Shown: positions 1 through 64,000 of the stretch, piece by piece
Numbering within the stretch: position 1 is the stretch's first letter
Layout of the letters: each line of letters opens with the position of its first letter
From: Thalassococcus sp. S3
GTDB lineage: Bacteria; Pseudomonadota; Alphaproteobacteria; Rhodobacterales; Rhodobacteraceae
DNA: 64,000 nt
Direction of reading: 5' to 3'
Assembly: GCF_004216475.1 (NCBI RefSeq)
Contig: NZ_CP022303.1
Coordinates: 2,108,001 to 2,172,000, forward strand
Notes under the pieces: generated by a model
What the model saw: the letters and a program-made list of their open reading frames with translations, nothing else
The model's database searches: none
Told to the model about the DNA's origin: nothing
Program-made: the position numbers and the translations under genes

Positions 1-206
1 CGCGGGTGCGTCATCGTGACACCCGTCCGTTGCTCCGTACGCCGGATCCTTACGCGACGCTGAAAGGTCTCTACAAGGATCGCGAGCCGCTCTATGCCAG
101 GGCTGACCTGATTGTTGTCTCAGATGGCGTCGCATCCATCGAGACGATGGTCGATCGGGTGATTGCGGCGCTGTCCACGCGGCCGGATGTGCTGGAGATT
201 TCGTGA
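1..206 (+). CDS. aroK: Shikimate kinase, C-terminal part (gene enters from the left edge)
   Basis: The open frame runs in from the window edge and ends in TGA at 204-206. It encodes about the last 68 residues, with an RDTRPLL segment typical of the lid and C-terminal helix of shikimate kinases. The enzyme phosphorylates shikimate at the 3-OH using ATP in the cytoplasm. The P-loop and shikimate-binding residues lie outside the window. The stop overlaps the aroB start (TGATG), so the two are probably translationally coupled; an aroK-aroB order is common in bacteria and supports the call. Confidence 0.85.
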   Translation, partial: RVRHRDTRPLLRTPDPYATLKGLYKDREPLYARADLIVVSDGVASIETMVDRVIAALSTRPDVLEIS

Positions 207-1321
207 TGCGCCAAACCGTTCACGTCCCCTTGGGAGATCGCGCATATGATGTGCAGATCGGCCCCGGCCTGCTTGCCGAAAGTGGCTCATTGATCGCACC
301 GCTTTTGCAGCGGCCCCGGGTTGCGGCGGTGACCGACACTATCGTGGAAGATCTGCACCTTGAGACCCTGCGCAGCGGTCTTGAGGCGCAGGGCATCGAC
401 ATGGTCAGTCTTGCGCTCCCGCCCGGGGAAGCCACCAAATCCTGGCCGCGCCTCACGCAGACGATTGATTGGCTGCTCGATCAGAAGATCGAGCGTCGGG
501 ATGTCGTTGTGGCCCTTGGCGGTGGGGTGATCGGCGATCTTGTGGGATTTGCGGCCTCCATTCTGCGCAGGGGCGTTCGGTTTGTGCAGATCCCCACGTC
601 GCTTTTGGCCCAGGTCGACAGTTCGGTGGGCGGCAAGACGGGTATCAATGCGACGCAAGGCAAGAACCTGATCGGCGCCTTTCATCAGCCCGCGCTGGTT
701 CTGGCGGATACCGATGTCCTCTCCACGCTTCGCCCGCGTGATTTTCTGGCCGGATATGGCGAGGTGGTGAAATACGGGCTTCTCGGTGACGCAGACTTCT
801 TCGATTGGCTCGAGACGCATGGCACCGACCTGGCCGGTGGAGACCAGGAGGCGCGGGTTCGGGCAGTGACACGATCGGTCCAGATGAAGGCGGATATCGT
901 GGCGCGCGACGAGACAGAGCAGGGGGATCGCGCCCTGCTGAACCTGGGTCACACGTTTTGCCACGCGCTGGAAGCCGCAACGGGCTATTCCGACAGATTG
1001 CTGCATGGGGAGGGCGTGGCCATCGGGTGCGGACTGGCCTTTGTGTTGTCAAGCAGGCTGGGCCTTTGCGCACAGGAGGATCCCAGCCGCGTTCTGGCGC
1101 ATCTGCGAGCCATGGGCATGAAGGCGGGTCTCGCGGACATTTCCGGCGAACTTCCCGATGCGGACGGTCTGCTGGATCTGATGGGGCAGGACAAAAAGGT
1201 GGTCGACGGTCAACTGCGCTTCATTCTTGCGCGCGGGATCGGGTCGGCGTTTGTGACGTCGGATGTTCCACGCAATGAGGTGCGCACCGTGCTTGGCGAT
1301 GCGCTGGCGCAGAGAGCCTAA
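206..1321 (+). CDS. aroB: 3-dehydroquinate synthase
   Basis: AroB converts DAHP to 3-dehydroquinate, the second step of the shikimate pathway, in the cytoplasm with NAD+ and a divalent metal. The 371-aa product has the glycine-rich NAD-binding segment GGGVIGDLVGF, the following QIPTSLLAQVDSSVGGKTGIN region (read with its preceding R), and the metal-binding NLGHTFCHALE segment. Length fits the family. I chose the ATG at 206, inside the TGATG overlap with aroK; a GTG three bases earlier is the alternative. A convergent YunG-like gene ends just downstream, and I see no strong terminator between them. Confidence 0.97.
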   Translation: MRQTVHVPLGDRAYDVQIGPGLLAESGSLIAPLLQRPRVAAVTDTIVEDLHLETLRSGLEAQGIDMVSLALPPGEATKSWPRLTQTIDWLLDQKIERRDVVVALGGGVIGDLVGFAASILRRGVRFVQIPTSLLAQVDSSVGGKTGINATQGKNLIGAFHQPALVLADTDVLSTLRPRDFLAGYGEVVKYGLLGDADFFDWLETHGTDLAGGDQEARVRAVTRSVQMKADIVARDETEQGDRALLNLGHTFCHALEAATGYSDRLLHGEGVAIGCGLAFVLSSRLGLCAQEDPSRVLAHLRAMGMKAGLADISGELPDADGLLDLMGQDKKVVDGQLRFILARGIGSAFVTSDVPRNEVRTVLGDALAQRA

Positions 1322-1328
1322 GGACGCA

Positions 1329-1733
1329 TCACTCCAGCGCTTTCGTCAGCGCACCGCGAAGCGTATCGTATTCCCGCTGAGGAATACCGCTCATCGCCGC
1401 CGCATGCGTCGTGACCTCATCCTGGTAGCGTTCCGGCGCCGTGAACCGGGCGCCGGGTGCTGTGAATTGGCTGTCCGTCAGATCCACCGCCTGACCGTCG
1501 ATGCGGTTATAATAGTGCCAAACGCCGTCCAGATCGGTGCGCAGAATGTCCCCGCCGAACAGATCGTTTACGACGGCGGCCGTGACATTGCACTGGCCCG
1601 AAGCCGGGTTTTCCGGCGTCCATTGAACGGCTGTCTCCAGCGACCAGGCCGTCATCAAGGCCTTTCTGACCTTGCCTTCGTCAAACGACTTCGAAAACGG
1701 TTCTGTCCCGCCCGCTGATCCGATGGTTGTCAT
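1329..1733 (-). CDS. YunG-family protein of unknown function
   Basis: A 134-aa soluble protein with the pattern I associate with the Bacillus YunG family: an AWS.ET segment near the start, then NPASGQCNVTAAVVNDLFGG, then HYYNRIDG followed by VDLTDSQF. Its biochemical role is not known. The conserved Cys and HYYN residues could suggest a cysteine-peptidase-like fold, but that is only a guess. Its ATG overlaps the ssb stop (TGATG on the minus strand), so it is very probably translated from the ssb transcript. It converges on aroB with a seven-base gap. Confidence 0.7.
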   Translation of the reverse strand: MTTIGSAGGTEPFSKSFDEGKVRKALMTAWSLETAVQWTPENPASGQCNVTAAVVNDLFGGDILRTDLDGVWHYYNRIDGQAVDLTDSQFTAPGARFTAPERYQDEVTTHAAAMSGIPQREYDTLRGALTKALE

Positions 1734-2233
1734 CAGAAGGGGATTTCATCGTCGATATCGCGCGATCCGCCCCCGCCGGACCCCCCGCCATAGCCGCCAT
1801 CCTGTGGTCCGCTGTCATAGCCGCCGCCCTGACCGCCGCCATAGCCACCGCCGCCACCACCCATACCGCCGCCGCCTTCGCCGCGACCGTCGAGCATGGT
1901 CAATGTCGATGTATAGGGACGCAAGACAACCTCGGTGCTGTAGCGGTCCTGACCGGACTGGTCCTGCCATTTGCGCGTCTCAAGCTGACCTTCGAGATAG
2001 ACTTTGGACCCTTTGCGCAGATATTGCTCGGCCACCCGGGCAAGCGGTTCCGAGAAGATGGCCACGCTGTGCCATTCCGTTCTCTCGCGCCGCTCTCCGG
2101 TGTTGCGATCTTTCCATGTTTCAGAGGTCGCAATACGAAGATTGCAGACCTTGCCGCCATTCTGGAAGGTCCGCACCTCCGGGTCGCGGCCAAGATTGCC
2201 GATCAGAATGACCTTGTTTACCGAACCTGCCAT
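1733..2233 (-). CDS. ssb: Single-stranded DNA-binding protein
   Basis: SSB coats single-stranded DNA in replication, repair and recombination. The 166-aa product starts [15 protein letters not shown] and carries the OB fold over about residues 1-110 ([15 protein letters not shown]). A long disordered linker follows, very rich in Gly and Tyr, and then the acidic tip DIDDEIPF, which binds partner proteins. An in-frame upstream ATG at 2293 would add 20 non-conserved residues, so I chose 2233. I looked for a LexA box (GTTC-N7-GTTC) upstream and found none. The downstream YunG-like gene overlaps its stop. Confidence 0.97.
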
Positions 2234-2419
2234 GATGTCCCCGTCGTCGCCTTGGTTTTTGCCCTCGAATCCTCGGGCGTTGTCACTGTGCAAGACTACA
2301 CTTCCTCGCAGGGGATTTAAAATGGGTTAACCATGACTGCGGCGGGCGGAAGGACTGGTCATGCACGTGAAAATCCTTATAGTCGCGCCAACGCATATTG
2401 TGTGGGGCATTTTAGCGGT

Positions 2420-3004
2420 ATGCATAGATTGATCATCGCGGTTTTCGCGGCAGCGCTTACGGCACCGTCAGGGGCGCAGGCGGACATCTTTTCGACGAAG
2501 AACAGGCCTGACCTTTTCAAGAGCCAGGCGCGCGTTCTTGATAGCCGGGCCTCCAAGCAATATGCCAATTCCGTGAGGCTCCAGCCCCCGACCGTGCGCA
2601 CGCCCAGCAAGTGGAACGCGCCGGGCTATAATGGTAAATATCGCGGCGTCTATCTTGGCATGGCGCGGGACGCGGCCCGACGTCACGGTGTGCCGGAAGA
2701 CCTGTTCCTGCGCCTCGTCCAGCAAGAGAGCAACTGGAACCCAAAGGCGCTGTCACACAAAGGGGCAATCGGGTTGGCCCAGTTGATGCCGGGCACCGCG
2801 CGCAAGCTGCGCGTCGACCCGAACGACCCCTATGAAAACCTTGATGGCGGCGCCCGATACCTTTCCATGCAATACCGCACATTCGGCTCATGGCGCCTGG
2901 CGCTCGCCGCCTACAATGCCGGTCCGGGCGCGGTGAAAAAGCATGGCGGCATCCCGCCCTTCAAGGAAACCCGCAACTACGTCCGCATCATCTGGGGCAG
3001 CTAA
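2420..3004 (+). CDS. Lytic transglycosylase, SLT domain, exported
   Basis: The product is predicted to cleave the MurNAc-GlcNAc bond of peptidoglycan in the periplasm, leaving 1,6-anhydro ends. The 194-aa protein starts with a Sec signal peptide ([21 protein letters not shown]). A linker of about 65 residues follows, then an SLT domain with the catalytic Glu at about residue 103 (QQESNWNP), the [13 protein letters not shown] motif and the [10 protein letters not shown] motif. It lacks accessory repeats, so it is one of the small soluble SLT proteins. An upstream in-frame start at 2333 would bury the signal peptide. It is divergent from ssb across about 190 bp. Confidence 0.93.
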
Positions 3005-3066
3005 TACCCGGGCAGGTGATCCGGTATAGAGCCTCGGGTTCTCCGGGCTGGGTCATGACGCGGTTC

Positions 3067-3738
3067 TCATCGCATGACCACAACGGAGCATTGTGCATCG
3101 TAAAAATGTGGTTGATTGACCGGGCCTGAAAAGACGTTCGATTGATACCCCATCAGCTGGCAATTCTGCACGCAAGGATAATTGTAGTTTTCAGGTCCGT
3201 AGTAACCTGCCACGCTATAGCGGATCTGGGTTACCATCGCCGGCGCCTGGGCCTCGTTCTGGACAGAGCAATTCAGATATGGCCCCGCGACAACGAAGCC
3301 AAAAAGCTCTTGAGATGTCGGGTTTTGTGGCTGCGAAGGGACGCTTGTCGGCACCGAGTTCGGCTGGATATTGCTATTGACCGCGCTCTGATCGCTTCTT
3401 AACTCATCGACGAGCGTGCGGAACACTTCAAGTCGACAGCTTCGCGCATCCTTTAACTCGTCCCCCAGCTGTTCCCTGAGAACGTTGGTATATTTCTCGT
3501 CCTCGAAACTGGCCGATCCCTCAATTCCGGCATCCGCCAGACGCTTTGCCAGTCCTTTGAGTTCTGCGTTCACTTCGCCATCTACGGCAAAGGAGCGGTT
3601 GAAGCCTTCGTTTGTGATCTCTCCGCAGATGGCATCCGCTGATTCACTTATGATCGCCAATGCGTCGGATGTCAGTGATTGCGCGCCTGCCTGCGTCGCG
3701 CTGACCATTAAGGAAAGACAGAATGCGTGTTTGATCAT
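3067..3738 (-). CDS. Exported protein of unknown function
   Basis: I do not recognise this 223-aa protein. It has a clear Sec signal peptide (MIKHAFCLSLMVSATQAGAQ), a helical middle rich in Glu, Lys and Asp (residues about 40-115), a low-complexity Asn/Pro/Gln/Ser stretch (about 118-145), and a C-terminal part with several cysteines (NYPCVQNCQL and others) that could form disulfides in the periplasm. Base composition is lower in GC than the flanking genes, which suggests a recently acquired or fast-evolving gene. It stands alone, convergent with the transglycosylase gene. Confidence 0.75.
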   Translation of the reverse strand: MIKHAFCLSLMVSATQAGAQSLTSDALAIISESADAICGEITNEGFNRSFAVDGEVNAELKGLAKRLADAGIEGSASFEDEKYTNVLREQLGDELKDARSCRLEVFRTLVDELRSDQSAVNSNIQPNSVPTSVPSQPQNPTSQELFGFVVAGPYLNCSVQNEAQAPAMVTQIRYSVAGYYGPENYNYPCVQNCQLMGYQSNVFSGPVNQPHFYDAQCSVVVMR

Positions 3739-3937
3739 GGAAATGCCATTGGGTGAAAAATATGGCCTCAGGCTACCATAGCTCCCTTTTCAGGTCACGC
3801 TTTCTGACGCCTGTTGGGGCGTGGCCTTTGATTTCTTCACCCCAGACCCGCCAAATTAATGGGAAACCTTTTTCGGGGGGACGTTGTTAATCTGTTGTCC
3901 AGGGCCGGACAGGCCCGAAAGCAAGGAGACCAAAGAA

Positions 3938-4453
3938 ATGAAACGGATCCAAAACTCCGCCATGATCGCATTGCTCGGCACGACGTTGCTGGCACCTTTT
4001 GCAATCGCCGACGAAGTGATGGTCAACGAAATTGATGTCGACGCGGCGCTGACGGCACCCGAAGACGCCAATGCATTGCTTTACTATCCTGACATTACCG
4101 AAGATATCGAAAGAGAGATCGTCAAGCTTGTCCCGATCGGGGAAAGCGACGAGTCGGTCTCGATCCAGGTTAATCTCGACAAGATCAGCCTGGATGGCGA
4201 CACCATGTTGCCGGATTCCCAGGAATTCAACACCATCGAAGGCGTCATTGCCTTTTACCGCGATGGTCGCAGCAGCCCGGTGAAAAGCTTGCCGATGAAA
4301 GTCACCGCGGTGACGGGCGCTGCCCCGGTCGGCGAAGGTTTCGTGACGATTGAACCCTCGACCGAAGACTTCTACGGCGCGATGGTCGTGGGCTTTGCCG
4401 AAGCCGTGGCAGACCAATTGCCCGAAGAACTGCGCGACATCGTACGTCGCTAA
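3938..4453 (+). CDS. Exported protein of unknown function
   Basis: A 171-aa protein with a Sec signal peptide cleaved near the end of FAIADEV. The mature part is acidic and contains no motif I recognise; it looks like a small beta-rich periplasmic protein. The start at 3938 follows a good ribosome site (AAGGAG about 10 bases upstream); the longer frame starting at 3884 has no signal peptide. A perfect 10-bp hairpin with a T run follows the stop, so this looks like a single-gene transcript. Confidence 0.75.
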   Translation: MKRIQNSAMIALLGTTLLAPFAIADEVMVNEIDVDAALTAPEDANALLYYPDITEDIEREIVKLVPIGESDESVSIQVNLDKISLDGDTMLPDSQEFNTIEGVIAFYRDGRSSPVKSLPMKVTAVTGAAPVGEGFVTIEPSTEDFYGAMVVGFAEAVADQLPEELRDIVRR

Positions 4454-4471
4454 ATCATCTTGAAACAAGAT

Positions 4472-4499
4472 GCGCGCGGGCAAAGGCCCGCGCGCTTTT
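4472..4499. terminator. Rho-independent terminator between convergent genes
   Basis: A perfect 10-bp stem (left arm 4472-4481, right arm 4486-4495) with a 4-base loop is followed by TTTT on the plus strand. It closes the upstream exported-protein gene. The convergent CAP-domain gene ends at 4521, so the hairpin may also help stop transcription from that side. Confidence 0.9.
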
Positions 4500-4520
4500 G
4501 TGTTGAAGCCCAATCAGGCG

Positions 4521-5081
4521 CTACATAAGAAAGTCATCTTGCGGGAGTGTGAGCATCGTTGGGTCCCACATGTCGTCCGGCTCCGCCTGCTTTGCCAGGG
4601 CCGCGCCGTTCTTTTGACCGCCGGGGTCCAGGTTCACCGAAGCATCTGTCTTTCCGAAATTCTGTGTCACGATGACGGATTCGCGCCCGTTAAAGTCACC
4701 CACCTTGATCCCGATCCCGACGAATTCGAAGTCATCCGAAAGAATGTTGGCCCGGTGACCGGGGCTTTGCATCAACGCCTCGTGCAGATCGCGCACATCG
4801 TCCTTGACCGTCAGTTTCCCACGCTCCGTCTGATAGGCGACGTTCTCGCCCCATGACCAGCTGCCGGTGAAGTCGAACCCGGCATCCTCCATTCGGTCTC
4901 CGGCCGAGGAGCCGTTCTTGCCGGTATGCGTCAACTGATCGACCTTCAGCATCCATGAGCTGTGATCGTCCGCCGCCTCATTGAGATCCTTTTCAAGTTT
5001 CAGCCGGTCAAGCCCAGCCTCCTTTCGTTCCTGATTGATCAGGTCCAGCATCAGCAGCTCGATCTTGTTTGCCTTCGACAT
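4521..5081 (-). CDS. CAP/SCP-domain protein without a signal peptide
   Basis: The 186-aa product consists almost wholly of one CAP (SCP/PR1-like) domain. Visible motifs are the helix with HSSWML and QLTHTG, the WGENVA segment, SPGHRANIL, and the beta strand VIVTQNFG. CAP domains of bacteria are mostly extracellular, yet this one starts directly with the domain (MSKANKIELLMLDLINQER) and has no signal peptide. From general knowledge, related alphaproteobacterial proteins often end in RTX repeats and leave by type I secretion; this one has no such repeats, only a short tail. I chose the ATG at 5081; an upstream start at 5120 adds a 13-residue tail of no evident function. Confidence 0.8.
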   Translation of the reverse strand: MSKANKIELLMLDLINQERKEAGLDRLKLEKDLNEAADDHSSWMLKVDQLTHTGKNGSSAGDRMEDAGFDFTGSWSWGENVAYQTERGKLTVKDDVRDLHEALMQSPGHRANILSDDFEFVGIGIKVGDFNGRESVIVTQNFGKTDASVNLDPGGQKNGAALAKQAEPDDMWDPTMLTLPQDDFLM

Positions 5082-5309
5082 GTCCGTGTTCCAGTCCTGT
5101 GAGTGGTTGGGCTTTCGCACTTCGACGTTCTGTTTTGATGGCGCAAGCGATCCAGGGCGCCTGTCTCTGAAACAGCGCTATCTTGCTGAAAGCCGACCAG
5201 ATCGGGGGGTGTGCCTGCGCGGATTGTTGCAGCGTGCATGCGCGGGATGCCAAATCATGCAAGTCAGGTTTGCACCGGCGACCGGAGGGATCGCCGATGC
5301 ATGGTCGCG
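5082..5309. other. Intergenic region between the CAP gene and the ABC ATPase gene
   Basis: About 230 bases with no convincing coding frame. A small hairpin (6-bp arms CGGCGA/TCGCCG) sits near 5276-5296, just beyond the 3' end of the ABC operon on the minus strand, but it has no T run. The CAP-gene promoter must lie here; I could not pick out a clear -35/-10 pair. Confidence 0.4.
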
Positions 5310-7394
5310 CTACTCCGCCGCGATCTTGATCACCGGCTCCATCTCGGCAAGCTTGTCGTCGCTCAGATGGCACTTGATCTGGTGCCCACCATCCAGCGTC
5401 CGGACGGGCGGCACCTCCTTTTCGCAAAGACCGCCAGGGACTTCCGACTTCCACCGGCATCGCGTCTGGAACGGGCAGCCCGTTGGCGGGTTCATGGCGG
5501 AGGGAATATCGCCTTCCAACACGATGTGCTTTTTCTCCACGCTGGTATCGGCAATGGGAACCGCGCTCAAAAGCGCTTCGGTATAGGGATGATAGGGCGG
5601 GGCAAAGACCTGTTCTGTCGTGCCAAGTTCGACGACATGGCCCAGATACATCACCATCACGCGGTCACTGAGATAGCGCACGATTGAAAGATCGTGGCTG
5701 ATGAAAAGAAGCGTCGTCTTCTCTTCGCGCTGGATCTCCATCAGCAGATCCGTCACCGCGGCCTGCACCGACACGTCGAGCGCCGAGACCGGTTCATCCG
5801 CAACCACGATCCGCGCGCCACCGGCAAAGGCACGGGCGATGCCGACGCGCTGCTTTTGTCCGCCCGATAGCTGTCGTGGCATACGCTCTGCGAAAGCACG
5901 TGGCAGCTTGACCAGATCCAGCAGCTCCAGCATGCGTTCGCGCCGTTCCGCATCGTTCTTGCCGATCTTGAAGATCTCAAGCGCCCGCATGATCTGACGC
6001 CCGACGCTCATCGAGGGGTTCAGCGTATCGAACGGGTTCTGAAAGACCATCTGCACATCCGAGACCGTTTTCGTATCCCGTGCCTCGATCGGCGTGGCCT
6101 CGATGTTGCGATTATCGAGCAGAATTTGACCGTCCGTCGCTGTTTCCAGCCCCATGAGGACCTTGGCGAAGGTGGATTTGCCACAGCCGGATTCACCCAC
6201 GATCGCCAGTGTCTCGCTTTCGCGGGCTTCGAAGCTTAGCGTTTCGTTGGCCTTGACGACCTTCTTGTCGCCTCCGCCAAAGAGCGCGTTGGCGGCCACC
6301 TCATAGTATTTCTTGAGGTTGTCCATCTTTAGGACCACATCGCCGACCTCGGCCTTCTTCTTTTGTTCGCCGACCGTGATGGGCGCGCCCCAGTCGATCT
6401 CCTTGAATTTCAGGCAACGGGTCGAATGCCTGTCATCTCCTTCGACCTCATGCATTGGGATGTCGCCGGCGTTGCAGCGATCCTCTTCGAAATAATCGCA
6501 TCGTGGGCCGAAATTGCAGCCCGGTGGCCGTTCATGGGGTAGGGGGAAGTTTCCGGGGATCGCCACCAGCGGGCGTGATGTCTTGTCCGCTCCGGGCAGC
6601 GGGATTGAACGGAAGAGGGCCTGTGTATAGGGGTGCTGCATCTTGTCGAAGACATCAGCGATGGAACCCGTCTCAACCGCTTCGCCGGAATACATCACGC
6701 AAAGCCGGTCGCATGTTTCCAGCACCAGCCCAAGATTGTGAGAGATAAAGAGCATGGATGTGCCGTATTTCTGACCAAGCTCTTTCACCAACTCGACCAC
6801 GGCGGCCTCGACCGTCACGTCAAGCGCCGTTGTGGGTTCGTCGAGGATCAGCAGAGCCGGTTCCGACATCAGCGCCATGGCGATCACGATCCGTTGCTGC
6901 TGACCACCGGACAACTGGTGGGGATAGGAATTGAGGATACGCTTGGGATCCGGCAGCTTCACATCCGTGACCACCTGAAGGGCTCGGTCGTAAGCCTCTT
7001 TCTCGTTCATGCCCTGATGGATCATCGGCACTTCCATCAGCTGCTTGCCGATTTTCATCGCCGGGTTCAGGCTCGCCATCGGTTCCTGATAGATCATCGC
7101 GATTTCGCTGCCGCGAATGGCGCGCAGCTCGTCATCGCTCATCTCACTCAGATCACGCCCCTTGAACTTGATCGACCCGCCGACGATGCGCCCGTTCTTG
7201 CCCAGATCCTGCATCACGCCCAGGGCCACGGTCGATTTCCCGCAGCCCGACTCGCCCACAAGACCAACCGCTTCACCCGGTTGCACCGTCACCGAAAAGT
7301 CCATCACCGCGGGGATCTCTCTCAGCCGCGTAAAGAAGGAAATCGACAATTTGTCGATCTCCAAGATCGGGCCGTCATAATCCTGTTTCGCCAT
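5310..7394 (-). CDS. Peptide-type ABC transporter, fused double ATP-binding protein
   Basis: This 694-aa protein joins two Opp/Dpp-type ATPases in one chain. The first has Walker A GESGCGKS at 47-54, signature LSGGQQQR at 161-168 and Walker B LLILDEP at 181-187. The second has Walker A at 400-407, signature LSGGQKQR at 509-516 and Walker B near 529-535. Each half is followed by a cysteine-rich oligopeptide-transporter C-terminal region (Cys at about 293, 299, 307 and 327 after the first). It would power import through the two permeases encoded just upstream. Peptide, opine or glycoside substrates cannot be told apart from sequence. A good ribosome site (AGGGAG) precedes the ATG. Confidence 0.93.
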   Translation of the reverse strand: MAKQDYDGPILEIDKLSISFFTRLREIPAVMDFSVTVQPGEAVGLVGESGCGKSTVALGVMQDLGKNGRIVGGSIKFKGRDLSEMSDDELRAIRGSEIAMIYQEPMASLNPAMKIGKQLMEVPMIHQGMNEKEAYDRALQVVTDVKLPDPKRILNSYPHQLSGGQQQRIVIAMALMSEPALLILDEPTTALDVTVEAAVVELVKELGQKYGTSMLFISHNLGLVLETCDRLCVMYSGEAVETGSIADVFDKMQHPYTQALFRSIPLPGADKTSRPLVAIPGNFPLPHERPPGCNFGPRCDYFEEDRCNAGDIPMHEVEGDDRHSTRCLKFKEIDWGAPITVGEQKKKAEVGDVVLKMDNLKKYYEVAANALFGGGDKKVVKANETLSFEARESETLAIVGESGCGKSTFAKVLMGLETATDGQILLDNRNIEATPIEARDTKTVSDVQMVFQNPFDTLNPSMSVGRQIMRALEIFKIGKNDAERRERMLELLDLVKLPRAFAERMPRQLSGGQKQRVGIARAFAGGARIVVADEPVSALDVSVQAAVTDLLMEIQREEKTTLLFISHDLSIVRYLSDRVMVMYLGHVVELGTTEQVFAPPYHPYTEALLSAVPIADTSVEKKHIVLEGDIPSAMNPPTGCPFQTRCRWKSEVPGGLCEKEVPPVRTLDGGHQIKCHLSDDKLAEMEPVIKIAAE

Positions 7395-7460
7395 TTTTAT
7401 CTCCCTTTTGGCCGGAAGGACTGCGATGGTCCTTCATCTTGCCAAGTAAACTCCGGGGGT

Positions 7461-7478
7461 CCGGGGGCTGGCCCCCGG
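7461..7478. repeat. GC-rich hairpin in the ABC operon, part of a likely dispersed element
   Basis: Perfect 8-bp arms CCGGGGGC/GCCCCCGG around a TG loop lie between the second permease and the ATPase genes. Runs of this CCCCCGG type with nearby CTCCGGGGGTCC are, from memory, frequent between genes in Rhodobacteraceae, so I class it as a probable dispersed element. It could act as an mRNA-stabilising or attenuating hairpin in the operon. Confidence 0.5.
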
Positions 7479-7546
7479 TCCTGTCAGCTATGTCACACGC
7501 CTCGGTTCGCTACCCTGGCGCCCAGCTTGCAGAGGGCGTGGGGCCC

Positions 7547-7567
7547 GCGAAAATCCTTGATTTTCGC
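7547..7567. repeat. Hairpin between permease and ATPase genes
   Basis: Perfect 9-bp inverted repeat GCGAAAATC/GATTTTCGC with a 3-base loop. On the minus-strand transcript it directly follows the longer hairpin at 7580-7620. Neither is followed by a clear T run in the operon direction, so processing or stability control of the operon mRNA is as plausible as termination. Confidence 0.6.
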
Positions 7568-7579
7568 TCCACCCCACTC

Positions 7580-7620
7580 TGCGCGAAGAAAGCCTCAATC
7601 CTTGAGGCTTTCTTCGCGCA
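7580..7620. terminator. 19-bp perfect hairpin spanning the end of the permease gene
   Basis: The arms 7580-7598 and 7602-7620 are perfectly complementary over 19 bp with a 3-base loop. The permease stop codon (7595-7597) lies in one arm and its last codons in the other, so the coding end itself forms the hairpin. On the minus strand there is no following T run, so it may attenuate transcription or protect the 3' end of the upstream permease and binding-protein mRNA. The repeat is seen directly; its function is inferred. Confidence 0.65.
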
Positions 7621-8788
7621 AGCCATCCGCCAGCAGGTTCAGACCCAGCACCAGCGTCAGCAGCGCAAAGGCCGGCGGCAGGGCAGGGTGCAGATAAATC
7701 GACAGAAGCTTGCGCCCCTCGTTGATCGTGCTGCCCCAATCGGGGCTTTCCGGCGGCAGACCCAGCCCGAAAAAGCCGAGCGTTCCCAAAAGGATCGTCG
7801 TATAGCCGATCCGCAGGCAGAAATCGACGATCAGCGGCCCGCGTGCATTGGGCAGGATCTCCCAGAGCATGATATACCATGGACCCTCCCCGCGGGTTTG
7901 CGCAGCAGCCACGTAGTCGCGCGTTTTGATGTCCATCGCCAGGCCACGCACGATCCGGAAGACCGTGGGCGAATTCACGAAGACCACCGAAACAAAGACC
8001 ACCAGGATCCCGCCCGGCACATCGAAGAGATCGAGGAAGCCCGGAAGCACCGTGACTTTCGATCCGACCTCGCTGACCAGGGACAGATAGAGCCAGAGCG
8101 CCACACCCAGAACCACGATCAGCAGCGGCGTGCGGAAGGTCGGCTGGGTATAATAGCGTGAATTCAACAGCACCCCGATAAAGATGATCGGGAAGATGAA
8201 GAGAACGATCGCCATGTAGTTCGGCACACCCGTCGCCACGATTTCCGGCGTCACCAGCAGGTAGAAGAGCAGGATCACCGGGAAGGCGAGGATCAGGTTG
8301 GCCAGGAAGGACAGGAACGTGTCCAGCTTGCCGCCGTAATAGCCTGCTGGCAGCCCCAGCGTAATGCCCACCATGAAGGCAAAGAGCGTGGCCAGCGGTG
8401 CGATCTGCACCACGACCCACGCCCCCTTGATCATCCGGCTGAAGACATCGCGCGCGAGGTTGTCCCCGCCCAGCAGATACCAGGCATATTCGCCATCCTC
8501 CGCCCCGCGCATCGGCGTGCCGGGCACTTTGTTCTTCATGCCCGAGACCTGCGCCAGAGGATCGTGGGTGATGATCATGTCCATCGCGCCGAAGAGGCCC
8601 GTGAACACCCAGAACATCACCAGCGCGAAACCGATCATGCCGATGAGGCTGTCAAAGAGCTTTCCGTAAAGCCCCAGCTTGCGTTTGAAGGTGATCGACA
8701 CTGCAAAAAGGACGATCAGCGCGATCCAGACCGGTGTGAACTGGATGAAGATACGGGTGATGATCTCACCCCATGTCAAAGGATCCAT
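7595..8788 (-). CDS. Peptide-type ABC transporter permease (DppC/OppC family)
   Basis: An inner-membrane permease of 397 aa, about 100 longer than usual DppC proteins. The N-terminal third has extra hydrophobic segments (residues about 15-35 and 50-70), then a loop with a GGDNLARDVFSRMI segment typical of the family. The core is the BPD_transp_1 domain with the ATPase-contact region TRDYVAAAQTRGEGPWYIML. It pairs with the DppB-like permease encoded 12 bases upstream. The additional mid-protein hydrophobic region (about 185-245) is an insertion compared with E. coli DppC. Confidence 0.92.
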   Translation of the reverse strand: MDPLTWGEIITRIFIQFTPVWIALIVLFAVSITFKRKLGLYGKLFDSLIGMIGFALVMFWVFTGLFGAMDMIITHDPLAQVSGMKNKVPGTPMRGAEDGEYAWYLLGGDNLARDVFSRMIKGAWVVVQIAPLATLFAFMVGITLGLPAGYYGGKLDTFLSFLANLILAFPVILLFYLLVTPEIVATGVPNYMAIVLFIFPIIFIGVLLNSRYYTQPTFRTPLLIVVLGVALWLYLSLVSEVGSKVTVLPGFLDLFDVPGGILVVFVSVVFVNSPTVFRIVRGLAMDIKTRDYVAAAQTRGEGPWYIMLWEILPNARGPLIVDFCLRIGYTTILLGTLGFFGLGLPPESPDWGSTINEGRKLLSIYLHPALPPAFALLTLVLGLNLLADGLREESLKD

Positions 8789-8800
8789 GTCTCGGCCCCC

Positions 8801-9853
8801 TTAAGAAATGCGGATGCGCGGGTTGAGGAAGACATAGCCGATATCCGATATCAGCTGCGTCACCAGAACCACCACGACCGAGACCACCGAGACCGCCAGA
8901 AGCAGCTCGATATCGTTATTGCCGGCCGCCTGCACCAGTAGCCAGCCGAACCCCTTGTAGTTGAAGAGCGTCTCGACGATCACGACGCCGTTCAGAAGCC
9001 AGGGGAATTGCAGCATGATCACCGTGAAGGGCGCGATCAGCGCGTTTCTCAGCGCGTGTTTCAGCACGATATTGGGGAAAGAGACGCCCTTCAGCCGCGC
9101 GGTACGGATATATTGCGCCGTCATCACCTCGGTCATCGAGGCGCGGGTCATCCGGGCGATATAGCCCATCCCGTAAAGCGCGATCGTAAGCACCGGCAGG
9201 AAGAAATTTTCAAATGTCGCATTCTCCATCGCCGCGGTCGCCGTGCCTTTGAACCATTTCAGACCCACAGCGGAGGAGGCGAAGACCGCGATAAAGATCA
9301 CGCCCGAGACATATTCGGGCGTCGCCGTCGTCGCGATAGAGAAGGTCGAGAGCGTTCTGTCGGTGGCCGATCCCTCGCGCATGCCCGCAAGCACGCCGAC
9401 GATCAGCGCCATCGGGACCATCAGGATCAGAACCCACATCATCAGGAACCCGGTATTGCCCAGACGCTCGGCGACCAATCCGCCAACCTCGTCCTTGAAG
9501 ACCGTCGAATATCCCCAATCGCCCTGCAACACGCCACAATAGCGGGGCGCTTCTGCCGCCTGTTCTGCGCTCACCGTTCCGGCGATGCAGCGCCCGGTGA
9601 TGCCGGCTTCGGTCTCATGCGTCCATCCGGGCACGATGCCCAGCCACTGCCCGTACTTCACCGGCATCGGCTGCAGATACCCGCGCGCCTCAAGCCAGCT
9701 CAGCACGGCCTCGTCCGACATGCGGAAATTGCCTTGGGTCTTGGCCAGCTTTTCGAGGTTCGGAAAGAGGTTCGTCATGAAGAACACGATGAACGTGAGG
9801 CATAACGCCGTCAGGATCATCACGCCCGTCCTGCGTAAGATAAACAGTCCCAT
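8801..9853 (-). CDS. Peptide-type ABC transporter permease (DppB/OppB family)
   Basis: A 350-aa inner-membrane permease. It begins with the usual first helix (MGLFILRRTGVMILTALCL), followed by a long periplasmic segment and five further helices. The coupling motif lies in TARLKGVSFPNIVLKHALRN. The periplasmic insertion (residues about 75-110) has two cysteines about 17 residues apart that could form a disulfide, a feature absent from E. coli DppB. It lies between the binding-protein gene and the second permease in the same operon. Confidence 0.93.
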   Translation of the reverse strand: MGLFILRRTGVMILTALCLTFIVFFMTNLFPNLEKLAKTQGNFRMSDEAVLSWLEARGYLQPMPVKYGQWLGIVPGWTHETEAGITGRCIAGTVSAEQAAEAPRYCGVLQGDWGYSTVFKDEVGGLVAERLGNTGFLMMWVLILMVPMALIVGVLAGMREGSATDRTLSTFSIATTATPEYVSGVIFIAVFASSAVGLKWFKGTATAAMENATFENFFLPVLTIALYGMGYIARMTRASMTEVMTAQYIRTARLKGVSFPNIVLKHALRNALIAPFTVIMLQFPWLLNGVVIVETLFNYKGFGWLLVQAAGNNDIELLLAVSVVSVVVVLVTQLISDIGYVFLNPRIRIS

Positions 9854-9941
9854 TGGGTCCCCTGTTGGTCAGTTCGGTGCCGGTTTGGTGCCGGACCCTT
9901 TTGTGTGCGCCGGCTTGTTTGTGCCGGTCGTCAAAGGCGAA

Positions 9942-9968
9942 AGGCCGCGCTCTTTACGAACGCGGCCT
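9942..9968 (-). terminator. Hairpin after the binding-protein gene
   Basis: Arms AGGCCGCG/CGCGGCCT (8 bp) flank an 11-base loop in the 130-base gap between the binding-protein stop and the first permease. On the minus strand a short TTT follows. Hairpins here commonly let an operon make more binding protein than permease; that role is inferred from position. Confidence 0.6.
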
Positions 9969-9982
9969 CCTGCAGGTTCAAG

Positions 9983-11647
9983 TCAGGCCGCGAGGCCCCA
10001 TTTGTAATGATGGTGTTCAAACGCGATATGCATGTCAGTGTTCACCAGACCCGGGCGCATATGACGGTAGAGCGACCGCCAGTAGGGCTGGATCGTGACG
10101 CCTTCCTCCTGAATCAGCGCCTGCATCTTGGCCATGGTGTCACGCCGTGCCTCCGCATCAGCAATCGACAGCGCCTCGTCCAAAAGCGCGTCGAACTCCG
10201 CATTCTCCCATCCGAACTCGTTCCAGGCCTCGCCCGAGCGATAGGCCAGCGCGTGGATCTGAACGCCCAAGGGGCGGTGGTTCCAGTTTGTCGAGCTGAA
10301 CGGGTACTTGGTCCAGTCGTTCCAGAACGTGGAGCCCGGCAGAACGGTACGGCGCACGTTGAAGCCTGCATCGCGCAACTGGGCGGCCACGGCATCGGTG
10401 GTGTTCTTGCGCCAGTCATCGTCGATCGACATCAACTCGTGTTCGAAATCCATCATGCCGGCCTCTTCCATCAGCGCGCGTGCCGCTTCGGGATCCACCT
10501 TTGGCGCCGGCAATTCAGCATATTCGGGGTGTACCGGTGCCACATGGTGGTTTTCGGCCACTTCGCCGAGGTCCGAATAGCCAAGCTCAAGGCAAATGGC
10601 GTTGTCCACGGCCATCTGAAGGGCCTGACGCACGCGCTTGTCGGCATAGGGTTTCGTGCCGTTTATTTCCGCCAATTGGTTGGGGCGGATCACCACCGTC
10701 GCCGCGGTGACCACCTCGGACTTTTCGAATTCTAGCGCGTCGAGCACTTCGATGAACTCGCCCACGGTCTCATGCAGCATATCGACCTCTTCGGCCTCCA
10801 TCGCGGCAATCCAGGCGGACGGATCGGTTCCGAAGTCAACATATTCGATCCGGTCGAGGTAAGGTCCGCCAAACACTTCGGTGCCCCACCATGTGTGATC
10901 TTCCTTGCGGGCGAGCGTACAGGTCACGCCGACCTCCAGCTCTTCGATCACATAGGGGCCGGTACCGATGTTGCTGAGGAAATCCTCGGTCTGGTAGGTC
11001 GAGTGCACGATGGCGGCGGGATAGTCCGACATGCCCGCGATCAGGGAGATATCCGGTTGCGGCAGGTTCAAGCGCAGCGTCGTTTCATCCACCACCTCGA
11101 TTGCGCCGTCAATTGCCTGCCCGGTCTCGTCGTTCACCAGGACGGCGAAGCGACCGGCCATCGAGTTGCCTTCGAAGTTCTTTTCGCACCAGCGCTCGAT
11201 ATTGCGCGCCACGTCATCGGCGGTGAAGGGGTCGCCATTGCTCCAGGTCACGCCCGGCCGCACGTTCAGAGTGTAGACGGTGGCGTCTTCGTTGATCTCC
11301 CACCCTTCGAGCAGCATGCCGCGGAAGGTGCCATCCGAGTTGTATTCGACCAGATATTCCAGCGTCCCCCGGGTTTCGTTGCCCATTTCGGACCAGTCAT
11401 ATGCACGGGTGTCTTTCAATCCGCGAACGCTCATCTGCACACGCAGGGTGCCGCCTTGCTGGGCTTCTGCCTGGGCGCGGGCGGGGCTTTCAAGCCCGAT
11501 CATCCCGTAAGCGGCCGTTGCGGTCACACCCAACGCTGTGGCGCGGGTCAGGAACTCTCGTCTGCTGAGTTTGCCGTCCTGATATTCCTGGGCATGCATC
11601 TTGGCTGCCCAGTGGATCGGCTTTCCAGTGAGTGTTTTGTCGGTCAT
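9983..11647 (-). CDS. Periplasmic substrate-binding protein, family 5, Tat-exported
   Basis: This 554-aa solute-binding protein should capture a peptide-like ligand and deliver it to the permease pair encoded downstream. The N-terminus has a twin-arginine motif (SRREFLT, residues 29-35) in front of a hydrophobic stretch and an ARAQA cleavage region, so export is by Tat in folded form. The mature part follows the SBP_bac_5 pattern: GTLRVQ at the start, LAEGW-like [20 protein letters not shown], and the C-terminal lobe. First gene of the operon; its promoter should lie in the 218-base gap up to 11865. Confidence 0.94.
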
Positions 11648-11865
11648 CCTGTTCTCCCTGTGCGGATGAGTGGTCGATCTGCATATGCCGACGCGGTTTT
11701 GCGCGTGACACTCTGCCAGTCTGTTATGAACCCCGTGTCAACATTCGGCACCAGTTTCCCCGAGAGGTCAACGCTCGCTATCGTCATTTGGCGTCACAAA
11801 AACGACAATTCAATTGTTTAAAAACGACACGCGTTTCATATGTGCAGATGTTTTCGGGTGTGGTT

Positions 11866-12585
11866 TCATCCATGGCGTCTGAGCCGGGTCGGCGTTTCGC
11901 CGGTGTGATGCTGGATGAAGCGGGTGAAATAGGCGGCACTGCCAAAGCCCAGATGTCGCGCGATATCCTGAACGGCGACATCGGTATCGACCAGCAGGCT
12001 GCGTGCAGCGTGAAGCTGCCGCTCTGTCAAAAGCGTGGCCGCGGTTCGGCCCAATTGCTGACGGCAGACACGCGTCAGATGGGTCGGTGTGACCCCAAGG
12101 GCCTGGGCATGATCCGCCATCGTCGCACCCGTCATGTGATCGTCGGCGATGCGCGCGCAATAAGCCGAACACAATCGGCCCGCGGCTGACACGCGCGGCT
12201 CTTCGGGGCTGTCAAGCAATTGTCGCCGCAACCAGGTCGCGATCAGCAGCGCATAGGCTGCCATGGCTTCGTCGCTGTGGGCGAGATTGCCGGTCTGCTC
12301 GCGACCCAGTGTCTCCATCAGGCCGGTCAGCTCCTTTTGTGCACCGACATCGCGGATACGCACATGATACGGATTTTCGGGAAAGGGCAGGGCGCTTCCA
12401 AACGGGATCACCAACACCTGACCATAGCCCTGCCGCCCGATATCGAGCGCCATCAGCTCATGCGCGGGGACGAAGAGGGCATTGTGCGTGCCCACGCCCC
12501 TTCGCGCCCCATCCAGAATGGCAACGCCCTGACCACGGGTGATCCAGATGAACAGGCTGACATCACGGTTATGCGGCAGCTGCAT
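11866..12585 (-). CDS. AraC-family transcriptional regulator
   Basis: A 239-aa regulator with an N-terminal effector-binding cupin-like part and two C-terminal helix-turn-helix motifs (MADHAQALGVTPTHLTRVCR and VQDIARHLGFGSAAYFTRFI). It is on the same strand upstream of the peptide-type ABC operon and is a candidate controller of it. The given ATG is the only canonical start, but the frame stays open for 38 codons upstream to a stop at 12697-12699. The added peptide (IRLSFSNTYDEIAQQHGLRL and on) looks protein-like, so the true start may be a rare codon upstream. Confidence 0.85.
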   Translation of the reverse strand: MQLPHNRDVSLFIWITRGQGVAILDGARRGVGTHNALFVPAHELMALDIGRQGYGQVLVIPFGSALPFPENPYHVRIRDVGAQKELTGLMETLGREQTGNLAHSDEAMAAYALLIATWLRRQLLDSPEEPRVSAAGRLCSAYCARIADDHMTGATMADHAQALGVTPTHLTRVCRQQLGRTAATLLTERQLHAARSLLVDTDVAVQDIARHLGFGSAAYFTRFIQHHTGETPTRLRRHG

Positions 12586-12740
12586 GCGCCACTCGGCCCC
12601 TTGGCTTAGCTGGGCGAGCGTGTGCAGACGAAGGCCATGCTGCTGGGCGATTTCGTCGTATGTGTTCGAAAAAGACAGGCGGATGACCTCAATTTTTCAC
12701 CGAGGCCAGCATGGATGTGCGAATTATGCAAGGGCTCTGC

Positions 12741-13616
12741 CTATATTGCCGGTTCTACGGCGAACCATTGCCGCATCTTCGAGCGCATCCAGGTGCGCTG
12801 GCGTTTGGCGAATTGCCGTGTTGCGATGCTGGCACGTTCCCGCGCCGCCTCCAACGAGATCGCGCCGTCGAGATGCGCCATCAACTCGGGAACGCCGATC
12901 GCCTTGAAGGCGGGCAGGGATGGGTCAAAATGCGACCGCATGTTTTCAACCTCCTCCAATGCACCGCCGGCGATCATCTGATCGAAACGTTTGAAAATAC
13001 GCGCTTCAAGCCAATCGCGCGGGGTGTCGAGGGCGATCGGCACACAGGCGGTCAATTCCAAAGCGGGCGCTGGCGTTTCGGCTTGCCAGTCGGCCAGGCC
13101 ACGACCGGTTTGTTCCAGCACTTCCCAGGCCCGCTGCACGCGCGCGCGATTTTCGGTGTCGATGGCCGAACGGGTCTTCGGGTCGAGCCGCGCCAGAAGG
13201 TCGGGCGACGACATCGCATCGGCCCGCTGGCGCGTTTCGGGCGCGATCGGCGGCAGATCGACCATGCCTTGTGTCAGCGCACTGAAATAAAGCCCGGTGC
13301 CGCCCACGATGATGGGGCGTTCACGACGTGTCAGAAGTGGTTTGACGTCGGTCAGCCATTGGCCGGCGGAATAGGTGAGCCGCCACGGCACATGTCCATA
13401 AAGCAGATGCGGAACGAGCCCTTCATCTTCCTGGGAGGGCCGTGCCGTCACGATGCGCCAGCAATCGTAGACCTGACTGGCATCTGCATTCACGATCACG
13501 CCGCCATGGCGTTGCGCGATCTCAAGGGCGAGCGCCGATTTTCCCGACGCCGTTGCGCCGGCGATCAGAACGGGACGGTCTTCGGGTATGTCCGGCAGGT
13601 CCGGATAAAGCGTCAT
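12741..13616 (-). CDS. miaA: tRNA dimethylallyltransferase
   Basis: MiaA adds the dimethylallyl group to N6 of A37 in tRNAs that read UNN codons. The 291-aa product shows the P-loop GATASGKS, the DASQVYDCW segment with its catalytic Asp region, the GGTGLYF motif, and the C-terminal [12 protein letters not shown] segment. The start at 13616 ([20 protein letters not shown]) fits better than the upstream 13673, which adds a basic tail. It is divergent from pyrH across about 105 bases, where both promoters must lie. Confidence 0.96.
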
Positions 13617-13721
13617 CGCCGTTCCGCGGGTTTCCCGCTTTCGCCTGCATCTCGCATTGAACACTGTCCGCAATTACGACATTTTGCGCCAAAATAACCC
13701 TGTGCCGGAGCCCAGCGCAAC

Positions 13722-14459
13722 ATGACCTCTTCCCCATCCGAGATCCCGCAAACGAAATTCAAACGGGTGATGTTAAAGATATCGGGGGAGGCTTTGATGG
13801 GAGATCAGGGCTTTGGACTGCATCCGCCCACGGTCGAGCGTATCGCGGACGAAGTGAAGTCGGTCCACGATCTTGGTGTTGAGATCTGCATGGTGATCGG
13901 GGGCGGCAACATCTTTAGAGGCCTGCAGGGGTCGGCCCAGGGAATGGAGCGGACAACCGCTGACTACATGGGCATGCTGGCCACCGTGATGAATGCCTTG
14001 GCGATGCAATCCGCTTTGGAGACGCGCAATGTCTTTACCCGTGTGATCAGTGCGATCACCATGAACGAGGTGGCAGAGCCCTACATCCGGCGCCGCGCGG
14101 TCCGCCATCTTGAGAAAAAGCGGGTCTGCATCTTCGCCGCGGGTACGGGCAACCCCTATTTCACGACCGATACCGCCGCCACCTTGCGCGCAAACGAGAT
14201 GTCGTGCGAGGCGATTTTCAAGGGCACCAAGGTCGATGGCGTCTATGACAAGGACCCCAACAAATACGACGATGCCGTGCGCTACGACGAAGTTAGCTAT
14301 GACGATTGCCTCTCCAAGCGTCTTGGGGTGATGGACGCGTCGGCGATCGCGCTGGCGCGGGACAACAATCTGCCGATCATCGTTTTTTCCCTGGACGAGC
14401 CAGGGGGCTTCCGTGGAATTCTGGCGGGGCAGGGCACCTATACAAAGGTGCACGGATGA
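13722..14459 (+). CDS. pyrH: UMP kinase
   Basis: PyrH phosphorylates UMP to UDP using ATP, and is allosterically activated by GTP in many bacteria. The 245-aa protein has the amino-acid-kinase fold with KISGEALMG at the start, GGGNIFRG in the UMP site, and [11 protein letters not shown] further on. First gene of the long plus-strand envelope operon here. In many genomes rpsB and tsf precede pyrH; here they are not adjacent. Confidence 0.98.
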
Positions 14460-14505
14460 CGTTATAGACCGCGGGCAACCGAACATAGAATTAGGGGAGA
14501 GCGGC

Positions 14506-15069
14506 ATGTCGGACGATTTTGAACTGGATACCGATGATCTTCAGCGCCGGATGGACGGCGCGATGTCCAACCTGAAAACCGAATTTGCCTCTCTGCGTAC
14601 CGGACGCGCCTCGGCCTCCATGCTGGAACCGGTCACCGTGGAAGCCTACGGTCAGCGCACGCCCATCAATCAGGTCGGTACGGTGAACGTGCCCGAGCCC
14701 CGGATGGTGACCGTGAATGTCTGGGACAAATCCATGGTCGGCGCGGTGGAAAAAGCCATTCGCGAAAGCGGACTTGGCATCAATCCGCAGCTCAACGGGA
14801 CCATTATCATGCTGCCCATCCCCGAGTTGAACGAAGAACGGCGGCGCGAACTGGGCAAGGTTGCCGGCCAATATGCCGAAAGCGCACGGGTCTCGATCCG
14901 CAACGTGCGCCGGGACGGAATGGACCAGATCAAGAAGGCCAAGACCGATGGTCTGAGCGAGGATGATCAGAAATTCTGGGAAACCGAAGTACAGGACCTC
15001 ACCGACAAGATGATTGCCGCAGTGGACGAGGCACTGGAAACGAAACAATCCGAAATCATGCAGGTCTGA
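14506..15069 (+). CDS. frr: Ribosome recycling factor
   Basis: With EF-G, RRF splits the post-termination ribosome. The 187-aa protein shows the three-helix-bundle sequence with LRTGRAS, the conserved IPELNEERR segment followed by [18 protein letters not shown] residues. Start at 14506 follows a GGGGAGAG ribosome site; a longer frame from 14413 runs back into pyrH and is not used. It lies 46 bases after pyrH, the usual pyrH-frr order. Confidence 0.98.
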
Positions 15070-15078
15070 GCGGCGCGG

Positions 15079-15813
15079 ATGCCCAAGGACCCGGACACCC
15101 CCCAGAGGACGGACGGACCGCGTCATGTCGCCATCATCATGGACGGGAATGGACGCTGGGCCCAGGCGCGCGGCCGCCCACGGCTTTTTGGCCACCACGC
15201 CGGTGCCAAACGTGTCCGCGAGGTCGTTGAGGCCTGTAAGGATCTGGGGATCCGCTATCTGACGATCTTTGCCTTCTCCACCGAGAACTGGAAGCGCACA
15301 CAGGTCGAGGTCGCCGGTCTGATGAACCTCTTTCGGCGCTATATTTCAAAGGAAATGCGCGCGCTGCACGACGAAAATGTCCGTGTGCGCTTTATCGGGG
15401 ATCGCGTGCGGCTTGACCAGAAGCTGATCACCCTGATGGACGATCTTGAGGAACTCACCGCAGGCAATGATGGCGTGAACCTGACCATCGCGCTGAATTA
15501 CGGCGGTCGAGACGAGGTTGCACGGGCGACACGCCGGCTGGCCGAAGACGTCGCAGAGGGCAAGCTGGATCCGCTGAACGTGGATGAGGAAACGCTGCCA
15601 CGCTATCTTGATACACGGGTGCTGCCCGATCCTGACCTCGTCATCCGCACCAGCGGCGAGGCACGGATCTCAAACTTCCTGCTCTGGCAATCGGCTTATG
15701 CGGAATACGAATTCATCGACACGCTATGGCCCGACTTCTCGGCAGAGGAGCTTGCGCGTCTTTGCCGGAGCTATGGCCGCCGTGACCGGCGGTTCGGTGC
15801 GGTGAAGGTATGA
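15079..15813 (+). CDS. uppS: Undecaprenyl diphosphate synthase (cis-prenyltransferase)
   Basis: UppS extends farnesyl diphosphate with eight isopentenyl units to undecaprenyl diphosphate, the carrier lipid precursor for peptidoglycan and O-antigen. The 244-aa product has HVAIIMDGNGRWA with the catalytic Asp near residue 22, then FAFSTENWKR, and the C-terminal DLVIRTSGEARISNFLLWQ motif followed by the YAEYEF segment. It overlaps the cdsA start by four bases (ATGA). Confidence 0.98.
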   Translation: MPKDPDTPQRTDGPRHVAIIMDGNGRWAQARGRPRLFGHHAGAKRVREVVEACKDLGIRYLTIFAFSTENWKRTQVEVAGLMNLFRRYISKEMRALHDENVRVRFIGDRVRLDQKLITLMDDLEELTAGNDGVNLTIALNYGGRDEVARATRRLAEDVAEGKLDPLNVDEETLPRYLDTRVLPDPDLVIRTSGEARISNFLLWQSAYAEYEFIDTLWPDFSAEELARLCRSYGRRDRRFGAVKV

Positions 15814-16598
15814 CGGCGTCAGGACGTTGGCAGGATCTGGCGGCCCGGATGGGGTCGGGTGCTGTCATGCTGGGCATCGGTCTGGCGGCGGTCTATGCGG
15901 GCGGAGATGTCTTTCACGTCTTTGTCGCCGTGATTTGCGGTGTGATGATTTGGGAACTTGTCCGCATGCTTGCCCCGGACGTGCCCGCCGTTGCCTGGCA
16001 GCTGGGGGGACTTGCAGGCGTCGTGGTGCTGGTTGCGATTTATCTTCCGCCCGCCTTTGCCCTTCCGATGCTGATCGCACCCGCGCTTGTGGGGATCAGT
16101 CAGCTTCCCGGCAACCGGACCTTGTATATGGTCTTTACTCTGCTGGTTCTGCTGGCCGGGTTTGGTATGATGTCGGTACGTGACGATTTCGGATTTGTCT
16201 GGATGTTGTGGCTGGCGAGCGCCGTCGTGGTCACCGATGTCGCCGGATACTTTGCCGGGCGCCTGATGGGCGGGCCGAAGTTCTGGCCCCGCGTAAGCCC
16301 CAAGAAAACCTGGTCTGGCACGGTGGCAGGCTGGATTGCCGCGGGGCTTGTGGGGTTGATCTTTGCCTGGCAGACAAAGGCCGGTTTTGAGCTGGTGGGG
16401 ATTTCGGTGGCGATTTCGATGGCGTCTCAGATCGGCGATATAGCGGAAAGTGCGGTGAAGCGAAAGATGAGCGTGAAGGATGCAAGCGATCTGATCCCGG
16501 GACATGGCGGTCTGCTCGACCGCTTTGACGGGATGCTGGGTGCTTCGGTTTTTCTGCTTCTGACCGGACGCTTCATTGCGTTCCCTCCGGGGCTTTGA
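15810..16598 (+). CDS. cdsA: Phosphatidate cytidylyltransferase
   Basis: CdsA makes CDP-diacylglycerol from CTP and phosphatidic acid in the inner membrane, feeding all phospholipid synthesis. The 262-aa protein has about seven hydrophobic helices and the family signature near the C-terminus (SAVKRKMSVKDASDLIPGHG, then LLDRFDG). Its position between uppS and dxr is the common proteobacterial order. Confidence 0.97.
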   Translation: MTASGRWQDLAARMGSGAVMLGIGLAAVYAGGDVFHVFVAVICGVMIWELVRMLAPDVPAVAWQLGGLAGVVVLVAIYLPPAFALPMLIAPALVGISQLPGNRTLYMVFTLLVLLAGFGMMSVRDDFGFVWMLWLASAVVVTDVAGYFAGRLMGGPKFWPRVSPKKTWSGTVAGWIAAGLVGLIFAWQTKAGFELVGISVAISMASQIGDIAESAVKRKMSVKDASDLIPGHGGLLDRFDGMLGASVFLLLTGRFIAFPPGL

Positions 16599-16601
16599 GC
16601 C

Positions 16602-17774
16602 ATGCGGCGCGTGTCTATCTTTGGGGCAACCGGCTCGGTCGGGCAGAACACCATTGATCTCATTGCACGAGATCCGGGGGCCTATGATGTCGTCGCGCTG
16701 ACAGGGGGCCGCAACGTGGCCCAGCTTGCCGCGGATGCGCGCCGGCTAAAGGCCGATATCGCCGTGACCGCGTTTGACGATGAACTGGACGCCTTGCGCG
16801 CCGCCCTTGAGGGGTCCGGCATCGCAGCGGCGGCAGGCCAGGCCGCGCTTTGCGAGGCTGCGGCCCGTCCGGCCGATTGGGTCATGTCCGCAATCGTCGG
16901 CGCTGCGGGGCTGGAGCCGGGACTGATCGCGCTTCGCCAGGGGGCGACTTTGGCCTTGGCTAACAAGGAATCCCTCGTCTGCGCAGGCGCGCTGGTGCTG
17001 GAAACCGCAAAGGCGCATGGCGGCCGCCTTCTGCCGGTCGACAGTGAACATTCGGCGGTATTTCAGGCGCTGGTGGGCGAGGATATGTCGGCTGTCGAGC
17101 GGGTCATTATCACTGCAAGTGGCGGCGCTTTTCGGGATTGGCCGCTCGACGCCTTGAAGGCCGCAACGCTGGCGGAAGCCTCCAGCCATCCCAACTGGGA
17201 TATGGGCCAGCGGATCACTATCGACAGCGCGTCGATGTTCAACAAGGCGCTTGAGCTGATTGAAACCAAGGAATATTTCGGCGTCCGCCCTGACCAGATC
17301 GAGGTCATCGTGCACCCTGAATCCCTGATCCATGCGATGGTGGGTTTCAACGATGGCGCGTTGATGGCTCATGTCGGTCCGCCGGATATGCGACATGCCA
17401 TCGGCTATGCCTTGCATTGGCCGGATCGACGCGCGCTCCCGGTCTCGCGGCTCGACTTTGCCCAGATCGCGCAGCTCAATTTCCGCGCGCCCGAAGATGC
17501 CCGGTATCCCGCACTGCGCCTTGCGCGGCTGGTGATGGAGCGTGGCGGACTGTCCGGAGCGGTCTTTAACGCCGCCAAGGAGCGAAGCCTCGACGCATTC
17601 ATCGCCGGTCGCATCGGTTTTCTGGATATGGCCGCCATCGTCGAGGAGGTTCTTGCCCGTTTTGAGGCAAAGGCCGGTCTCATTGATGCCGCAATGACAC
17701 TTGATAACGTACGCAATACGGACCATTTGGCCAGACAATGGGCCGATGATGTGATGGCCGTTCGAGCAGGATAG
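16602..17774 (+). CDS. dxr: 1-deoxy-D-xylulose-5-phosphate reductoisomerase
   Basis: Dxr converts DOXP to 2-C-methylerythritol 4-phosphate with NADPH and a divalent metal; it is the target of fosmidomycin. The 390-aa protein starts with the nucleotide-binding FGATGSVGQNTIDLI, has LANKESLVCAG and PVDSEHSAVFQAL around the metal and substrate site, and the flexible loop region near ASGGAFRDWP. ispF, from the same MEP pathway, lies at the right end of this window. Confidence 0.98.
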   Translation: MRRVSIFGATGSVGQNTIDLIARDPGAYDVVALTGGRNVAQLAADARRLKADIAVTAFDDELDALRAALEGSGIAAAAGQAALCEAAARPADWVMSAIVGAAGLEPGLIALRQGATLALANKESLVCAGALVLETAKAHGGRLLPVDSEHSAVFQALVGEDMSAVERVIITASGGAFRDWPLDALKAATLAEASSHPNWDMGQRITIDSASMFNKALELIETKEYFGVRPDQIEVIVHPESLIHAMVGFNDGALMAHVGPPDMRHAIGYALHWPDRRALPVSRLDFAQIAQLNFRAPEDARYPALRLARLVMERGGLSGAVFNAAKERSLDAFIAGRIGFLDMAAIVEEVLARFEAKAGLIDAAMTLDNVRNTDHLARQWADDVMAVRAG

Positions 17775-17779
17775 CAGAT

Positions 17780-19135
17780 TTGGACATACTGGCACTTCTT
17801 CCGCAATTCGGTGGACTTCTCTGGACCATCCTTGCTTTCATCGCGGCGCTTTCGGTCATCGTTGCGGTTCATGAATACGGCCACTACATCGTGGGCCGCT
17901 GGGCGGGCATCCATGCCGAGGTCTTTTCGCTGGGTTTCGGGCCGGTCCTGTTCAGCAGGGTCGATAAACACGGCACGCGCTGGCAGTTCGCGCTTTTGCC
18001 GTTTGGCGGATACGTCAAGTTTCTGGGCGATGCGAATGCGGCGTCCGGCAAGGATGACGAAACGATGAGCCAGATCGCCGCGGAGGATCCCAAGAGACTG
18101 CGACGCACCATGCACGGCGCCCCGCTTTGGGCCCGCGCCGCGACGGTTGCGGCGGGTCCGGCCTTCAACTTCATCATGTCGATCATCGTCTTTGCCGCGA
18201 TCCTGATGTTTCGGGGCGTGCCATCGGACCCGCTCGTTGTCGGAGAGATCCGCGATCTGCCACAAGGCGCCTACGAATTGCGGGAAGGGGACGAGATCAT
18301 TGCCGTCGCAAATCGTCCTGCGCCCAGCCTGGAAGATGGCGTTGCCTGGTCTGACTTCTCGGACAATCTGCCCCTCGAAAAGCTTCTGTCCTACACCGTT
18401 ATGCGCGATGGTCGTGAGATCACGGTGGACGGGCCCTATCTCTATCCGCCCCATGTCACTTCGGTCGCGCCGCGCAGCGCTGCGATGGACGTCGAGATCA
18501 GGCCCGGTGACGTGATCACCAGCGTTGACGGGGTGCCGATTTTTGCTTTTGCGCAGTTGCGCGAAGCTGTTGAAGGCTCCAATGGCCGCGCTCTGCTGGT
18601 GGAGGTTTGGCGGGATGGACAGACCCTGGAATTCGCGCTGGCGCCCAAGCGTGTGGACGAGCCGCAGGCAGATGGCGGATTTGCCACGCAATGGCGCATC
18701 GGCATTGCGGGCAACATGGCCTTCGAGGCTGCGACCGAACGTGCGGGTTTGGGTGAATCCCTGCTGGGTGGGCTGGCCCAGACCTGGCGCATCATCGAAA
18801 GCTCGATCTCAGGGCTTTGGCACATGGTGACCGGTGCGATCAGTTCGTGCAATCTGAGCGGCCCCATTGGAATTGCCGAGGCATCGGGCGCCATGGCCTC
18901 GCAAGGCGCGCAATCCTTCATCTGGTTTATCGCCGTGTTATCAACCGCGGTGGGCCTTTTGAATCTGTTCCCTGTCCCCGCGCTGGATGGCGGCCACCTT
19001 GTCTTTTATGCCTATGAGGCCGTGGTGGGCCGGCCGCCCAGCGACATGGCGTTGCGGGTTCTGATGGCGATTGGCATTACCATGATCCTGTCACTGATGG
19101 TTTTTGCCATCACCAACGATATCTTCTGCCCCTGA
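17780..19135 (+). CDS. rseP: Site-2 protease, RseP family
   Basis: RseP is an intramembrane zinc metalloprotease that cuts membrane-bound anti-sigma factors and signal-peptide remnants. The 451-aa protein has the zinc motif HEYGH at residues 31-35 in its first helix, one recognisable PDZ region in the middle (about 215-280) with a degenerate one before it, and the second metal-ligand motif LFPVPALDGGHL near the C-terminus. Translation starts at TTG (17780), five bases after the dxr stop; no better start lies downstream before the essential motif. Confidence 0.95.
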   Translation: MDILALLPQFGGLLWTILAFIAALSVIVAVHEYGHYIVGRWAGIHAEVFSLGFGPVLFSRVDKHGTRWQFALLPFGGYVKFLGDANAASGKDDETMSQIAAEDPKRLRRTMHGAPLWARAATVAAGPAFNFIMSIIVFAAILMFRGVPSDPLVVGEIRDLPQGAYELREGDEIIAVANRPAPSLEDGVAWSDFSDNLPLEKLLSYTVMRDGREITVDGPYLYPPHVTSVAPRSAAMDVEIRPGDVITSVDGVPIFAFAQLREAVEGSNGRALLVEVWRDGQTLEFALAPKRVDEPQADGGFATQWRIGIAGNMAFEAATERAGLGESLLGGLAQTWRIIESSISGLWHMVTGAISSCNLSGPIGIAEASGAMASQGAQSFIWFIAVLSTAVGLLNLFPVPALDGGHLVFYAYEAVVGRPPSDMALRVLMAIGITMILSLMVFAITNDIFCP

Positions 19136-19214
19136 TCCGAAGATTTCTCAGAAGTGCCCCATTCCTGCCGCATTTGGCGCAGACCATTGACCGCAGGCAC
19201 GAACAAAAGGGGCC

Positions 19215-19349
19215 ATGTCAGAGATGCAGACGATTGCAAAGTCCTACCGTGGAATTGGCCTCCTGATGGAGCTGAACTGGGACAGGTTGCTCTATGTGGG
19301 GACCATCGCGGTTGCCCTGGTGGCGGGGGCATATCTGGGCAGCCTTTGA
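19215..19349 (+). CDS. Small single-pass membrane protein, 44 aa
   Basis: A short frame between rseP and bamA encodes 44 residues: a polar N-terminus starting MSEMQTIAKSYRGIG, an LNWDRLLYVG boundary, and one hydrophobic helix (TIAVALVAGAYLGSL). AAAAGGGG just before the ATG fits a ribosome site. Its clean hydrophobic end and its in-operon place support a real gene. I believe similar small proteins occur in other Rhodobacteraceae, but I cannot verify this here. Function is unknown; location suggests an envelope role. Confidence 0.65.
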   Translation: MSEMQTIAKSYRGIGLLMELNWDRLLYVGTIAVALVAGAYLGSL

Positions 19350-19476
19350 CCTGACCACAGCTTGACCGACCCACGCACCCGCATCCCCCCGGATCTGGTG
19401 CATTTTGGGCTTTTGACATCGCCCATTATTCCCGATACTCACTTTACCAATGCGTGATTAAAGTGGGTTCATATTT

Positions 19477-21837
19477 ATGGAAATCGGGAAGATCGCGGGT
19501 ACATTCTGCGCAACTCGTTCGGCCAAAGCCAATATATGGTATGCGTCGTCACTCACACTTTTCCTAGCAATTGTAACGGTTTTCGCTGTTTTCCCGAGCC
19601 TCGCGACCGCGCAGGATTTCCGGTTCAACACCGTCGTTGTCGAGGGCAATCAGCGCATTCAAACCGGCACAATCGTTACGCAGGCGGGAATCGCACCCGG
19701 CCAGTCAATCTCTGCCGGAGAGCTTAACGACGCGTCCCAGCGCATCCGGGAGAGCGGCCTCTTCGAAAGGGTTGAGCTGGACCCGCGCGGCAGCACCCTC
19801 GTCATTCGCGTGGTGGAGTTCCCGACGATCAACCGGATCAACTTCGAGGGGAACCGCCGGATCGACGATGAAGCGCTTGCCACCTTCATCTCGTCCGCAC
19901 CCCGGCGTGTGTTCAACCCGTCCGTTGCCGAACGGGATGCCGCCACGATTGCAGAGGCTTATTCCCAGCAGGGCCGCATCGCCGCGAATGTCACGCCTCG
20001 TATCATCCGCCGCAGCGAAAACCGCGTGGATCTGATCTTTGAGATCGCCGAAGGCGACACCACCGAGGTCGAGCGCGTTAGCTTTGTCGGAAACCGCGTT
20101 TACTCCGACCGCCGGCTGCGCCGTGTGCTGGAAACCAAACAAGCCGGTATTTTGCGGGCCTTCGTGCGCAGCGATACGTTCATCGAGGATCGCATCGAGT
20201 TCGACAAGCAGGTCCTGCGGGATTTCTACCTGTCGCGGGGCTATGTCGATTTCCGCACGCTCAGCGCCAACGCAGAGCTGACGCGGGAACGCGATGGGTT
20301 CTTCGTGGTCTTCAACGTTCAGGAAGGTCAGCAGTTCAAGTTCGGGCAAATCACCACCGTCAGCGAGATCCCGGAAGCGGATGCGGACGAATTTCAGGAT
20401 GCGCTGCGGATACGTCCCGGCGTTGTGTACTCACCGATGCTGGTCGACAACTCCATCGCCCGTCAGGAACGTCTGGCGATCCAGCAGGGCATTGATTTCC
20501 TGCGGGTCGAACCCCGGATCACCCGCAACGATCGTGATCTGACACTCGACGTTGAATTCGTGCTGACCCGAGGCCCGCGTGTCTTTGTCGAGCGGATCGA
20601 CATCGAAGGAAACACAACCACGCTCGACCGCGTCGTGCGGCGTCAGTTCCGCATCGTCGAAGGCGACCCGTTCAATCCGCGCGAAATTCGCGAAAGTGCC
20701 GAACGTATCCGCGCGCTTGGCTTCTTCTCGAACGCGGATGTCGAAGCGCGGGAAGGCTCGGCCCCCGATCAGGTTATCATTGACGTGGATGTCGAAGAGC
20801 AGCCCACGGGCCAGCTGAATATCGGTGGCTCCTATTCGGTCAATGACGGGTTTGGCGTTCTTCTGGGCCTGCGCGAAAACAACTTCCTCGGACGCGGGCA
20901 GCGGTTCGAATTCAACTGGTCGGGCGCCGAGGATTCGGCGCAATACACGCTGGGCTTTACCGAACCGAACCTTCTGGGCCGGGATCTGCGGTTCGATATC
21001 GACCTCGGCTATAGCGAGGCTGAATCCAGCTTTGCGACCTACGATTCCGAACGGCTTTTCTTTCAACCGTCGCTGACATTCCCGATTGCCGAAAACTCCA
21101 ACCTGCAGGTGCGCTACACCGCCGAGGAAAGCGAGATGCTGGCACGGGACCCGGTTGAAAACGGTCCGGTTGTCGGCAACGAGATTGCGCAGGGCGCGCA
21201 GTTGGCCAGCTCGCTGGGCTATACCTATACCTTCGACAGTCGCCTGTCGGGACTGAACCCGAATGCGGGCGTGCTGTTCTCTTTCGGCCAGGATTTTGCC
21301 GGTCTGGGCGGGGACAGCAAGTATATCAAGACGACCGCCCGTGCGATTGCGCAGACACGTGTCTTCAATGAAGAGGTGACGTTGCGCGCAACCTTCGAGG
21401 CGGGGTCGCTGAACTGGCGCGGCGACAATGCAAGCCGCACCACGGATCGCTTCCTGCTATCGACCAACATCATGCGCGGGTTTGAGCCGGGCGGGATCGG
21501 CCCACGCGATATCTCGGGCACGACCAATGACCCGCTGGGCGGCAACCTTTATGCGGTGGCCAAGTTCGAGGCAGAGTTCCCCCTTGGACTGCCTGAAGAG
21601 TTGGGGATACGGGGCGGTCTGTTCTACGATATCGGCAATCTCTGGAACCTCGACGATGCCAATCTGACGGGCGGCAATATCGTGGGCGAAGGTGGCTCGG
21701 CACGTCATGTCATTGGCTTCTCGGTCTTCTGGACCACGCCGATCGGTCCGCTGCGCTTCAACTTCACCAATGCACTGAGCAAAGAAGACTTTGACGAAGA
21801 GCAGACCTTCGACTTTACCCTGTCAACGACGTTCTAG
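19477..21837 (+). CDS. bamA: Outer membrane protein assembly factor BamA
   Basis: BamA is the core of the outer-membrane beta-barrel insertion machine. The 786-aa precursor has a long N-region and signal peptide ending near LATAQ, then five POTRA domains (about residues 45-445; the first begins FRFNTVVVEGNQRI), then a 16-strand barrel (about 445-786) ending in the C-terminal aromatic signature FDFTLSTTF. Length matches the family. The rseP-bamA-skp order is typical of proteobacteria. Confidence 0.98.
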   Translation: MEIGKIAGTFCATRSAKANIWYASSLTLFLAIVTVFAVFPSLATAQDFRFNTVVVEGNQRIQTGTIVTQAGIAPGQSISAGELNDASQRIRESGLFERVELDPRGSTLVIRVVEFPTINRINFEGNRRIDDEALATFISSAPRRVFNPSVAERDAATIAEAYSQQGRIAANVTPRIIRRSENRVDLIFEIAEGDTTEVERVSFVGNRVYSDRRLRRVLETKQAGILRAFVRSDTFIEDRIEFDKQVLRDFYLSRGYVDFRTLSANAELTRERDGFFVVFNVQEGQQFKFGQITTVSEIPEADADEFQDALRIRPGVVYSPMLVDNSIARQERLAIQQGIDFLRVEPRITRNDRDLTLDVEFVLTRGPRVFVERIDIEGNTTTLDRVVRRQFRIVEGDPFNPREIRESAERIRALGFFSNADVEAREGSAPDQVIIDVDVEEQPTGQLNIGGSYSVNDGFGVLLGLRENNFLGRGQRFEFNWSGAEDSAQYTLGFTEPNLLGRDLRFDIDLGYSEAESSFATYDSERLFFQPSLTFPIAENSNLQVRYTAEESEMLARDPVENGPVVGNEIAQGAQLASSLGYTYTFDSRLSGLNPNAGVLFSFGQDFAGLGGDSKYIKTTARAIAQTRVFNEEVTLRATFEAGSLNWRGDNASRTTDRFLLSTNIMRGFEPGGIGPRDISGTTNDPLGGNLYAVAKFEAEFPLGLPEELGIRGGLFYDIGNLWNLDDANLTGGNIVGEGGSARHVIGFSVFWTTPIGPLRFNFTNALSKEDFDEEQTFDFTLSTTF

Positions 21838-21847
21838 CGGCGTTGTC

Positions 21848-22399
21848 ATGCGGTTTCTGACCGCTGCGTGCTTTGTGCTGGCGTGCCTTTGCGCGGTACC
21901 TTCGGCGGGTCAGGCCCAACAGCTTGGCACCATCCAAAGCCCGATATTGACGGTCGAATCCGAGCGTTTGTTCGCGGAATCCCAGTTCGGGCAGCGGGTG
22001 GCCCGTCAGATCGAAGCCGAAAGCGCGGTTCTCGCGGCTGAAAACAGACGCATTGAAAGCGAGCTGACCGCCGAAGAGAAGGATCTCACCGAGCGGCGAC
22101 CGGGCATGGATGCCGGCGCATTCCGCGCGCTGGCGGATGCCTTTGATGAGAAGGTGCAGACCATTCGCAGAACGCAAGACGCCAAGGCGCGTGTTCTCAG
22201 CCAAAGACGTGATGCGGACAGGTTGGAGTTTCTTCAGGCCGCGGCACCGGTGCTGGAGGTTTTGATGCGCGAGGCGGGCGCCTCGGTCATCCTGGAACGC
22301 TCCAGCGTCTTTTTCAGTGCCAATGCCTCGGATATCACGGACGAGGCCATTGCGAGGATCGACCAGACCATCGGCGATGGTGTGAAAGATCCGCCCTAG
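21848..22399 (+). CDS. OmpH/Skp-family periplasmic chaperone
   Basis: The 183-aa product has a signal peptide (MRFLTAACFVLACLCAVPSA) and a long charged coiled-coil middle (residues about 50-135, rich in Glu, Arg and Ala). The C-terminal small beta part includes SVILERSSVFF. Skp proteins hold unfolded outer-membrane proteins on their way to BamA, encoded just upstream. The start at 21848 lies 10 bases after the bamA stop; the longer frame from 21791 overlaps bamA and lacks the signal peptide at its end. Confidence 0.92.
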   Translation: MRFLTAACFVLACLCAVPSAGQAQQLGTIQSPILTVESERLFAESQFGQRVARQIEAESAVLAAENRRIESELTAEEKDLTERRPGMDAGAFRALADAFDEKVQTIRRTQDAKARVLSQRRDADRLEFLQAAAPVLEVLMREAGASVILERSSVFFSANASDITDEAIARIDQTIGDGVKDPP

Positions 22400-22473
22400 C
22401 GTGCCTTGCTCACCAACGCCCGGATTGCTAGGCACAGCGGGATCAAACATCTCAGGCATCGACGGAAAGCACC

Positions 22474-22938
22474 ATGACGACCGAGCTTAAACAGGCTGAT
22501 ATACATCTGATCCAGCGTCTTTTGCCGCATCGTTATCCGTTTTTGCTGGTGGATAAGGTGATCGATATCGACGGATATAGCGCGGCCCGCGGTATTAAGA
22601 ACGTGACGATGAATGAGCCGCACTTTCAAGGCCATTTTCCGGGCAACCCCGTCATGCCGGGTGTCACCATCGTGGAGGCGATGGCGCAGACAGCGGCGGT
22701 GATGGTGGGGGTTGCGCTTGATCTGGCGGACCAGAACATGGGCGTCTATTTCATGGCCATCGACAAATGCAAGTTCCGCCGTATGGTGGTGCCCGGAGAC
22801 GTGCTGGAGATGCAGTTGACAACTCAAAGAGGCAAGCCGGGGGGTAAGGTCTGGCGCTTTTCGGGGGCTGCCACGGTGTCCGGTGAAGTGGCCGCAGAGG
22901 CCGAATTCACCGCCATGATGGAGACGCCCAAGGCATGA
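22474..22938 (+). CDS. fabZ: 3-hydroxyacyl-ACP dehydratase
   Basis: FabZ dehydrates (3R)-hydroxyacyl-ACP in fatty-acid elongation. The 154-aa hot-dog protein has the active-site His at about residue 54 in [15 protein letters not shown] and the Glu at about 68 in [10 protein letters not shown]. In many Proteobacteria lpxD lies between skp and fabZ; here it does not. fabZ overlaps lpxA by four bases (ATGA), coupling fatty-acid and lipid A synthesis. Confidence 0.97.
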
Positions 22939-23726
22939 GCGACGGCGTCACCATCCATCCCAGTGCCATTGTCGAAAAAGGCGCGCAACTTGGCGAAGGG
23001 TGCACAATTGGCCCGTTCTGCCTGGTTGGTCCGAACGTGACGCTTGGCGACCGGGTCCAGCTGAAAAGCCACGTGGTCGTCACAGGGCGCACCAGGATTG
23101 GCGAGGACACGGTCATCTTTCCGTTCTCGGTCATCGGTGAAGTCCCTCAGGATCTGAAGTTCAAGGGCGAAGAGACGCGGCTTGAGATCGGTGCGCGCAA
23201 CCGCATCCGCGAGCACGTGACGATGAATGCCGGAACCCATGGCGGCGGCGGCATCACCCGGGTTGGAAGCGACGGGATCTTCATGGCCGGCTGTCACATC
23301 GCCCACGATGCACAAGTCGGCGATCGCGCCATTATCGTGAACTCCGCCGCGGTGGCGGGCCATTGCGTGATTGAGGATGACGTTATTCTGGGGGGGCTGT
23401 CCGGCGTGCATCAATGGGTGCGGGTCGGACGTGGAGCGATCATCGGTGCGGTCACGATGGTGGCCAAGGATGTCATTCCCTACGGCCTGGTCCATGCGCC
23501 GCGCGGTGAGCTGGAAGGGCTCAATCTCGTCGGGCTTAAGCGCCGGGGCGCATCGCGGGAGGATATCACGGCGCTGCGCGCGGCCTTCCAGATGCTCGCG
23601 CAGGGCGAGGGGACCTTTCACGACCGGGTCCGGCGTCTGGGCGATGAAACAAGCAATGACTACGTGCAGAACATTGTGACATTCGTCATGGGTGACAGCG
23701 ATCGCTCGTTCCTGACGCCAAGTTGA
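22935..23726 (+). CDS. lpxA: UDP-N-acetylglucosamine acyltransferase
   Basis: LpxA transfers a 3-hydroxyacyl chain to the 3-OH of UDP-GlcNAc, the first step of lipid A synthesis. The 263-aa protein shows hexapeptide repeats of the left-handed beta-helix through about residue 190 ([20 protein letters not shown] and on), the catalytic His region in [10 protein letters not shown], and a C-terminal helical domain with the [11 protein letters not shown] motif. Length is normal. Confidence 0.98.
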
Positions 23727-23729
23727 TCC

Positions 23730-24635
23730 ATGCTCGCTCTGATCGCAGGAACAGGCACCTTACCGCGCCACGTGTCAGAAGCGCAGCCAGAGGCGCCATT
23801 GATCTGCTCGCTTGAGGGCTTCTATCCTGACGATCTGGACGTGGATATCTCGTTCCGGCTGGAACAACTGGGCTCCTTTGTTCAGAACCTGAAAGACCGG
23901 GGCGTTGTGTCGGTCTGTTTTTGCGGGGCGATCCGGCGCCCCCCGGTCGATCCAGAGCAGCTGGATCCCGCCACGCTTCCCCTTGTGCCCCGCATCGTGG
24001 CGGCCCTTCAATCCGGCGATGATGCGGCGCTGCGCACCGTGATCGAAATATTCGAGGAGGCGGGGATCGAAGCACATGGCGCCCATGAGCTTGCACCGGA
24101 ACTTCTACCTGCCGCAGGGGTCCTGAGTCGAAAGGCGCCAGATCAAAGCCGTGACCGCGATATCGCCGCCGGGCGGGCCATGCTGGCCGAAATGGGGCGC
24201 GCCGATCTGGGCCAGGCCTGCATTGTGCGGGACGGGAAAGTGCTGCTGCGCGAGGATGATGCCGGCACCGACATGATGATCAAGCGTTTGCTGCCGCAAC
24301 CCGGACTTGAAACGGGAGAGCCCATTGGCTGGGCCATCGACATGGCGGGCGATCTTTTTTCCGAGACGGCTGACTGGCTCTCGGGGAAAGAGGGCGGCGG
24401 GGCAGGGGCGATCCTGTTCAAAGGTCCCAAGCCGGGTCAGGACCGGCGGGTCGATCTGCCCACCATCGGTCCTGAAACCGCGCGGCTCGCCGGGGAGGCC
24501 GGGCTTGACGGTATCGTTATCGAGGCGGGCGGCGTTATGGTGCTGGAGCGCGAAGAGGTTCTGCGCCGATGCGATGCAGCGGGCCTTTTTCTGTGGGTCA
24601 GACCGGTCGAGGGCGGCGAGTGCGCGCCTTCCTGA
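23730..24635 (+). CDS. lpxI: UDP-2,3-diacylglucosamine pyrophosphatase
   Basis: LpxI (formerly DUF1009) hydrolyses UDP-2,3-diacyl-GlcN to lipid X, replacing LpxH in many alphaproteobacteria. The 301-aa protein starts LALIAGTGTLP, has the CFCGAIRRP segment, the GRAMLAEMGRADLGQACIV region, and a C-terminal catalytic half with DGIVIEAGGVMVLERE. It lies between lpxA and lpxB as in related genomes; its end overlaps lpxB by 16 bases. Confidence 0.95.
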   Translation: MLALIAGTGTLPRHVSEAQPEAPLICSLEGFYPDDLDVDISFRLEQLGSFVQNLKDRGVVSVCFCGAIRRPPVDPEQLDPATLPLVPRIVAALQSGDDAALRTVIEIFEEAGIEAHGAHELAPELLPAAGVLSRKAPDQSRDRDIAAGRAMLAEMGRADLGQACIVRDGKVLLREDDAGTDMMIKRLLPQPGLETGEPIGWAIDMAGDLFSETADWLSGKEGGGAGAILFKGPKPGQDRRVDLPTIGPETARLAGEAGLDGIVIEAGGVMVLEREEVLRRCDAAGLFLWVRPVEGGECAPS

Positions 24636-25786
24636 TTGCCGGAGAGCCTTCAGGCGACAAGCTGGGCGGTGCCTTGATGTCGGGCTTGAAGCAGCTTTGT
24701 CCCGATATGTCGTTTGACGGCGTGGGCGGTTCGCTGATGCAGGCCCAGGGGCTGGTCTCCCGGTTCCCGATGGAAGAGCTGAGCGTGATGGGCATCGCCG
24801 AGGTTTTGCCCCGATACTTTGACCTCAAACGCCGCATCGCCGAAATGGCGCAGGCTGTGCTTGATACCCGGCCCGATGTTCTGATCACGATCGATAGCCC
24901 TGATTTCTGTCTGCGGGTCGCCAAACTGGTCAAGGCGCAAAGCGATATTCGTACCGTGCATTACGTGGCCCCGACCGTTTGGGCCTGGCGTCCGGGGCGC
25001 GCGTCGAAGATGGCGCACATGATCGACCACGTTCTGGCGCTTTTCCCGTTCGAGCCGCCCTATATGGAGGCCGCAGGCATGGTCTGCGATTTCGTGGGCC
25101 ATCCCGTGGTCGCTGAACCGGTTCCCAGCGCCGAAGACGAGGCCGCCCTGCGCGCCACCTTTGATCTGGGTGATGCGCCGGTCATGCTCGCCCTTCCCGG
25201 TTCCCGGAAATCCGAGGTCGGGCGCCTTGCGCCGGTGTTCGGGGAGGGGTTGCGGCGGGCGTTGCAGAACAGGCCCGACATGCGTGTGGTCGTGCCGGCC
25301 GCCGAACCGGTGGCGGATCTTGTCGAGCATCTTGTGCGCGACTGGCCGGACCGCCCGATCATTCTGCGCGGGGGGGGCACGGAAGAGGCGCGCCGCCTGA
25401 AACGCGGCGCTTTTCGCGCGGCGGAGGTGGCCCTTGCGGCATCGGGCACCGTCTCGTTGGAATTGGCCGCAGCCGGAACACCCATGGTGATCGCATACAG
25501 TTTCAACTGGCTGAGCTGGCAGATCATCAGCCGGATGGTCCGCGTGGACACGGCAGTCATGGTCAATCTTGTGTCCGAGACCCGTGCGGTGCCTGAATGC
25601 CTTGGCCCCGAATGCACCGGGTCCAACATCGCGGCGGCCCTGGCGGGGGTCCTGTCTGATCCATCCGCACAGCAAGACGCAATGCGCGCCACGATGGACC
25701 GTCTGGGTATGGGCGAGGAGGATCCGGGCCTGCGCGCGGCGCGGGCGGTCCTGAACCGGCTTCCGGGTTCGCCTGGTACGGCTTAG
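24620..25786 (+). CDS. lpxB: Lipid A disaccharide synthase
   Basis: LpxB condenses UDP-2,3-diacyl-GlcN with lipid X to form the beta-1,6 disaccharide of lipid A at the inner membrane. The 388-aa GT19 enzyme begins at GTG 24620 (VRAFLIAGEPSGDKLGG), with APTVWAWRPGRA and a C-terminal region holding ASGTVSLELAAAGTPMVIAY. A longer in-frame start at 24569 lies deep inside lpxI and is unlikely. Last gene of the long envelope operon; I saw no clear terminator in the 85-base gap downstream. Confidence 0.96.
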   Translation: MRAFLIAGEPSGDKLGGALMSGLKQLCPDMSFDGVGGSLMQAQGLVSRFPMEELSVMGIAEVLPRYFDLKRRIAEMAQAVLDTRPDVLITIDSPDFCLRVAKLVKAQSDIRTVHYVAPTVWAWRPGRASKMAHMIDHVLALFPFEPPYMEAAGMVCDFVGHPVVAEPVPSAEDEAALRATFDLGDAPVMLALPGSRKSEVGRLAPVFGEGLRRALQNRPDMRVVVPAAEPVADLVEHLVRDWPDRPIILRGGGTEEARRLKRGAFRAAEVALAASGTVSLELAAAGTPMVIAYSFNWLSWQIISRMVRVDTAVMVNLVSETRAVPECLGPECTGSNIAAALAGVLSDPSAQQDAMRATMDRLGMGEEDPGLRAARAVLNRLPGSPGTA

Positions 25787-25871
25787 TTTGCGGGCCTTGC
25801 AGGTTTCCCGCGATGCTTGTCGCCTCAAGCGGTGAAAATGATCTCAATGTGATCAGGTGCCGAGCGTTCCC

Positions 25872-26849
25872 TTAGGTCCCCGGTGTCTCCGCCGTTTCCG
25901 GCAATAGGCGGTAAAGATAATCCGCCACCGATTGTCGGTCTTCGGGTGTGTGGTCCTTGGCGCCGAACAAGCTGCGTTGCGCCACACCGATATGTGCCAT
26001 AACGGGCGACAGATAGGCGGCCACGCTCTGGTAGCCGGAAAGGTCTTCATGGCCCTTCACATCGCCCCAGATCGAACGTGCGCCAACCGTCAGGACAAGA
26101 AACCCGTTGATGTCTTCCACAATGACATCTGTATCAAAGGTCGTGTCCGCCAGGGGCGGCAAGCGCTCACGATAGGTTTTGGAGATCACGCTGCGCCATC
26201 CGATATCCGGCAGACCGCCTTGCGCCTCAGCGAAATCCCTCCAAGCACCAATGCCGGTCCCATGGGATGTCTCTGCGCGTTTCAGAACAGTTCTGGCCGT
26301 CTCCACCGGAATTTCAATCGCGGTGCGGCACCGCCGAAAGCCCTGCGGCATATGGCGTATCAAAGACAGCAGGGCATCGGGGATGTAAAAGCCAAGCCCC
26401 TGAACGGCACAGAACAGGGGCGTCCGGGTAAGACAGGTGATGACCCCGTCGGCAAAGCTGGCCTCATAAGCATCGGGAGGCACCGAAATCTCGAAGATCA
26501 GGCGGCGATCTCGCTGCTCGATCCTCAGATGTGGCGGGCCGACCGCTTGCAGCGCCTCGACAATGGCGCCGTTCCCTCTGAGTGTGACCGGCTTTTCCTG
26601 CGCCTTTTCCAGCCAATCTCGTGCAGCGGCGGCGTCCCATTGTGCTGTGCCCTGATCGGCGATATCGCTGGCCAGACGCATCCAAAGCGTGTCGGCCGAC
26701 CAACTGGCTTCGTAAAGATCAAGAAGGTCAATCGCCGCTTGCCGTGTTGCCTCATCCTTTAAGGTGCCGTCGACCCAGGCGAGAGTGCGAAATGCCGGAA
26801 CGGCAATGGCGCGCCCTTTGTGGTCCAGCGGACCGGGGACATCGTTCAT
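25872..26849 (-). CDS. Possible type VI immunity-family (DUF3396-like) protein
   Basis: A 325-aa soluble protein that I assign only tentatively. The C-terminal region has GWRSVISKTYRERL, then ARSIWGDVKGHEDLSGYQSV and YLSPVM, which resembles the WG-type and GDVN-L-Y-P pattern of DUF3396/TsiV-type immunity proteins. There is no signal peptide or membrane segment. Its ATG overlaps the stop of the upstream small gene (ATGA), so the two form a pair. I see no toxin or type VI secretion gene in the window. Confidence 0.5.
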   Translation of the reverse strand: MNDVPGPLDHKGRAIAVPAFRTLAWVDGTLKDEATRQAAIDLLDLYEASWSADTLWMRLASDIADQGTAQWDAAAARDWLEKAQEKPVTLRGNGAIVEALQAVGPPHLRIEQRDRRLIFEISVPPDAYEASFADGVITCLTRTPLFCAVQGLGFYIPDALLSLIRHMPQGFRRCRTAIEIPVETARTVLKRAETSHGTGIGAWRDFAEAQGGLPDIGWRSVISKTYRERLPPLADTTFDTDVIVEDINGFLVLTVGARSIWGDVKGHEDLSGYQSVAAYLSPVMAHIGVAQRSLFGAKDHTPEDRQSVADYLYRLLPETAETPGT

Positions 26850-27247
26850 GCCAGGTTTGGCCGCAAGTCCGCGCGGATCTCCCAGCGTCTGGGCGTATCA
26901 TCCCAGCGTTTGGGGTCGTCGAATTCAAACAGGGTCTTGTACCGCCCGCTGTCACGGTTGAACTGAACGGCAATAGAAACGGCCATTTCACCGCTCTCCG
27001 ATGTCATCGCAGCCCGGTATGCCCGTACCTTCTTGTCCACAACGGTGGAATCCGGAATGAAAAAACCGACAAACTCCTCACCTTCATAAGCAAAACCCGT
27101 GGACGTTATGCTGTCGAAGTCGTCTTTGAAGATAAAGACGGCGGCGAATTCATCCCAGTTGGTCGGCGCAGGGTGATGGATGTTGCCAGCCTCGAGACTG
27201 TAATTGGCAAGGATTGCCTTGATCAGATCCGTCGGATCGGTTGGCAT
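26846..27247 (-). CDS. Small protein, possibly YezG/DUF600-like immunity protein
   Basis: A 133-aa acidic soluble protein. The pattern NWDEFAAVFIFKDD, an internal FAYEGEE segment, and a C-terminal GRYKTLFEFDDPKRW loosely recalls YezG/DUF600 immunity proteins; the match is by eye only. The start at 27247 follows a near-perfect ribosome site (GAAGGAGG, 5 bases before the ATG); the ATG at 27265 in the same frame is less well placed. It is translationally coupled to the larger gene downstream. Confidence 0.5.
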   Translation of the reverse strand: MPTDPTDLIKAILANYSLEAGNIHHPAPTNWDEFAAVFIFKDDFDSITSTGFAYEGEEFVGFFIPDSTVVDKKVRAYRAAMTSESGEMAVSIAVQFNRDSGRYKTLFEFDDPKRWDDTPRRWEIRADLRPNLA

Positions 27248-27290
27248 GATGACCTCCTTCGGCATCGCTCCGGGCGCTCTTTATCATTGG

Positions 27291-27304
27291 CTGGACATGT
27301 CCAG
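27291..27304. promoter_or_regulatory. 14-bp perfect palindrome, candidate operator
   Basis: CTGGACATGTCCAG lies 44 bases upstream of the immunity-like pair (minus strand) in the 246-base gap before the ASCH-domain gene on the plus strand. The symmetric sequence could be a repressor site for either side; no known regulator motif was recognised. The rest of the gap shows no coding frame I trust. Confidence 0.45.
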
Positions 27305-27493
27305 TAGGTCCGCTTTTCTCTGTCGGCGGAAATTCGACTGCTGGGCGGCAAAGATCGGTCAGGCATCCGGATTGGGCTCTGCCTCCATGACGACTGTGGT
27401 TCATTGGAGGCGGGTTTGAGGGCCTGCTTGCCAAAACACGCATGAACTGATGGCTCGGTTGGATTGCTTGGAAAGTCCCGCTACGGTCGTGTC

Positions 27494-28087
27494 ATGCTGA
27501 TCAAACGACATATCCTGAACAGGATTGCCGATGGCGACGTGGATCGGGCGTTCAGGTGGTGGAAGCGTCCCACTGTAAAGAAAGGCGGTCGTCTGCGCAC
27601 CGCAATCGGAGAGCTTTCGGTTGTGGATGTCGGATCTGTCAGCTTCGACAGCCTGACCGCAGAGGATGCAAGGCGCGCAGGCTATCGGTCTCTGGAAGAT
27701 CTCAGGCGCGACCTGCCTCCGCGGCCTGATTGCGCCTTCTACAAGATCACCCTGACATTTGCCGGCGAAGACAAGAGGCTGGCATTGCGGGAAGATGCGG
27801 ATTTGTCCGCTGAAACCTTTGCATCGCTGATGTCCGAGCTGGAGCGCATCGACAAACGGGTCGGAGCGAAGGCCTTGTCGATGAGAACACTTGAACTCAT
27901 CGGTCGGTATCCCAAAAGACGCGCACAGGAGCTTGCCGATGAACTTGGCCTCGAAAAGCTCTTCTTCAAAGCGCATGTGCGCAAACTCAAAGAGAAAGGA
28001 CTGACGGAGAGTCTGTCGGTGGGATACAGGCTTTCTCCCAGGGGGCAGCGCGTGCTTGAATACGCCCGCGAAGAGGGGAGGATCTAA
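27494..28087 (+). CDS. ASCH/PUA-like domain plus winged-helix protein
   Basis: A 197-aa protein with two parts. The first half (residues about 1-100, LIKRHILNRI, RWWKRPTVKKGGRLRTAIG) looks like an ASCH/PUA-type RNA-binding fold. The second half (about 125-197, TLELIGRYPKRRAQELADEL, HVRKLKEKGLTESL) looks like a winged helix. This combination suggests nucleic-acid binding or regulation, but no target is known to me. The start at 27494 gives a compact N-terminus; 27464 is an alternative. It converges on the acetyltransferase gene. Confidence 0.7.
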   Translation: MLIKRHILNRIADGDVDRAFRWWKRPTVKKGGRLRTAIGELSVVDVGSVSFDSLTAEDARRAGYRSLEDLRRDLPPRPDCAFYKITLTFAGEDKRLALREDADLSAETFASLMSELERIDKRVGAKALSMRTLELIGRYPKRRAQELADELGLEKLFFKAHVRKLKEKGLTESLSVGYRLSPRGQRVLEYAREEGRI

Positions 28088-28138
28088 AGGCCTGCGCGTC
28101 GTCAACGTAGTCTGAAAGGGGGCCTCGCAGCTCTCCAG

Positions 28139-28660
28139 TCACGTCTTGCGGTACAAACCGTGGCGTTCGCATCGTTCGTTGTCGCTCTCATCCACAAAGG
28201 ATGCCTCATGTTGGAAGCCAAGCTTTCCAAGCACATGAAGGGAGGCCGTGTTGCGTGCAACGACCTCTGCGCTGACCTTCGAAAGACCTAACTCATTGAA
28301 TCCATATCTCAGGATTTCTGCGGCGGCTTCGGTTGCATAGCCGCGTCCCCAGTGATCCCGTCCCAGAACAAAGCTGATCGCAAGCTTATGCAGCGCCAGC
28401 GCGACCGTGCCGATGCTGTCGGCTGCTTGGGGCGCGTCGATGGACCAGAGCAGGCGTTTACCGGTGCGAGCGTTTTCTCGTATCCGTCTCAGCCAATCCA
28501 CCCCGGCGTTGATACCTTCAGGAACAGGATCACCTGCCAGTTGCGCCGCGTCCCGGTCGCGTGCGCGCAAGAACCAGGCCGGGATGTCGCGCGCCTCAGG
28601 TGGCCTCAGCACCAGTCGCGCGGTTTTCAGGATCGGCGGACGGCCAGTGTCCGGCAGCAT
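28139..28660 (-). CDS. GNAT-family N-acetyltransferase (RimJ-like)
   Basis: A 173-aa acyltransferase of the RimJ/RimL-like GNAT group. It starts with the TARLVLRPPEARDI segment, has the acetyl-CoA loop in GRDHWGRGYATEAAAEI (in place of the classic Q/RxxGxG/A), and the NTASLHVLGKLGF segment near the end. The acceptor may be a ribosomal or other protein N-terminus or a small molecule; sequence alone does not decide. The start at 28660 is preferred over 28729. It lies 37 bases after mnmA on the same strand and may share its transcript. Confidence 0.85.
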   Translation of the reverse strand: MLPDTGRPPILKTARLVLRPPEARDIPAWFLRARDRDAAQLAGDPVPEGINAGVDWLRRIRENARTGKRLLWSIDAPQAADSIGTVALALHKLAISFVLGRDHWGRGYATEAAAEILRYGFNELGLSKVSAEVVARNTASLHVLGKLGFQHEASFVDESDNERCERHGLYRKT

Positions 28661-28697
28661 GGCTTCCGTCAAACCTCGCCAACAAAAGCGCGACTTA

Positions 28698-29843
28698 TCA
28701 GGCGCCGCGCCAGATCCAGCCACCGCCAAAGATGCGGGTGCCTTCGGTTTCGTAAAAAACGCACGCTTGCCCGGGTGACACGCCGTCTTCCGGCGTCAGC
28801 AATTCCACCTCTGCCGTCGTCGGTGACAGCGGGCGCAGGATCGCCTCACGCGGGGGGCGGGTAGAGCGGACCTTGACCGAGACCTCCCAGGCCTCCCGGC
28901 TTTCGAACGGCGCGTCGCCCAGCCAGTTGATCTCTCGTACCGGGATGGTTCTTGTCGCCAGCATCTCTTTGGGGCCAACCACGACCTGATGCGTGTCGAC
29001 GTCCAGTTTGACCACGTAAAGCGGCTCGCTCAATCCGCCGATCCCAAGGCCCCTACGCTGGCCGATCGTATAGTGGATCACGCCGTCATGACGGCCCAGC
29101 ACACGGCCATCGACATGCACGATCTCTCCGGGCTCCGCCGCGCCCGGGCGCAGTTTCTCGATCACCGAAGCGTAATCGCCATTGGGCACAAAACAAATAT
29201 CCTGGCTGTCGGGCTTGTCGGCCACGCTGAGCCCATATTGCGCCGCCAGCGAACGGGTCGCGTCCTTCGAGGGCAGGTGCCCCAACGGGAAGCGCAGAAA
29301 GGCAAGCTGTTCCGGCGTGGTCGAGAAGAGAAAGTAAGACTGATCGCGGCTTGCATCCTCTGCGCAATGCAGTTCCGGCCCATTTTGACCCATCTTGCGC
29401 TGAATGTAGTGGCCGGTGGCCATACAATCCGCATCCAAATCCTTGGCCGTTTCCAGAAGGTCCTTGAACTTGACCCGCTCGTTGCAGCGAATGCACGGCA
29501 CCGGCGTCGCACCGGCCAGGTAGCTGTCGGCAAACTCGTCAATCACGGCGTCCTGAAAGATGTTTTCATAGTCCAGCACGTAGTGCGGAAAGCCGCGGTC
29601 CTCGGCCACGCGACGCGCATCGTGGATATCAATACCTGCGCAGCAGGCCCCCTTTTTCGCCAGCGCCGCGCCATGGTCGTAGAGTTGAAGCGTGACGCCC
29701 ACGACATCATAGCCCTGTTCGGCCAGAAGGGCCGCCACGACCGAGCTGTCGACACCACCGGACATCGCCACCACGACCCGCGTTTCCGACGGGGGTTTGG
29801 CAAAGCCGAGCGAGTTCAGATGTTGCGTTTCATCCAGCGCCAT
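28698..29843 (-). CDS. mnmA: tRNA-specific 2-thiouridylase
   Basis: MnmA makes 2-thiouridine at wobble U34 of tRNA-Lys, -Glu and -Gln, using sulfur from the IscS relay. The 381-aa product has the PP-loop [13 protein letters not shown], the catalytic cysteine in [14 protein letters not shown], the ATGHYIQR motif, the second cysteine in DSQDICFVP, and [10 protein letters not shown]. The start at 29843 removes a basic, non-conserved N-terminal extension seen with 29912. It is divergent from sciP-ctrA. Confidence 0.96.
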
Positions 29844-29976
29844 ACGCACGGGGCTCCTGACCGAAGTTGGGAAAGTAAGCCGCAAATATAGGAAAATCCT
29901 AGATACTCTCAAGGGCCGGTTTCATCGCCCGTTAAGTCTGATGCGCGCAATCTGCCGGCAGATAACGGGAACCGAG

Positions 29977-30258
29977 ATGATGTATCTGAAGAAAGTTGAT
30001 GGCCCTCGGGCCGTAACCTTGCCGGACGGGTCGGTGATGACCCGCGCCGATCTGCCGCCGCCCGATACGCGGCGATGGGTGGCCTCCCGCAAGGCCAAGG
30101 TCGTGCGCGGCGTACTTTACGGCCTGATCACTCAGTCCGAAGCGCTGAAACAATATGGTTTGAGCGAGGAGGAGTTTCGCGAATGGCTGGTCGCCGTGTC
30201 CGAGCATGGCGAACAGGCTTTGAAAGCGACAATGTTGAAAAAGTATCGACAACTATAG
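29977..30258 (+). CDS. sciP: SciP-like small CtrA inhibitory protein (DUF1153)
   Basis: A 93-aa protein of the DUF1153 family, the family of Caulobacter SciP, which binds CtrA at promoters and blocks its activation in early cell-cycle stages. The diagnostic segment is MTRADLPPPDTRRWVASRKA, followed by a helix-turn-helix (KVVRGVLYGLITQSEALKQY, then LSEEEFREWL). Adjacent ATGs at 29977 and 29980 are both possible starts. It lies 105 bases upstream of ctrA in the same direction, so repressor and target are neighbours here. Confidence 0.88.
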   Translation: MMYLKKVDGPRAVTLPDGSVMTRADLPPPDTRRWVASRKAKVVRGVLYGLITQSEALKQYGLSEEEFREWLVAVSEHGEQALKATMLKKYRQL

Positions 30259-30285
30259 GTTGCGTGTGCAATATCTTGGTCATCG

Positions 30286-30300
30286 GTAACTTGCAGTTAA
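30286..30300 (+). promoter_or_regulatory. Near-consensus CtrA box upstream of ctrA
   Basis: GTAA-N7-TTAA (30286-30289 and 30297-30300) matches seven of eight fixed bases of the CtrA consensus TTAA-N7-TTAA. It ends 63 bases before the ctrA ATG. A weaker TTAA-N7-TGGT overlaps it downstream. Autoregulation of ctrA is established in Caulobacter; here it is inferred from the motif. Confidence 0.6.
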
Positions 30301-30363
30301 CCTTTATTGGTCACGGTTAGGCTCAGATTTTGGATGCAAGGGCCACGGAACGGAGACTGCAGA

Positions 30364-35646
<5,283 letters not shown>

Positions 35647-35653
35647 CCGATGC

Positions 35654-35688
35654 GTTCTAAAAAGTTCGCAAATGTTCCTAAAAAGTTC
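35654..35688 (+). promoter_or_regulatory. LexA (SOS) operator: four GTTC repeats
   Basis: Direct GTTC repeats begin at 35654, 35664, 35674 and 35685. The spacings are 6, 6 and 7 bases, and the last pair (35674-35688) is an exact match to the alphaproteobacterial LexA box GTTC-N7-GTTC. The box lies 65 bases before the ATG of a 34-aa membrane microprotein and about 30 bases after the recG stop. The motif is seen in sequence; LexA control is inferred from the established Rhodobacter consensus. Confidence 0.75.
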
Positions 35689-35753
35689 TTTACGCGGCGG
35701 CTCGAATGTGAGAACAAAAGGTCAACAAAGGGTTAATCGACGGAGAAGCCGCC

Positions 35754-35858
35754 ATGCTGAGAAATATCAAGGCAACTGATCTTCTGACGGATCTGATCGG
35801 TGTTTCCGCCCTTGTCGTCATGCTTGTCGCCGGGTTGCATCTGCCCGGTCTTGTTTAA
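35754..35858 (+). CDS. 34-aa single-pass membrane microprotein under a LexA box
   Basis: The frame encodes 34 residues: a charged N-terminus (MLRNIKATDLLTD) and one hydrophobic helix (LIGVSALVVMLVAGLHL) with a short PGLV tail. A GGAG ribosome site lies 8-11 bases upstream, and a SOS operator lies about 65 bases upstream. The architecture resembles SidA of Caulobacter, a short SOS-induced inner-membrane protein that blocks cell division; I see no clear residue-level similarity. If translated, it is a candidate SOS division inhibitor or stress peptide. Confidence 0.6.
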   Translation: MLRNIKATDLLTDLIGVSALVVMLVAGLHLPGLV

Positions 35859-35867
35859 GGTTCTGCC

Positions 35868-36046
35868 TGCGATCTCGCGCCGGACGCTCCGCATCCCTTT
35901 CCCCAGGTGATGCATCGGGTGACCTGCCTGTCCTACCCCCCCGGAGGTGCTGCCTCACACGCCTCTTCTTCGGAGCTTTTCCGGGTCCCACGCGAGACTT
36001 GCATACTGACCGCCGCCATCCGCCCGGGATGCGCGGCGGTTTTTTC
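35868..36046 (+). ncRNA. Candidate structured small RNA, 6S-like architecture
   Basis: The noncoding stretch after the microprotein folds by eye into a long rod: TGC/GCA, TCTCGCG/CGCGAGA (35873-35879 with 35991-35997), GGAC/GTCC, GCTCCG/CGGAGC (35886-35891 with 35971-35976), a large C-rich internal bubble, and an apical stem CAGGT/ACCTG (35904-35908 with 35922-35926). A strong terminator follows directly. A rod with a central bubble and a terminal stem is the 6S RNA plan, but I cannot score it against the family model. It might instead be the 3' part of a longer SOS transcript. Confidence 0.45.
36009..36046 (+). terminator. Strong rho-independent terminator
   Basis: An 8-bp outer stem (ACCGCCGC with GCGGCGGT, 36009-36016 and 36033-36040), extended by ATCC/GGAT and a C-G pair around a small loop, is followed by a run of six T. 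It closes the microprotein/small-RNA transcript. The gene for the IscU-like protein ends at 36071 from the other side. Confidence 0.9.
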
Positions 36047-36070
36047 TTTTTGGAAGGAAAGAGAGAGGAT

Positions 36071-36523
36071 TTAGGCGCAGTGAACCTGTTTCGCCTGGTC
36101 CATCGCTTCCGCTGCCGCTTCGAGCGACAAAAGGATCGAGGCGTGGCGGTTCTTGTAGTCGCGTGCGGGCAAAAGCACTTCCAGACCGTCAAATGGCGCG
36201 TCCGGTGCGTCGCCTCCGGTCTTGAGCATGGCTTTGAGTTGATCGCGCGCGGTCTCTATCTGCTCTTGCGTGGTCCCGACAATTGCGGCCCCGACCACGG
36301 ATGCGGCGGCCTGACCCAAGGCGCAGGCTTTTACATCCTGTCCAAATTCGGCGACCCGGCCGTCTTGGATTGTCACATCCACCGTAACGGTCGATCCACA
36401 GAGCGGGGAGCGGCGTTTCACGCTTGCATCCGGCGCCTCCAGCCGGCCGAGATGCGGAATATCCGCAGCCAAAGCCAGGATGCGGGACGAATAGAGCTTG
36501 ATCAGATCGGTGTCGCCGGACAT
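36071..36523 (-). CDS. Iron-sulfur cluster scaffold, IscU/NifU-N family
   Basis: A 150-aa protein of the IscU-like family that carries nascent iron-sulfur clusters. It has two of the usual cluster cysteines (SPLCGS and KACALGQAAAS) and a third-position region with LLPARDYKNRHASILL, where canonical IscU has Cys. The absence of a cysteine there marks the alphaproteobacterial side branch whose role is less clear than that of IscU or SufU. It is divergent from hisI. Confidence 0.82.
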   Translation of the reverse strand: MSGDTDLIKLYSSRILALAADIPHLGRLEAPDASVKRRSPLCGSTVTVDVTIQDGRVAEFGQDVKACALGQAAASVVGAAIVGTTQEQIETARDQLKAMLKTGGDAPDAPFDGLEVLLPARDYKNRHASILLSLEAAAEAMDQAKQVHCA

Positions 36524-36591
36524 GGGTTTCCCTCAGAACAGGTCCTCTTTAGATAGACGACCGACTTCCGGATGCAAAAGGTTTTTGTCCC

Positions 36592-36951
36592 ATGTCCTTC
36601 GATCCTGCGACCTTGGTCTATAATGGCGCTGGCCTGATCCCCTGTATCGCCCAGCAAGAGGAGACGGGGGAGGTGCTGATGATGGCCTGGATGAACGCCG
36701 ATGCCGTGATGCGCACGCTGGAGACGGGACGGGTCACCTATTGGTCCCGCTCAAGGCAGTCCTTCTGGGTGAAGGGCGAAAGCTCAGGTCATGTGCAGGA
36801 ACTTGTCGATCTGCGCGTGGATTGCGACCGCGATTGTCTGTTGGCGGTGGTGCGGCAGACAGGGCCGGCCTGTCACACCAACCGGAGGAGCTGTTTCTAT
36901 ACCGCTTTGAGGGACGGCGTGGAGGTCGAACTGATGCGCCCTGAGACCTGA
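36592..36951 (+). CDS. hisI: Phosphoribosyl-AMP cyclohydrolase
   Basis: HisI opens the adenine ring of phosphoribosyl-AMP in histidine synthesis, a zinc-dependent step. The 119-aa protein is the stand-alone form, not fused to HisE. Visible motifs are TGRVTYWSRSRQSFWVKGE, SSGHVQ, the metal-binding CDRDCLL and the CHTNRRSCFY segment. The hairpin at 36952-36969 follows its stop. Confidence 0.97.
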   Translation: MSFDPATLVYNGAGLIPCIAQQEETGEVLMMAWMNADAVMRTLETGRVTYWSRSRQSFWVKGESSGHVQELVDLRVDCDRDCLLAVVRQTGPACHTNRRSCFYTALRDGVEVELMRPET

Positions 36952-37005
36952 ACGGGCCCAAGGGCCCGTGCCTCCGGCGGGGATATTTTTAACCCAAAGA
37001 AGCAG
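36952..37005. repeat. Hairpin plus dispersed intergenic element after hisI
   Basis: ACGGGCCC/GGGCCCGT (36952-36959 and 36962-36969) forms an 8-bp stem with an AA loop, followed by CCTCCGGCGGGGATATTTTT. From memory, this CTCCGGCGGGG-ATATTTTT string is frequent between genes in Rhodobacteraceae and acts as a terminator-like unit. It lies between the convergent hisI and gluQ genes. Confidence 0.55.
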
Positions 37006-37007
37006 GA

Positions 37008-37853
37008 TCAGAGCCCGACCAGCAGGCGGATATCCGTGGGGCTGTAGCCGTCGGCGCGATATTTCGAGAGCGCGCGGGCATGGTCCCGCTTGGCCAGACG
37101 GTGCCCGGCCTCGTCGCGGATCAGGCGGTGGTGGTGGGAGGTCGGTTTGGGCAAGCCCAGAAGGTTCTGCAGAAGGACGTGAATATAGGTTGCATCGAAG
37201 AGATCGGCGCCGCGCGTGACTTCGGTGATGCCCTGATCGGCGTCATCCACAACGACAGAAAGATGATAGGACGTGCCCATGCCGCGCCGCGCGAGGACGA
37301 TGTCGCCCACGGCATGGATGAGATGAGCCCGCGTGATCGGATGAATGCCGGGATTGATCGGCCCGGTGTCGTGGAAAGTCAGGGAGGGAAGCTCTTCGGT
37401 GGCCTTCGCCATGTCGAGGCGGATCGCATCCTGCTCGGTCATCTCGGACATCGGATGCCCGCGACAGGTGCCCGGATAGATGCGCCCGTCGGGACCGAAC
37501 TTTGGCGCGCCTTCCTGCGGGGCGCTCGCCGCCCGCTCGATATCGGCCCGGTTGCAGCGGCAAGGGTAGGTGAGGCCCATCTCGGTAAGCTGGTCGAGCG
37601 CCGCGCGATACCGCGCCAACCGGTCCGACTGGCGCAGGACAGGTTTGGGCCAGTCGAGGCCCAGCCAGCGCAGGTCGTCGAGGATCTGCGCCTCCCATTC
37701 CGGGCGGGCGCGGCTTTGATCGATATCTTCGATACGCAGCAGGAATTGCCCGTCCCGGGCGCGGGCGCGGTCAAACGCGGTCAGGGCGGAAAAGGCATGC
37801 CCCAGATGCAAGGGCCCGGTGGGCGACGGGGCAAAGCGGGTGAGATATGTCAC
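37008..37853 (-). CDS. gluQ: Glutamyl-Q tRNA(Asp) synthetase
   Basis: GluQ attaches glutamate to the queuine ring at position 34 of tRNA-Asp. The 281-aa enzyme is a shortened GluRS without the anticodon-binding part. It shows PSPTGPLHLGHAFSALTAF (HIGH region), FLLRIEDID, a CRCNRADIER zinc site, and DHARALSKY in place of KMSKS. Its stop side faces hisI; its start overlaps the methyltransferase gene by four bases. Confidence 0.94.
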   Translation of the reverse strand: MTYLTRFAPSPTGPLHLGHAFSALTAFDRARARDGQFLLRIEDIDQSRARPEWEAQILDDLRWLGLDWPKPVLRQSDRLARYRAALDQLTEMGLTYPCRCNRADIERAASAPQEGAPKFGPDGRIYPGTCRGHPMSEMTEQDAIRLDMAKATEELPSLTFHDTGPINPGIHPITRAHLIHAVGDIVLARRGMGTSYHLSVVVDDADQGITEVTRGADLFDATYIHVLLQNLLGLPKPTSHHHRLIRDEAGHRLAKRDHARALSKYRADGYSPTDIRLLVGL

Positions 37854-38464
37854 AGTTTTTCAAGGACGTAGACAGTGGACTTCAGATCAAGGCCGGGCAG
37901 GTGATCGCCATATGCCTTGAAAAGGAGCCGGGCAGAGCCTGCGTCGATATGCTCTTGCAGTTTGCCGTCATGCGCGGGATCGGCCAGCGCATGATCGTTG
38001 AAGGACAAAACGATCCGTCCGCCCGGCGCGAGCCCCTGCATCATGGTGTCGAACACCGCAACGGGGGCCGCGCCGGCCCCGATCACCCCGATCGCGGCAA
38101 TGGCGGCGTAGTCGCCCGGTTCATGGGGCAGCGAGGCGCCTGCGTCGATCTGTGACAAGGTGCGGTAGATCCCTTTCGCCTCGGCCACTTTCAACATGTC
38201 CGCCGACAGGTCTAGCCCGTCGATCACCTCGAACCCGGCAAGCCGCAAAGCCAGCCCAGACAGCCCCGTGCCGCAGCCGAAATCCAGGATGGGTGCGGAG
38301 AGATCGTCCATCTGCGCCTTCAGCGCCTCCGCGCAGCGGCCCGGCGTGGCATAGCCGTGTTCGGCCACCTCTGCCTCGTAGCTTGCCGACCAATCGTCAT
38401 AAAGCGCGCGTGTCTCGTCGGCATCGCGCGCATCGTAAACCTTGTGTAGGAATCCTTGGCTCAT
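37850..38464 (-). CDS. SAM-dependent class I methyltransferase
   Basis: A 204-aa methyltransferase with the SAM motif ILDFGCGTGLSGLAL, an acidic LDLSADML segment, and a GGRIVLSFND strand. It begins KVYDARDADETRALYDDWSA, which recalls Williams-Beuren WBSCR27-like methyltransferases. The substrate is not evident. It is in the same operon as gluQ, overlapping it by four bases, and trmFO lies just upstream, so a link to tRNA modification is possible but unproven. Confidence 0.85.
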   Translation of the reverse strand: MSQGFLHKVYDARDADETRALYDDWSASYEAEVAEHGYATPGRCAEALKAQMDDLSAPILDFGCGTGLSGLALRLAGFEVIDGLDLSADMLKVAEAKGIYRTLSQIDAGASLPHEPGDYAAIAAIGVIGAGAAPVAVFDTMMQGLAPGGRIVLSFNDHALADPAHDGKLQEHIDAGSARLLFKAYGDHLPGLDLKSTVYVLEKL

Positions 38465-38486
38465 GGCGCGGCAGCCTAGCGAATCG

Positions 38487-39842
38487 TCAGGCCGCGTCCA
38501 GCGCCGTTTGCCCCAGCCACGCGGTCCAGTCGGCCTTGGCCCGGTCGGTATAGGCCTTGTAGCGGTCCTTGCGCCCGCGTCTGCCGCCCTTGAGGCCGTG
38601 GACCGGCGGAAAGAGGCCGAAATTGACGTTCATCGGCTGGAAGGCCTTCGCCTCCGCCCCACCGGTGATGTGGGTGATCAGCGCACCCGTGGCGGTGGTG
38701 TCGGGCGGCGTCTGCACCGGCGCGCTCAGGATGTCGCCCGCTGCCATGCGCCCGGCCAGAAGGCCCATCGCGGCACTTTCGACATAGCCCTCAACCCCGG
38801 TGATCTGCCCGGCAAAGCGGATGTTGGGCCGCGACTTCAGCCGCATCTGCGCGTCCAGCAGGGTGGGGGAGTTCAGGAAGGTGTTCCTGTGGATGCCGCC
38901 CAGTCGTGCGAACCGTGCGTCCTGAAGCCCGGGGATCATGCGCAGCACATCCGTCTGCGCGCCGTACTTCATCTTCGTCTGAAAGCCCACGATGTTGTAG
39001 AGCGTGCCCAATGCGTTATCGCGGCGCAGTTGGACAACGGCATGCGCCTTCACCTCCGGCTGGTGCGGATTGGTCAGGCCCACTGGCTTCATCGGTCCGT
39101 GGCGCAGCGTCTCGCGCCCGCGCTCGGCCATCACCTCGATGGGCAGGCAGCCGTCGAAATAGCCTGCGGTTTCGCCCTCGTGAAATTCCGTCTTGTCGGC
39201 GGCGAGCAGCGCGTCGATGAAGGCCTCGTACTGGTTGCGGTCCATCGGACAGTTGAGGTAGGCGGTGCGCTCTTCTTCGGTCTCGCCCTTGTCATAGCGC
39301 GACTGCATCCAGGCTTGCGACATGTCGATCGAGTCGAAATAGACGATGGGCGCAATGGCGTCGAAAAAGGCCAGCGCCTCAGCCCCCGTTTCCGCCTGAA
39401 TCGCAGCGCCCAGAGCAGAGGAGGTCAAGGGACCGGTGGCGATGATCCACTGGCCGGTATCGGGCAATTCCGTGATCTCTTCATAGCTGACCGAGACGTT
39501 GGGATGCGCCATCAGCGCAGCCGTCACGCTTTCGGCAAACGGATCGCGATCCACTGCCAGCGCGCCACCCGCTGGCAGGCGGTGCTTTTCGGCCGTCGCC
39601 ATGATCAGCCCATCCGCCGCCCGCATCTCCCAATGCAACAGGCCCACTGCGTTCTGCTCGTCATCGTCCGAGCGGAAGGAGTTTGAACACACCATCTCTC
39701 CCAGATGACCGGTCTTGTGGGCGAAGGTTTCCACCTTGGGCCGCATCTCATGAATGACCACGCGCACGCCCTGGTTCGCCGCTTGCCAGGCCGCCTCGGA
39801 CCCGGCCATGCCGCCGCCCACGATATGAAGTGTGTCTGTCAT
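38487..39842 (-). CDS. trmFO: tRNA (m5U54) methyltransferase, folate/FAD-dependent
   Basis: TrmFO methylates U54 in the T-loop of tRNA using methylene-tetrahydrofolate and FADH2. The 451-aa protein starts [20 protein letters not shown] with the FAD-binding [10 protein letters not shown] motif and has the MRPK and CSNSFRSDD segments, then the C-terminal [17 protein letters not shown] region. The start at 39842 is chosen over 39908, which adds a tail without the family pattern. The next 337 bases upstream hold no convincing gene. Confidence 0.95.
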
Positions 39843-40179
39843 GGGCGCGATGTAGGGCAGGTCGGACGCTGCTGCAACGATTTTCGGGCAGGAAATTGAG
39901 GTCGCCACGGGGACTGTCGGGGCCGGTGAGAGAAACCGGTTTGGAGGGACCGTCCGCCAAGTGGCGACCCAATTTACTTATCGGGCGTTAACCTTGCCTG
40001 ATTTGTGCCACACTTCCGCCCGATTTGGAAGAGGGCGGTTTGGAAACAGTGTTGAGTAGTAGGGAAACAATGCTGCTTCGTCTAAAGGCGGATGTATTCG
40101 AGCCGCGTGAGATGGGACGCCTCCTTAGCAAAACCTTGAGCGATCTGCGACCGTGTGATTTGACCCCCAAAGCGAACGG
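39843..40179. other. Intergenic region upstream of trmFO
   Basis: About 337 bases that should hold the trmFO promoter. A 37-codon plus-strand frame from 40070 to 40183 (MLLRLKADVFEPREMGRLL) could be a small gene or remnant, but it is unsupported and it overlaps the stop of the exported-protein gene. A hairpin with CCGCCC/GGGCGG arms lies near 40017-40038. I see no clear terminator or operator. Confidence 0.3.
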
Positions 40180-41187
40180 TTAGCCTTCGCACAACTGCTG
40201 GTGAAGGGCGACAGCCGTTTGAACCGTGTCGTGTCGATCCGGGTCGGAAGCAGAGGCATCTAGCTTGGCTGTAATGTCGATCCCAGCAGAATTGGCAGCT
40301 TCTACATAGGCCTGTATCGACCCGATAACCACCACGTTGTCTCTCGCATCATGAACAACCCCGACTGTTGTTCCTTTGGGAAAGTCTTGGACCTGCCCAA
40401 TTGGGTCCAGAAATCCGTTAGCCCAAGTGACGGACGTGTTTTCGTTGTAATGGCGAAAAAATGTCAACTGGTCGCCAACGCCTGACGCTCCGATCAAACA
40501 GCCGAGATTGCCCCGTTTGATGGCGATATCATGCATCAACGGGAAGGCGCCTGACTGGGCTATTACGTCGAAAGCAACAAAACCGTAAGCCTCTTCAAGG
40601 TGATGAAAGACCTTTTGCAGAATTCTTGCCTCGGATGCAGTCCGCAGTTGCGGAGACTGAACTTCCGGGCGTCGAATGACGCCAAATTCCAATAGTTCCG
40701 AGCGTGCCTCAAAGTACCTTCTTGCATCAGATGCCGTTTTGATTTCGCCACGGTTGGTGTTGTAGTGGCTAGCCTGGTCGCCGTGTACGAAGAAGACCTG
40801 GTTCAACAACACAGAACCATTTTCATCCGTTGCCAACGATACTTCTATTACATGAGGCCACCATTTGGGAATTATGAAGGAGAGAGCTTCTCCAAAGACA
40901 TCACTTTTAACTGCTTCGTCATGCTCTTGGAGCAGATCACTTACTCCGTCTCGCAAATAGGGCTGTACTTGAGGTAAGAGACCGTTGCCGAGGACCTCAA
41001 TGTCCGGTCTAAGCCATTCCCTTATGTCTTCTGGCAACTCTGAGGGGCGAGAAAAAGCCTGATCAGTCTCCGTATCGACAAAGAAGCTGAAGTTCCCTGC
41101 CCAAGTTTCCGCTGGCTGAGCAAAGAACCAAATTGAAACGGTCAAAGTCAGGTACAGATTTGAAAAAACTCTCCTCGTCGATATCAA
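40180..41187 (-). CDS. Putative secreted alpha/beta-hydrolase-like protein
   Basis: A 335-aa protein with a signal peptide (hydrophobic stretch LTLTVSIWFFAQPAETWAG). Two features recall bacterial alpha/beta hydrolases: an AQSGAFPLMHDIA segment where active proteins have a GQSGGG-like nucleophile elbow, followed by GCLIGASG, and a C-terminal region with VHDARDNVV, IQAYVEAANSAG and a terminal HQQLC. The nucleophile-elbow glycine is replaced, so activity is uncertain. The gene has low GC and stands alone, which suggests horizontal transfer. Confidence 0.45.
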   Translation of the reverse strand: MISTRRVFSNLYLTLTVSIWFFAQPAETWAGNFSFFVDTETDQAFSRPSELPEDIREWLRPDIEVLGNGLLPQVQPYLRDGVSDLLQEHDEAVKSDVFGEALSFIIPKWWPHVIEVSLATDENGSVLLNQVFFVHGDQASHYNTNRGEIKTASDARRYFEARSELLEFGVIRRPEVQSPQLRTASEARILQKVFHHLEEAYGFVAFDVIAQSGAFPLMHDIAIKRGNLGCLIGASGVGDQLTFFRHYNENTSVTWANGFLDPIGQVQDFPKGTTVGVVHDARDNVVVIGSIQAYVEAANSAGIDITAKLDASASDPDRHDTVQTAVALHQQLCEG

Positions 41188-41395
41188 AGTTGGTCACTCC
41201 TGTTAAAATATTGCAGCATCGAATCTTCATAAAACCTTTCTCAGTCAAAAAGTTATGTCAGTTTAGATTTACGAAGACGAAACACAAGTTGGCGATACTG
41301 AAATTCGTATACCGGGCAAACGACTGGTTCGTCCGCATGGCGGGTATTTGATGACTTACGCAAAAATCTAAAGGTCAGTACGAGCGGCGATTGAC
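41188..41395. other. AT-rich intergenic region
   Basis: About 208 bases of clearly lower GC than the surroundings, following the start of the secreted-protein gene. A 72-aa plus-strand frame across it (41133-41351) has biased codons and no recognisable domain, so I do not call it a gene. The stretch looks like the edge of a transferred segment; no repeats or target duplications were seen. Confidence 0.35.
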
Positions 41396-42181
41396 TTACT
41401 GCTCCCACTCCGGAGCCCGTTTTTCCAGAAACGCCGCGATCCCCTCCTCTGTATCGCGGTAGAGCATGTTCTCCACCATCACCTGACCGGTATAATCATA
41501 GGCCTGCTCCAGTGGCATTTGGAGCTGGGCGTAGAAGGCCTCTTTCCCGATCTTGACCGCGGCGCCCAGCTTTTCGGCCAGTTGTGCGGCTAGCGCCTCG
41601 GTCTCGGCGCGCAGGCCGTCATGGGGCACCACTCGGTTCACCAGTCCCAGCGCTTCGGCGCGGTTCGCTTCGATGAACTGGCCGGTCGTCAGCATCTCGA
41701 AGGCCTGCTTGCGCGGGATGTTGCGCGACAGCGCCACCATCGGGGTCGAGCAGAAGAGCCCGATATTCACCCCGTTCACGCCGAACTTCGTCCCCTCCGC
41801 CGCGACTGCCAGATCGCAGGAGGCGACAAGCTGGCATCCCGCTGCCGTGGCGATGCCGTGCACCTCGGCGATGACCGGCTGGGGCAGGGACTGGATGGAG
41901 GTCATCATCGCCGCGCACCGGTCGAAGAGATCCTTGAAGTAAGCCTTGCCGCCATCCTCGGCCTGCCGTCCGGCAGTCATCTGTTTCAGGTCGTGACCCG
42001 CGCAGAACGCCTTGCCTTCGCCCGACAGGATCACCGCCCGCACGGTTCGGTCCTCCCGCAGCGCGTCGAATTCCCCCTGCAAAGCCGCCAGCATCTCGTC
42101 CGACAGCGCATTCAGCCGCTCCGGCGCGTTCATATGCAGCCGCCGCACGGCGCCCGTGTCGTGACGTTCCAAAATTGCCAT
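41396..42181 (-). CDS. Enoyl-CoA hydratase/isomerase family protein
   Basis: A 261-aa crotonase-fold protein. It has the N-terminal HMNAPERLNALSDEM strand, the oxyanion-hole segment AFCAGHDLKQM, and PVIAEVHGIATAAGCQLVA. The conserved Glu pair of classic enoyl-CoA hydratases is not fully kept (the position after GCQL carries a cysteine and later serines), so the reaction may differ; it most resembles ECHDC3-type proteins. It is divergent from the thioesterase gene across about 55 bases. Confidence 0.9.
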   Translation of the reverse strand: MAILERHDTGAVRRLHMNAPERLNALSDEMLAALQGEFDALREDRTVRAVILSGEGKAFCAGHDLKQMTAGRQAEDGGKAYFKDLFDRCAAMMTSIQSLPQPVIAEVHGIATAAGCQLVASCDLAVAAEGTKFGVNGVNIGLFCSTPMVALSRNIPRKQAFEMLTTGQFIEANRAEALGLVNRVVPHDGLRAETEALAAQLAEKLGAAVKIGKEAFYAQLQMPLEQAYDYTGQVMVENMLYRDTEEGIAAFLEKRAPEWEQ

Positions 42182-42236
42182 CTTGCCCTCCCGCGCTTTC
42201 CGGCCAAGCCTAGGGGCAAGAGAGGTGGAGGGGAAG

Positions 42237-42692
42237 ATGGCGAAAGATACCGAATTGCTGATGGACGAGGCCGCACTGAACGCCTTTGTCGACCGGGTGT
42301 TTCCACAGGTTAAGGACGATTTCCACGTCGAACATGTGGTGCCTTACGAGATCACCATGCGCCTGCTGGTGGGCGAACGCCACCTGCGCCCCGGCGGCAC
42401 CGTATCGGGGCCCGCGATGTTCGGGTTGGCCGATGTGACCGTTTATCTGATGATCATGGCGCTGATCGGGCCCAAGGCGCTGGCGGTGACCACGAACAGT
42501 TCGCTTGATTTCATGCGCAAGCCCGTTGCCAACACGGATCTGATCGCAAAGGGGCGCCTTTTGAAGCTCGGAAAGGCGCTCGCGGTGGGGGATGTGCTGC
42601 TTTACTCGGACGGGATGGAGGCGCCGGTTGCGCGGGCCGCGATGACCTATTCCATCCCGCCTGCCGGCTCCGCCGCTGACCAGTCCGCATAA
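42237..42692 (+). CDS. PaaI-family hot-dog thioesterase
   Basis: A 151-aa single hot-dog domain protein. The pattern with GGTVSGPAMFGLADVTVYLM, TTNSSLDFMRKPV and a KLGKALAVGDVLLYSDG strand fits the PaaI/YdiI acyl-CoA thioesterase group. The active-site Asp/Glu in that family is often near the first conserved motif; I cannot assign it firmly. It is divergent from the crotonase gene, which suggests a shared role in acyl-CoA metabolism. The start at 42237 follows a GGGGA ribosome site. Confidence 0.85.
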   Translation: MAKDTELLMDEAALNAFVDRVFPQVKDDFHVEHVVPYEITMRLLVGERHLRPGGTVSGPAMFGLADVTVYLMIMALIGPKALAVTTNSSLDFMRKPVANTDLIAKGRLLKLGKALAVGDVLLYSDGMEAPVARAAMTYSIPPAGSAADQSA

Positions 42693-42747
42693 AAAAGAGC
42701 CGGGATGAACCCGGCCCAGGAAGAGGTCCGACGGACCAACGGGGAAG

Positions 42748-42975
42748 TCAGATCCGCCAGAACGCGCGATTTGCCTCTCTTTGAGCCTCCTCGCGTGTCA
42801 GGCCGATATCTCGCAGCAAGTGGGCATCCAAGTGCGTGAGGTCTTTTCGGGTGCGGTATCGGATGTGCCACTCTGTCACGACACCCGCGAACTTCACCGC
42901 CAGCACCGCGATAAGCGGAAGCCGGGGGGAGGCTTTCAGCCGCAAGAGCGTCTCGGTGGTGAGTGCGTGTGCCAT
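42748..42975 (-). CDS. DUF1127-family small protein
   Basis: A 75-aa protein. The C-terminal half RKDLTHLDAHLLRDIGLTRE is the DUF1127 motif; the N-terminal half is hydrophobic. Short DUF1127 proteins affect phosphate, RNA or stress metabolism in alphaproteobacteria, but their action is still unclear. It has a good ribosome site (AAAGGAG). It is divergent from the MocR-type regulator, and the inverted repeats in the shared gap suggest that this regulator controls it. Confidence 0.88.
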   Translation of the reverse strand: MAHALTTETLLRLKASPRLPLIAVLAVKFAGVVTEWHIRYRTRKDLTHLDAHLLRDIGLTREEAQREANRAFWRI

Positions 42976-42990
42976 GATCTATCTCCTTTG

Positions 42991-43048
42991 ATTGTATTGA
43001 CACAATATATAAATCTCTCTACAAAGAGTTGATACATTGAGAAATGTA
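42991..43048. promoter_or_regulatory. Two inverted repeats in the MocR/DUF1127 gap
   Basis: ATTGT-N6-ACAAT (42991-43006) and TACATT-N4-AATGTA (43033-43048) lie in the 96-base gap between DUF1127 and the MocR-type regulator. GntR-type N-terminal domains of MocR proteins bind paired repeats in divergent promoters, so these are the likely operators. The sequence is AT-rich, unlike the surrounding genes. Confidence 0.55.
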
Positions 43049-43071
43049 CCGCCGTCCAAGGAAAGATTGTA

Positions 43072-44466
43072 ATGAATACAATTTCGCTGCCGCCGCTGGA
43101 GACCAAAAAAGGACCCAAATACAAGGTGGTCGCCGATACGATACGATCTTCCATCGAAAGTGGTACATTGACCGAAGGCACGAAATTGCCGCCGGTTCGC
43201 GATCTGGCTTATCAACTCAGCATCACGCCGGGCACCGTGGCACGGGCCTATACCATCCTCACGGATGAAGGATTGCTTATGGCAGAGGTGGGAAGGGGTA
43301 CATTCGTTGCGCCTCCGAAAACCCTGTTGCAAGACGATGTGTGGTCGCGACAGACCGAACCACCGGAGACGGATGCCGTGAGCCTCTTCAGCCCGCGCCT
43401 TGCGGATGTGGGGCAGGTGGCCGCGATCCGATCCGCGCTGCGTCAGGTGGCGGAGATGCCTCCCGAGCGGTTGCTCAGTTATCCGACCCGCGATGGCTAT
43501 GCGCCCGCCCGGCAGGCAGTCGTCGACTGGCTGGCGGATATGCCTTTGGGCACCTTCACCGAGCGGGACGTGGTGCTGACCCATGGCGGGCAGAACGGTA
43601 TCTGCGTTTGTCTCAATGCTATTCTGACCGGTCCCCGCCCGGTGCTGCTGGTCGAGGATCTTTCCTATGCCGGCTTTCGGCGGGCTGCGGAATTGATGCG
43701 CGCCGATGTGGTGGGCGTGGCGATGGATGAACACGGCGTGCGCCCCGAGGCGCTGGACCAGGCCGCCCGGCAATCAGGCGCGCAGGTTTTCTGCACCTCG
43801 CCCGAAGTGCAGAACCCCACGGGCGGCCATACACCGCTTGCCCGCCGCGAGGAACTGATTGCGGTGGCACAAAAACACGGCCTGCAAATCATCGAGGATG
43901 ACTGTTACCGCATGGGTGAGGCACGCGAGCCCAGTTACCGGGCGCTTTATCCGCGCCACACCTGGCATGTCTCCTCGATTTCGAAAACGCTCACCCCGTC
44001 GCTGCGCGTCGGTTTTGCCATTGCGCCCAAGGGGCGAGCGGCGGATCTGCGCCGGGCGGCCGAGTATGGCTTTTTCGGAATGGCACAGCCGCTCGCCGAG
44101 CTGACCCGCATCCTGCTGTCCGATCCCCGCACGCGGGAGCTGAGCGTGAGAGTGCGTGAGACCATGTCGGAATATGTCCGTGTTGCCGTGAATGCCCTGG
44201 GAGGGTTCGATCTGGTCTGGGATCCCGACGTTCCGTTCGTTTGGCTGCGTCTGCCCTCCGGCTGGCGCGCTGCCGCCTTTTGCCGCGAAGCCGAAGCGGT
44301 GGGCGTGCAGATCCGGTCCGCCGACGAATTTGCCCTGCGCGACGGCCGTGCACCCCATGCCGTACGCATCGCGATGAACGCGCATGTGGCGCTTTCCTCA
44401 TTTGAGGAGGCCATGCTCCGCCTGCGCCGCCTGCTGGACAATCCGCCCGAACAAATCAGTGTCTAG
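43072..44466 (+). CDS. MocR-family regulator, GntR HTH fused to aminotransferase
   Basis: A 464-aa regulator with an N-terminal GntR winged helix (residues about 10-80, RDLAYQLSITPGTVARAYT) and a large PLP-dependent aminotransferase-like domain. The cofactor Lys lies in VSSISKTLTPSLRVGF. Such proteins usually use PLP or an amino-compound as effector. The neighbouring divergent DUF1127 gene is the obvious candidate target. Its end is followed by a weak hairpin near 44473-44486 and an AT-rich stretch. Confidence 0.92.
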   Translation: MNTISLPPLETKKGPKYKVVADTIRSSIESGTLTEGTKLPPVRDLAYQLSITPGTVARAYTILTDEGLLMAEVGRGTFVAPPKTLLQDDVWSRQTEPPETDAVSLFSPRLADVGQVAAIRSALRQVAEMPPERLLSYPTRDGYAPARQAVVDWLADMPLGTFTERDVVLTHGGQNGICVCLNAILTGPRPVLLVEDLSYAGFRRAAELMRADVVGVAMDEHGVRPEALDQAARQSGAQVFCTSPEVQNPTGGHTPLARREELIAVAQKHGLQIIEDDCYRMGEAREPSYRALYPRHTWHVSSISKTLTPSLRVGFAIAPKGRAADLRRAAEYGFFGMAQPLAELTRILLSDPRTRELSVRVRETMSEYVRVAVNALGGFDLVWDPDVPFVWLRLPSGWRAAAFCREAEAVGVQIRSADEFALRDGRAPHAVRIAMNAHVALSSFEEAMLRLRRLLDNPPEQISV

Positions 44467-44534
44467 AATTGGGGTATAATGATACCTTATTTTCAAGGCG
44501 CTGATATATAATAGTTTTATTGGGATGTGCTCTC

Positions 44535-44563
44535 TTGACCTGGCATTCGGCGCTTTGTAAACC
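44535..44563 (+). promoter_or_regulatory. Candidate promoter for rplM-rpsI
   Basis: TTGACC (44535-44540) and TAAACC (44558-44563) are separated by 17 bases, about 67 bases before the rplM start. The spacing and -35 match a housekeeping sigma promoter; the -10 is weak. An alternative TATAAT at 44507-44512 has no clear -35. Confidence 0.4.
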
Positions 44564-44629
44564 CCGCCAATCAGTTTCAGGCGGCAGGTCGATGCCGGTC
44601 GCTTTCACGTCAAACAGGATTTACCTGCC

Positions 44630-45091
44630 ATGAAAACCTTTTCTGCAACCCCTGCAGAGATCGAGAAGAAGTGGATCGTGATCGATGCCGAAGGTATCGT
44701 TCTGGGCCGTCTCGCCTCGATCGTGGCCATGCGTCTGCGTGGCAAGCACAAAGCCTCGTTCACACCGCATATGGACATGGGCGACAACGTCATCGTCATC
44801 AACGCCGACAAGGTGCAGCTGACCGGCAAGAAACGCGAAGAGCATTTCTATTGGCATACCGGTCATCCCGGCGGCATCAAGTCCCGCACCAAGCAGCAGA
44901 TCCTCGAGGGCAAGCACCCCGAACGCGTGGTGATGCAAGCCGTCAAGCGGATGCTGCCGGGCAACCGTCTGAGCCGCAAGCAAATGACCAATCTCCGCGT
45001 CTATGCAGGCGCGGAACATCCCCATGAGGCGCAAAGCCCCGAAGTTCTGGATGTCAAATCCATGAACAAGAAAAACACCCGGAGCGCGTAA
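44630..45091 (+). CDS. rplM: Ribosomal protein uL13
   Basis: The 153-aa large-subunit protein L13 assembles early on 23S rRNA. It starts [20 protein letters not shown] and has the family segments [17 protein letters not shown], the [15 protein letters not shown] strand, YWHTGHPGG and the basic [20 protein letters not shown] motif. It is followed by rpsI after three bases, the universal rplM-rpsI pair. Confidence 0.99.
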
Positions 45092-45094
45092 GAA

Positions 45095-45583
45095 ATGGCC
45101 GACGAAATCAACACATTGGAAGACCTGCAAGCCGTTGCAGGCGACGCTGCCGCCCCGGAGGTCGATCTGACCCCGCGCGAGCCTGTGCGGGACGATCTGG
45201 GCCGCTCCTACGCGACCGGCAAACGGAAGGACGCGGTGGCTCGTGTCTGGATCAAGCCCGGTTCCGGCAAGGTGACCGTGAATGGCAAGGAGATGAAGGC
45301 CTACTTCGCCCGTCCCGTTCTGCAGATGATCCTGCGCCAGCCCTTCACCGTTGCCGGTGTCGAGGATCAGTTCGACGTGATGGCGACCGTCAAGGGCGGG
45401 GGCCTCTCCGGTCAGGCGGGTGCGGTCAAGCACGGTATCTCGAAAGCGCTGCAGCTTTACGATCCGTCCTTGCGCGGCGCGCTGAAAGCCGCGGGCTTCC
45501 TGACCCGCGACAGCCGCGTGGTCGAGCGGAAGAAATACGGTAAGGCCAAGGCCCGTAAGAGCTTCCAGTTCTCCAAGCGTTAA
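45095..45583 (+). CDS. rpsI: Ribosomal protein uS9
   Basis: The 162-aa small-subunit protein S9 contacts the P-site tRNA with its C-terminal KR tail (ends FSKR). Compared with E. coli S9 it has an N-terminal extension of about 30 residues, acidic and Ala-rich, typical of alphaproteobacteria. Family segments are [33 protein letters not shown] and [15 protein letters not shown] strong terminator follows. Confidence 0.99.
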
Positions 45584-45605
45584 GACTTGGATCCGAGGGA
45601 CAGGA

Positions 45606-45634
45606 AAGGCCGCTCCATCCGGGGCGGCCTTTTT
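45606..45634 (+). terminator. Rho-independent terminator after rpsI
   Basis: An 11-bp stem (left 45606-45616, right 45621-45631, including one G-U pair) with a 4-base loop ends in a run of five T. It closes the rplM-rpsI transcript and lies next to the end of the convergent membrane-protein gene. Confidence 0.93.
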
Positions 45635-45643
45635 CGTCGCGGG

Positions 45644-46036
45644 TTAGTCATCAGGTCCAAATCGGGTTTGTTCGCATAAATGGCCGGAGACGAGCTTATA
45701 CGTGTGGCGTCCCGATGAACGGCTTCGCCGTTCTACACATGCGTGGCTGGTAATGCCCTGTGCCACGACGAGCCGTCGCGTCATCGCAGTTGCGACCGAC
45801 CCCTCCTCGTCAGTGAAATAGACCCGGTGGCGAGGTGGCGAGCGCTCGCTCGCGACCGTGTCCGTGAAATCGACCGCCACGCGATGATATCCATCGTGAT
45901 GGTGAGGTTCGATTTTGAAATAGAGAAAGAAGGCTCCCGTTGCAGTCAGCGCGACAAGGCTGACGAGCGTGAGGGCGCCGTATTCGAGAGCGAAGTGGTG
46001 AAAGCGTTTGGGAAGGTAGGCGAGAAGCCTAGTCAT
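45644..46036 (-). CDS. Membrane-anchored protein of unknown function
   Basis: A 130-aa protein with an N-terminal hydrophobic helix (residues about 18-40, YGALTLVSLVALTATGAFFL) and a polar C-terminal domain of about 90 residues that should be periplasmic. The latter has FKIEPHHHDGYH, a histidine cluster. I do not recognise it. Its ATG overlaps the end of the TetR-family gene upstream, so it is probably the last gene of a ppk2-tetR-orf operon. Confidence 0.6.
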   Translation of the reverse strand: MTRLLAYLPKRFHHFALEYGALTLVSLVALTATGAFFLYFKIEPHHHDGYHRVAVDFTDTVASERSPPRHRVYFTDEEGSVATAMTRRLVVAQGITSHACVERRSRSSGRHTYKLVSGHLCEQTRFGPDD

Positions 46037-46646
46037 CTGGCGCCACCAACCCCAAACCACGCAGATAGACACCGATGCCAGTTTCCAGCAGATCCTCGGG
46101 CGGGAAGGGGGATTGGGTGCCCGGGCTGTTGCGCGCGAAAAGCTCCACAACCCCGTGGCTCAGCGCCCAGATATGGGCCGAGAACATCGAGGCGGGCGGG
46201 CGCTTTTCAGGCGGTATGTGCTCGCTGAGGTCGGTCGCGGCCTTCTCCAGCACGTCACGTGCTTTTTGTGCCGCGACCGCCAGTTCCGGCGTGCGGTTTA
46301 CCGAAATACCGCTTTCAAACATCGCGATGTAGTGGCCGGGATGCCGACGGGCGAACGCCAGATAGGCACGCCCCGTGGCCTCGAACGCGGCCAAGGCGGA
46401 GGGCTGGCCGCTTTCATAGGCGTATTGCATCAGGTCGGCGAAGATCTCGTATCCCTGGCGCGCGGCCTCCGCGATCAGGTCCTCGCGCCCTTCGAAATGC
46501 CGATAGACCGCCGCCGGGGTCACGCCAGCCGTCTTGGCCGCCTCCGACAGGGTAAAGCCTGTCGGGCCCTTGTCGGTGATCAGCGTGAGGGCTGCATCCA
46601 CCAGGGCCTGGCGCAGATTGCCGTGATGATAGCCGCGTTTAGGCAT
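46029..46646 (-). CDS. TetR/AcrR-family transcriptional regulator
   Basis: A 205-aa regulator with an N-terminal helix-turn-helix (residues about 10-55, [24 protein letters not shown] sequence) and an effector-binding C-terminal domain. It begins [20 protein letters not shown], the pattern of the TetR_C_33/WHG-type group. The start at 46646 removes an odd 15-residue tail. It overlaps ppk2 by eight bases and the next gene by eight. Confidence 0.9.
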
Positions 46647-47508
46647 CCCAGATGTCGGGCCCTCCGCAAATTTGTGTGTCGATCCGGCCAACCGCCTTGG
46701 GGTCCTTGCGCCCGTAATCGATCCCGTTCAGGACGGCCCGAATGGCATTGACCCGCGCCCGCCGTTTGTCGTCGGATCGCAGGATGGTCCAGGGGCTTCG
46801 GTCGCTGTGGCTGCGCTCGAACGTTTCAAAGATCGCATCGCTGTAGGCGTCCCAGCGGCGCAAGCCTTCGACGTCGATCCAGCTGAGTTTCCACTGCTTC
46901 AGCGGATCCTTTTCCCGCTCCAGAAACCGCCGCAACTGTTCTGCCCGCCCGACATTGAGCCAAAGCTTGATCAGGTGAATGCCGTCCTCTTGCAACATAT
47001 GTTCGAAAGGAAGCACCTGTTCGAAAAAGCGTTCGCGCGCCTCGTCCTCGCAGAAGTCAAAGACCTTCTCGACCACGCCGCGATTGTACCAGCTTCGATC
47101 AAAGAAAACGATCTCTCCGGCAGCGGGAAGGTGGTCGATATAGCGTTGGAAATACCATTGCGACTGTTCTTTGTCCGTGGGCTTGGGCAAGGCCACGATC
47201 CGCGCGCCCCGTGGATTAATATTGGCCCGGAACCGTTTGATTGTCCCGCCTTTTCCCGATGCATCTCTGCCTTCGAAAATGATGGCGACCCGGGCGCCGC
47301 TATTCCGGACCCAGGCCTGCATTTTGACGAGTTCTATCTGCAGTTTGTCCAGTTCCGCCTCATAAACCTTGCGGGCCATCCTTTCGGAATGCGGATAGCT
47401 GTGGCTCAGGATTTCCCCTTTGTCCGACCGCTTGATGGCATTGCGCACGTCCTCGGGGGCTTCGTCGCGGAAATAGGCGCTGATCGCACCATCAAAGGGG
47501 AGCTGCAT
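46639..47508 (-). CDS. ppk2: Polyphosphate kinase 2
   Basis: PPK2 uses polyphosphate to phosphorylate nucleoside mono- or diphosphates (or the reverse). The 289-aa one-domain protein has Walker A in [13 protein letters not shown] (residues 78-90), Walker B Asp near 137 in [11 protein letters not shown], and an N-terminal extension. Subclass (NDP- or NMP-directed) cannot be fixed from the sequence by eye; the length and the YERFFEQ-type lid lean toward class I. It is upstream of, and overlaps, the TetR-type gene. Confidence 0.93.
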
Positions 47509-47557
47509 CTGCCTCGTGCCTTTCGTCTTTTACCGTCAATATGGGATGTTAATCCGA

Positions 47558-48511
47558 TTAACGCAAATTGGCACGCCTTGCCGCGCGGTCAATCGCAGCG
47601 ATCACATCGTCCTGATCGACATGGTGCGGCATATGTCCGATCCCGGCCAGCCGTGTCAGCACGGCCCCGTCGATCTGGTGCACCAGCTTTTCAGAGTGGA
47701 TTGGCAGCCCGACGGTGGTGTCGTCGGTTCCGTGAACGATCTCGGTAGGGACATTGATCTCGCCATAGCGCGGTTGCAGGGCTTTGATCTCGTCCAGCAG
47801 GTTTGCCCGCTGCGCGGCGTTCGCGCGCAGCGATTTGCGCCGCAGGGTCAGTCCGGCGCCCACCGCCTCGGCATAGCCATCGGGCGCGGATTGCGGGGCA
47901 AAGATGCCCTCCAGCGTCTCTTCGACCCGCGCATCGCTGACAAAGGCCGTGAGCAAAGGCACGACGAACAGGTTGCCCCACCAGCTTGTCAGCACCTGAT
48001 AATAGGGATCAAGCGGCGTGGTCCACGGGTTGGAGGGTGCTGCGAGCGGGACGAGCGCCGCGATATGGTCTGGCTGTGTAACGGCCCAGGCCAGAGCAAC
48101 CGATCCGCCATAGCTTTGTCCCATCACGATGGGCCGCTCGGCGCCCAATTGCGCGGCAGCTTTCGCCATCAGCTCTGCCTGTTCGAAGATCGACGCGCCA
48201 TCGCCGTTCAGCCGGTCGGTATAGCCCAGCCCGGGCCGGTCGAAGACGATCACCCGGTAGCGCTCTGCCAGTTTCGGGGCGAGCGAAAAGGTCATGTCAC
48301 GCGTGTTCCCGCTGGAGCCATGGATCAGCACCAGATCCGGCCCATCGCCCATCACCACCGCATGAACCTGCACGCCGTCCACATCCAGCAACTGACCTTC
48401 GGGCGGGTAGAGCCGTTCGGCCCGCGCTTCCTGTTGCAGTACACGCCAGGTCAGCGCGCTCGCTGCGACACCCAGAACAACAAGGATATAAATCAGGATC
48501 TTAATGGCCAA
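47558..48511 (-). CDS. Membrane-anchored alpha/beta hydrolase
   Basis: A 317-aa hydrolase with an N-terminal hydrophobic anchor ([18 protein letters not shown]). The alpha/beta fold has LIHGSSGN, the nucleophile elbow [11 protein letters not shown], an acid in [10 protein letters not shown], and the His in AGIGHMPHH. The substrate is unknown. Its start overlaps the end of metA by 11 bases, so it is probably cotranscribed downstream of metA. Confidence 0.88.
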
Positions 48512-49427
48512 TCTTGCTCAAATCGAAATTCGTGGTCTGGTAGATCTCGTTGATCCAGTTGCCATATAGAAGATGTGCGTGGCTTCTCCAGCGGTTTTGC
48601 GGCGTGGCGTTGGGATTGTCGTCGGGGAAGTAGTTGAGTGGCAGTTGGATCTCAGCCCCTTCGATCTGGTTCTGCGACAGATCACGTTCGTATTCCTCCC
48701 GCAGGGTGCCGCTGTCATATTCGAAATGGTTGAGGATATAGATCGCCCGATGCGCCGGGTCCTCGATCAGGCACGGCCCCGCCACGTCCGAGCCCAGAAG
48801 GATCGGCAGACCCGCCGCCTCCACCTCCGGCGCGCGCACCTCCGTCCAGCGGGAGACCGGCACGACGCAATCGTCCGAAAAGCCCCGCAGATAAGGCGAG
48901 GCGGGCGAGAGGTTCGCGTGCCGGTAACAGCCAAAGAGCTTGTCGGACAGGATATGCTTGGGCACCCGGTGGAAGTGATGCAGCATCGCCATCCCGCCCC
49001 AGCAGACGCCGAAAGTGGAATGCACGTTGGTCTGGGTCCAGTCCATCACCTCGCAGAGTTCGTCCCAATAGGTCACATCCTCGAAGGCCAGATGTTCGAT
49101 CGGCGCGCCGGTGATGATCAGGCCGTCGAATTTCTGATCCTTCACCTCCTGAAAGGGGCGGTAGAATTCGGCCATATGCTCGGCCGCCGTGTTCCGGGTC
49201 TGGTGTTCGGACATACGGATCAGGCTCAGCTCGATCTGGAGCGGGCCTGCGCCGATCAGCCGGGCAAACTGGTTCTCCGTCTGGATCTTCTTTGGCATCA
49301 GGTTCAACAGCCCGATCCGCAGGGGCCTGATATCCTGCCGGGCTGCCTGATCCTCCGACATCACCATCACGCCTTCGTTCGTCAGAACGTCATAGGCGGG
49401 CAGGTCTGCGGGGATCTTAATAGGCAT
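48501..49427 (-). CDS. metA: Homoserine O-acetyltransferase
   Basis: MetA acylates homoserine in methionine synthesis. The 308-aa protein is a class I glutamine-amidotransferase-like enzyme with the nucleophile Cys at residue 142 in [11 protein letters not shown] and the catalytic His in LNHFEYD. Residue 111 is Glu ([13 protein letters not shown]); work on MetA homologues shows that Glu111 gives acetyl-CoA and Gly111 gives succinyl-CoA preference, so acetylation is predicted here. I looked for a SAM riboswitch in the 42-base gap upstream and did not find one. Confidence 0.95.
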
Positions 49428-49469
49428 GAGGTCGGCTTTCCTTAGCTGCGAAGATCGGAGATACGCCCT

Positions 49470-50330
49470 TTAGCCTCGCGCCTCAAGGGCGCTGGCGATC
49501 AGCGTGTCGAAACCGACCGCATCGCGACAGGCAAAGACGTGATCGGCCTGCACCGTCACACCCCATTTGGCCATCGCCGCATAGCGTGGCTGACGATGGG
49601 CGAGTGCCTGGGCATAGGTCCAGCGGATGAAGGTATCTGGATCGACATCGCCCTCCTGAGCATTGTTTTCGCTCAGATATCGCTCCCAGGCATTGCTCAG
49701 AAACTCCGGCTGATAGGCCATCGGCTTCGGCGCCTTGTCGAACCGGCGTACCAGTTCGGCGGTGTGTGCATCGCTGCCTTCCAGCCAGATCAAAAGCGTG
49801 TGACGGGCCAGTTCGGTCAGGATGGGATCGTCGGGATCGTCCGCGTCCACCCATTCGCAGATCGACCCGCCGGTGTCGCAGATGAAATGCGGATAGCCAT
49901 AGAGCATCTCGGCCCGGCGGATGAAATGCTCGGTATCCAGCAGTGCCGAGATCTCCGCGCGTCGGAATTGCTCCTGCCTGCGGCGATATTCCTCCATCGG
50001 CAGGCCGCCCCTGACAGGATCGCCCGGTTTGCCCAAATAGCTTGCCACCGGTTTGAGATTTTCGAAGGTCAGGTTCGATCCGATATAGATCGAATCCGAC
50101 ATCAGCAATTCCCGCAGAAACGGGTTCTTCATCGCCTCCGCCTTGGCGTTGTCAGCGATGTATTCGCCCATGTATCGCGTGCCGATGCGGTAATCGATGC
50201 TATAGTGAAACCAGTCGCCCGTGGCCCTCAGCATCTGGCTCAGATGCGTCTTGCCCAAGCCCGACATGCCGAAAAACAGCACGCGTTTATGCGCCGCCCT
50301 GCGCCAGTCTTCGGCGTTTTGATACAGCAT
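49470..50330 (-). CDS. P-loop ATPase or kinase-like protein of unknown function
   Basis: A 286-aa protein with a Walker A motif (FFGMSGLGKTHL, residues 20-30) at the very start. Later segments include YGYPHFICDTGGSICEW and RHTLLIWLEGSD. I know of similar proteins in Rhodobacteraceae that are still annotated only as ATPases. It lies upstream of metA on the same strand but is not clearly linked in function. Confidence 0.7.
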   Translation of the reverse strand: MLYQNAEDWRRAAHKRVLFFGMSGLGKTHLSQMLRATGDWFHYSIDYRIGTRYMGEYIADNAKAEAMKNPFLRELLMSDSIYIGSNLTFENLKPVASYLGKPGDPVRGGLPMEEYRRRQEQFRRAEISALLDTEHFIRRAEMLYGYPHFICDTGGSICEWVDADDPDDPILTELARHTLLIWLEGSDAHTAELVRRFDKAPKPMAYQPEFLSNAWERYLSENNAQEGDVDPDTFIRWTYAQALAHRQPRYAAMAKWGVTVQADHVFACRDAVGFDTLIASALEARG

Positions 50331-50376
50331 CGACCGTCCCCTTTTTTGCCCCTCCTACGCGCGGGCGGGGCGCGGG

Positions 50377-51276
50377 TCAATTCCGGCGCAAGAGGCGCCC
50401 GTCAAGCACCACCAGACCTGCGGCAAGCAGTGCAAAGCCGATGAAAGCCTGCGGTTTCAGCGTCTCGCCTAGCAGGACGGCGCCCAATCCGATGGCCACC
50501 GGAGGGATCAGCAGGGTGACCAGCATCAGGTTCCCGCTGCCGGCCATGGCCAGAACGCGGTAATATAGCAGGTAGGCACCCGCCGTGGCGATGATCGAAT
50601 AATATCCAATCGCGGCCCAGGTCACGGGCTGAAGATCCAACGCCACCGGCCCGTCAATGATCAGCGCCGCGGGCAGCATCACGAGGGTCGAGCCTGTCAA
50701 CATGCCCGCCGCCGCCACTTGCGGAGCCAGCCCGCTTAGGCGCAGCCGGGCCCAGGCGCTGGCCAGCGCATAGCTGATCGTGCCTGCGATCACGGCCAGC
50801 TGCGCGGTCGACCGGATGTCGAAGCTGCGAAACGCCTCCAGCCCGATCGCCGTCGCCACACCCAGAAAGCCCAGCAGAACGCCGGTCATCTTGCGCAGCG
50901 TCAGCCGTTCATCCGCAAAGACCAGTGCAGCCACGATCACCCCGAAAATCGCCGTCGCCGCGTTGAGGATCGAGGTCAAGCCCGTCTCGATATGCAACTG
51001 CCCCCAGGCCATCAGCCCGAACGGGATCACGTTGTTCAGAAGCCCCATCACCAGAAAGCCCAGCCAGATGCGCGGATCGCGGGGCAGGGGCAGCCGGCTC
51101 ATCGCGACCACGGCCCACAGCGCCAGCATCGCCCAGCCGGTCCGGTGCAGCACCGAGGTGACGAACGGCACCTCGTTCAGCGCCACCCGGATCGACAGGA
51201 AAGACCCGCCCCAGATGACGCCCAGAAGAAGAAGCTCACCCCAGGCGCGGGTGGAGAGGGTCTTTTGGTCGGTCAT
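50377..51276 (-). CDS. EamA-family (DMT) transporter
   Basis: A 299-aa membrane protein with ten predicted helices in two EamA repeats (second repeat starts near residue 150). The first repeat shows LGVIWGGSFLSIRVALNE and the second a GTISYALASAWARLRLSG segment. EamA proteins export amino acids, metabolites or drugs; the substrate here is unknown. It stands between the ATPase gene and the porin gene. Confidence 0.9.
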   Translation of the reverse strand: MTDQKTLSTRAWGELLLLGVIWGGSFLSIRVALNEVPFVTSVLHRTGWAMLALWAVVAMSRLPLPRDPRIWLGFLVMGLLNNVIPFGLMAWGQLHIETGLTSILNAATAIFGVIVAALVFADERLTLRKMTGVLLGFLGVATAIGLEAFRSFDIRSTAQLAVIAGTISYALASAWARLRLSGLAPQVAAAGMLTGSTLVMLPAALIIDGPVALDLQPVTWAAIGYYSIIATAGAYLLYYRVLAMAGSGNLMLVTLLIPPVAIGLGAVLLGETLKPQAFIGFALLAAGLVVLDGRLLRRN

Positions 51277-51343
51277 GCCGCAGCCTTAACGCGTGCACGA
51301 ATGGCCTCCCACCCGTTTCTTGCGGATTGGTCGCGGCGGTGCC

Positions 51344-52459
51344 TTAGAAGCGGAAGCCGACGCGAAGGCCAAGCGACACTGCGTCATTGCCCGAGAACGA
51401 CGCCCGCGCGGTATCCGGCGTGCCAGTCTCGGCAAAGGCGTCGCCCAGATCGGTGTAGCGGATGCCGCCCGCGACGGTGATGTTGTCATCGACATCGTAG
51501 GACAACCCGACCGAGATGCTGCGGAACCCATTGGTGGGGGCAAGTGGCGAGACGAGGGTGTCGTCGTCCTCGGCCTCGTAGCCAAACGCGATGGAGCCGG
51601 AAAGCCGGTCGGTGAACTGACGCCCCAACCCCAGCGTGAAGGTGGTGGTGTCGTTCAGGTCAATCAGGTCCACGCCCGAGCCTTGGGGGCGGACCTTCGT
51701 CGCGCTCCACTCCGCCCAGCGGATCGAACCGAACAGCAGCGTGCGCGGCGCGATCCCCGTCTGAAAGTCGAGGTTGATGGATTGCGGCACGGTCGTGTTC
51801 GTCGTGCTGACCACACCGGGCGCGACATTCTCGCGCGTGTCGAATTCATGCTCGATCTCGGAATTGTAGGTCAGTGCCACGCGTAGCGCGATGTCGGGTA
51901 TCTCGTAAGCCGCGCCCACGACATAGCCGAGCGCCGTATCGGCATCGAGCGCCACGTTATATCCTGACAGGCCCACCGGCGGCGGTGGTCCATAGGCTTG
52001 CCCGCTCAAAGTGATGTTTCCATCCGTGCGCAGCACCCGCAGGCCGCCATGCACGCTGATCCGATCATCGAACTCGTAGCGCAGCAGCCCCGTCAGCGCG
52101 GTCGAACTGGAAAAGGCGCTCGTTCCGCCCAGCAGCGGAGAGGTGGCCGAGACCGGATACTGAATGTCCGACCCGAACGGCTCATCCGCGATCAGCGCAA
52201 AGGAGAGCTGATCGGTGATATCCATCTTCAGCCCCAGCGCCACGTTGTTGAAAGACAGCGCCACATCCCCCGTGGGTCCTGCTGTAGCCAGGTCGGTGCC
52301 GGTCAGTGACGGACTGGTGCGGCCGAACGAAAACTCGGCATAGTTGCCCTCTTCGAACAGAATGCCGATGGGTTGACCGTTGCGATCCAGTCCTCCGGCT
52401 TGGGCCAAGGTGACGCTCAGGCAAAGCGGTATTGCCGCAAGAAATTGCGTTTTCATCAT
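51344..52459 (-). CDS. OmpP1/FadL-type outer membrane transporter
   Basis: A 371-aa beta-barrel precursor with a signal peptide (MMKTQFLAAIPLCLSVTLAQA). After cleavage it starts GGLDRNGQPIGILFEEGNYAE, the N-terminal plug pattern of the OmpP1/FadL family, which imports hydrophobic compounds. The C-terminus ends VSLGLRVGFRF, a barrel signature. A good GGGAGG ribosome site lies 8 bases before the ATG at 52459. A 20-bp near-perfect palindrome lies about 100 bases upstream. Confidence 0.9.
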   Translation of the reverse strand: MMKTQFLAAIPLCLSVTLAQAGGLDRNGQPIGILFEEGNYAEFSFGRTSPSLTGTDLATAGPTGDVALSFNNVALGLKMDITDQLSFALIADEPFGSDIQYPVSATSPLLGGTSAFSSSTALTGLLRYEFDDRISVHGGLRVLRTDGNITLSGQAYGPPPPVGLSGYNVALDADTALGYVVGAAYEIPDIALRVALTYNSEIEHEFDTRENVAPGVVSTTNTTVPQSINLDFQTGIAPRTLLFGSIRWAEWSATKVRPQGSGVDLIDLNDTTTFTLGLGRQFTDRLSGSIAFGYEAEDDDTLVSPLAPTNGFRSISVGLSYDVDDNITVAGGIRYTDLGDAFAETGTPDTARASFSGNDAVSLGLRVGFRF

Positions 52460-52555
52460 GTGTGATTCCTCCCGTAGTTGCACGGAGTGACGCGCAACGT
52501 CGCGGACCTTTCTTGCGACATGGGGCAGGCGTCAACGCTGACCAAGGGGGAGCAC

Positions 52556-52575
52556 ACGTTTCGGTGACGAAACGT
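52556..52575. promoter_or_regulatory. 8-bp inverted repeat upstream of the FadL-type gene
   Basis: ACGTTTCG (52556-52563) and CGAAACGT (52568-52575) form a perfect palindrome around a 4-base centre. It lies between the EamA gene and the porin gene. It could be an operator for the porin promoter or a hairpin at the end of the EamA transcript. No T run follows, which favours the operator reading. Confidence 0.45.
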
Positions 52576-52602
52576 TATGCTAAGTGAAAAATCGTTTTAC
52601 TG

Positions 52603-53469
52603 TTAAGCTTTAGCGCGTTTCGTCTCTGACCAGATGTTCAGATAATTGCCGGCGAAGATGACCAGCGCCCCCACAAAGACCCAAAGATCCAAGGGCTCCG
52701 CATAAAGCAGCATACCGATCACCGCGATGGTGGGCAGGCGGACAAAGTCGATGGGCACCACAACCGTGGCGGGTGCGATGGCCAACGCGTTTGTCATGCA
52801 GTAATGCGCCAGCAACCCGGCAATGCCGATCAGAATCAGCCACGGGGCAGTGGTGGCATCGGGCAGGGCGATATCGCCGTCCCAGGCGACGAAGACCACA
52901 CCCAGCACCGCTTGCATGACCGTCAGCCAGAAGAGGATGCAGGCAATGCTTTCGGTGCGCGTCAAGCGCTTGGTCACCGTGATCGTGATCGCAAAGAAGA
53001 TCGCGGCGGAGGCTGCCGTGATCACGCCCAGATTGATTTCTTCCGCGCCGGGCCGCGCCACGATCAGGATCCCGGAAAACCCGATCAGGGCCGCCACGAC
53101 ACGGGTCAGCGTCAACCGCTCGCCCAGGATGAGCGGGGACAACACGATGACCCAAAGCGGCGAGGTAAACTCAAGCGCAAAGACCTGGGCCAGGGGAATG
53201 ACCGTTACCGCGTAGAACCACAGGTTCTGTCCGGTGAAATGCGCCGCGTTGCGCAGCATCTGCACACCCATCGAACGCGTCGTCACCTGTGCCCAACTGC
53301 GCGTCACACTTATCAGGGTGACCACGATGATCACCCCGACAAAGCTGCGATACATCATGATTTCAAAGGTATCGAGGGCGAAGCTCACTTCGCGACCGGC
53401 AACGGCCATCGATGTGAAAGAGGCAATCGCGCCAATCATCCAGAGCGCGGCTTTGAGAGTGGAGGACAT
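52603..53469 (-). CDS. EamA-family (DMT) transporter, second copy
   Basis: A 288-aa protein with ten predicted helices and two EamA repeats. It starts MSSTLKAALWMIGAIASFTS. The FYAVTVIPLAQVFALEFTSP segment closes the first repeat. It is only distantly similar to the other EamA protein in this window, so they are not a recent duplicate. The start at 53469 removes a 40-residue tail without any helix. Confidence 0.9.
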   Translation of the reverse strand: MSSTLKAALWMIGAIASFTSMAVAGREVSFALDTFEIMMYRSFVGVIIVVTLISVTRSWAQVTTRSMGVQMLRNAAHFTGQNLWFYAVTVIPLAQVFALEFTSPLWVIVLSPLILGERLTLTRVVAALIGFSGILIVARPGAEEINLGVITAASAAIFFAITITVTKRLTRTESIACILFWLTVMQAVLGVVFVAWDGDIALPDATTAPWLILIGIAGLLAHYCMTNALAIAPATVVVPIDFVRLPTIAVIGMLLYAEPLDLWVFVGALVIFAGNYLNIWSETKRAKA

Positions 53470-53575
53470 CGGAAAAGACCCTGGACATGCGAAAACGGCG
53501 AAAAAGGCGACGGTTTGGCTTAGATAGCCATCCCGGGTAGTCGCCATAGATGCTCCGCCGTATGCCGCATCGGTC

Positions 53576-55138
53576 TTATTCCCATTCAATCGTGCCCGGA
53601 GGCTTTGACGTGATGTCGTAGGTCACCCGGTTGATGCCCGGCACCTCATTGATGATGCGCGTGGCGGTCTCTCCGAGGAAATCGTGGGAAAAGGGGTAAT
53701 AGTCTGCAGTCATGCCGTCAACGCTGGTGACGGCACGCAGCGCACATGCATAATCGTAAGTGCGCCCGTCGCCCATCACGCCCACCGTGCGAACGGGCAG
53801 GATGGCGACAAAGGCCTGCCAGATCTCGTCATAAAGCCCGTGCTTGCGGATCTGGTCGATATAGACCGCATCCGCCTCCCGCAGAATGTCGAGCTTGGCG
53901 CGGGTGATCTCTCCGGGACAGCGGATGGCCAGACCGGGTCCGGGGAAGGGGTGCCGCCCGATGAAACTGTCGGGCAGGCCCAGTTCACGCCCCAGCGCGC
54001 GCACTTCATCTTTGAAGAGTTCACGCAACGGCTCGACCAGTTGCATATTCATCCGCTCCGGTAGACCGCCCACATTATGGTGCGATTTGATCGTCACCGA
54101 GGGCCCACCGCTGAACGAGACCGATTCGATGACATCGGGATAAAGCGTGCCTTGCGCCAGAAAATCGGCCCCTCCGATCTCCTTGGCATGTTTTTCAAAG
54201 ACGTCGATGAACAATCCACCGATGATTTTACGCTTTGTTTCCGGATCCGAAACGCCGTCCAGCTTGCCCAGGAACAGATCGCTTTCATCGGCATGGATTA
54301 GCGGCAGATTGTAATGCTGGCGGAACATGCCCACGACCTCTTCGGCCTCGTTCTTCCGCATCAGCCCGTGATCGACGAAGACGCATGTCAGCTGATCTCC
54401 GATCGCTTCGTGGATCAGTACGGCGGCAACGCTCGAATCAACGCCGCCTGACAGCGCGCAGATCACCTTGCCGTCGCCCACCTGCTCGCGGATGCGCTCC
54501 ACGGCCTCCTCGCGGTAGGCCCCCATCGTCCAATCGCCCTTGAAGCCCGCCAGCCGCACGAAATTTTCGTAAAGCCGCTTTCCGTTGGGTGTGTGATGCA
54601 CCTCTGGATGAAATTGTACTGCGTAGAAATTGCGCTCTGCATCCGCCGTGATCGCGAAGGGTGCGTTGGGCGAGGTTCCGTAAACCTCGAAACCCGGTGC
54701 GAGGCGACTTACGTGATCGCCATGGCTCATCCAGACCTGCTCTCGATCTGCCAGAAACCACCCCTCCAGCAGCGGCAGTTTTGCCGCAGCGGGCTTTACA
54801 TAGGCGCGTCCGAACTCTGCCGTGCCCTGACCGCGCTCCACCAGACCGCCCAGCATGTGCATCATCACCTGCTGACCATAGCAAATGCCCAGAATCGGCA
54901 CGCCCAGATCGAAGACCTCCGCTGGAGGCCGCGGCGCGCCGTCGGTAAAGACCGAGGCCGGACCGCCCGATAGGATCACCGCCTTGGGGGCGAAGTCTGT
55001 CAGAAACGCGGCCGTCACTGACTGGAAAGGATGGATTTCGCAATAGACGTTCAGCTCTCTCAGACGGCGCGCGATCAGCTGCGTCACCTGGCTGCCGAAG
55101 TCGATGATCAAAAGGCGGTCATGCTGGATCTCGGTCAT
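53576..55138 (-). CDS. guaA: GMP synthase (glutamine-hydrolysing)
   Basis: GuaA aminates XMP to GMP in the cytoplasm. The 520-aa protein has a class I glutamine amidotransferase domain ([16 protein letters not shown]; nucleophile Cys in [13 protein letters not shown]), then an ATP-pyrophosphatase domain with the PP-loop [12 protein letters not shown], then the dimerisation domain ending in [15 protein letters not shown]. The start at 55138 gives the family length; the longer frame to 55597 runs over the divergent MttB-like gene start region. Confidence 0.98.
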
Positions 55139-55295
55139 GTGCGCGGCATAGGCGCTGCGCCCGGCTTGCGCAAGAGTGCTGACCGGGCGGTTCATGTCGC
55201 TTTTCCCCCGCAGACGACGCAATCCATGCGGGGCGGGGCGGTGACCTGCGCTATTGGCTGCCCTACACTGTGGATCAGACAGCGGGGGCTCGATC

Positions 55296-56840
55296 ATGGC
55301 AGAAGCAGGCACGCGGCGCAGGGCACGAGGCGGCGGCGGGGCGGCACGGCGCGCCGAACGTACGGCTGTGCGGATCGAGACCGCGAAATTCATCGAGCGC
55401 AACATCCCGAATTTCGAGGTCCTGACCGAAGAGGCGCTGGAGATCATCGAGACCAATGCCGAAACGGTGCTGGAAGAGATCGGCGTTAATTTCGTCAACA
55501 ACCCCGCCGCTCTGGAGCGCTGGCGCGAGGCGGGCGCGAGCGTGGAGGGGGAGCGTGTCCGCATCCCCCGGGGTCTCGCCCGCAAACTCTGCGCCACAGC
55601 GCCCTCCAGCTATACCCAGCATGCGCGCAACCCCGAAAAAAACGTCGTGATCGGCGGCAATACCCTGGTCTGCGCGCCGGTCTACGGTCCGCCCTTCGTG
55701 CGCGATGTCGCGGGCGGGCGCCGCTATGCGACGATGGAAGATTTCCGCACCTTCGTGAAACTCGGCTACATGTCCAAATGGCTGCACCATTCCGGCGGCA
55801 CCGTGTGTGAGCCCACGGATGTCCCGGTGAACAAGCGCCACCTGAATATGCTGCACGCCCATATGACGCTCAGCGACAAGCCTTTCATGGGCTCGGTCAC
55901 CGAACCTTCACGCGCGCAGGATTCGGTGGAGATGTGCGAGATCCTCTTCGGCAAGGAGTTCGTGCAGGACAAAACGGTGATGACCTCGCTCATCAACATC
56001 AACTCCCCTCTGACCTTCGACGACGTGATGATGGGCGCGATGGAGGTTTACGCCGCCAACAACCAGGCCTGCATCGTGTCGCCCTTCATCGTGGGCGGGG
56101 CCATGGCGCCCGTCTCGGTCGCGGGCACATTGACCCAGGTTCTGGCCGAAGTGCTTGCCGGCATCGCCTATAACCAGCTCATCCGTCCGGGCGCCCCGGT
56201 GATCTTCGGCGCATTCGTGACGTCGATCGACATGAATTCCGGTGCGCCCACCTTTGGCACACCCGAAGCGTCACAGATCCTTTATGGCGCCGGACAGCTT
56301 GCCCGCCGCCTGGGCCTGCCGTTCCGGTCGGGCGGGGGGCTTTGTGCGTCCAAGCTGCCCGACGCTCAGGCGGCGTACGAGACCGCGCATACCCATAACG
56401 CGGCCCTGATGGGCGGCGTGAACTTTATGCTGCATGCGTGCGGCTGGCTCGAAGGCGGGCTGGTCAGCAGCTTCGAGAAATTCGTGATGGACGCCGATCA
56501 GCTTGGCATCCTCCACAAGATGGCCGCAGGGATCGCGGTGGACGAGAATGCCCAGGCCATGGATGCGATTCGCGAAGTGGGGCCGGGGGGGCATTATCTG
56601 GGCTGTGCCCATACCCAGGCGAACTTCAAAGACGCCTTCTGGCGGTCCGAGCTTTTTGACTACAAACCCTTCGAAACCTGGGAAGAGGAAGGCGCGCGGG
56701 ACACCCAAAGGCTTGCATCTGATCGCGTGACAAGCCTTCTTGCCTCCTATCAGCAGCCCGCGATGGATCCTGCCATTGCCGAGGCCCTGGCCGCCTATGT
56801 CGCGGGTAAGAAAGCTTCGATGCCCGACGCGTTCATGTAA
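55296..56840 (+). CDS. Trimethylamine methyltransferase (MttB) homologue without pyrrolysine
   Basis: A 514-aa protein of the MttB superfamily. The frame is uninterrupted by TAG, so it is the non-pyrrolysine type; members of that group demethylate glycine betaine or related quaternary amines with a cobalamin protein. Family segments are [21 protein letters not shown]-like [12 protein letters not shown], and [20 protein letters not shown]. No corrinoid protein gene lies nearby. N-terminus is rich in Arg and Gly. The start at 55296 follows a weak site; 55254 is an alternative. Confidence 0.9.
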
Positions 56841-57144
56841 GCGCCTCAAGCTGACGCTCCGCCTGGCTGGCGCGCAGGATGCGCGCCTCGCCCATCATGG
56901 CGATCAGAATGTCCAGATGCCGTGTCAGGGAATAGGACGCGTCGTCCTCCTTGCGCTGCGCGTTCAAGGCACGCTCCATCTCCATCAGCCGGATCAGGGC
57001 CGTGCCACTTCGCGGCAGGCCGCCATAGCCCAGCAAACGCTGCAGGTGCCTTTCCCGGCGATAATCATCCGCACCCAGCCGTGCGGCCCGGATCAAAAGG
57101 CGTGGGCGGCGCAGTTGGGCCATCATCCCGATTAGATCTTGCAT
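56833..57144 (-). CDS. DUF6477-family protein
   Basis: A 103-aa protein with the pattern LRRPRLLIRAARLGADDYRR, then HLQRLLGYGGLPRSG and YSLTRHLDILIAMMGEARIL. It matches DUF6477, a Rhodobacterales family of unknown function. It overlaps the end of the convergent mttB-like gene by eight bases. It is divergent from the DUF6456 gene, and the 250-base gap between them holds two CtrA boxes, so both may be CtrA-controlled. The start at 57144 is preferred over 57198. Confidence 0.8.
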   Translation of the reverse strand: MQDLIGMMAQLRRPRLLIRAARLGADDYRRERHLQRLLGYGGLPRSGTALIRLMEMERALNAQRKEDDASYSLTRHLDILIAMMGEARILRASQAERQLEALT

Positions 57145-57293
57145 ATCCGTCTCCTTTGCTGCCGCGGTCTTTGCCAGGGCTGAGAGATGATATGGCACAA
57201 CTTATGCGGGTGTTGCGGAGGGTCGGGTCCGGGCGTTCGCCTGATTCAGGACTGTTTATCATTTAGAAACAATGCTGAGGATCGGCAAAGATT

Positions 57294-57308
57294 TTAACGA
57301 TCAAGTAA
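57294..57308 (+). promoter_or_regulatory. CtrA box, near-consensus (TTAA-N7-GTAA)
   Basis: TTAA (57294-57297), seven bases, GTAA (57305-57308): seven of eight fixed bases of the CtrA consensus. It lies 87 bases before the start of the gafA-like gene and 11 bases from the second box. Confidence 0.65.
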
Positions 57309-57319
57309 CCAATACAGCC

Positions 57320-57334
57320 TTAAGTTGTGATTAA
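57320..57334 (+). promoter_or_regulatory. Perfect CtrA box (TTAA-N7-TTAA)
   Basis: TTAA (57320-57323), seven bases, TTAA (57331-57334): an exact match to the CtrA consensus, and the only full one I saw in this window. It lies 61 bases before the gafA-like start, a normal distance for direct control. Confidence 0.8.
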
Positions 57335-57395
57335 CTGTCGGGATAACCGCTGGATAACTGGGTCATACCAGCTGACGTTCGAGGGAACAGAAATC

Positions 57396-58538
57396 ATGTT
57401 GCAACCGACCGCTTCGGCGCCGGCTTGGGTGCCGCAGGCTGCCTGGCGCTATCTGGCGCATACCGAAACCGGGCGCTCGATCCGCGATCTTGCGCGTCAG
57501 GGAGGATGTCATGCCTCAACCGTGCTGCGGCAGATCCGCAGGGTCGAGCAGCGCCGTGACGACCCGCTTGTTGACGAAGCCCTGCGCATGCTGGGACGGG
57601 CTCATTTTTCGACTGGTCGTTCTGCCCCGGCCGCTGATCAAAAGATGAAGGACACCGCATCTATGACATCGTATCCCCAAACTGACGACGCGCCTGCACC
57701 CGACGCCGCCACGTTGGCTCAGGAAGCCCGCCGCATTCTGCGCCGCCTGTGCGAAACCGGTGCCGTGCTTGCGGTCGCATCCGAGATGGAAAAGGCGGTC
57801 GTGGTGCGGGACGCGCCGGATGGATCGACGACGCGAACCGCGGTGGTCGACCGTCCCATTGCGCAAGCGATGGCGTTGAAGGAGTGGATCACCTGTCCCA
57901 AGCCAGGGCGTATCAGCCGCTATAAGATCTCTGCCGCCGGACGCAGCGCGCTTGGCCAATTGCTGGCCGAGCAGGAAAACAGCCGCCGCAGTGAAACGGA
58001 TCTCGGCTTTGCCGAGGCGCAGACACCCTTTGGCGATCAACATCGCAGTTGGGGGGAGAAATCCGTTTCCACGCCATCCGGCACACGCCGCGTGCGGTAC
58101 AACATGACCGAAAGCCCGCTGACCGCGCTCGCACGGCGCAGGGACAAGGATGGCAATCCGTTCCTCAGCGACGATCTGGTTCACGCGGGTGAGCGTCTTC
58201 GGGAGGATTTCGAGCTGGCGCAGATGGGTCCAAGGGTCGCGCAGAACTGGGAGCGGTTCCTGACCAGCGGTGAACGGGGCGGCTTTCAGCCCGATGCCGG
58301 TCTGGGCAAAGGATCCACGGCCGCATGGGAGCGTGTTTCGAAGGCGCTCAGCGATCTGGGACCGGGACTATCCGACGTTGTTCTGCGCTGCTGCTGTTTT
58401 CTTGAAGGGCTTGAGACAGCCGAAAAGCGCATGGGATGGTCCGCCCGGTCAGGCAAGATCGTTTTGCGCATCGCGCTGATGCGTCTCAAGCGGCACTACG
58501 ACGCGCAGGTCGGCGGCATGGCGGACCTCATCGGATAA
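57396..58538 (+). CDS. gafA: DUF6456 protein, probable gene-transfer-agent activator GafA
   Basis: A 380-aa regulator. An N-terminal helix-turn-helix lies at about residues 25-60 (SIRDLARQGGCHASTVLRQI), and the C-terminal half (about 230-380) is DUF6456 with WSARSGKIVLRIALMRLKRH near the end, a sigma-like helix region. This two-domain plan and length match GafA of Rhodobacter capsulatus, the direct activator of the gene-transfer-agent genes, as I recall it. Two CtrA boxes lie upstream, also expected for gafA. The gene-transfer-agent structural cluster is not in this window. The start at 57396 follows GGGAACAG. Confidence 0.7.
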   Translation: MLQPTASAPAWVPQAAWRYLAHTETGRSIRDLARQGGCHASTVLRQIRRVEQRRDDPLVDEALRMLGRAHFSTGRSAPAADQKMKDTASMTSYPQTDDAPAPDAATLAQEARRILRRLCETGAVLAVASEMEKAVVVRDAPDGSTTRTAVVDRPIAQAMALKEWITCPKPGRISRYKISAAGRSALGQLLAEQENSRRSETDLGFAEAQTPFGDQHRSWGEKSVSTPSGTRRVRYNMTESPLTALARRRDKDGNPFLSDDLVHAGERLREDFELAQMGPRVAQNWERFLTSGERGGFQPDAGLGKGSTAAWERVSKALSDLGPGLSDVVLRCCCFLEGLETAEKRMGWSARSGKIVLRIALMRLKRHYDAQVGGMADLIG

Positions 58539-58633
58539 CCCGTTCTCACACTTGCGTGTTTTGCGCCCGCGCGGGTTTGCGGTCGTAGAGGGGTGGACGT
58601 AGTCCTTGGCCAAACGGAAAGGGACAGTCCAAC

Positions 58634-59089
58634 ATGACAATCAATGACCGCAAAGATGCCTTAGCGACGCTTGTGCTTCGCCTGGGGCTGGTCTGGTTCA
58701 TCTTCCTGTGGGCCGCCCACAAGATCATCACGCCCGGTCAATATCAGGGACTGGCACGCCATTTCGATGGTGTGGATCTGTCCTTCTCACAGATCTACAT
58801 CGCGGCAGGCATTCAGATCGCGCTTTGCCTTTTGGCGGCGCTGGGGATGTTCCGGATCGCGTCTTATGGCGGTCTTGCGCTGATGCACCTTTTCACGGTG
58901 ACCCGCCGGTGGGAGGGGTATCTGGATCCGTTCGCGCTGAATGACAGGGGCTTTCCGGTCAATCGCAATCAGGTCATCGATCTCGCCGTCCTTGCCGCCT
59001 TTGTCGCCCTTTTGCTTTTGATCCATCGCGATCATTTCAGCCTGGGCGGCTGGCTCTCCCGCAAACAGGGGCGCAAATGGTGGCATTGA
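58634..59089 (+). CDS. DoxX-like membrane protein
   Basis: A 151-aa protein with four hydrophobic helices. The first has VLRLGLVWFIFLWAAHKII; the second holds IYIAAGIQIALCLLAALGMF. The plan is DoxX-like; members include quinone- or redox-linked proteins of uncertain function. It lies 95 bases after the gafA-like gene and may not share its transcript. The C-terminus is basic (SRKQGRKWWH). Confidence 0.75.
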   Translation: MTINDRKDALATLVLRLGLVWFIFLWAAHKIITPGQYQGLARHFDGVDLSFSQIYIAAGIQIALCLLAALGMFRIASYGGLALMHLFTVTRRWEGYLDPFALNDRGFPVNRNQVIDLAVLAAFVALLLLIHRDHFSLGGWLSRKQGRKWWH

Positions 59090-59257
59090 TGCGGTGAGGG
59101 GTCATTGGTTGATGACTTTCGCGGGCCGGTGACGGGTCATTTGCAAAGGCGTTAACCGATTGGTTCGCATAGCGGCTTTGCGTCACTGGCAGTTCCGGTC
59201 AGGCGGGTTTATGTTATCAGCCAAAGCCAAGTCGCTGAGCCAAAGGTGCCAAGACCG

Positions 59258-60211
59258 ATGCGAGACCTGAAAATCCCCGCGCAACGCCACCCCGAAAAGG
59301 CGCGCCGCCCGGACAATCCGCAACCGAAAAAGCCGTCCTGGATCCGGGTGAAGGCCCCCGGAGGCAAAGGCTATGCCGAAACGCACAAGATCATGCGGGA
59401 AAACAGGCTGGTCACCGTCTGCGAAGAGGCGGGCTGCCCCAATGTCGGCGAATGCTGGTCGCAGGGCCACGCCACCATGATGATCATGGGAGAGGTCTGC
59501 ACCCGCGCCTGCACCTTCTGCAACATCGCGACCGGCAAACCGCCCGAAGCACTCGATGCGTTCGAGCCGGGCCGCGTGGCCCATGCGGTGGAAAAGCTGG
59601 GCCTGAACCACGTCGTGATCACCTCCGTCGACCGCGACGATATCGAGGATGGCGGGGCCGATCACTTTGCCCAGACCATCCGCGCCGTCCGTCACCGCTC
59701 ACCTAAGACCACGATCGAGATCCTCACCCCGGATTTCATCAAATGTGCCCCCTCGGCACTGGAAACCGTGGTTGAGGCGCGCCCGGATGTGTTCAACCAC
59801 AACCTGGAAACCGTGCCGGGCCTTTACCCCGAGGTGCGCCCCGGCGCGCGCTATTTCCATTCCCTGCGTCTTTTGCAGCGCGTGAAAGAGCTGGATCCGG
59901 CGATGTTCACAAAGTCCGGCATCATGGTCGGTCTGGGGGAAGACGGGCAAGCCGTGCGCCAGGTCATGGACGACATGCGCGCCGCCGATGTCGATTTCCT
60001 GACAATCGGCCAATATCTCCAGCCGACGCCGAAACACCACGCCGTCGACCGCTTCGTCACGCCCGAGGAATTCGCCGATTACGAAAAGGCCGCATACGGC
60101 AAGGGGTTCCTGATGGTGTCGGCCACGCCGCTCACGCGGTCCTCCTACCACGCGGGTGACGATTTTGCCCGCCTGCGCGCGGCCCGGCAAGAGAAGCTTG
60201 GCCTCGCCTGA
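59258..60211 (+). CDS. lipA: Lipoyl synthase
   Basis: LipA inserts two sulfurs into octanoyl-lipoyl domains, a radical-SAM reaction with two iron-sulfur clusters. The 317-aa protein has the auxiliary cluster motif [12 protein letters not shown], the radical-SAM motif [10 protein letters not shown], and the C-terminal [13 protein letters not shown] segment. The ATG at 59258 is chosen over the GTG at 59246. It ends one base before the stop of a small convergent gene. Confidence 0.98.
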
Positions 60212-60212
60212 C

Positions 60213-60389
60213 CTAGCGTAGATGAGAGCGATGGCGTGCGGCCTGCATCCAGTCGGGAAGCAGCCCAACCCGCTCGAGGGCGAACACCAAAAGGCAGAGT
60301 GCAACAACCGATAGCACGACTTTGGTGCGGCGCGCCGAGGGCGGTAGGCGCATCCATTTCGCGATGCGAAGCAACCAATGCGGGTTCAC
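60213..60389 (-). CDS. Small membrane protein, 58 aa
   Basis: A 58-residue protein on the minus strand, convergent with lipA. It starts with a GTG (MNPHWLLRIAKWMRLPPSAR), then one hydrophobic helix (KVVLSVVALCLLVFALERV) and the tail GLLPDWMQAARHRSHLR. AAAGG lies six bases before the start. The two-part plan with a Pro-rich step before the helix recalls small conserved Rhodobacteraceae proteins. Function is unknown. Confidence 0.65.
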   Translation of the reverse strand: MNPHWLLRIAKWMRLPPSARRTKVVLSVVALCLLVFALERVGLLPDWMQAARHRSHLR

Positions 60390-60468
60390 GGGCGGCCTTT
60401 GGCTGTCATGTCTGATGTGCGTCGGTCGGCTCTCGTCTTGGCCTGAAGGGCATATCGGCCAGATCCTC

Positions 60469-61020
60469 TCAAGTCTCCGGTTCGGTCACAAAACGCACTT
60501 TTCCGATAAAGGGCAGATTGCGATTTCGCTGGGCATAGTCGATGCCATAGCCCACCACGAATTCGTCCGGAATTTCAAACCCTGTCCAATCGGCCTTGAA
60601 GTCGACCTCTCGCCGTGATGGCTTGTCAAGCAAGGCAATGGTTTTCAGCCGATGCGGCTTTCTACTTTTGAGTAGTTTCGTGACGTGGTTCAGCGTGTGC
60701 CCGGTATCCACGATATCCTCGACCACCAGCACGTCACGGGCTTCAATTGCGCCGCGCAAGTCCTTCAAAATACGAACTTCCCGGCTGCTCTCCATCGTGT
60801 TTCCGTAGGATGACGCTTCCAGAAAATCCACTTCGATCGGCAGATCTAGCTCGCGCACCAGATCGGCGATGAACACGAAAGATCCCCGCAGCAATCCGAC
60901 GACAACCAGCTTGTCGGTCTCCTCGAACTCTGTCTGGATCTCGCGGCACAGGGCTTCGATCCGTGCTGCGATGGCCTTCGCCGAGATCATCGTGTCAATG
61001 ACATATGGCCGCTGCGTCAT
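60469..61020 (-). CDS. hpt: Hypoxanthine phosphoribosyltransferase
   Basis: Hpt salvages hypoxanthine or guanine to IMP or GMP with PRPP. The 183-aa enzyme has the PRPP-loop [16 protein letters not shown], the [12 protein letters not shown] strand near the N-terminus, and ATAVVI-like [18 protein letters not shown] at the base site. The start at 61020 removes a 14-residue tail. It is divergent from the RatA/COQ10-like gene. Confidence 0.97.
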
Positions 61021-61090
61021 ACCCGCCCTCTTGATTTTGTGGGCCAACCATACGACATGCATGCGCTAAGTCACCTGGAAAAGCCTCTCA

Positions 61091-61534
61091 ATGCCCACCC
61101 ATTCCGAAACCCGAACTTTGCCTTATACGGCGCAGCAAATGTACGATCTGGTGGCAGATGTGGGGACCTATCCGGAATTCCTTCCCTGGTGTGCGGCGGC
61201 CCGGATCCGGTCGCAAAAGCCTTTAGGCGACGCCGAGGTGATGGAAGCGGATTTGGTCATTAGTTTCAAAGTGTTTCGCGAACGCTTTGGAAGTCGCGTC
61301 ACACTCTGGCCGACGCAATTCAAGATCGATACCGAATATCTTGATGGACCTTTTCGGTATATGAAGTCGAACTGGCAATTCGCTGATGTCGATGGCGGCT
61401 GCGACGTCTCATTCTTTGTCGATTTCGAGTTCAAGAATGCGGTTCTGCAGGGCATTATCGGGGTGGTTTTCAACGAGGCGATGCAACGTATCGTCCGCGC
61501 CTTCGAACGCCGCGCCGCCGCGCTTTACGGGTAG
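61091..61534 (+). CDS. START-domain protein, RatA/COQ10 family
   Basis: A 147-aa one-domain protein. The pattern MYDLVADVGTYPEFLPWCAA, then KVFRERFGSRVTL and a C-terminal helix with IIGVVFNEAMQRIVRAFERR fits RatA/COQ10 proteins. In mitochondria and many bacteria these bind coenzyme Q and support respiration; E. coli RatA was reported to block 70S assembly, so the role here is not settled. Confidence 0.9.
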   Translation: MPTHSETRTLPYTAQQMYDLVADVGTYPEFLPWCAAARIRSQKPLGDAEVMEADLVISFKVFRERFGSRVTLWPTQFKIDTEYLDGPFRYMKSNWQFADVDGGCDVSFFVDFEFKNAVLQGIIGVVFNEAMQRIVRAFERRAAALYG

Positions 61535-61542
61535 TCGTGCCA

Positions 61543-62847
61543 ATGGGGTCGTTCACACAGGCGCTGGCTGATTTTGCCGTCAGCAAACTGTGTGTGCCCG
61601 ATGCAGCAGCGACTGTCATTCGTCTGTCGGCACTCGACTGGCTTGCCGTTGGTCGTGCCGGATCGGATGAGGATGTGTCGCGGGTCATCCGTGACTATGC
61701 GCGAGAGGCGGGCGGCGCGGAACATGCCAGCATTTTCGGCGCGCAGCGGCCGGTGCCAGACCGCCTGGCAGCGCTTGCGAACGGCACGATTTCGCATGCG
61801 CTGGATTATGACGACACCCATTTCGGGCATATCGGTCACCCGTCGGTGGCTATTTTCCCCGTGGCCATGGCCCTGGCCGAGCGGCACGATCTCTCCATGG
61901 ATGAGATGCTCGACGCCGCCCTTGTCGGCGCCGAGGTGTCGATCCGGGTGGGGCAATGGCTGGGCCGGTCGCACTACCAGGCGGGATTTCATCAGACGGC
62001 GACGGCGGGCACCTTTGGCGCAGCCGTGACCGCAGGGCGCTTGCTCGGACTGACGGCGCGGCAGATGGCCCAGGTGATTGGCCTCGCGGCGACATCCGCC
62101 TCTGGCTTGAAGGCGCAATTCGGCACGATGGGCAAACCGTTCAATGCAGGGCAAGCCGCAGCCTCCGGGCTTGAGGTGGCGCGCCTTGTGGCGCAGGGAT
62201 TTGACAGCGATCCGAACGCGCTGGAAGGTCCCTTTGGCTATGGCGCGACGCATCATGGTGAGGCGGACCAGGCCGAAGCCACGGACGGCATGGGCGATCT
62301 CTGGCAATTCGAAGACGTTCAGCACAAATTCCACGCCTGCTGTCATGGCTTGCATGCCGCGCTGGAGGCCGCCGCGCGGTTGGATCTGACCGCGCCCGAT
62401 ATCACGAGAATTGAGGTGCGGACGCATCCCCGGTGGATGAGCGTCTGTAACCAAGCGGCACCCAGCACCGGACTTGGCGCCAAGTTCAGCTACACCACAG
62501 TGATCGCAATGAAGGCCGCTGGACTGGACACCGGAACCCCCGGCAGCTTTAGCGACGCCTTGTGCGCCCGGGCGGATATCGGGGCGGTCCGCTCCAGGGT
62601 TGTGGTGACAGAAGATCCTCTGCTCGGAGAGCTCGAAGCGCATGTGACACTCACCCGGGCGGGCGGCGCGGTTGAGCATGCAACGCATGATCTGAACGCG
62701 GCCTTGCCGCTGTCCGCGCGGATCACCGAAGTGAGGAAAAAGGCGCGCGCCCTGCTGGGGGAGGAGACCGAACGGACTGCGTGGTCCCTCTTGCACGGCA
62801 CCGGAGGGGTGGGCGACATTGCGGCCTTGATGCGTCAGCCTGTGTGA
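61543..62847 (+). CDS. MmgE/PrpD-family protein
   Basis: A 434-aa protein of the MmgE/PrpD group (2-methylcitrate dehydratase-like). Family segments include [34 protein letters not shown] and [20 protein letters not shown]. Without neighbouring prpB or prpC genes the substrate is uncertain. The GTG six bases earlier (61537) is an alternative start. The C-terminus overlaps the convergent pncC gene by 13 bases. Confidence 0.88.
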
Positions 62848-63308
62848 AGCGTTTTCAGAAGAAGCGCCAGCGCGTGATCACGGGCCGCGTCTCGCACGCC
62901 GGCACGGCCCAGCGGACCAAACTCCACCGTTTCGGTGAAGACGGCCCTCTCGGTCTGGGCGAGGCCAAAGCAGACCCGTCCTTCGGGCTTGAACTCTGAC
63001 CCGCCTGGCCCTGCGATGCCCGTGACCGACACGGCCAGGTCTGCTTTGGACCGCGCCAACGCGCCTTCAGCCATTTCTGCTGCAACCGGCTCGGACACGG
63101 CGCCATGCGCGCCGATCGTTCCCGGGGCGACACCCAACATCTCTTCTTTGGCGCTGTTGGTGTAGGTGACAAAGCCGCGTTCGAACACATCCGATGAGCC
63201 CGCGATATCGGTCAGGGCGGCGGCGATCAGGCCGCCGGTGCAGCTTTCCGCAGTGGCAATCATAACGCCGGCAGAGCGTGCGCGTGCCAGAACTCCCGAT
63301 GCACTCAT
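62835..63308 (-). CDS. pncC: Nicotinamide-nucleotide amidohydrolase (CinA C-terminal type)
   Basis: PncC deamidates nicotinamide mononucleotide to nicotinate mononucleotide in NAD recycling. The 157-aa protein is a stand-alone CinA C-terminal domain with [21 protein letters not shown] and [14 protein letters not shown] residues ([20 protein letters not shown]). It is translated from the pgpA operon, overlapping pgpA by four bases. Confidence 0.93.
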
Positions 63309-63805
63309 ATCCCCAATACCCCATGTGCAAGACCGGCCAGGAGGATCACCCCTACCGCAGCGATCAGGCCGGCAACAAGATCGTCAAGCATCACGCCAAG
63401 TGCGTCGCCGCGCCTATCGGCCCACCTGACCGGGCCCGGTTTGAATATGTCAAACAGCCGGAAGAGCACGAATGCGGCGATCCAGCCCGGCCAAAGCGCG
63501 CTGATGTCCAGTTGCATCGTGGTCGCCGAATAGGACAGCGGCAACAAGGCCACCCATTGTCCGGCCACCTCGTCGATGACGATTTCGGACGGATCGTGCT
63601 CGGCCAGGTCTTGTGTGGTTGTGCGGACGGCCCACCAACCCACTAATGTGACAGCAACAAGCACCACCAGAAAGAACGTGAACCCGCCCAGAATATGGAT
63701 CGCCCAGGCAAGGGGCAGGGCGGCAAGTGAACCCCATGTCCCCGGTCCAGGCCGGAGATAACCAATTCCGCCCAGTGTAGAGATGATGCGTGCCAGCGCG
63801 CTCAT
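63305..63805 (-). CDS. pgpA: Phosphatidylglycerophosphatase A
   Basis: PgpA removes phosphate from phosphatidylglycerophosphate in the inner membrane. The 166-aa protein has the N-terminal [20 protein letters not shown], the EVAGQW motif and the C-terminal [20 protein letters not shown] segment with the catalytic acidic residues, plus four helices. It overlaps ispF at ATGA. Confidence 0.95.
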
Positions 63806-64000
63806 CTGGAAACGAGAGCAACTGTTGCGAGCGCTGCGATCCCTTCGCCCCGACCGGTAAAGCCAAGGCGCTCGGACGTGGTGGCCTTGATCGACACGCG
63901 ACGTTCGTCCACCGCCATAAGGTCTGCCATCTGGGACTGCATCCGGGCCGAATGTGGCCCGATTTTCGGAAATTCGCAGACCAGCGTGCAATCCACGTTA
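63802..64000 (-). CDS. ispF: 2-C-methyl-D-erythritol 2,4-cyclodiphosphate synthase, C-terminal part
   Basis: The frame leaves the right edge and encodes the last 66 residues. It has [20 protein letters not shown], and [20 protein letters not shown], the C-terminal IspF signature. IspF makes the cyclodiphosphate in the MEP pathway, downstream of dxr. It may be part of an IspD-IspF fusion common in alphaproteobacteria; the N-terminus lies outside the window. It overlaps pgpA at ATGA. Confidence 0.93.

Follow-up and report, generated by a model that had tools for sequence, protein, structure and literature searches.

A unit of LexA-type operators, a predicted membrane microprotein, and a structured 3' RNA, usually found behind recG in Rhodobacteraceae

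RESULTS AND DISCUSSION

Layout of the unit

We describe a single-gene unit of ~330 nucleotides (nt) that occurs throughout the Rhodobacteraceae, usually behind recG, and that we read as repressed by LexA and as yielding two products, i.e., a membrane microprotein and an RNA in the 3' untranslated region (3' UTR). We give this reading a probability of about 0.6. Computation established the operators, selection on the coding frame, and compensatory changes in the RNA fold, and it showed that the three are linked. Rhodobacteraceae (Ruegeria, Phaeobacter, Sulfitobacter, and relatives) are common marine bacteria, and we know of no account of how they halt division during DNA damage; the unit is a widely conserved candidate for such a halt.

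The copy described here lies in a 64,000-nt stretch of DNA from Thalassococcus sp. S3 (the window), whose host genome is 5.0 Mb. The features of the locus are as follows (coordinates are those of the window).

33556-35646: recG, the upstream neighbor of the unit
35654..35688, + strand: array of four GTTC half-sites starting at 35654, 35664, 35674, and 35685 (spacings of N6, N6, and N7)
35674-35688, + strand: LexA box GTTCCTAAAAAGTTC, an exact GTTC-N7-GTTC formed by the last GTTC pair
35689..35717, + strand: putative promoter between the two operators, proposed from conserved bases and spacing
35712..35726, - strand: second, inverted LexA-like site GAAC-N7-CAAC with an imperfect outer half, 38 bp from where the first box starts
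35742..35745, + strand: Shine-Dalgarno sequence GGAG, 8 nt 5' of the ATG
35754..35858, + strand: frame of the 34-amino-acid (aa) microprotein, MLRNIKATDLLTDLIGVSALVVMLVAGLHLPGLV (conservation, dN/dS, and predicted helix)
35863..36009, + strand: structured 3' UTR RNA (models R1 and R2, covariation, and fold stability)
36008..36051, + strand: intrinsic terminator, CCGCCGCC...GGCGGCGG followed by a T-rich run
36071-36523, - strand: SufU-like gene facing the unit
Beyond the SufU-like gene: hisI-type gene

The end of the LexA box is separated from the ATG at 35754 by 65 bases, and the open frame holds no ATG, GTG, or TTG further 5' of this ATG. On rereading the sequence, we found the GTTC array, the exact box, the 65-base gap, the GGAG, and the 34-codon frame to be just as claimed in the original prediction, which had placed a LexA operator and a membrane microprotein at 35654..35858. 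That stretch does contain the array and the frame, and it is too short for the unit, which takes in the inverted site, the 3' RNA, and the terminator (to 36051). The second operator, a six-residue deletion in the window copy of the protein, and the conserved 3' UTR RNA were additions to that prediction.

LexA-type operators and a putative promoter

As a bare pattern, GTTC-N7-GTTC occurred at chance level, both in the window (1 observed versus 2.08 expected) and genome-wide (124 versus 141 for the reversed control pattern), and we therefore dropped the bare box as evidence. GTTC-N7-GTTC has been described as the LexA box of Caulobacter (PMC12700426). Given that exact copies lie directly upstream of the host's own lexA (2670024-2670038; profile match from 2670081) and recA (other strand, 2242479-2242493; profile match from 2242589), it is the right motif for this genome.

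Of 133 loci inspected in relatives, we excluded eight, namely, four with no match and four that scored ≤9 bits (long frames without relation to the family, or a fragment); the other 125 are the family members used here. Judging from these sequences, the box at the recG locus is secured by its conservation and not by its bare frequency. An exact box was present ≤200 bp upstream of the start in 124 of the 125 members, and among the genomes sampled the combination of a LexA-type operator with a membrane microprotein behind it was confined to this family, which bears out the arrangement originally proposed. The exception (L111) lacks the exact box and still has a GTTC array. When the 124 rows were anchored on the box, the GTTC located 10 bp before it was 90 to 96% conserved per base; relatives thus keep the last three half-sites of the array. 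The inverted site (GAAC-N7-[C/G]AAC) was detected in 118 of the 125 members, and of 116 pairs of inverted site and box, 109 had a spacing of 38 bp, 4 of 37 bp, and 3 of 39 bp. Three loci (L112, L117, and L119) have the inverted site in perfect form, GAAC-N7-GAAC. The combined pattern GTTCTTTAC-N14-16-TGAGAACAAA was found in 18 of 61 genomes, as a single copy in each, versus 0 for the reversed control. Three of the pattern-positive genomes (G023, G034, and G035) had been unmatched in a single-protein search, and inspection revealed a similar frame behind the pattern in each.

Between the operators of the window copy, we recognized a -35-like TTTACG (35689-35694), a 17-nt spacer, a TG (35709-35710), and the hexamer GAACAA (35712-35717). 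Relatives have TTTACA at this place and, 17 nt on, GAACAA with TG before it. These elements suggest a promoter framed by the two operators, with transcription starting near 35724-35725, close to a conserved CAACA. A sigma-70 consensus scan of both strands gave no promoter-like site at the locus. GAACAA is a poor -10 hexamer, and most genomes have CAAC instead of GAAC as the outer half of the inverted site; the inverted site could be a promoter or start-site element rather than an operator. We consider control of the unit by LexA highly likely.

The microprotein

A family profile matched 372 of 394 family genomes at E ≤ 1 (26 of these, by our own count, more weakly than E = 1e-3), and 462 relatives were found in the protein database (E ≤ 0.01). 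Among the matches listed, 33 of 120 relatives bore names, each of them "hypothetical" or "uncharacterized" protein. The expectation that gene callers would miss the frame was hence right only in part, as relatives are annotated in public records. Among the database matches listed, the named relatives of both the window RecG and the microprotein belong to Rhodobacteraceae or Roseobacteraceae.

The microprotein frame is under purifying selection in the family. Across 152 distinct 40-codon sequences, dN/dS was 0.11 over 51 close pairs, and reading the same 51 pairs in shifted frames gave values of 1.2 and 10.5. Over 31 independent pairs, dN/dS was 0.20, and pN was smaller than pS in 30 of the 31. 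Residues M1, D19, G22, and L34 were invariant in 152 of 152 sequences, and P37 was present in 151. Loss of the frame among relatives was one of the outcomes named as refuting the original prediction, and the frame proved to be conserved (125 members, 79 of the 80 recG loci described below, and dN/dS of 0.11 to 0.20). A Shine-Dalgarno-like purine motif was located at -16 to -4 (13 bases) in 122 of the 125 members. We hold it very probable that the family's frame is translated and has a function.

The usual length of the protein is 40 aa. At 34 aa, the window copy was the sole form of its kind among 204 proteins (125 plus 79, with some genomes counted twice); it lacks six residues between an N-terminal IK and the DLIG (DxxG) motif. 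In the same stretch, a 44-residue microprotein encoded at seven loci (L218 to L220, L224, L225, L231, and L237; mostly Marivita) has four additional residues, as determined by eye.

The window protein is hydrophobic over one stretch, with a best Kyte-Doolittle mean of 2.31 for 19 residues, and a single strongly hydrophobic stretch was detected in 151 of 152 family sequences. AlphaFold predicted one helix for the window copy, spanning residues 7 to 28 (mean pLDDT, 84.8; pTM, 0.42). Hydropathy and structure prediction agree on the one membrane helix that had been read from the sequence at the outset. Beyond the DxxG motif, 202 of 204 proteins contain no K, R, D, or E, and the net charge of the N-terminal part ranges from -2 to +2. 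Searches of Pfam, NCBIfam, and PHROGs with the window protein gave no match, and searches of the same databases with 48 members gave scattered matches (1 to 3 members each; E, 0.003 to 0.05) and no shared family. The product is predicted to be a very small single-pass inner-membrane protein, as SidA-type inhibitors are.

A structured RNA in the 3' UTR

Common to the 3' UTRs are CTGCCTGCG, CCTGTCCC, and CTGCCTGTCC in addition to a GC-rich terminator, and folding of single sequences produced the same shape in many genera, i.e., a bulged closing stem, three hairpins, and the terminator. In the window, the closing stem P1 consists of 35868-35890 paired with 35972-36003, with a 3' bulge GUCCCA at 35985-35990 (consensus, AUCCCA), and encloses hairpins P2 (35891-35913), P3 (35917-35938), and P4 (35943-35966). 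Motifs of the CUGCC/CUGUCC type are located at the 5' end of the RNA and in the loops of P2 to P4. When 43 whole 3' UTRs were aligned with plain MAFFT, the terminator alone was recovered; the RNA domain was missed because its stems are too variable.

We built two models, R1, which was seeded on 20 closer sequences, and R2, which was derived from 64 R1 matches; the E values of both are rough. At E ≤ 0.01, R1 detected the RNA in 64 of 100 family loci, including 54 of 90 nonseed loci. On recG loci, R1 matched 63 of 67 at E ≤ 0.1 and 56 at E ≤ 0.01, and it matched none of 32 control loci taken from the window's own genome; this set drew on 99 further sources, contained one seed sequence and some genomes already sampled, and left out 13 of the 80 recG loci. 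In the 64-match alignment, 90.4% of the cells could pair, and two-sided changes were present in 28 of 30 modeled pairs. These changes amounted to 297 cells, compared with 73 in shuffles and 52 to 78 with slid partners, and the covariation score was 0.461 (0.177 for shuffled alignments; 0.065 to 0.087 for slid ones), in an alignment that was fitted to the structure, which favors it, and that came from one family with some genomes represented twice. Support was best for P1, P2, and P4 and weakest for P3 (75 to 84% of cells paired).

Given that the alignment had been fitted to the structure, we tested R2 on loci outside its training set. At E ≤ 0.01, it matched 20 of 25 unseen loci; of four loci added to these, three were matched, and of the 32 controls, none. 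In total, the RNA was detected by R2 in 105 of the 125 members (85 of 100, a set that contains the 64 training rows, plus 20 of 25). The RNA and terminator of the window (35863-36051) had a folding energy of -85.2 kcal/mol (z = -6.04), and 0 of 200 shuffled sequences were as stable. For the RNA without the terminator, z was below -2 in 35 of 40 members. These results identify the 3' UTR RNA, with near certainty, as a true structured element. A search of Rfam with the window region 35400-36200 gave no match up to E = 1, and a structured RNA that is absent from Rfam and attached family-wide to an SOS-type gene is unexpected in itself.

The motif CUG[C/U]C was present 4.03 times per RNA, versus 1.04 times in shuffles (64 sequences). 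With its exposed CUGCC/CUGUCC motifs, the RNA is probably regulatory; for action in trans, our estimate falls just short of even odds.

Terminator and transcript

Seven GC pairs of the terminator were invariant in 43 of 43 sequences, the remaining 5 of its 12 pairs had two-sided changes, and GCGGCGGTT was found in the terminator region in 136 of 204 cases. A simple terminator scan did not list the terminator at 36008-36051. Measured from the presumed start to the terminator, the transcript comprises ~330 nt (328 nt in the window; median of 332 nt in the 97 loci having both patterns).

We considered control of translation in cis by the 3' UTR, which was unsupported on average. Over 97 transcripts, predicted pairing between the Shine-Dalgarno sequence and the 3' UTR averaged 9%, and the mean openness of the Shine-Dalgarno sequence was 0.29 both with and without the 3' UTR. 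Partial pairing was predicted in three loci (L002, 0.41; L010, 0.45; L011, 0.63).

Distribution, linkage to recG, and co-occurrence with lexA

To follow the linkage, we used the best 80 of 440 RecG relatives, chosen irrespective of the unit. The gene was located downstream of recG in 79 of these 80 closest records, and the box was ≤400 bp from the end of recG in 78; at L173, the operator and gene lie behind an insertion. The sole locus of the 80 without the unit behind recG was that of an uncultured Sedimentitalea (L198). The unit is not tied to recG: at L131, the gene, operator, and RNA are present and recG is absent from the 1.2 kb upstream, and at some loci 300 to 620 bp separate recG from the unit.

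In a class-wide sample of 289 genomes, the protein was detected in 4 and the RNA in 4 (once per genome), all from the window's own family; 265 of the unmatched genomes are of unstated kinship, and the RNA search, with stricter filters and ≤11 candidates scored per genome, could have missed weak copies. A search with one relative of the microprotein (P0109) gave no match in 72,556 plasmid records.

A lexA gene was found in 378 of 394 family genomes, and its presence is therefore of little weight. In a set of 347 good genomes, a microprotein match at E ≤ 1e-3 was detected in 305 of 341 with lexA and in 2 of 6 without it (Fisher p = 0.002; hand tally), a comparison in which some of the six lexA-less genomes are fragmented, two keep the unit, and the profile misses real copies (e.g., G023). 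As support for SOS control, this co-occurrence is weak. One genome in ~300 contigs (G093; locus L256) gave no lexA match and keeps the operator, frame, and RNA; lexA may be absent from this assembly merely by incompleteness.

Proposed mechanism and alternative explanations

In the reading that we favor, LexA would bind both sites and block the promoter in between. DNA damage would lead to cleavage of LexA, releasing the unit, and the resulting transcript would run from the presumed start through to the terminator. The microprotein would span the inner membrane once with its N terminus in the cytoplasm, and its uncharged helix, with the invariant D, G, and L and the near-invariant P, would bind a membrane partner. 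The CUGCC/CUGUCC motifs of the RNA would act either by base pairing to G-rich segments in other mRNAs or by binding a protein. The unit may couple DNA damage to both a halt in division and RNA-based regulation. In its most elaborate form, the proposal is a "two-armed" SOS checkpoint RNA, in which a septation-stopping microprotein is joined to a new class of branched RNA that silences mRNAs or titrates an RNA-binding protein; we regard this form as rather doubtful. Because the operator, start codon, invariant residues, and RNA fold are all defined, the roles of protein and RNA can be separated by mutation and expression.

The step from membrane protein to division relies on analogy with SidA of Caulobacter crescentus, a LexA-controlled protein of 29 aa that is reported to interact with FtsW (PMC4211646), and by this analogy the microprotein would pause septation. 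Both systems are alphaproteobacterial and combine a GTTC-N7-GTTC-type operator with a tiny single-pass inner-membrane protein. In contrast to SidA, the family protein is longer (40 aa usually, 34 aa here) and has its own invariant D, G, and L and near-invariant P, and its gene lies behind recG and carries a structured 3' RNA. The features in common are size, membrane helix, and operator type, and we did not file the protein under SidA. A role as a division or envelope checkpoint inhibitor is offered as a tentative proposal, somewhat below an even chance. The protein might instead be a LexA-controlled modulator of another membrane process (e.g., a transporter, a protease, or a respiratory complex): many characterized single-helix microproteins modulate larger membrane proteins, and no feature here is specific to the divisome. 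We judge this fairly unlikely in view of SidA, YneA, and SosA, SOS-controlled small membrane proteins of other bacteria that are described as division inhibitors.

The locus also resembles type I toxin-like SOS genes of the TisB/DinQ kind, whose microprotein would depolarize the membrane and slow growth while the RNA controls translation in cis. TisB/IstR-1 and DinQ of Escherichia coli likewise combine an SOS-controlled membrane peptide with a structured transcript, and LexA control, one membrane helix, and small size are TisB-like traits; the partial pairing of Shine-Dalgarno sequence and 3' UTR predicted in three loci points the same way. However, TisB has charged residues inside an amphipathic membrane helix, whereas the helix here is uncharged in all but two of the 204 proteins, and for this reason we did not file the protein under TisB-like toxins. 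As to an antisense RNA partner, the two-strand promoter scan, which gave no sigma-70-like site, is weak evidence either way. Furthermore, the 3' UTR does not on average sequester the Shine-Dalgarno sequence, the operator pattern or RNA is single-copy in each genome in which it was found, its place behind recG is mostly fixed, and the plasmid records gave no match to the one relative searched; we consider a toxin unlikely. Another alternative makes the RNA the functional product, i.e., an SOS-induced, trans-acting small RNA with C-rich motifs, and leaves the microprotein secondary or the frame merely regulatory. Strong covariation, a terminator of its own, and the fourfold excess of CUG[C/U]C agree with this, but the purifying selection on the protein is clear and its residues are invariant, and 20 of the 125 protein loci gave no R2 match at E ≤ 0.01 (which may reflect limited sensitivity of the model), so that such an RNA-centered explanation appears quite improbable. 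Mere coincidence of a GTTC box with a short intergenic frame behind it would fit the bare frequency of the box in the window and genome; it is refuted because box, spacing, frame, and RNA are all conserved family-wide, and it has a negligible probability. We thus retain the LexA-repressed unit with two products as the best explanation.

Relation to previous reports and known RNAs

Literature titles and abstract openings named no SOS gene or RNA behind recG in Rhodobacteraceae; the full texts of Erill 2004 and of a paper on Ruegeria pomeroyi small RNAs might mention one. The term "recG" is absent from the main text of a D. shibae study with a survey of LexA sites (PMC6473078), and in the available text of a 2010 survey of structured RNAs (PMC2864571), it appears solely within a reference title.

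Rfam searches with eight loci gave five matches, all below gathering scores, including one to sX13 (RF02232) inside the RNA of L080 (E = 0.95; 24.2 bits versus a cutoff of 50). We take sX13 of Xanthomonas and the CcsR "cuckoo" RNAs of Rhodobacter sphaeroides to be likenesses, presumably sharing several exposed C/U-rich stretches and an intrinsic terminator. Unlike these, the RNA described here has CUGCC/CUGUCC rather than CCUCC motifs and is attached to a coding frame. Dual-function RNAs such as SgrS/SgrT likewise carry a small frame alongside a conserved RNA portion in one transcript, whereas the present unit has a LexA-type operator and a branched domain with several C-rich motifs. One locus (L205, Albibacillus) has a 182-nt 3' segment in which an extra 5' stretch, with predicted hairpins of its own, precedes the usual RNA domain; R1 places this domain at 4901-5019 in L205.
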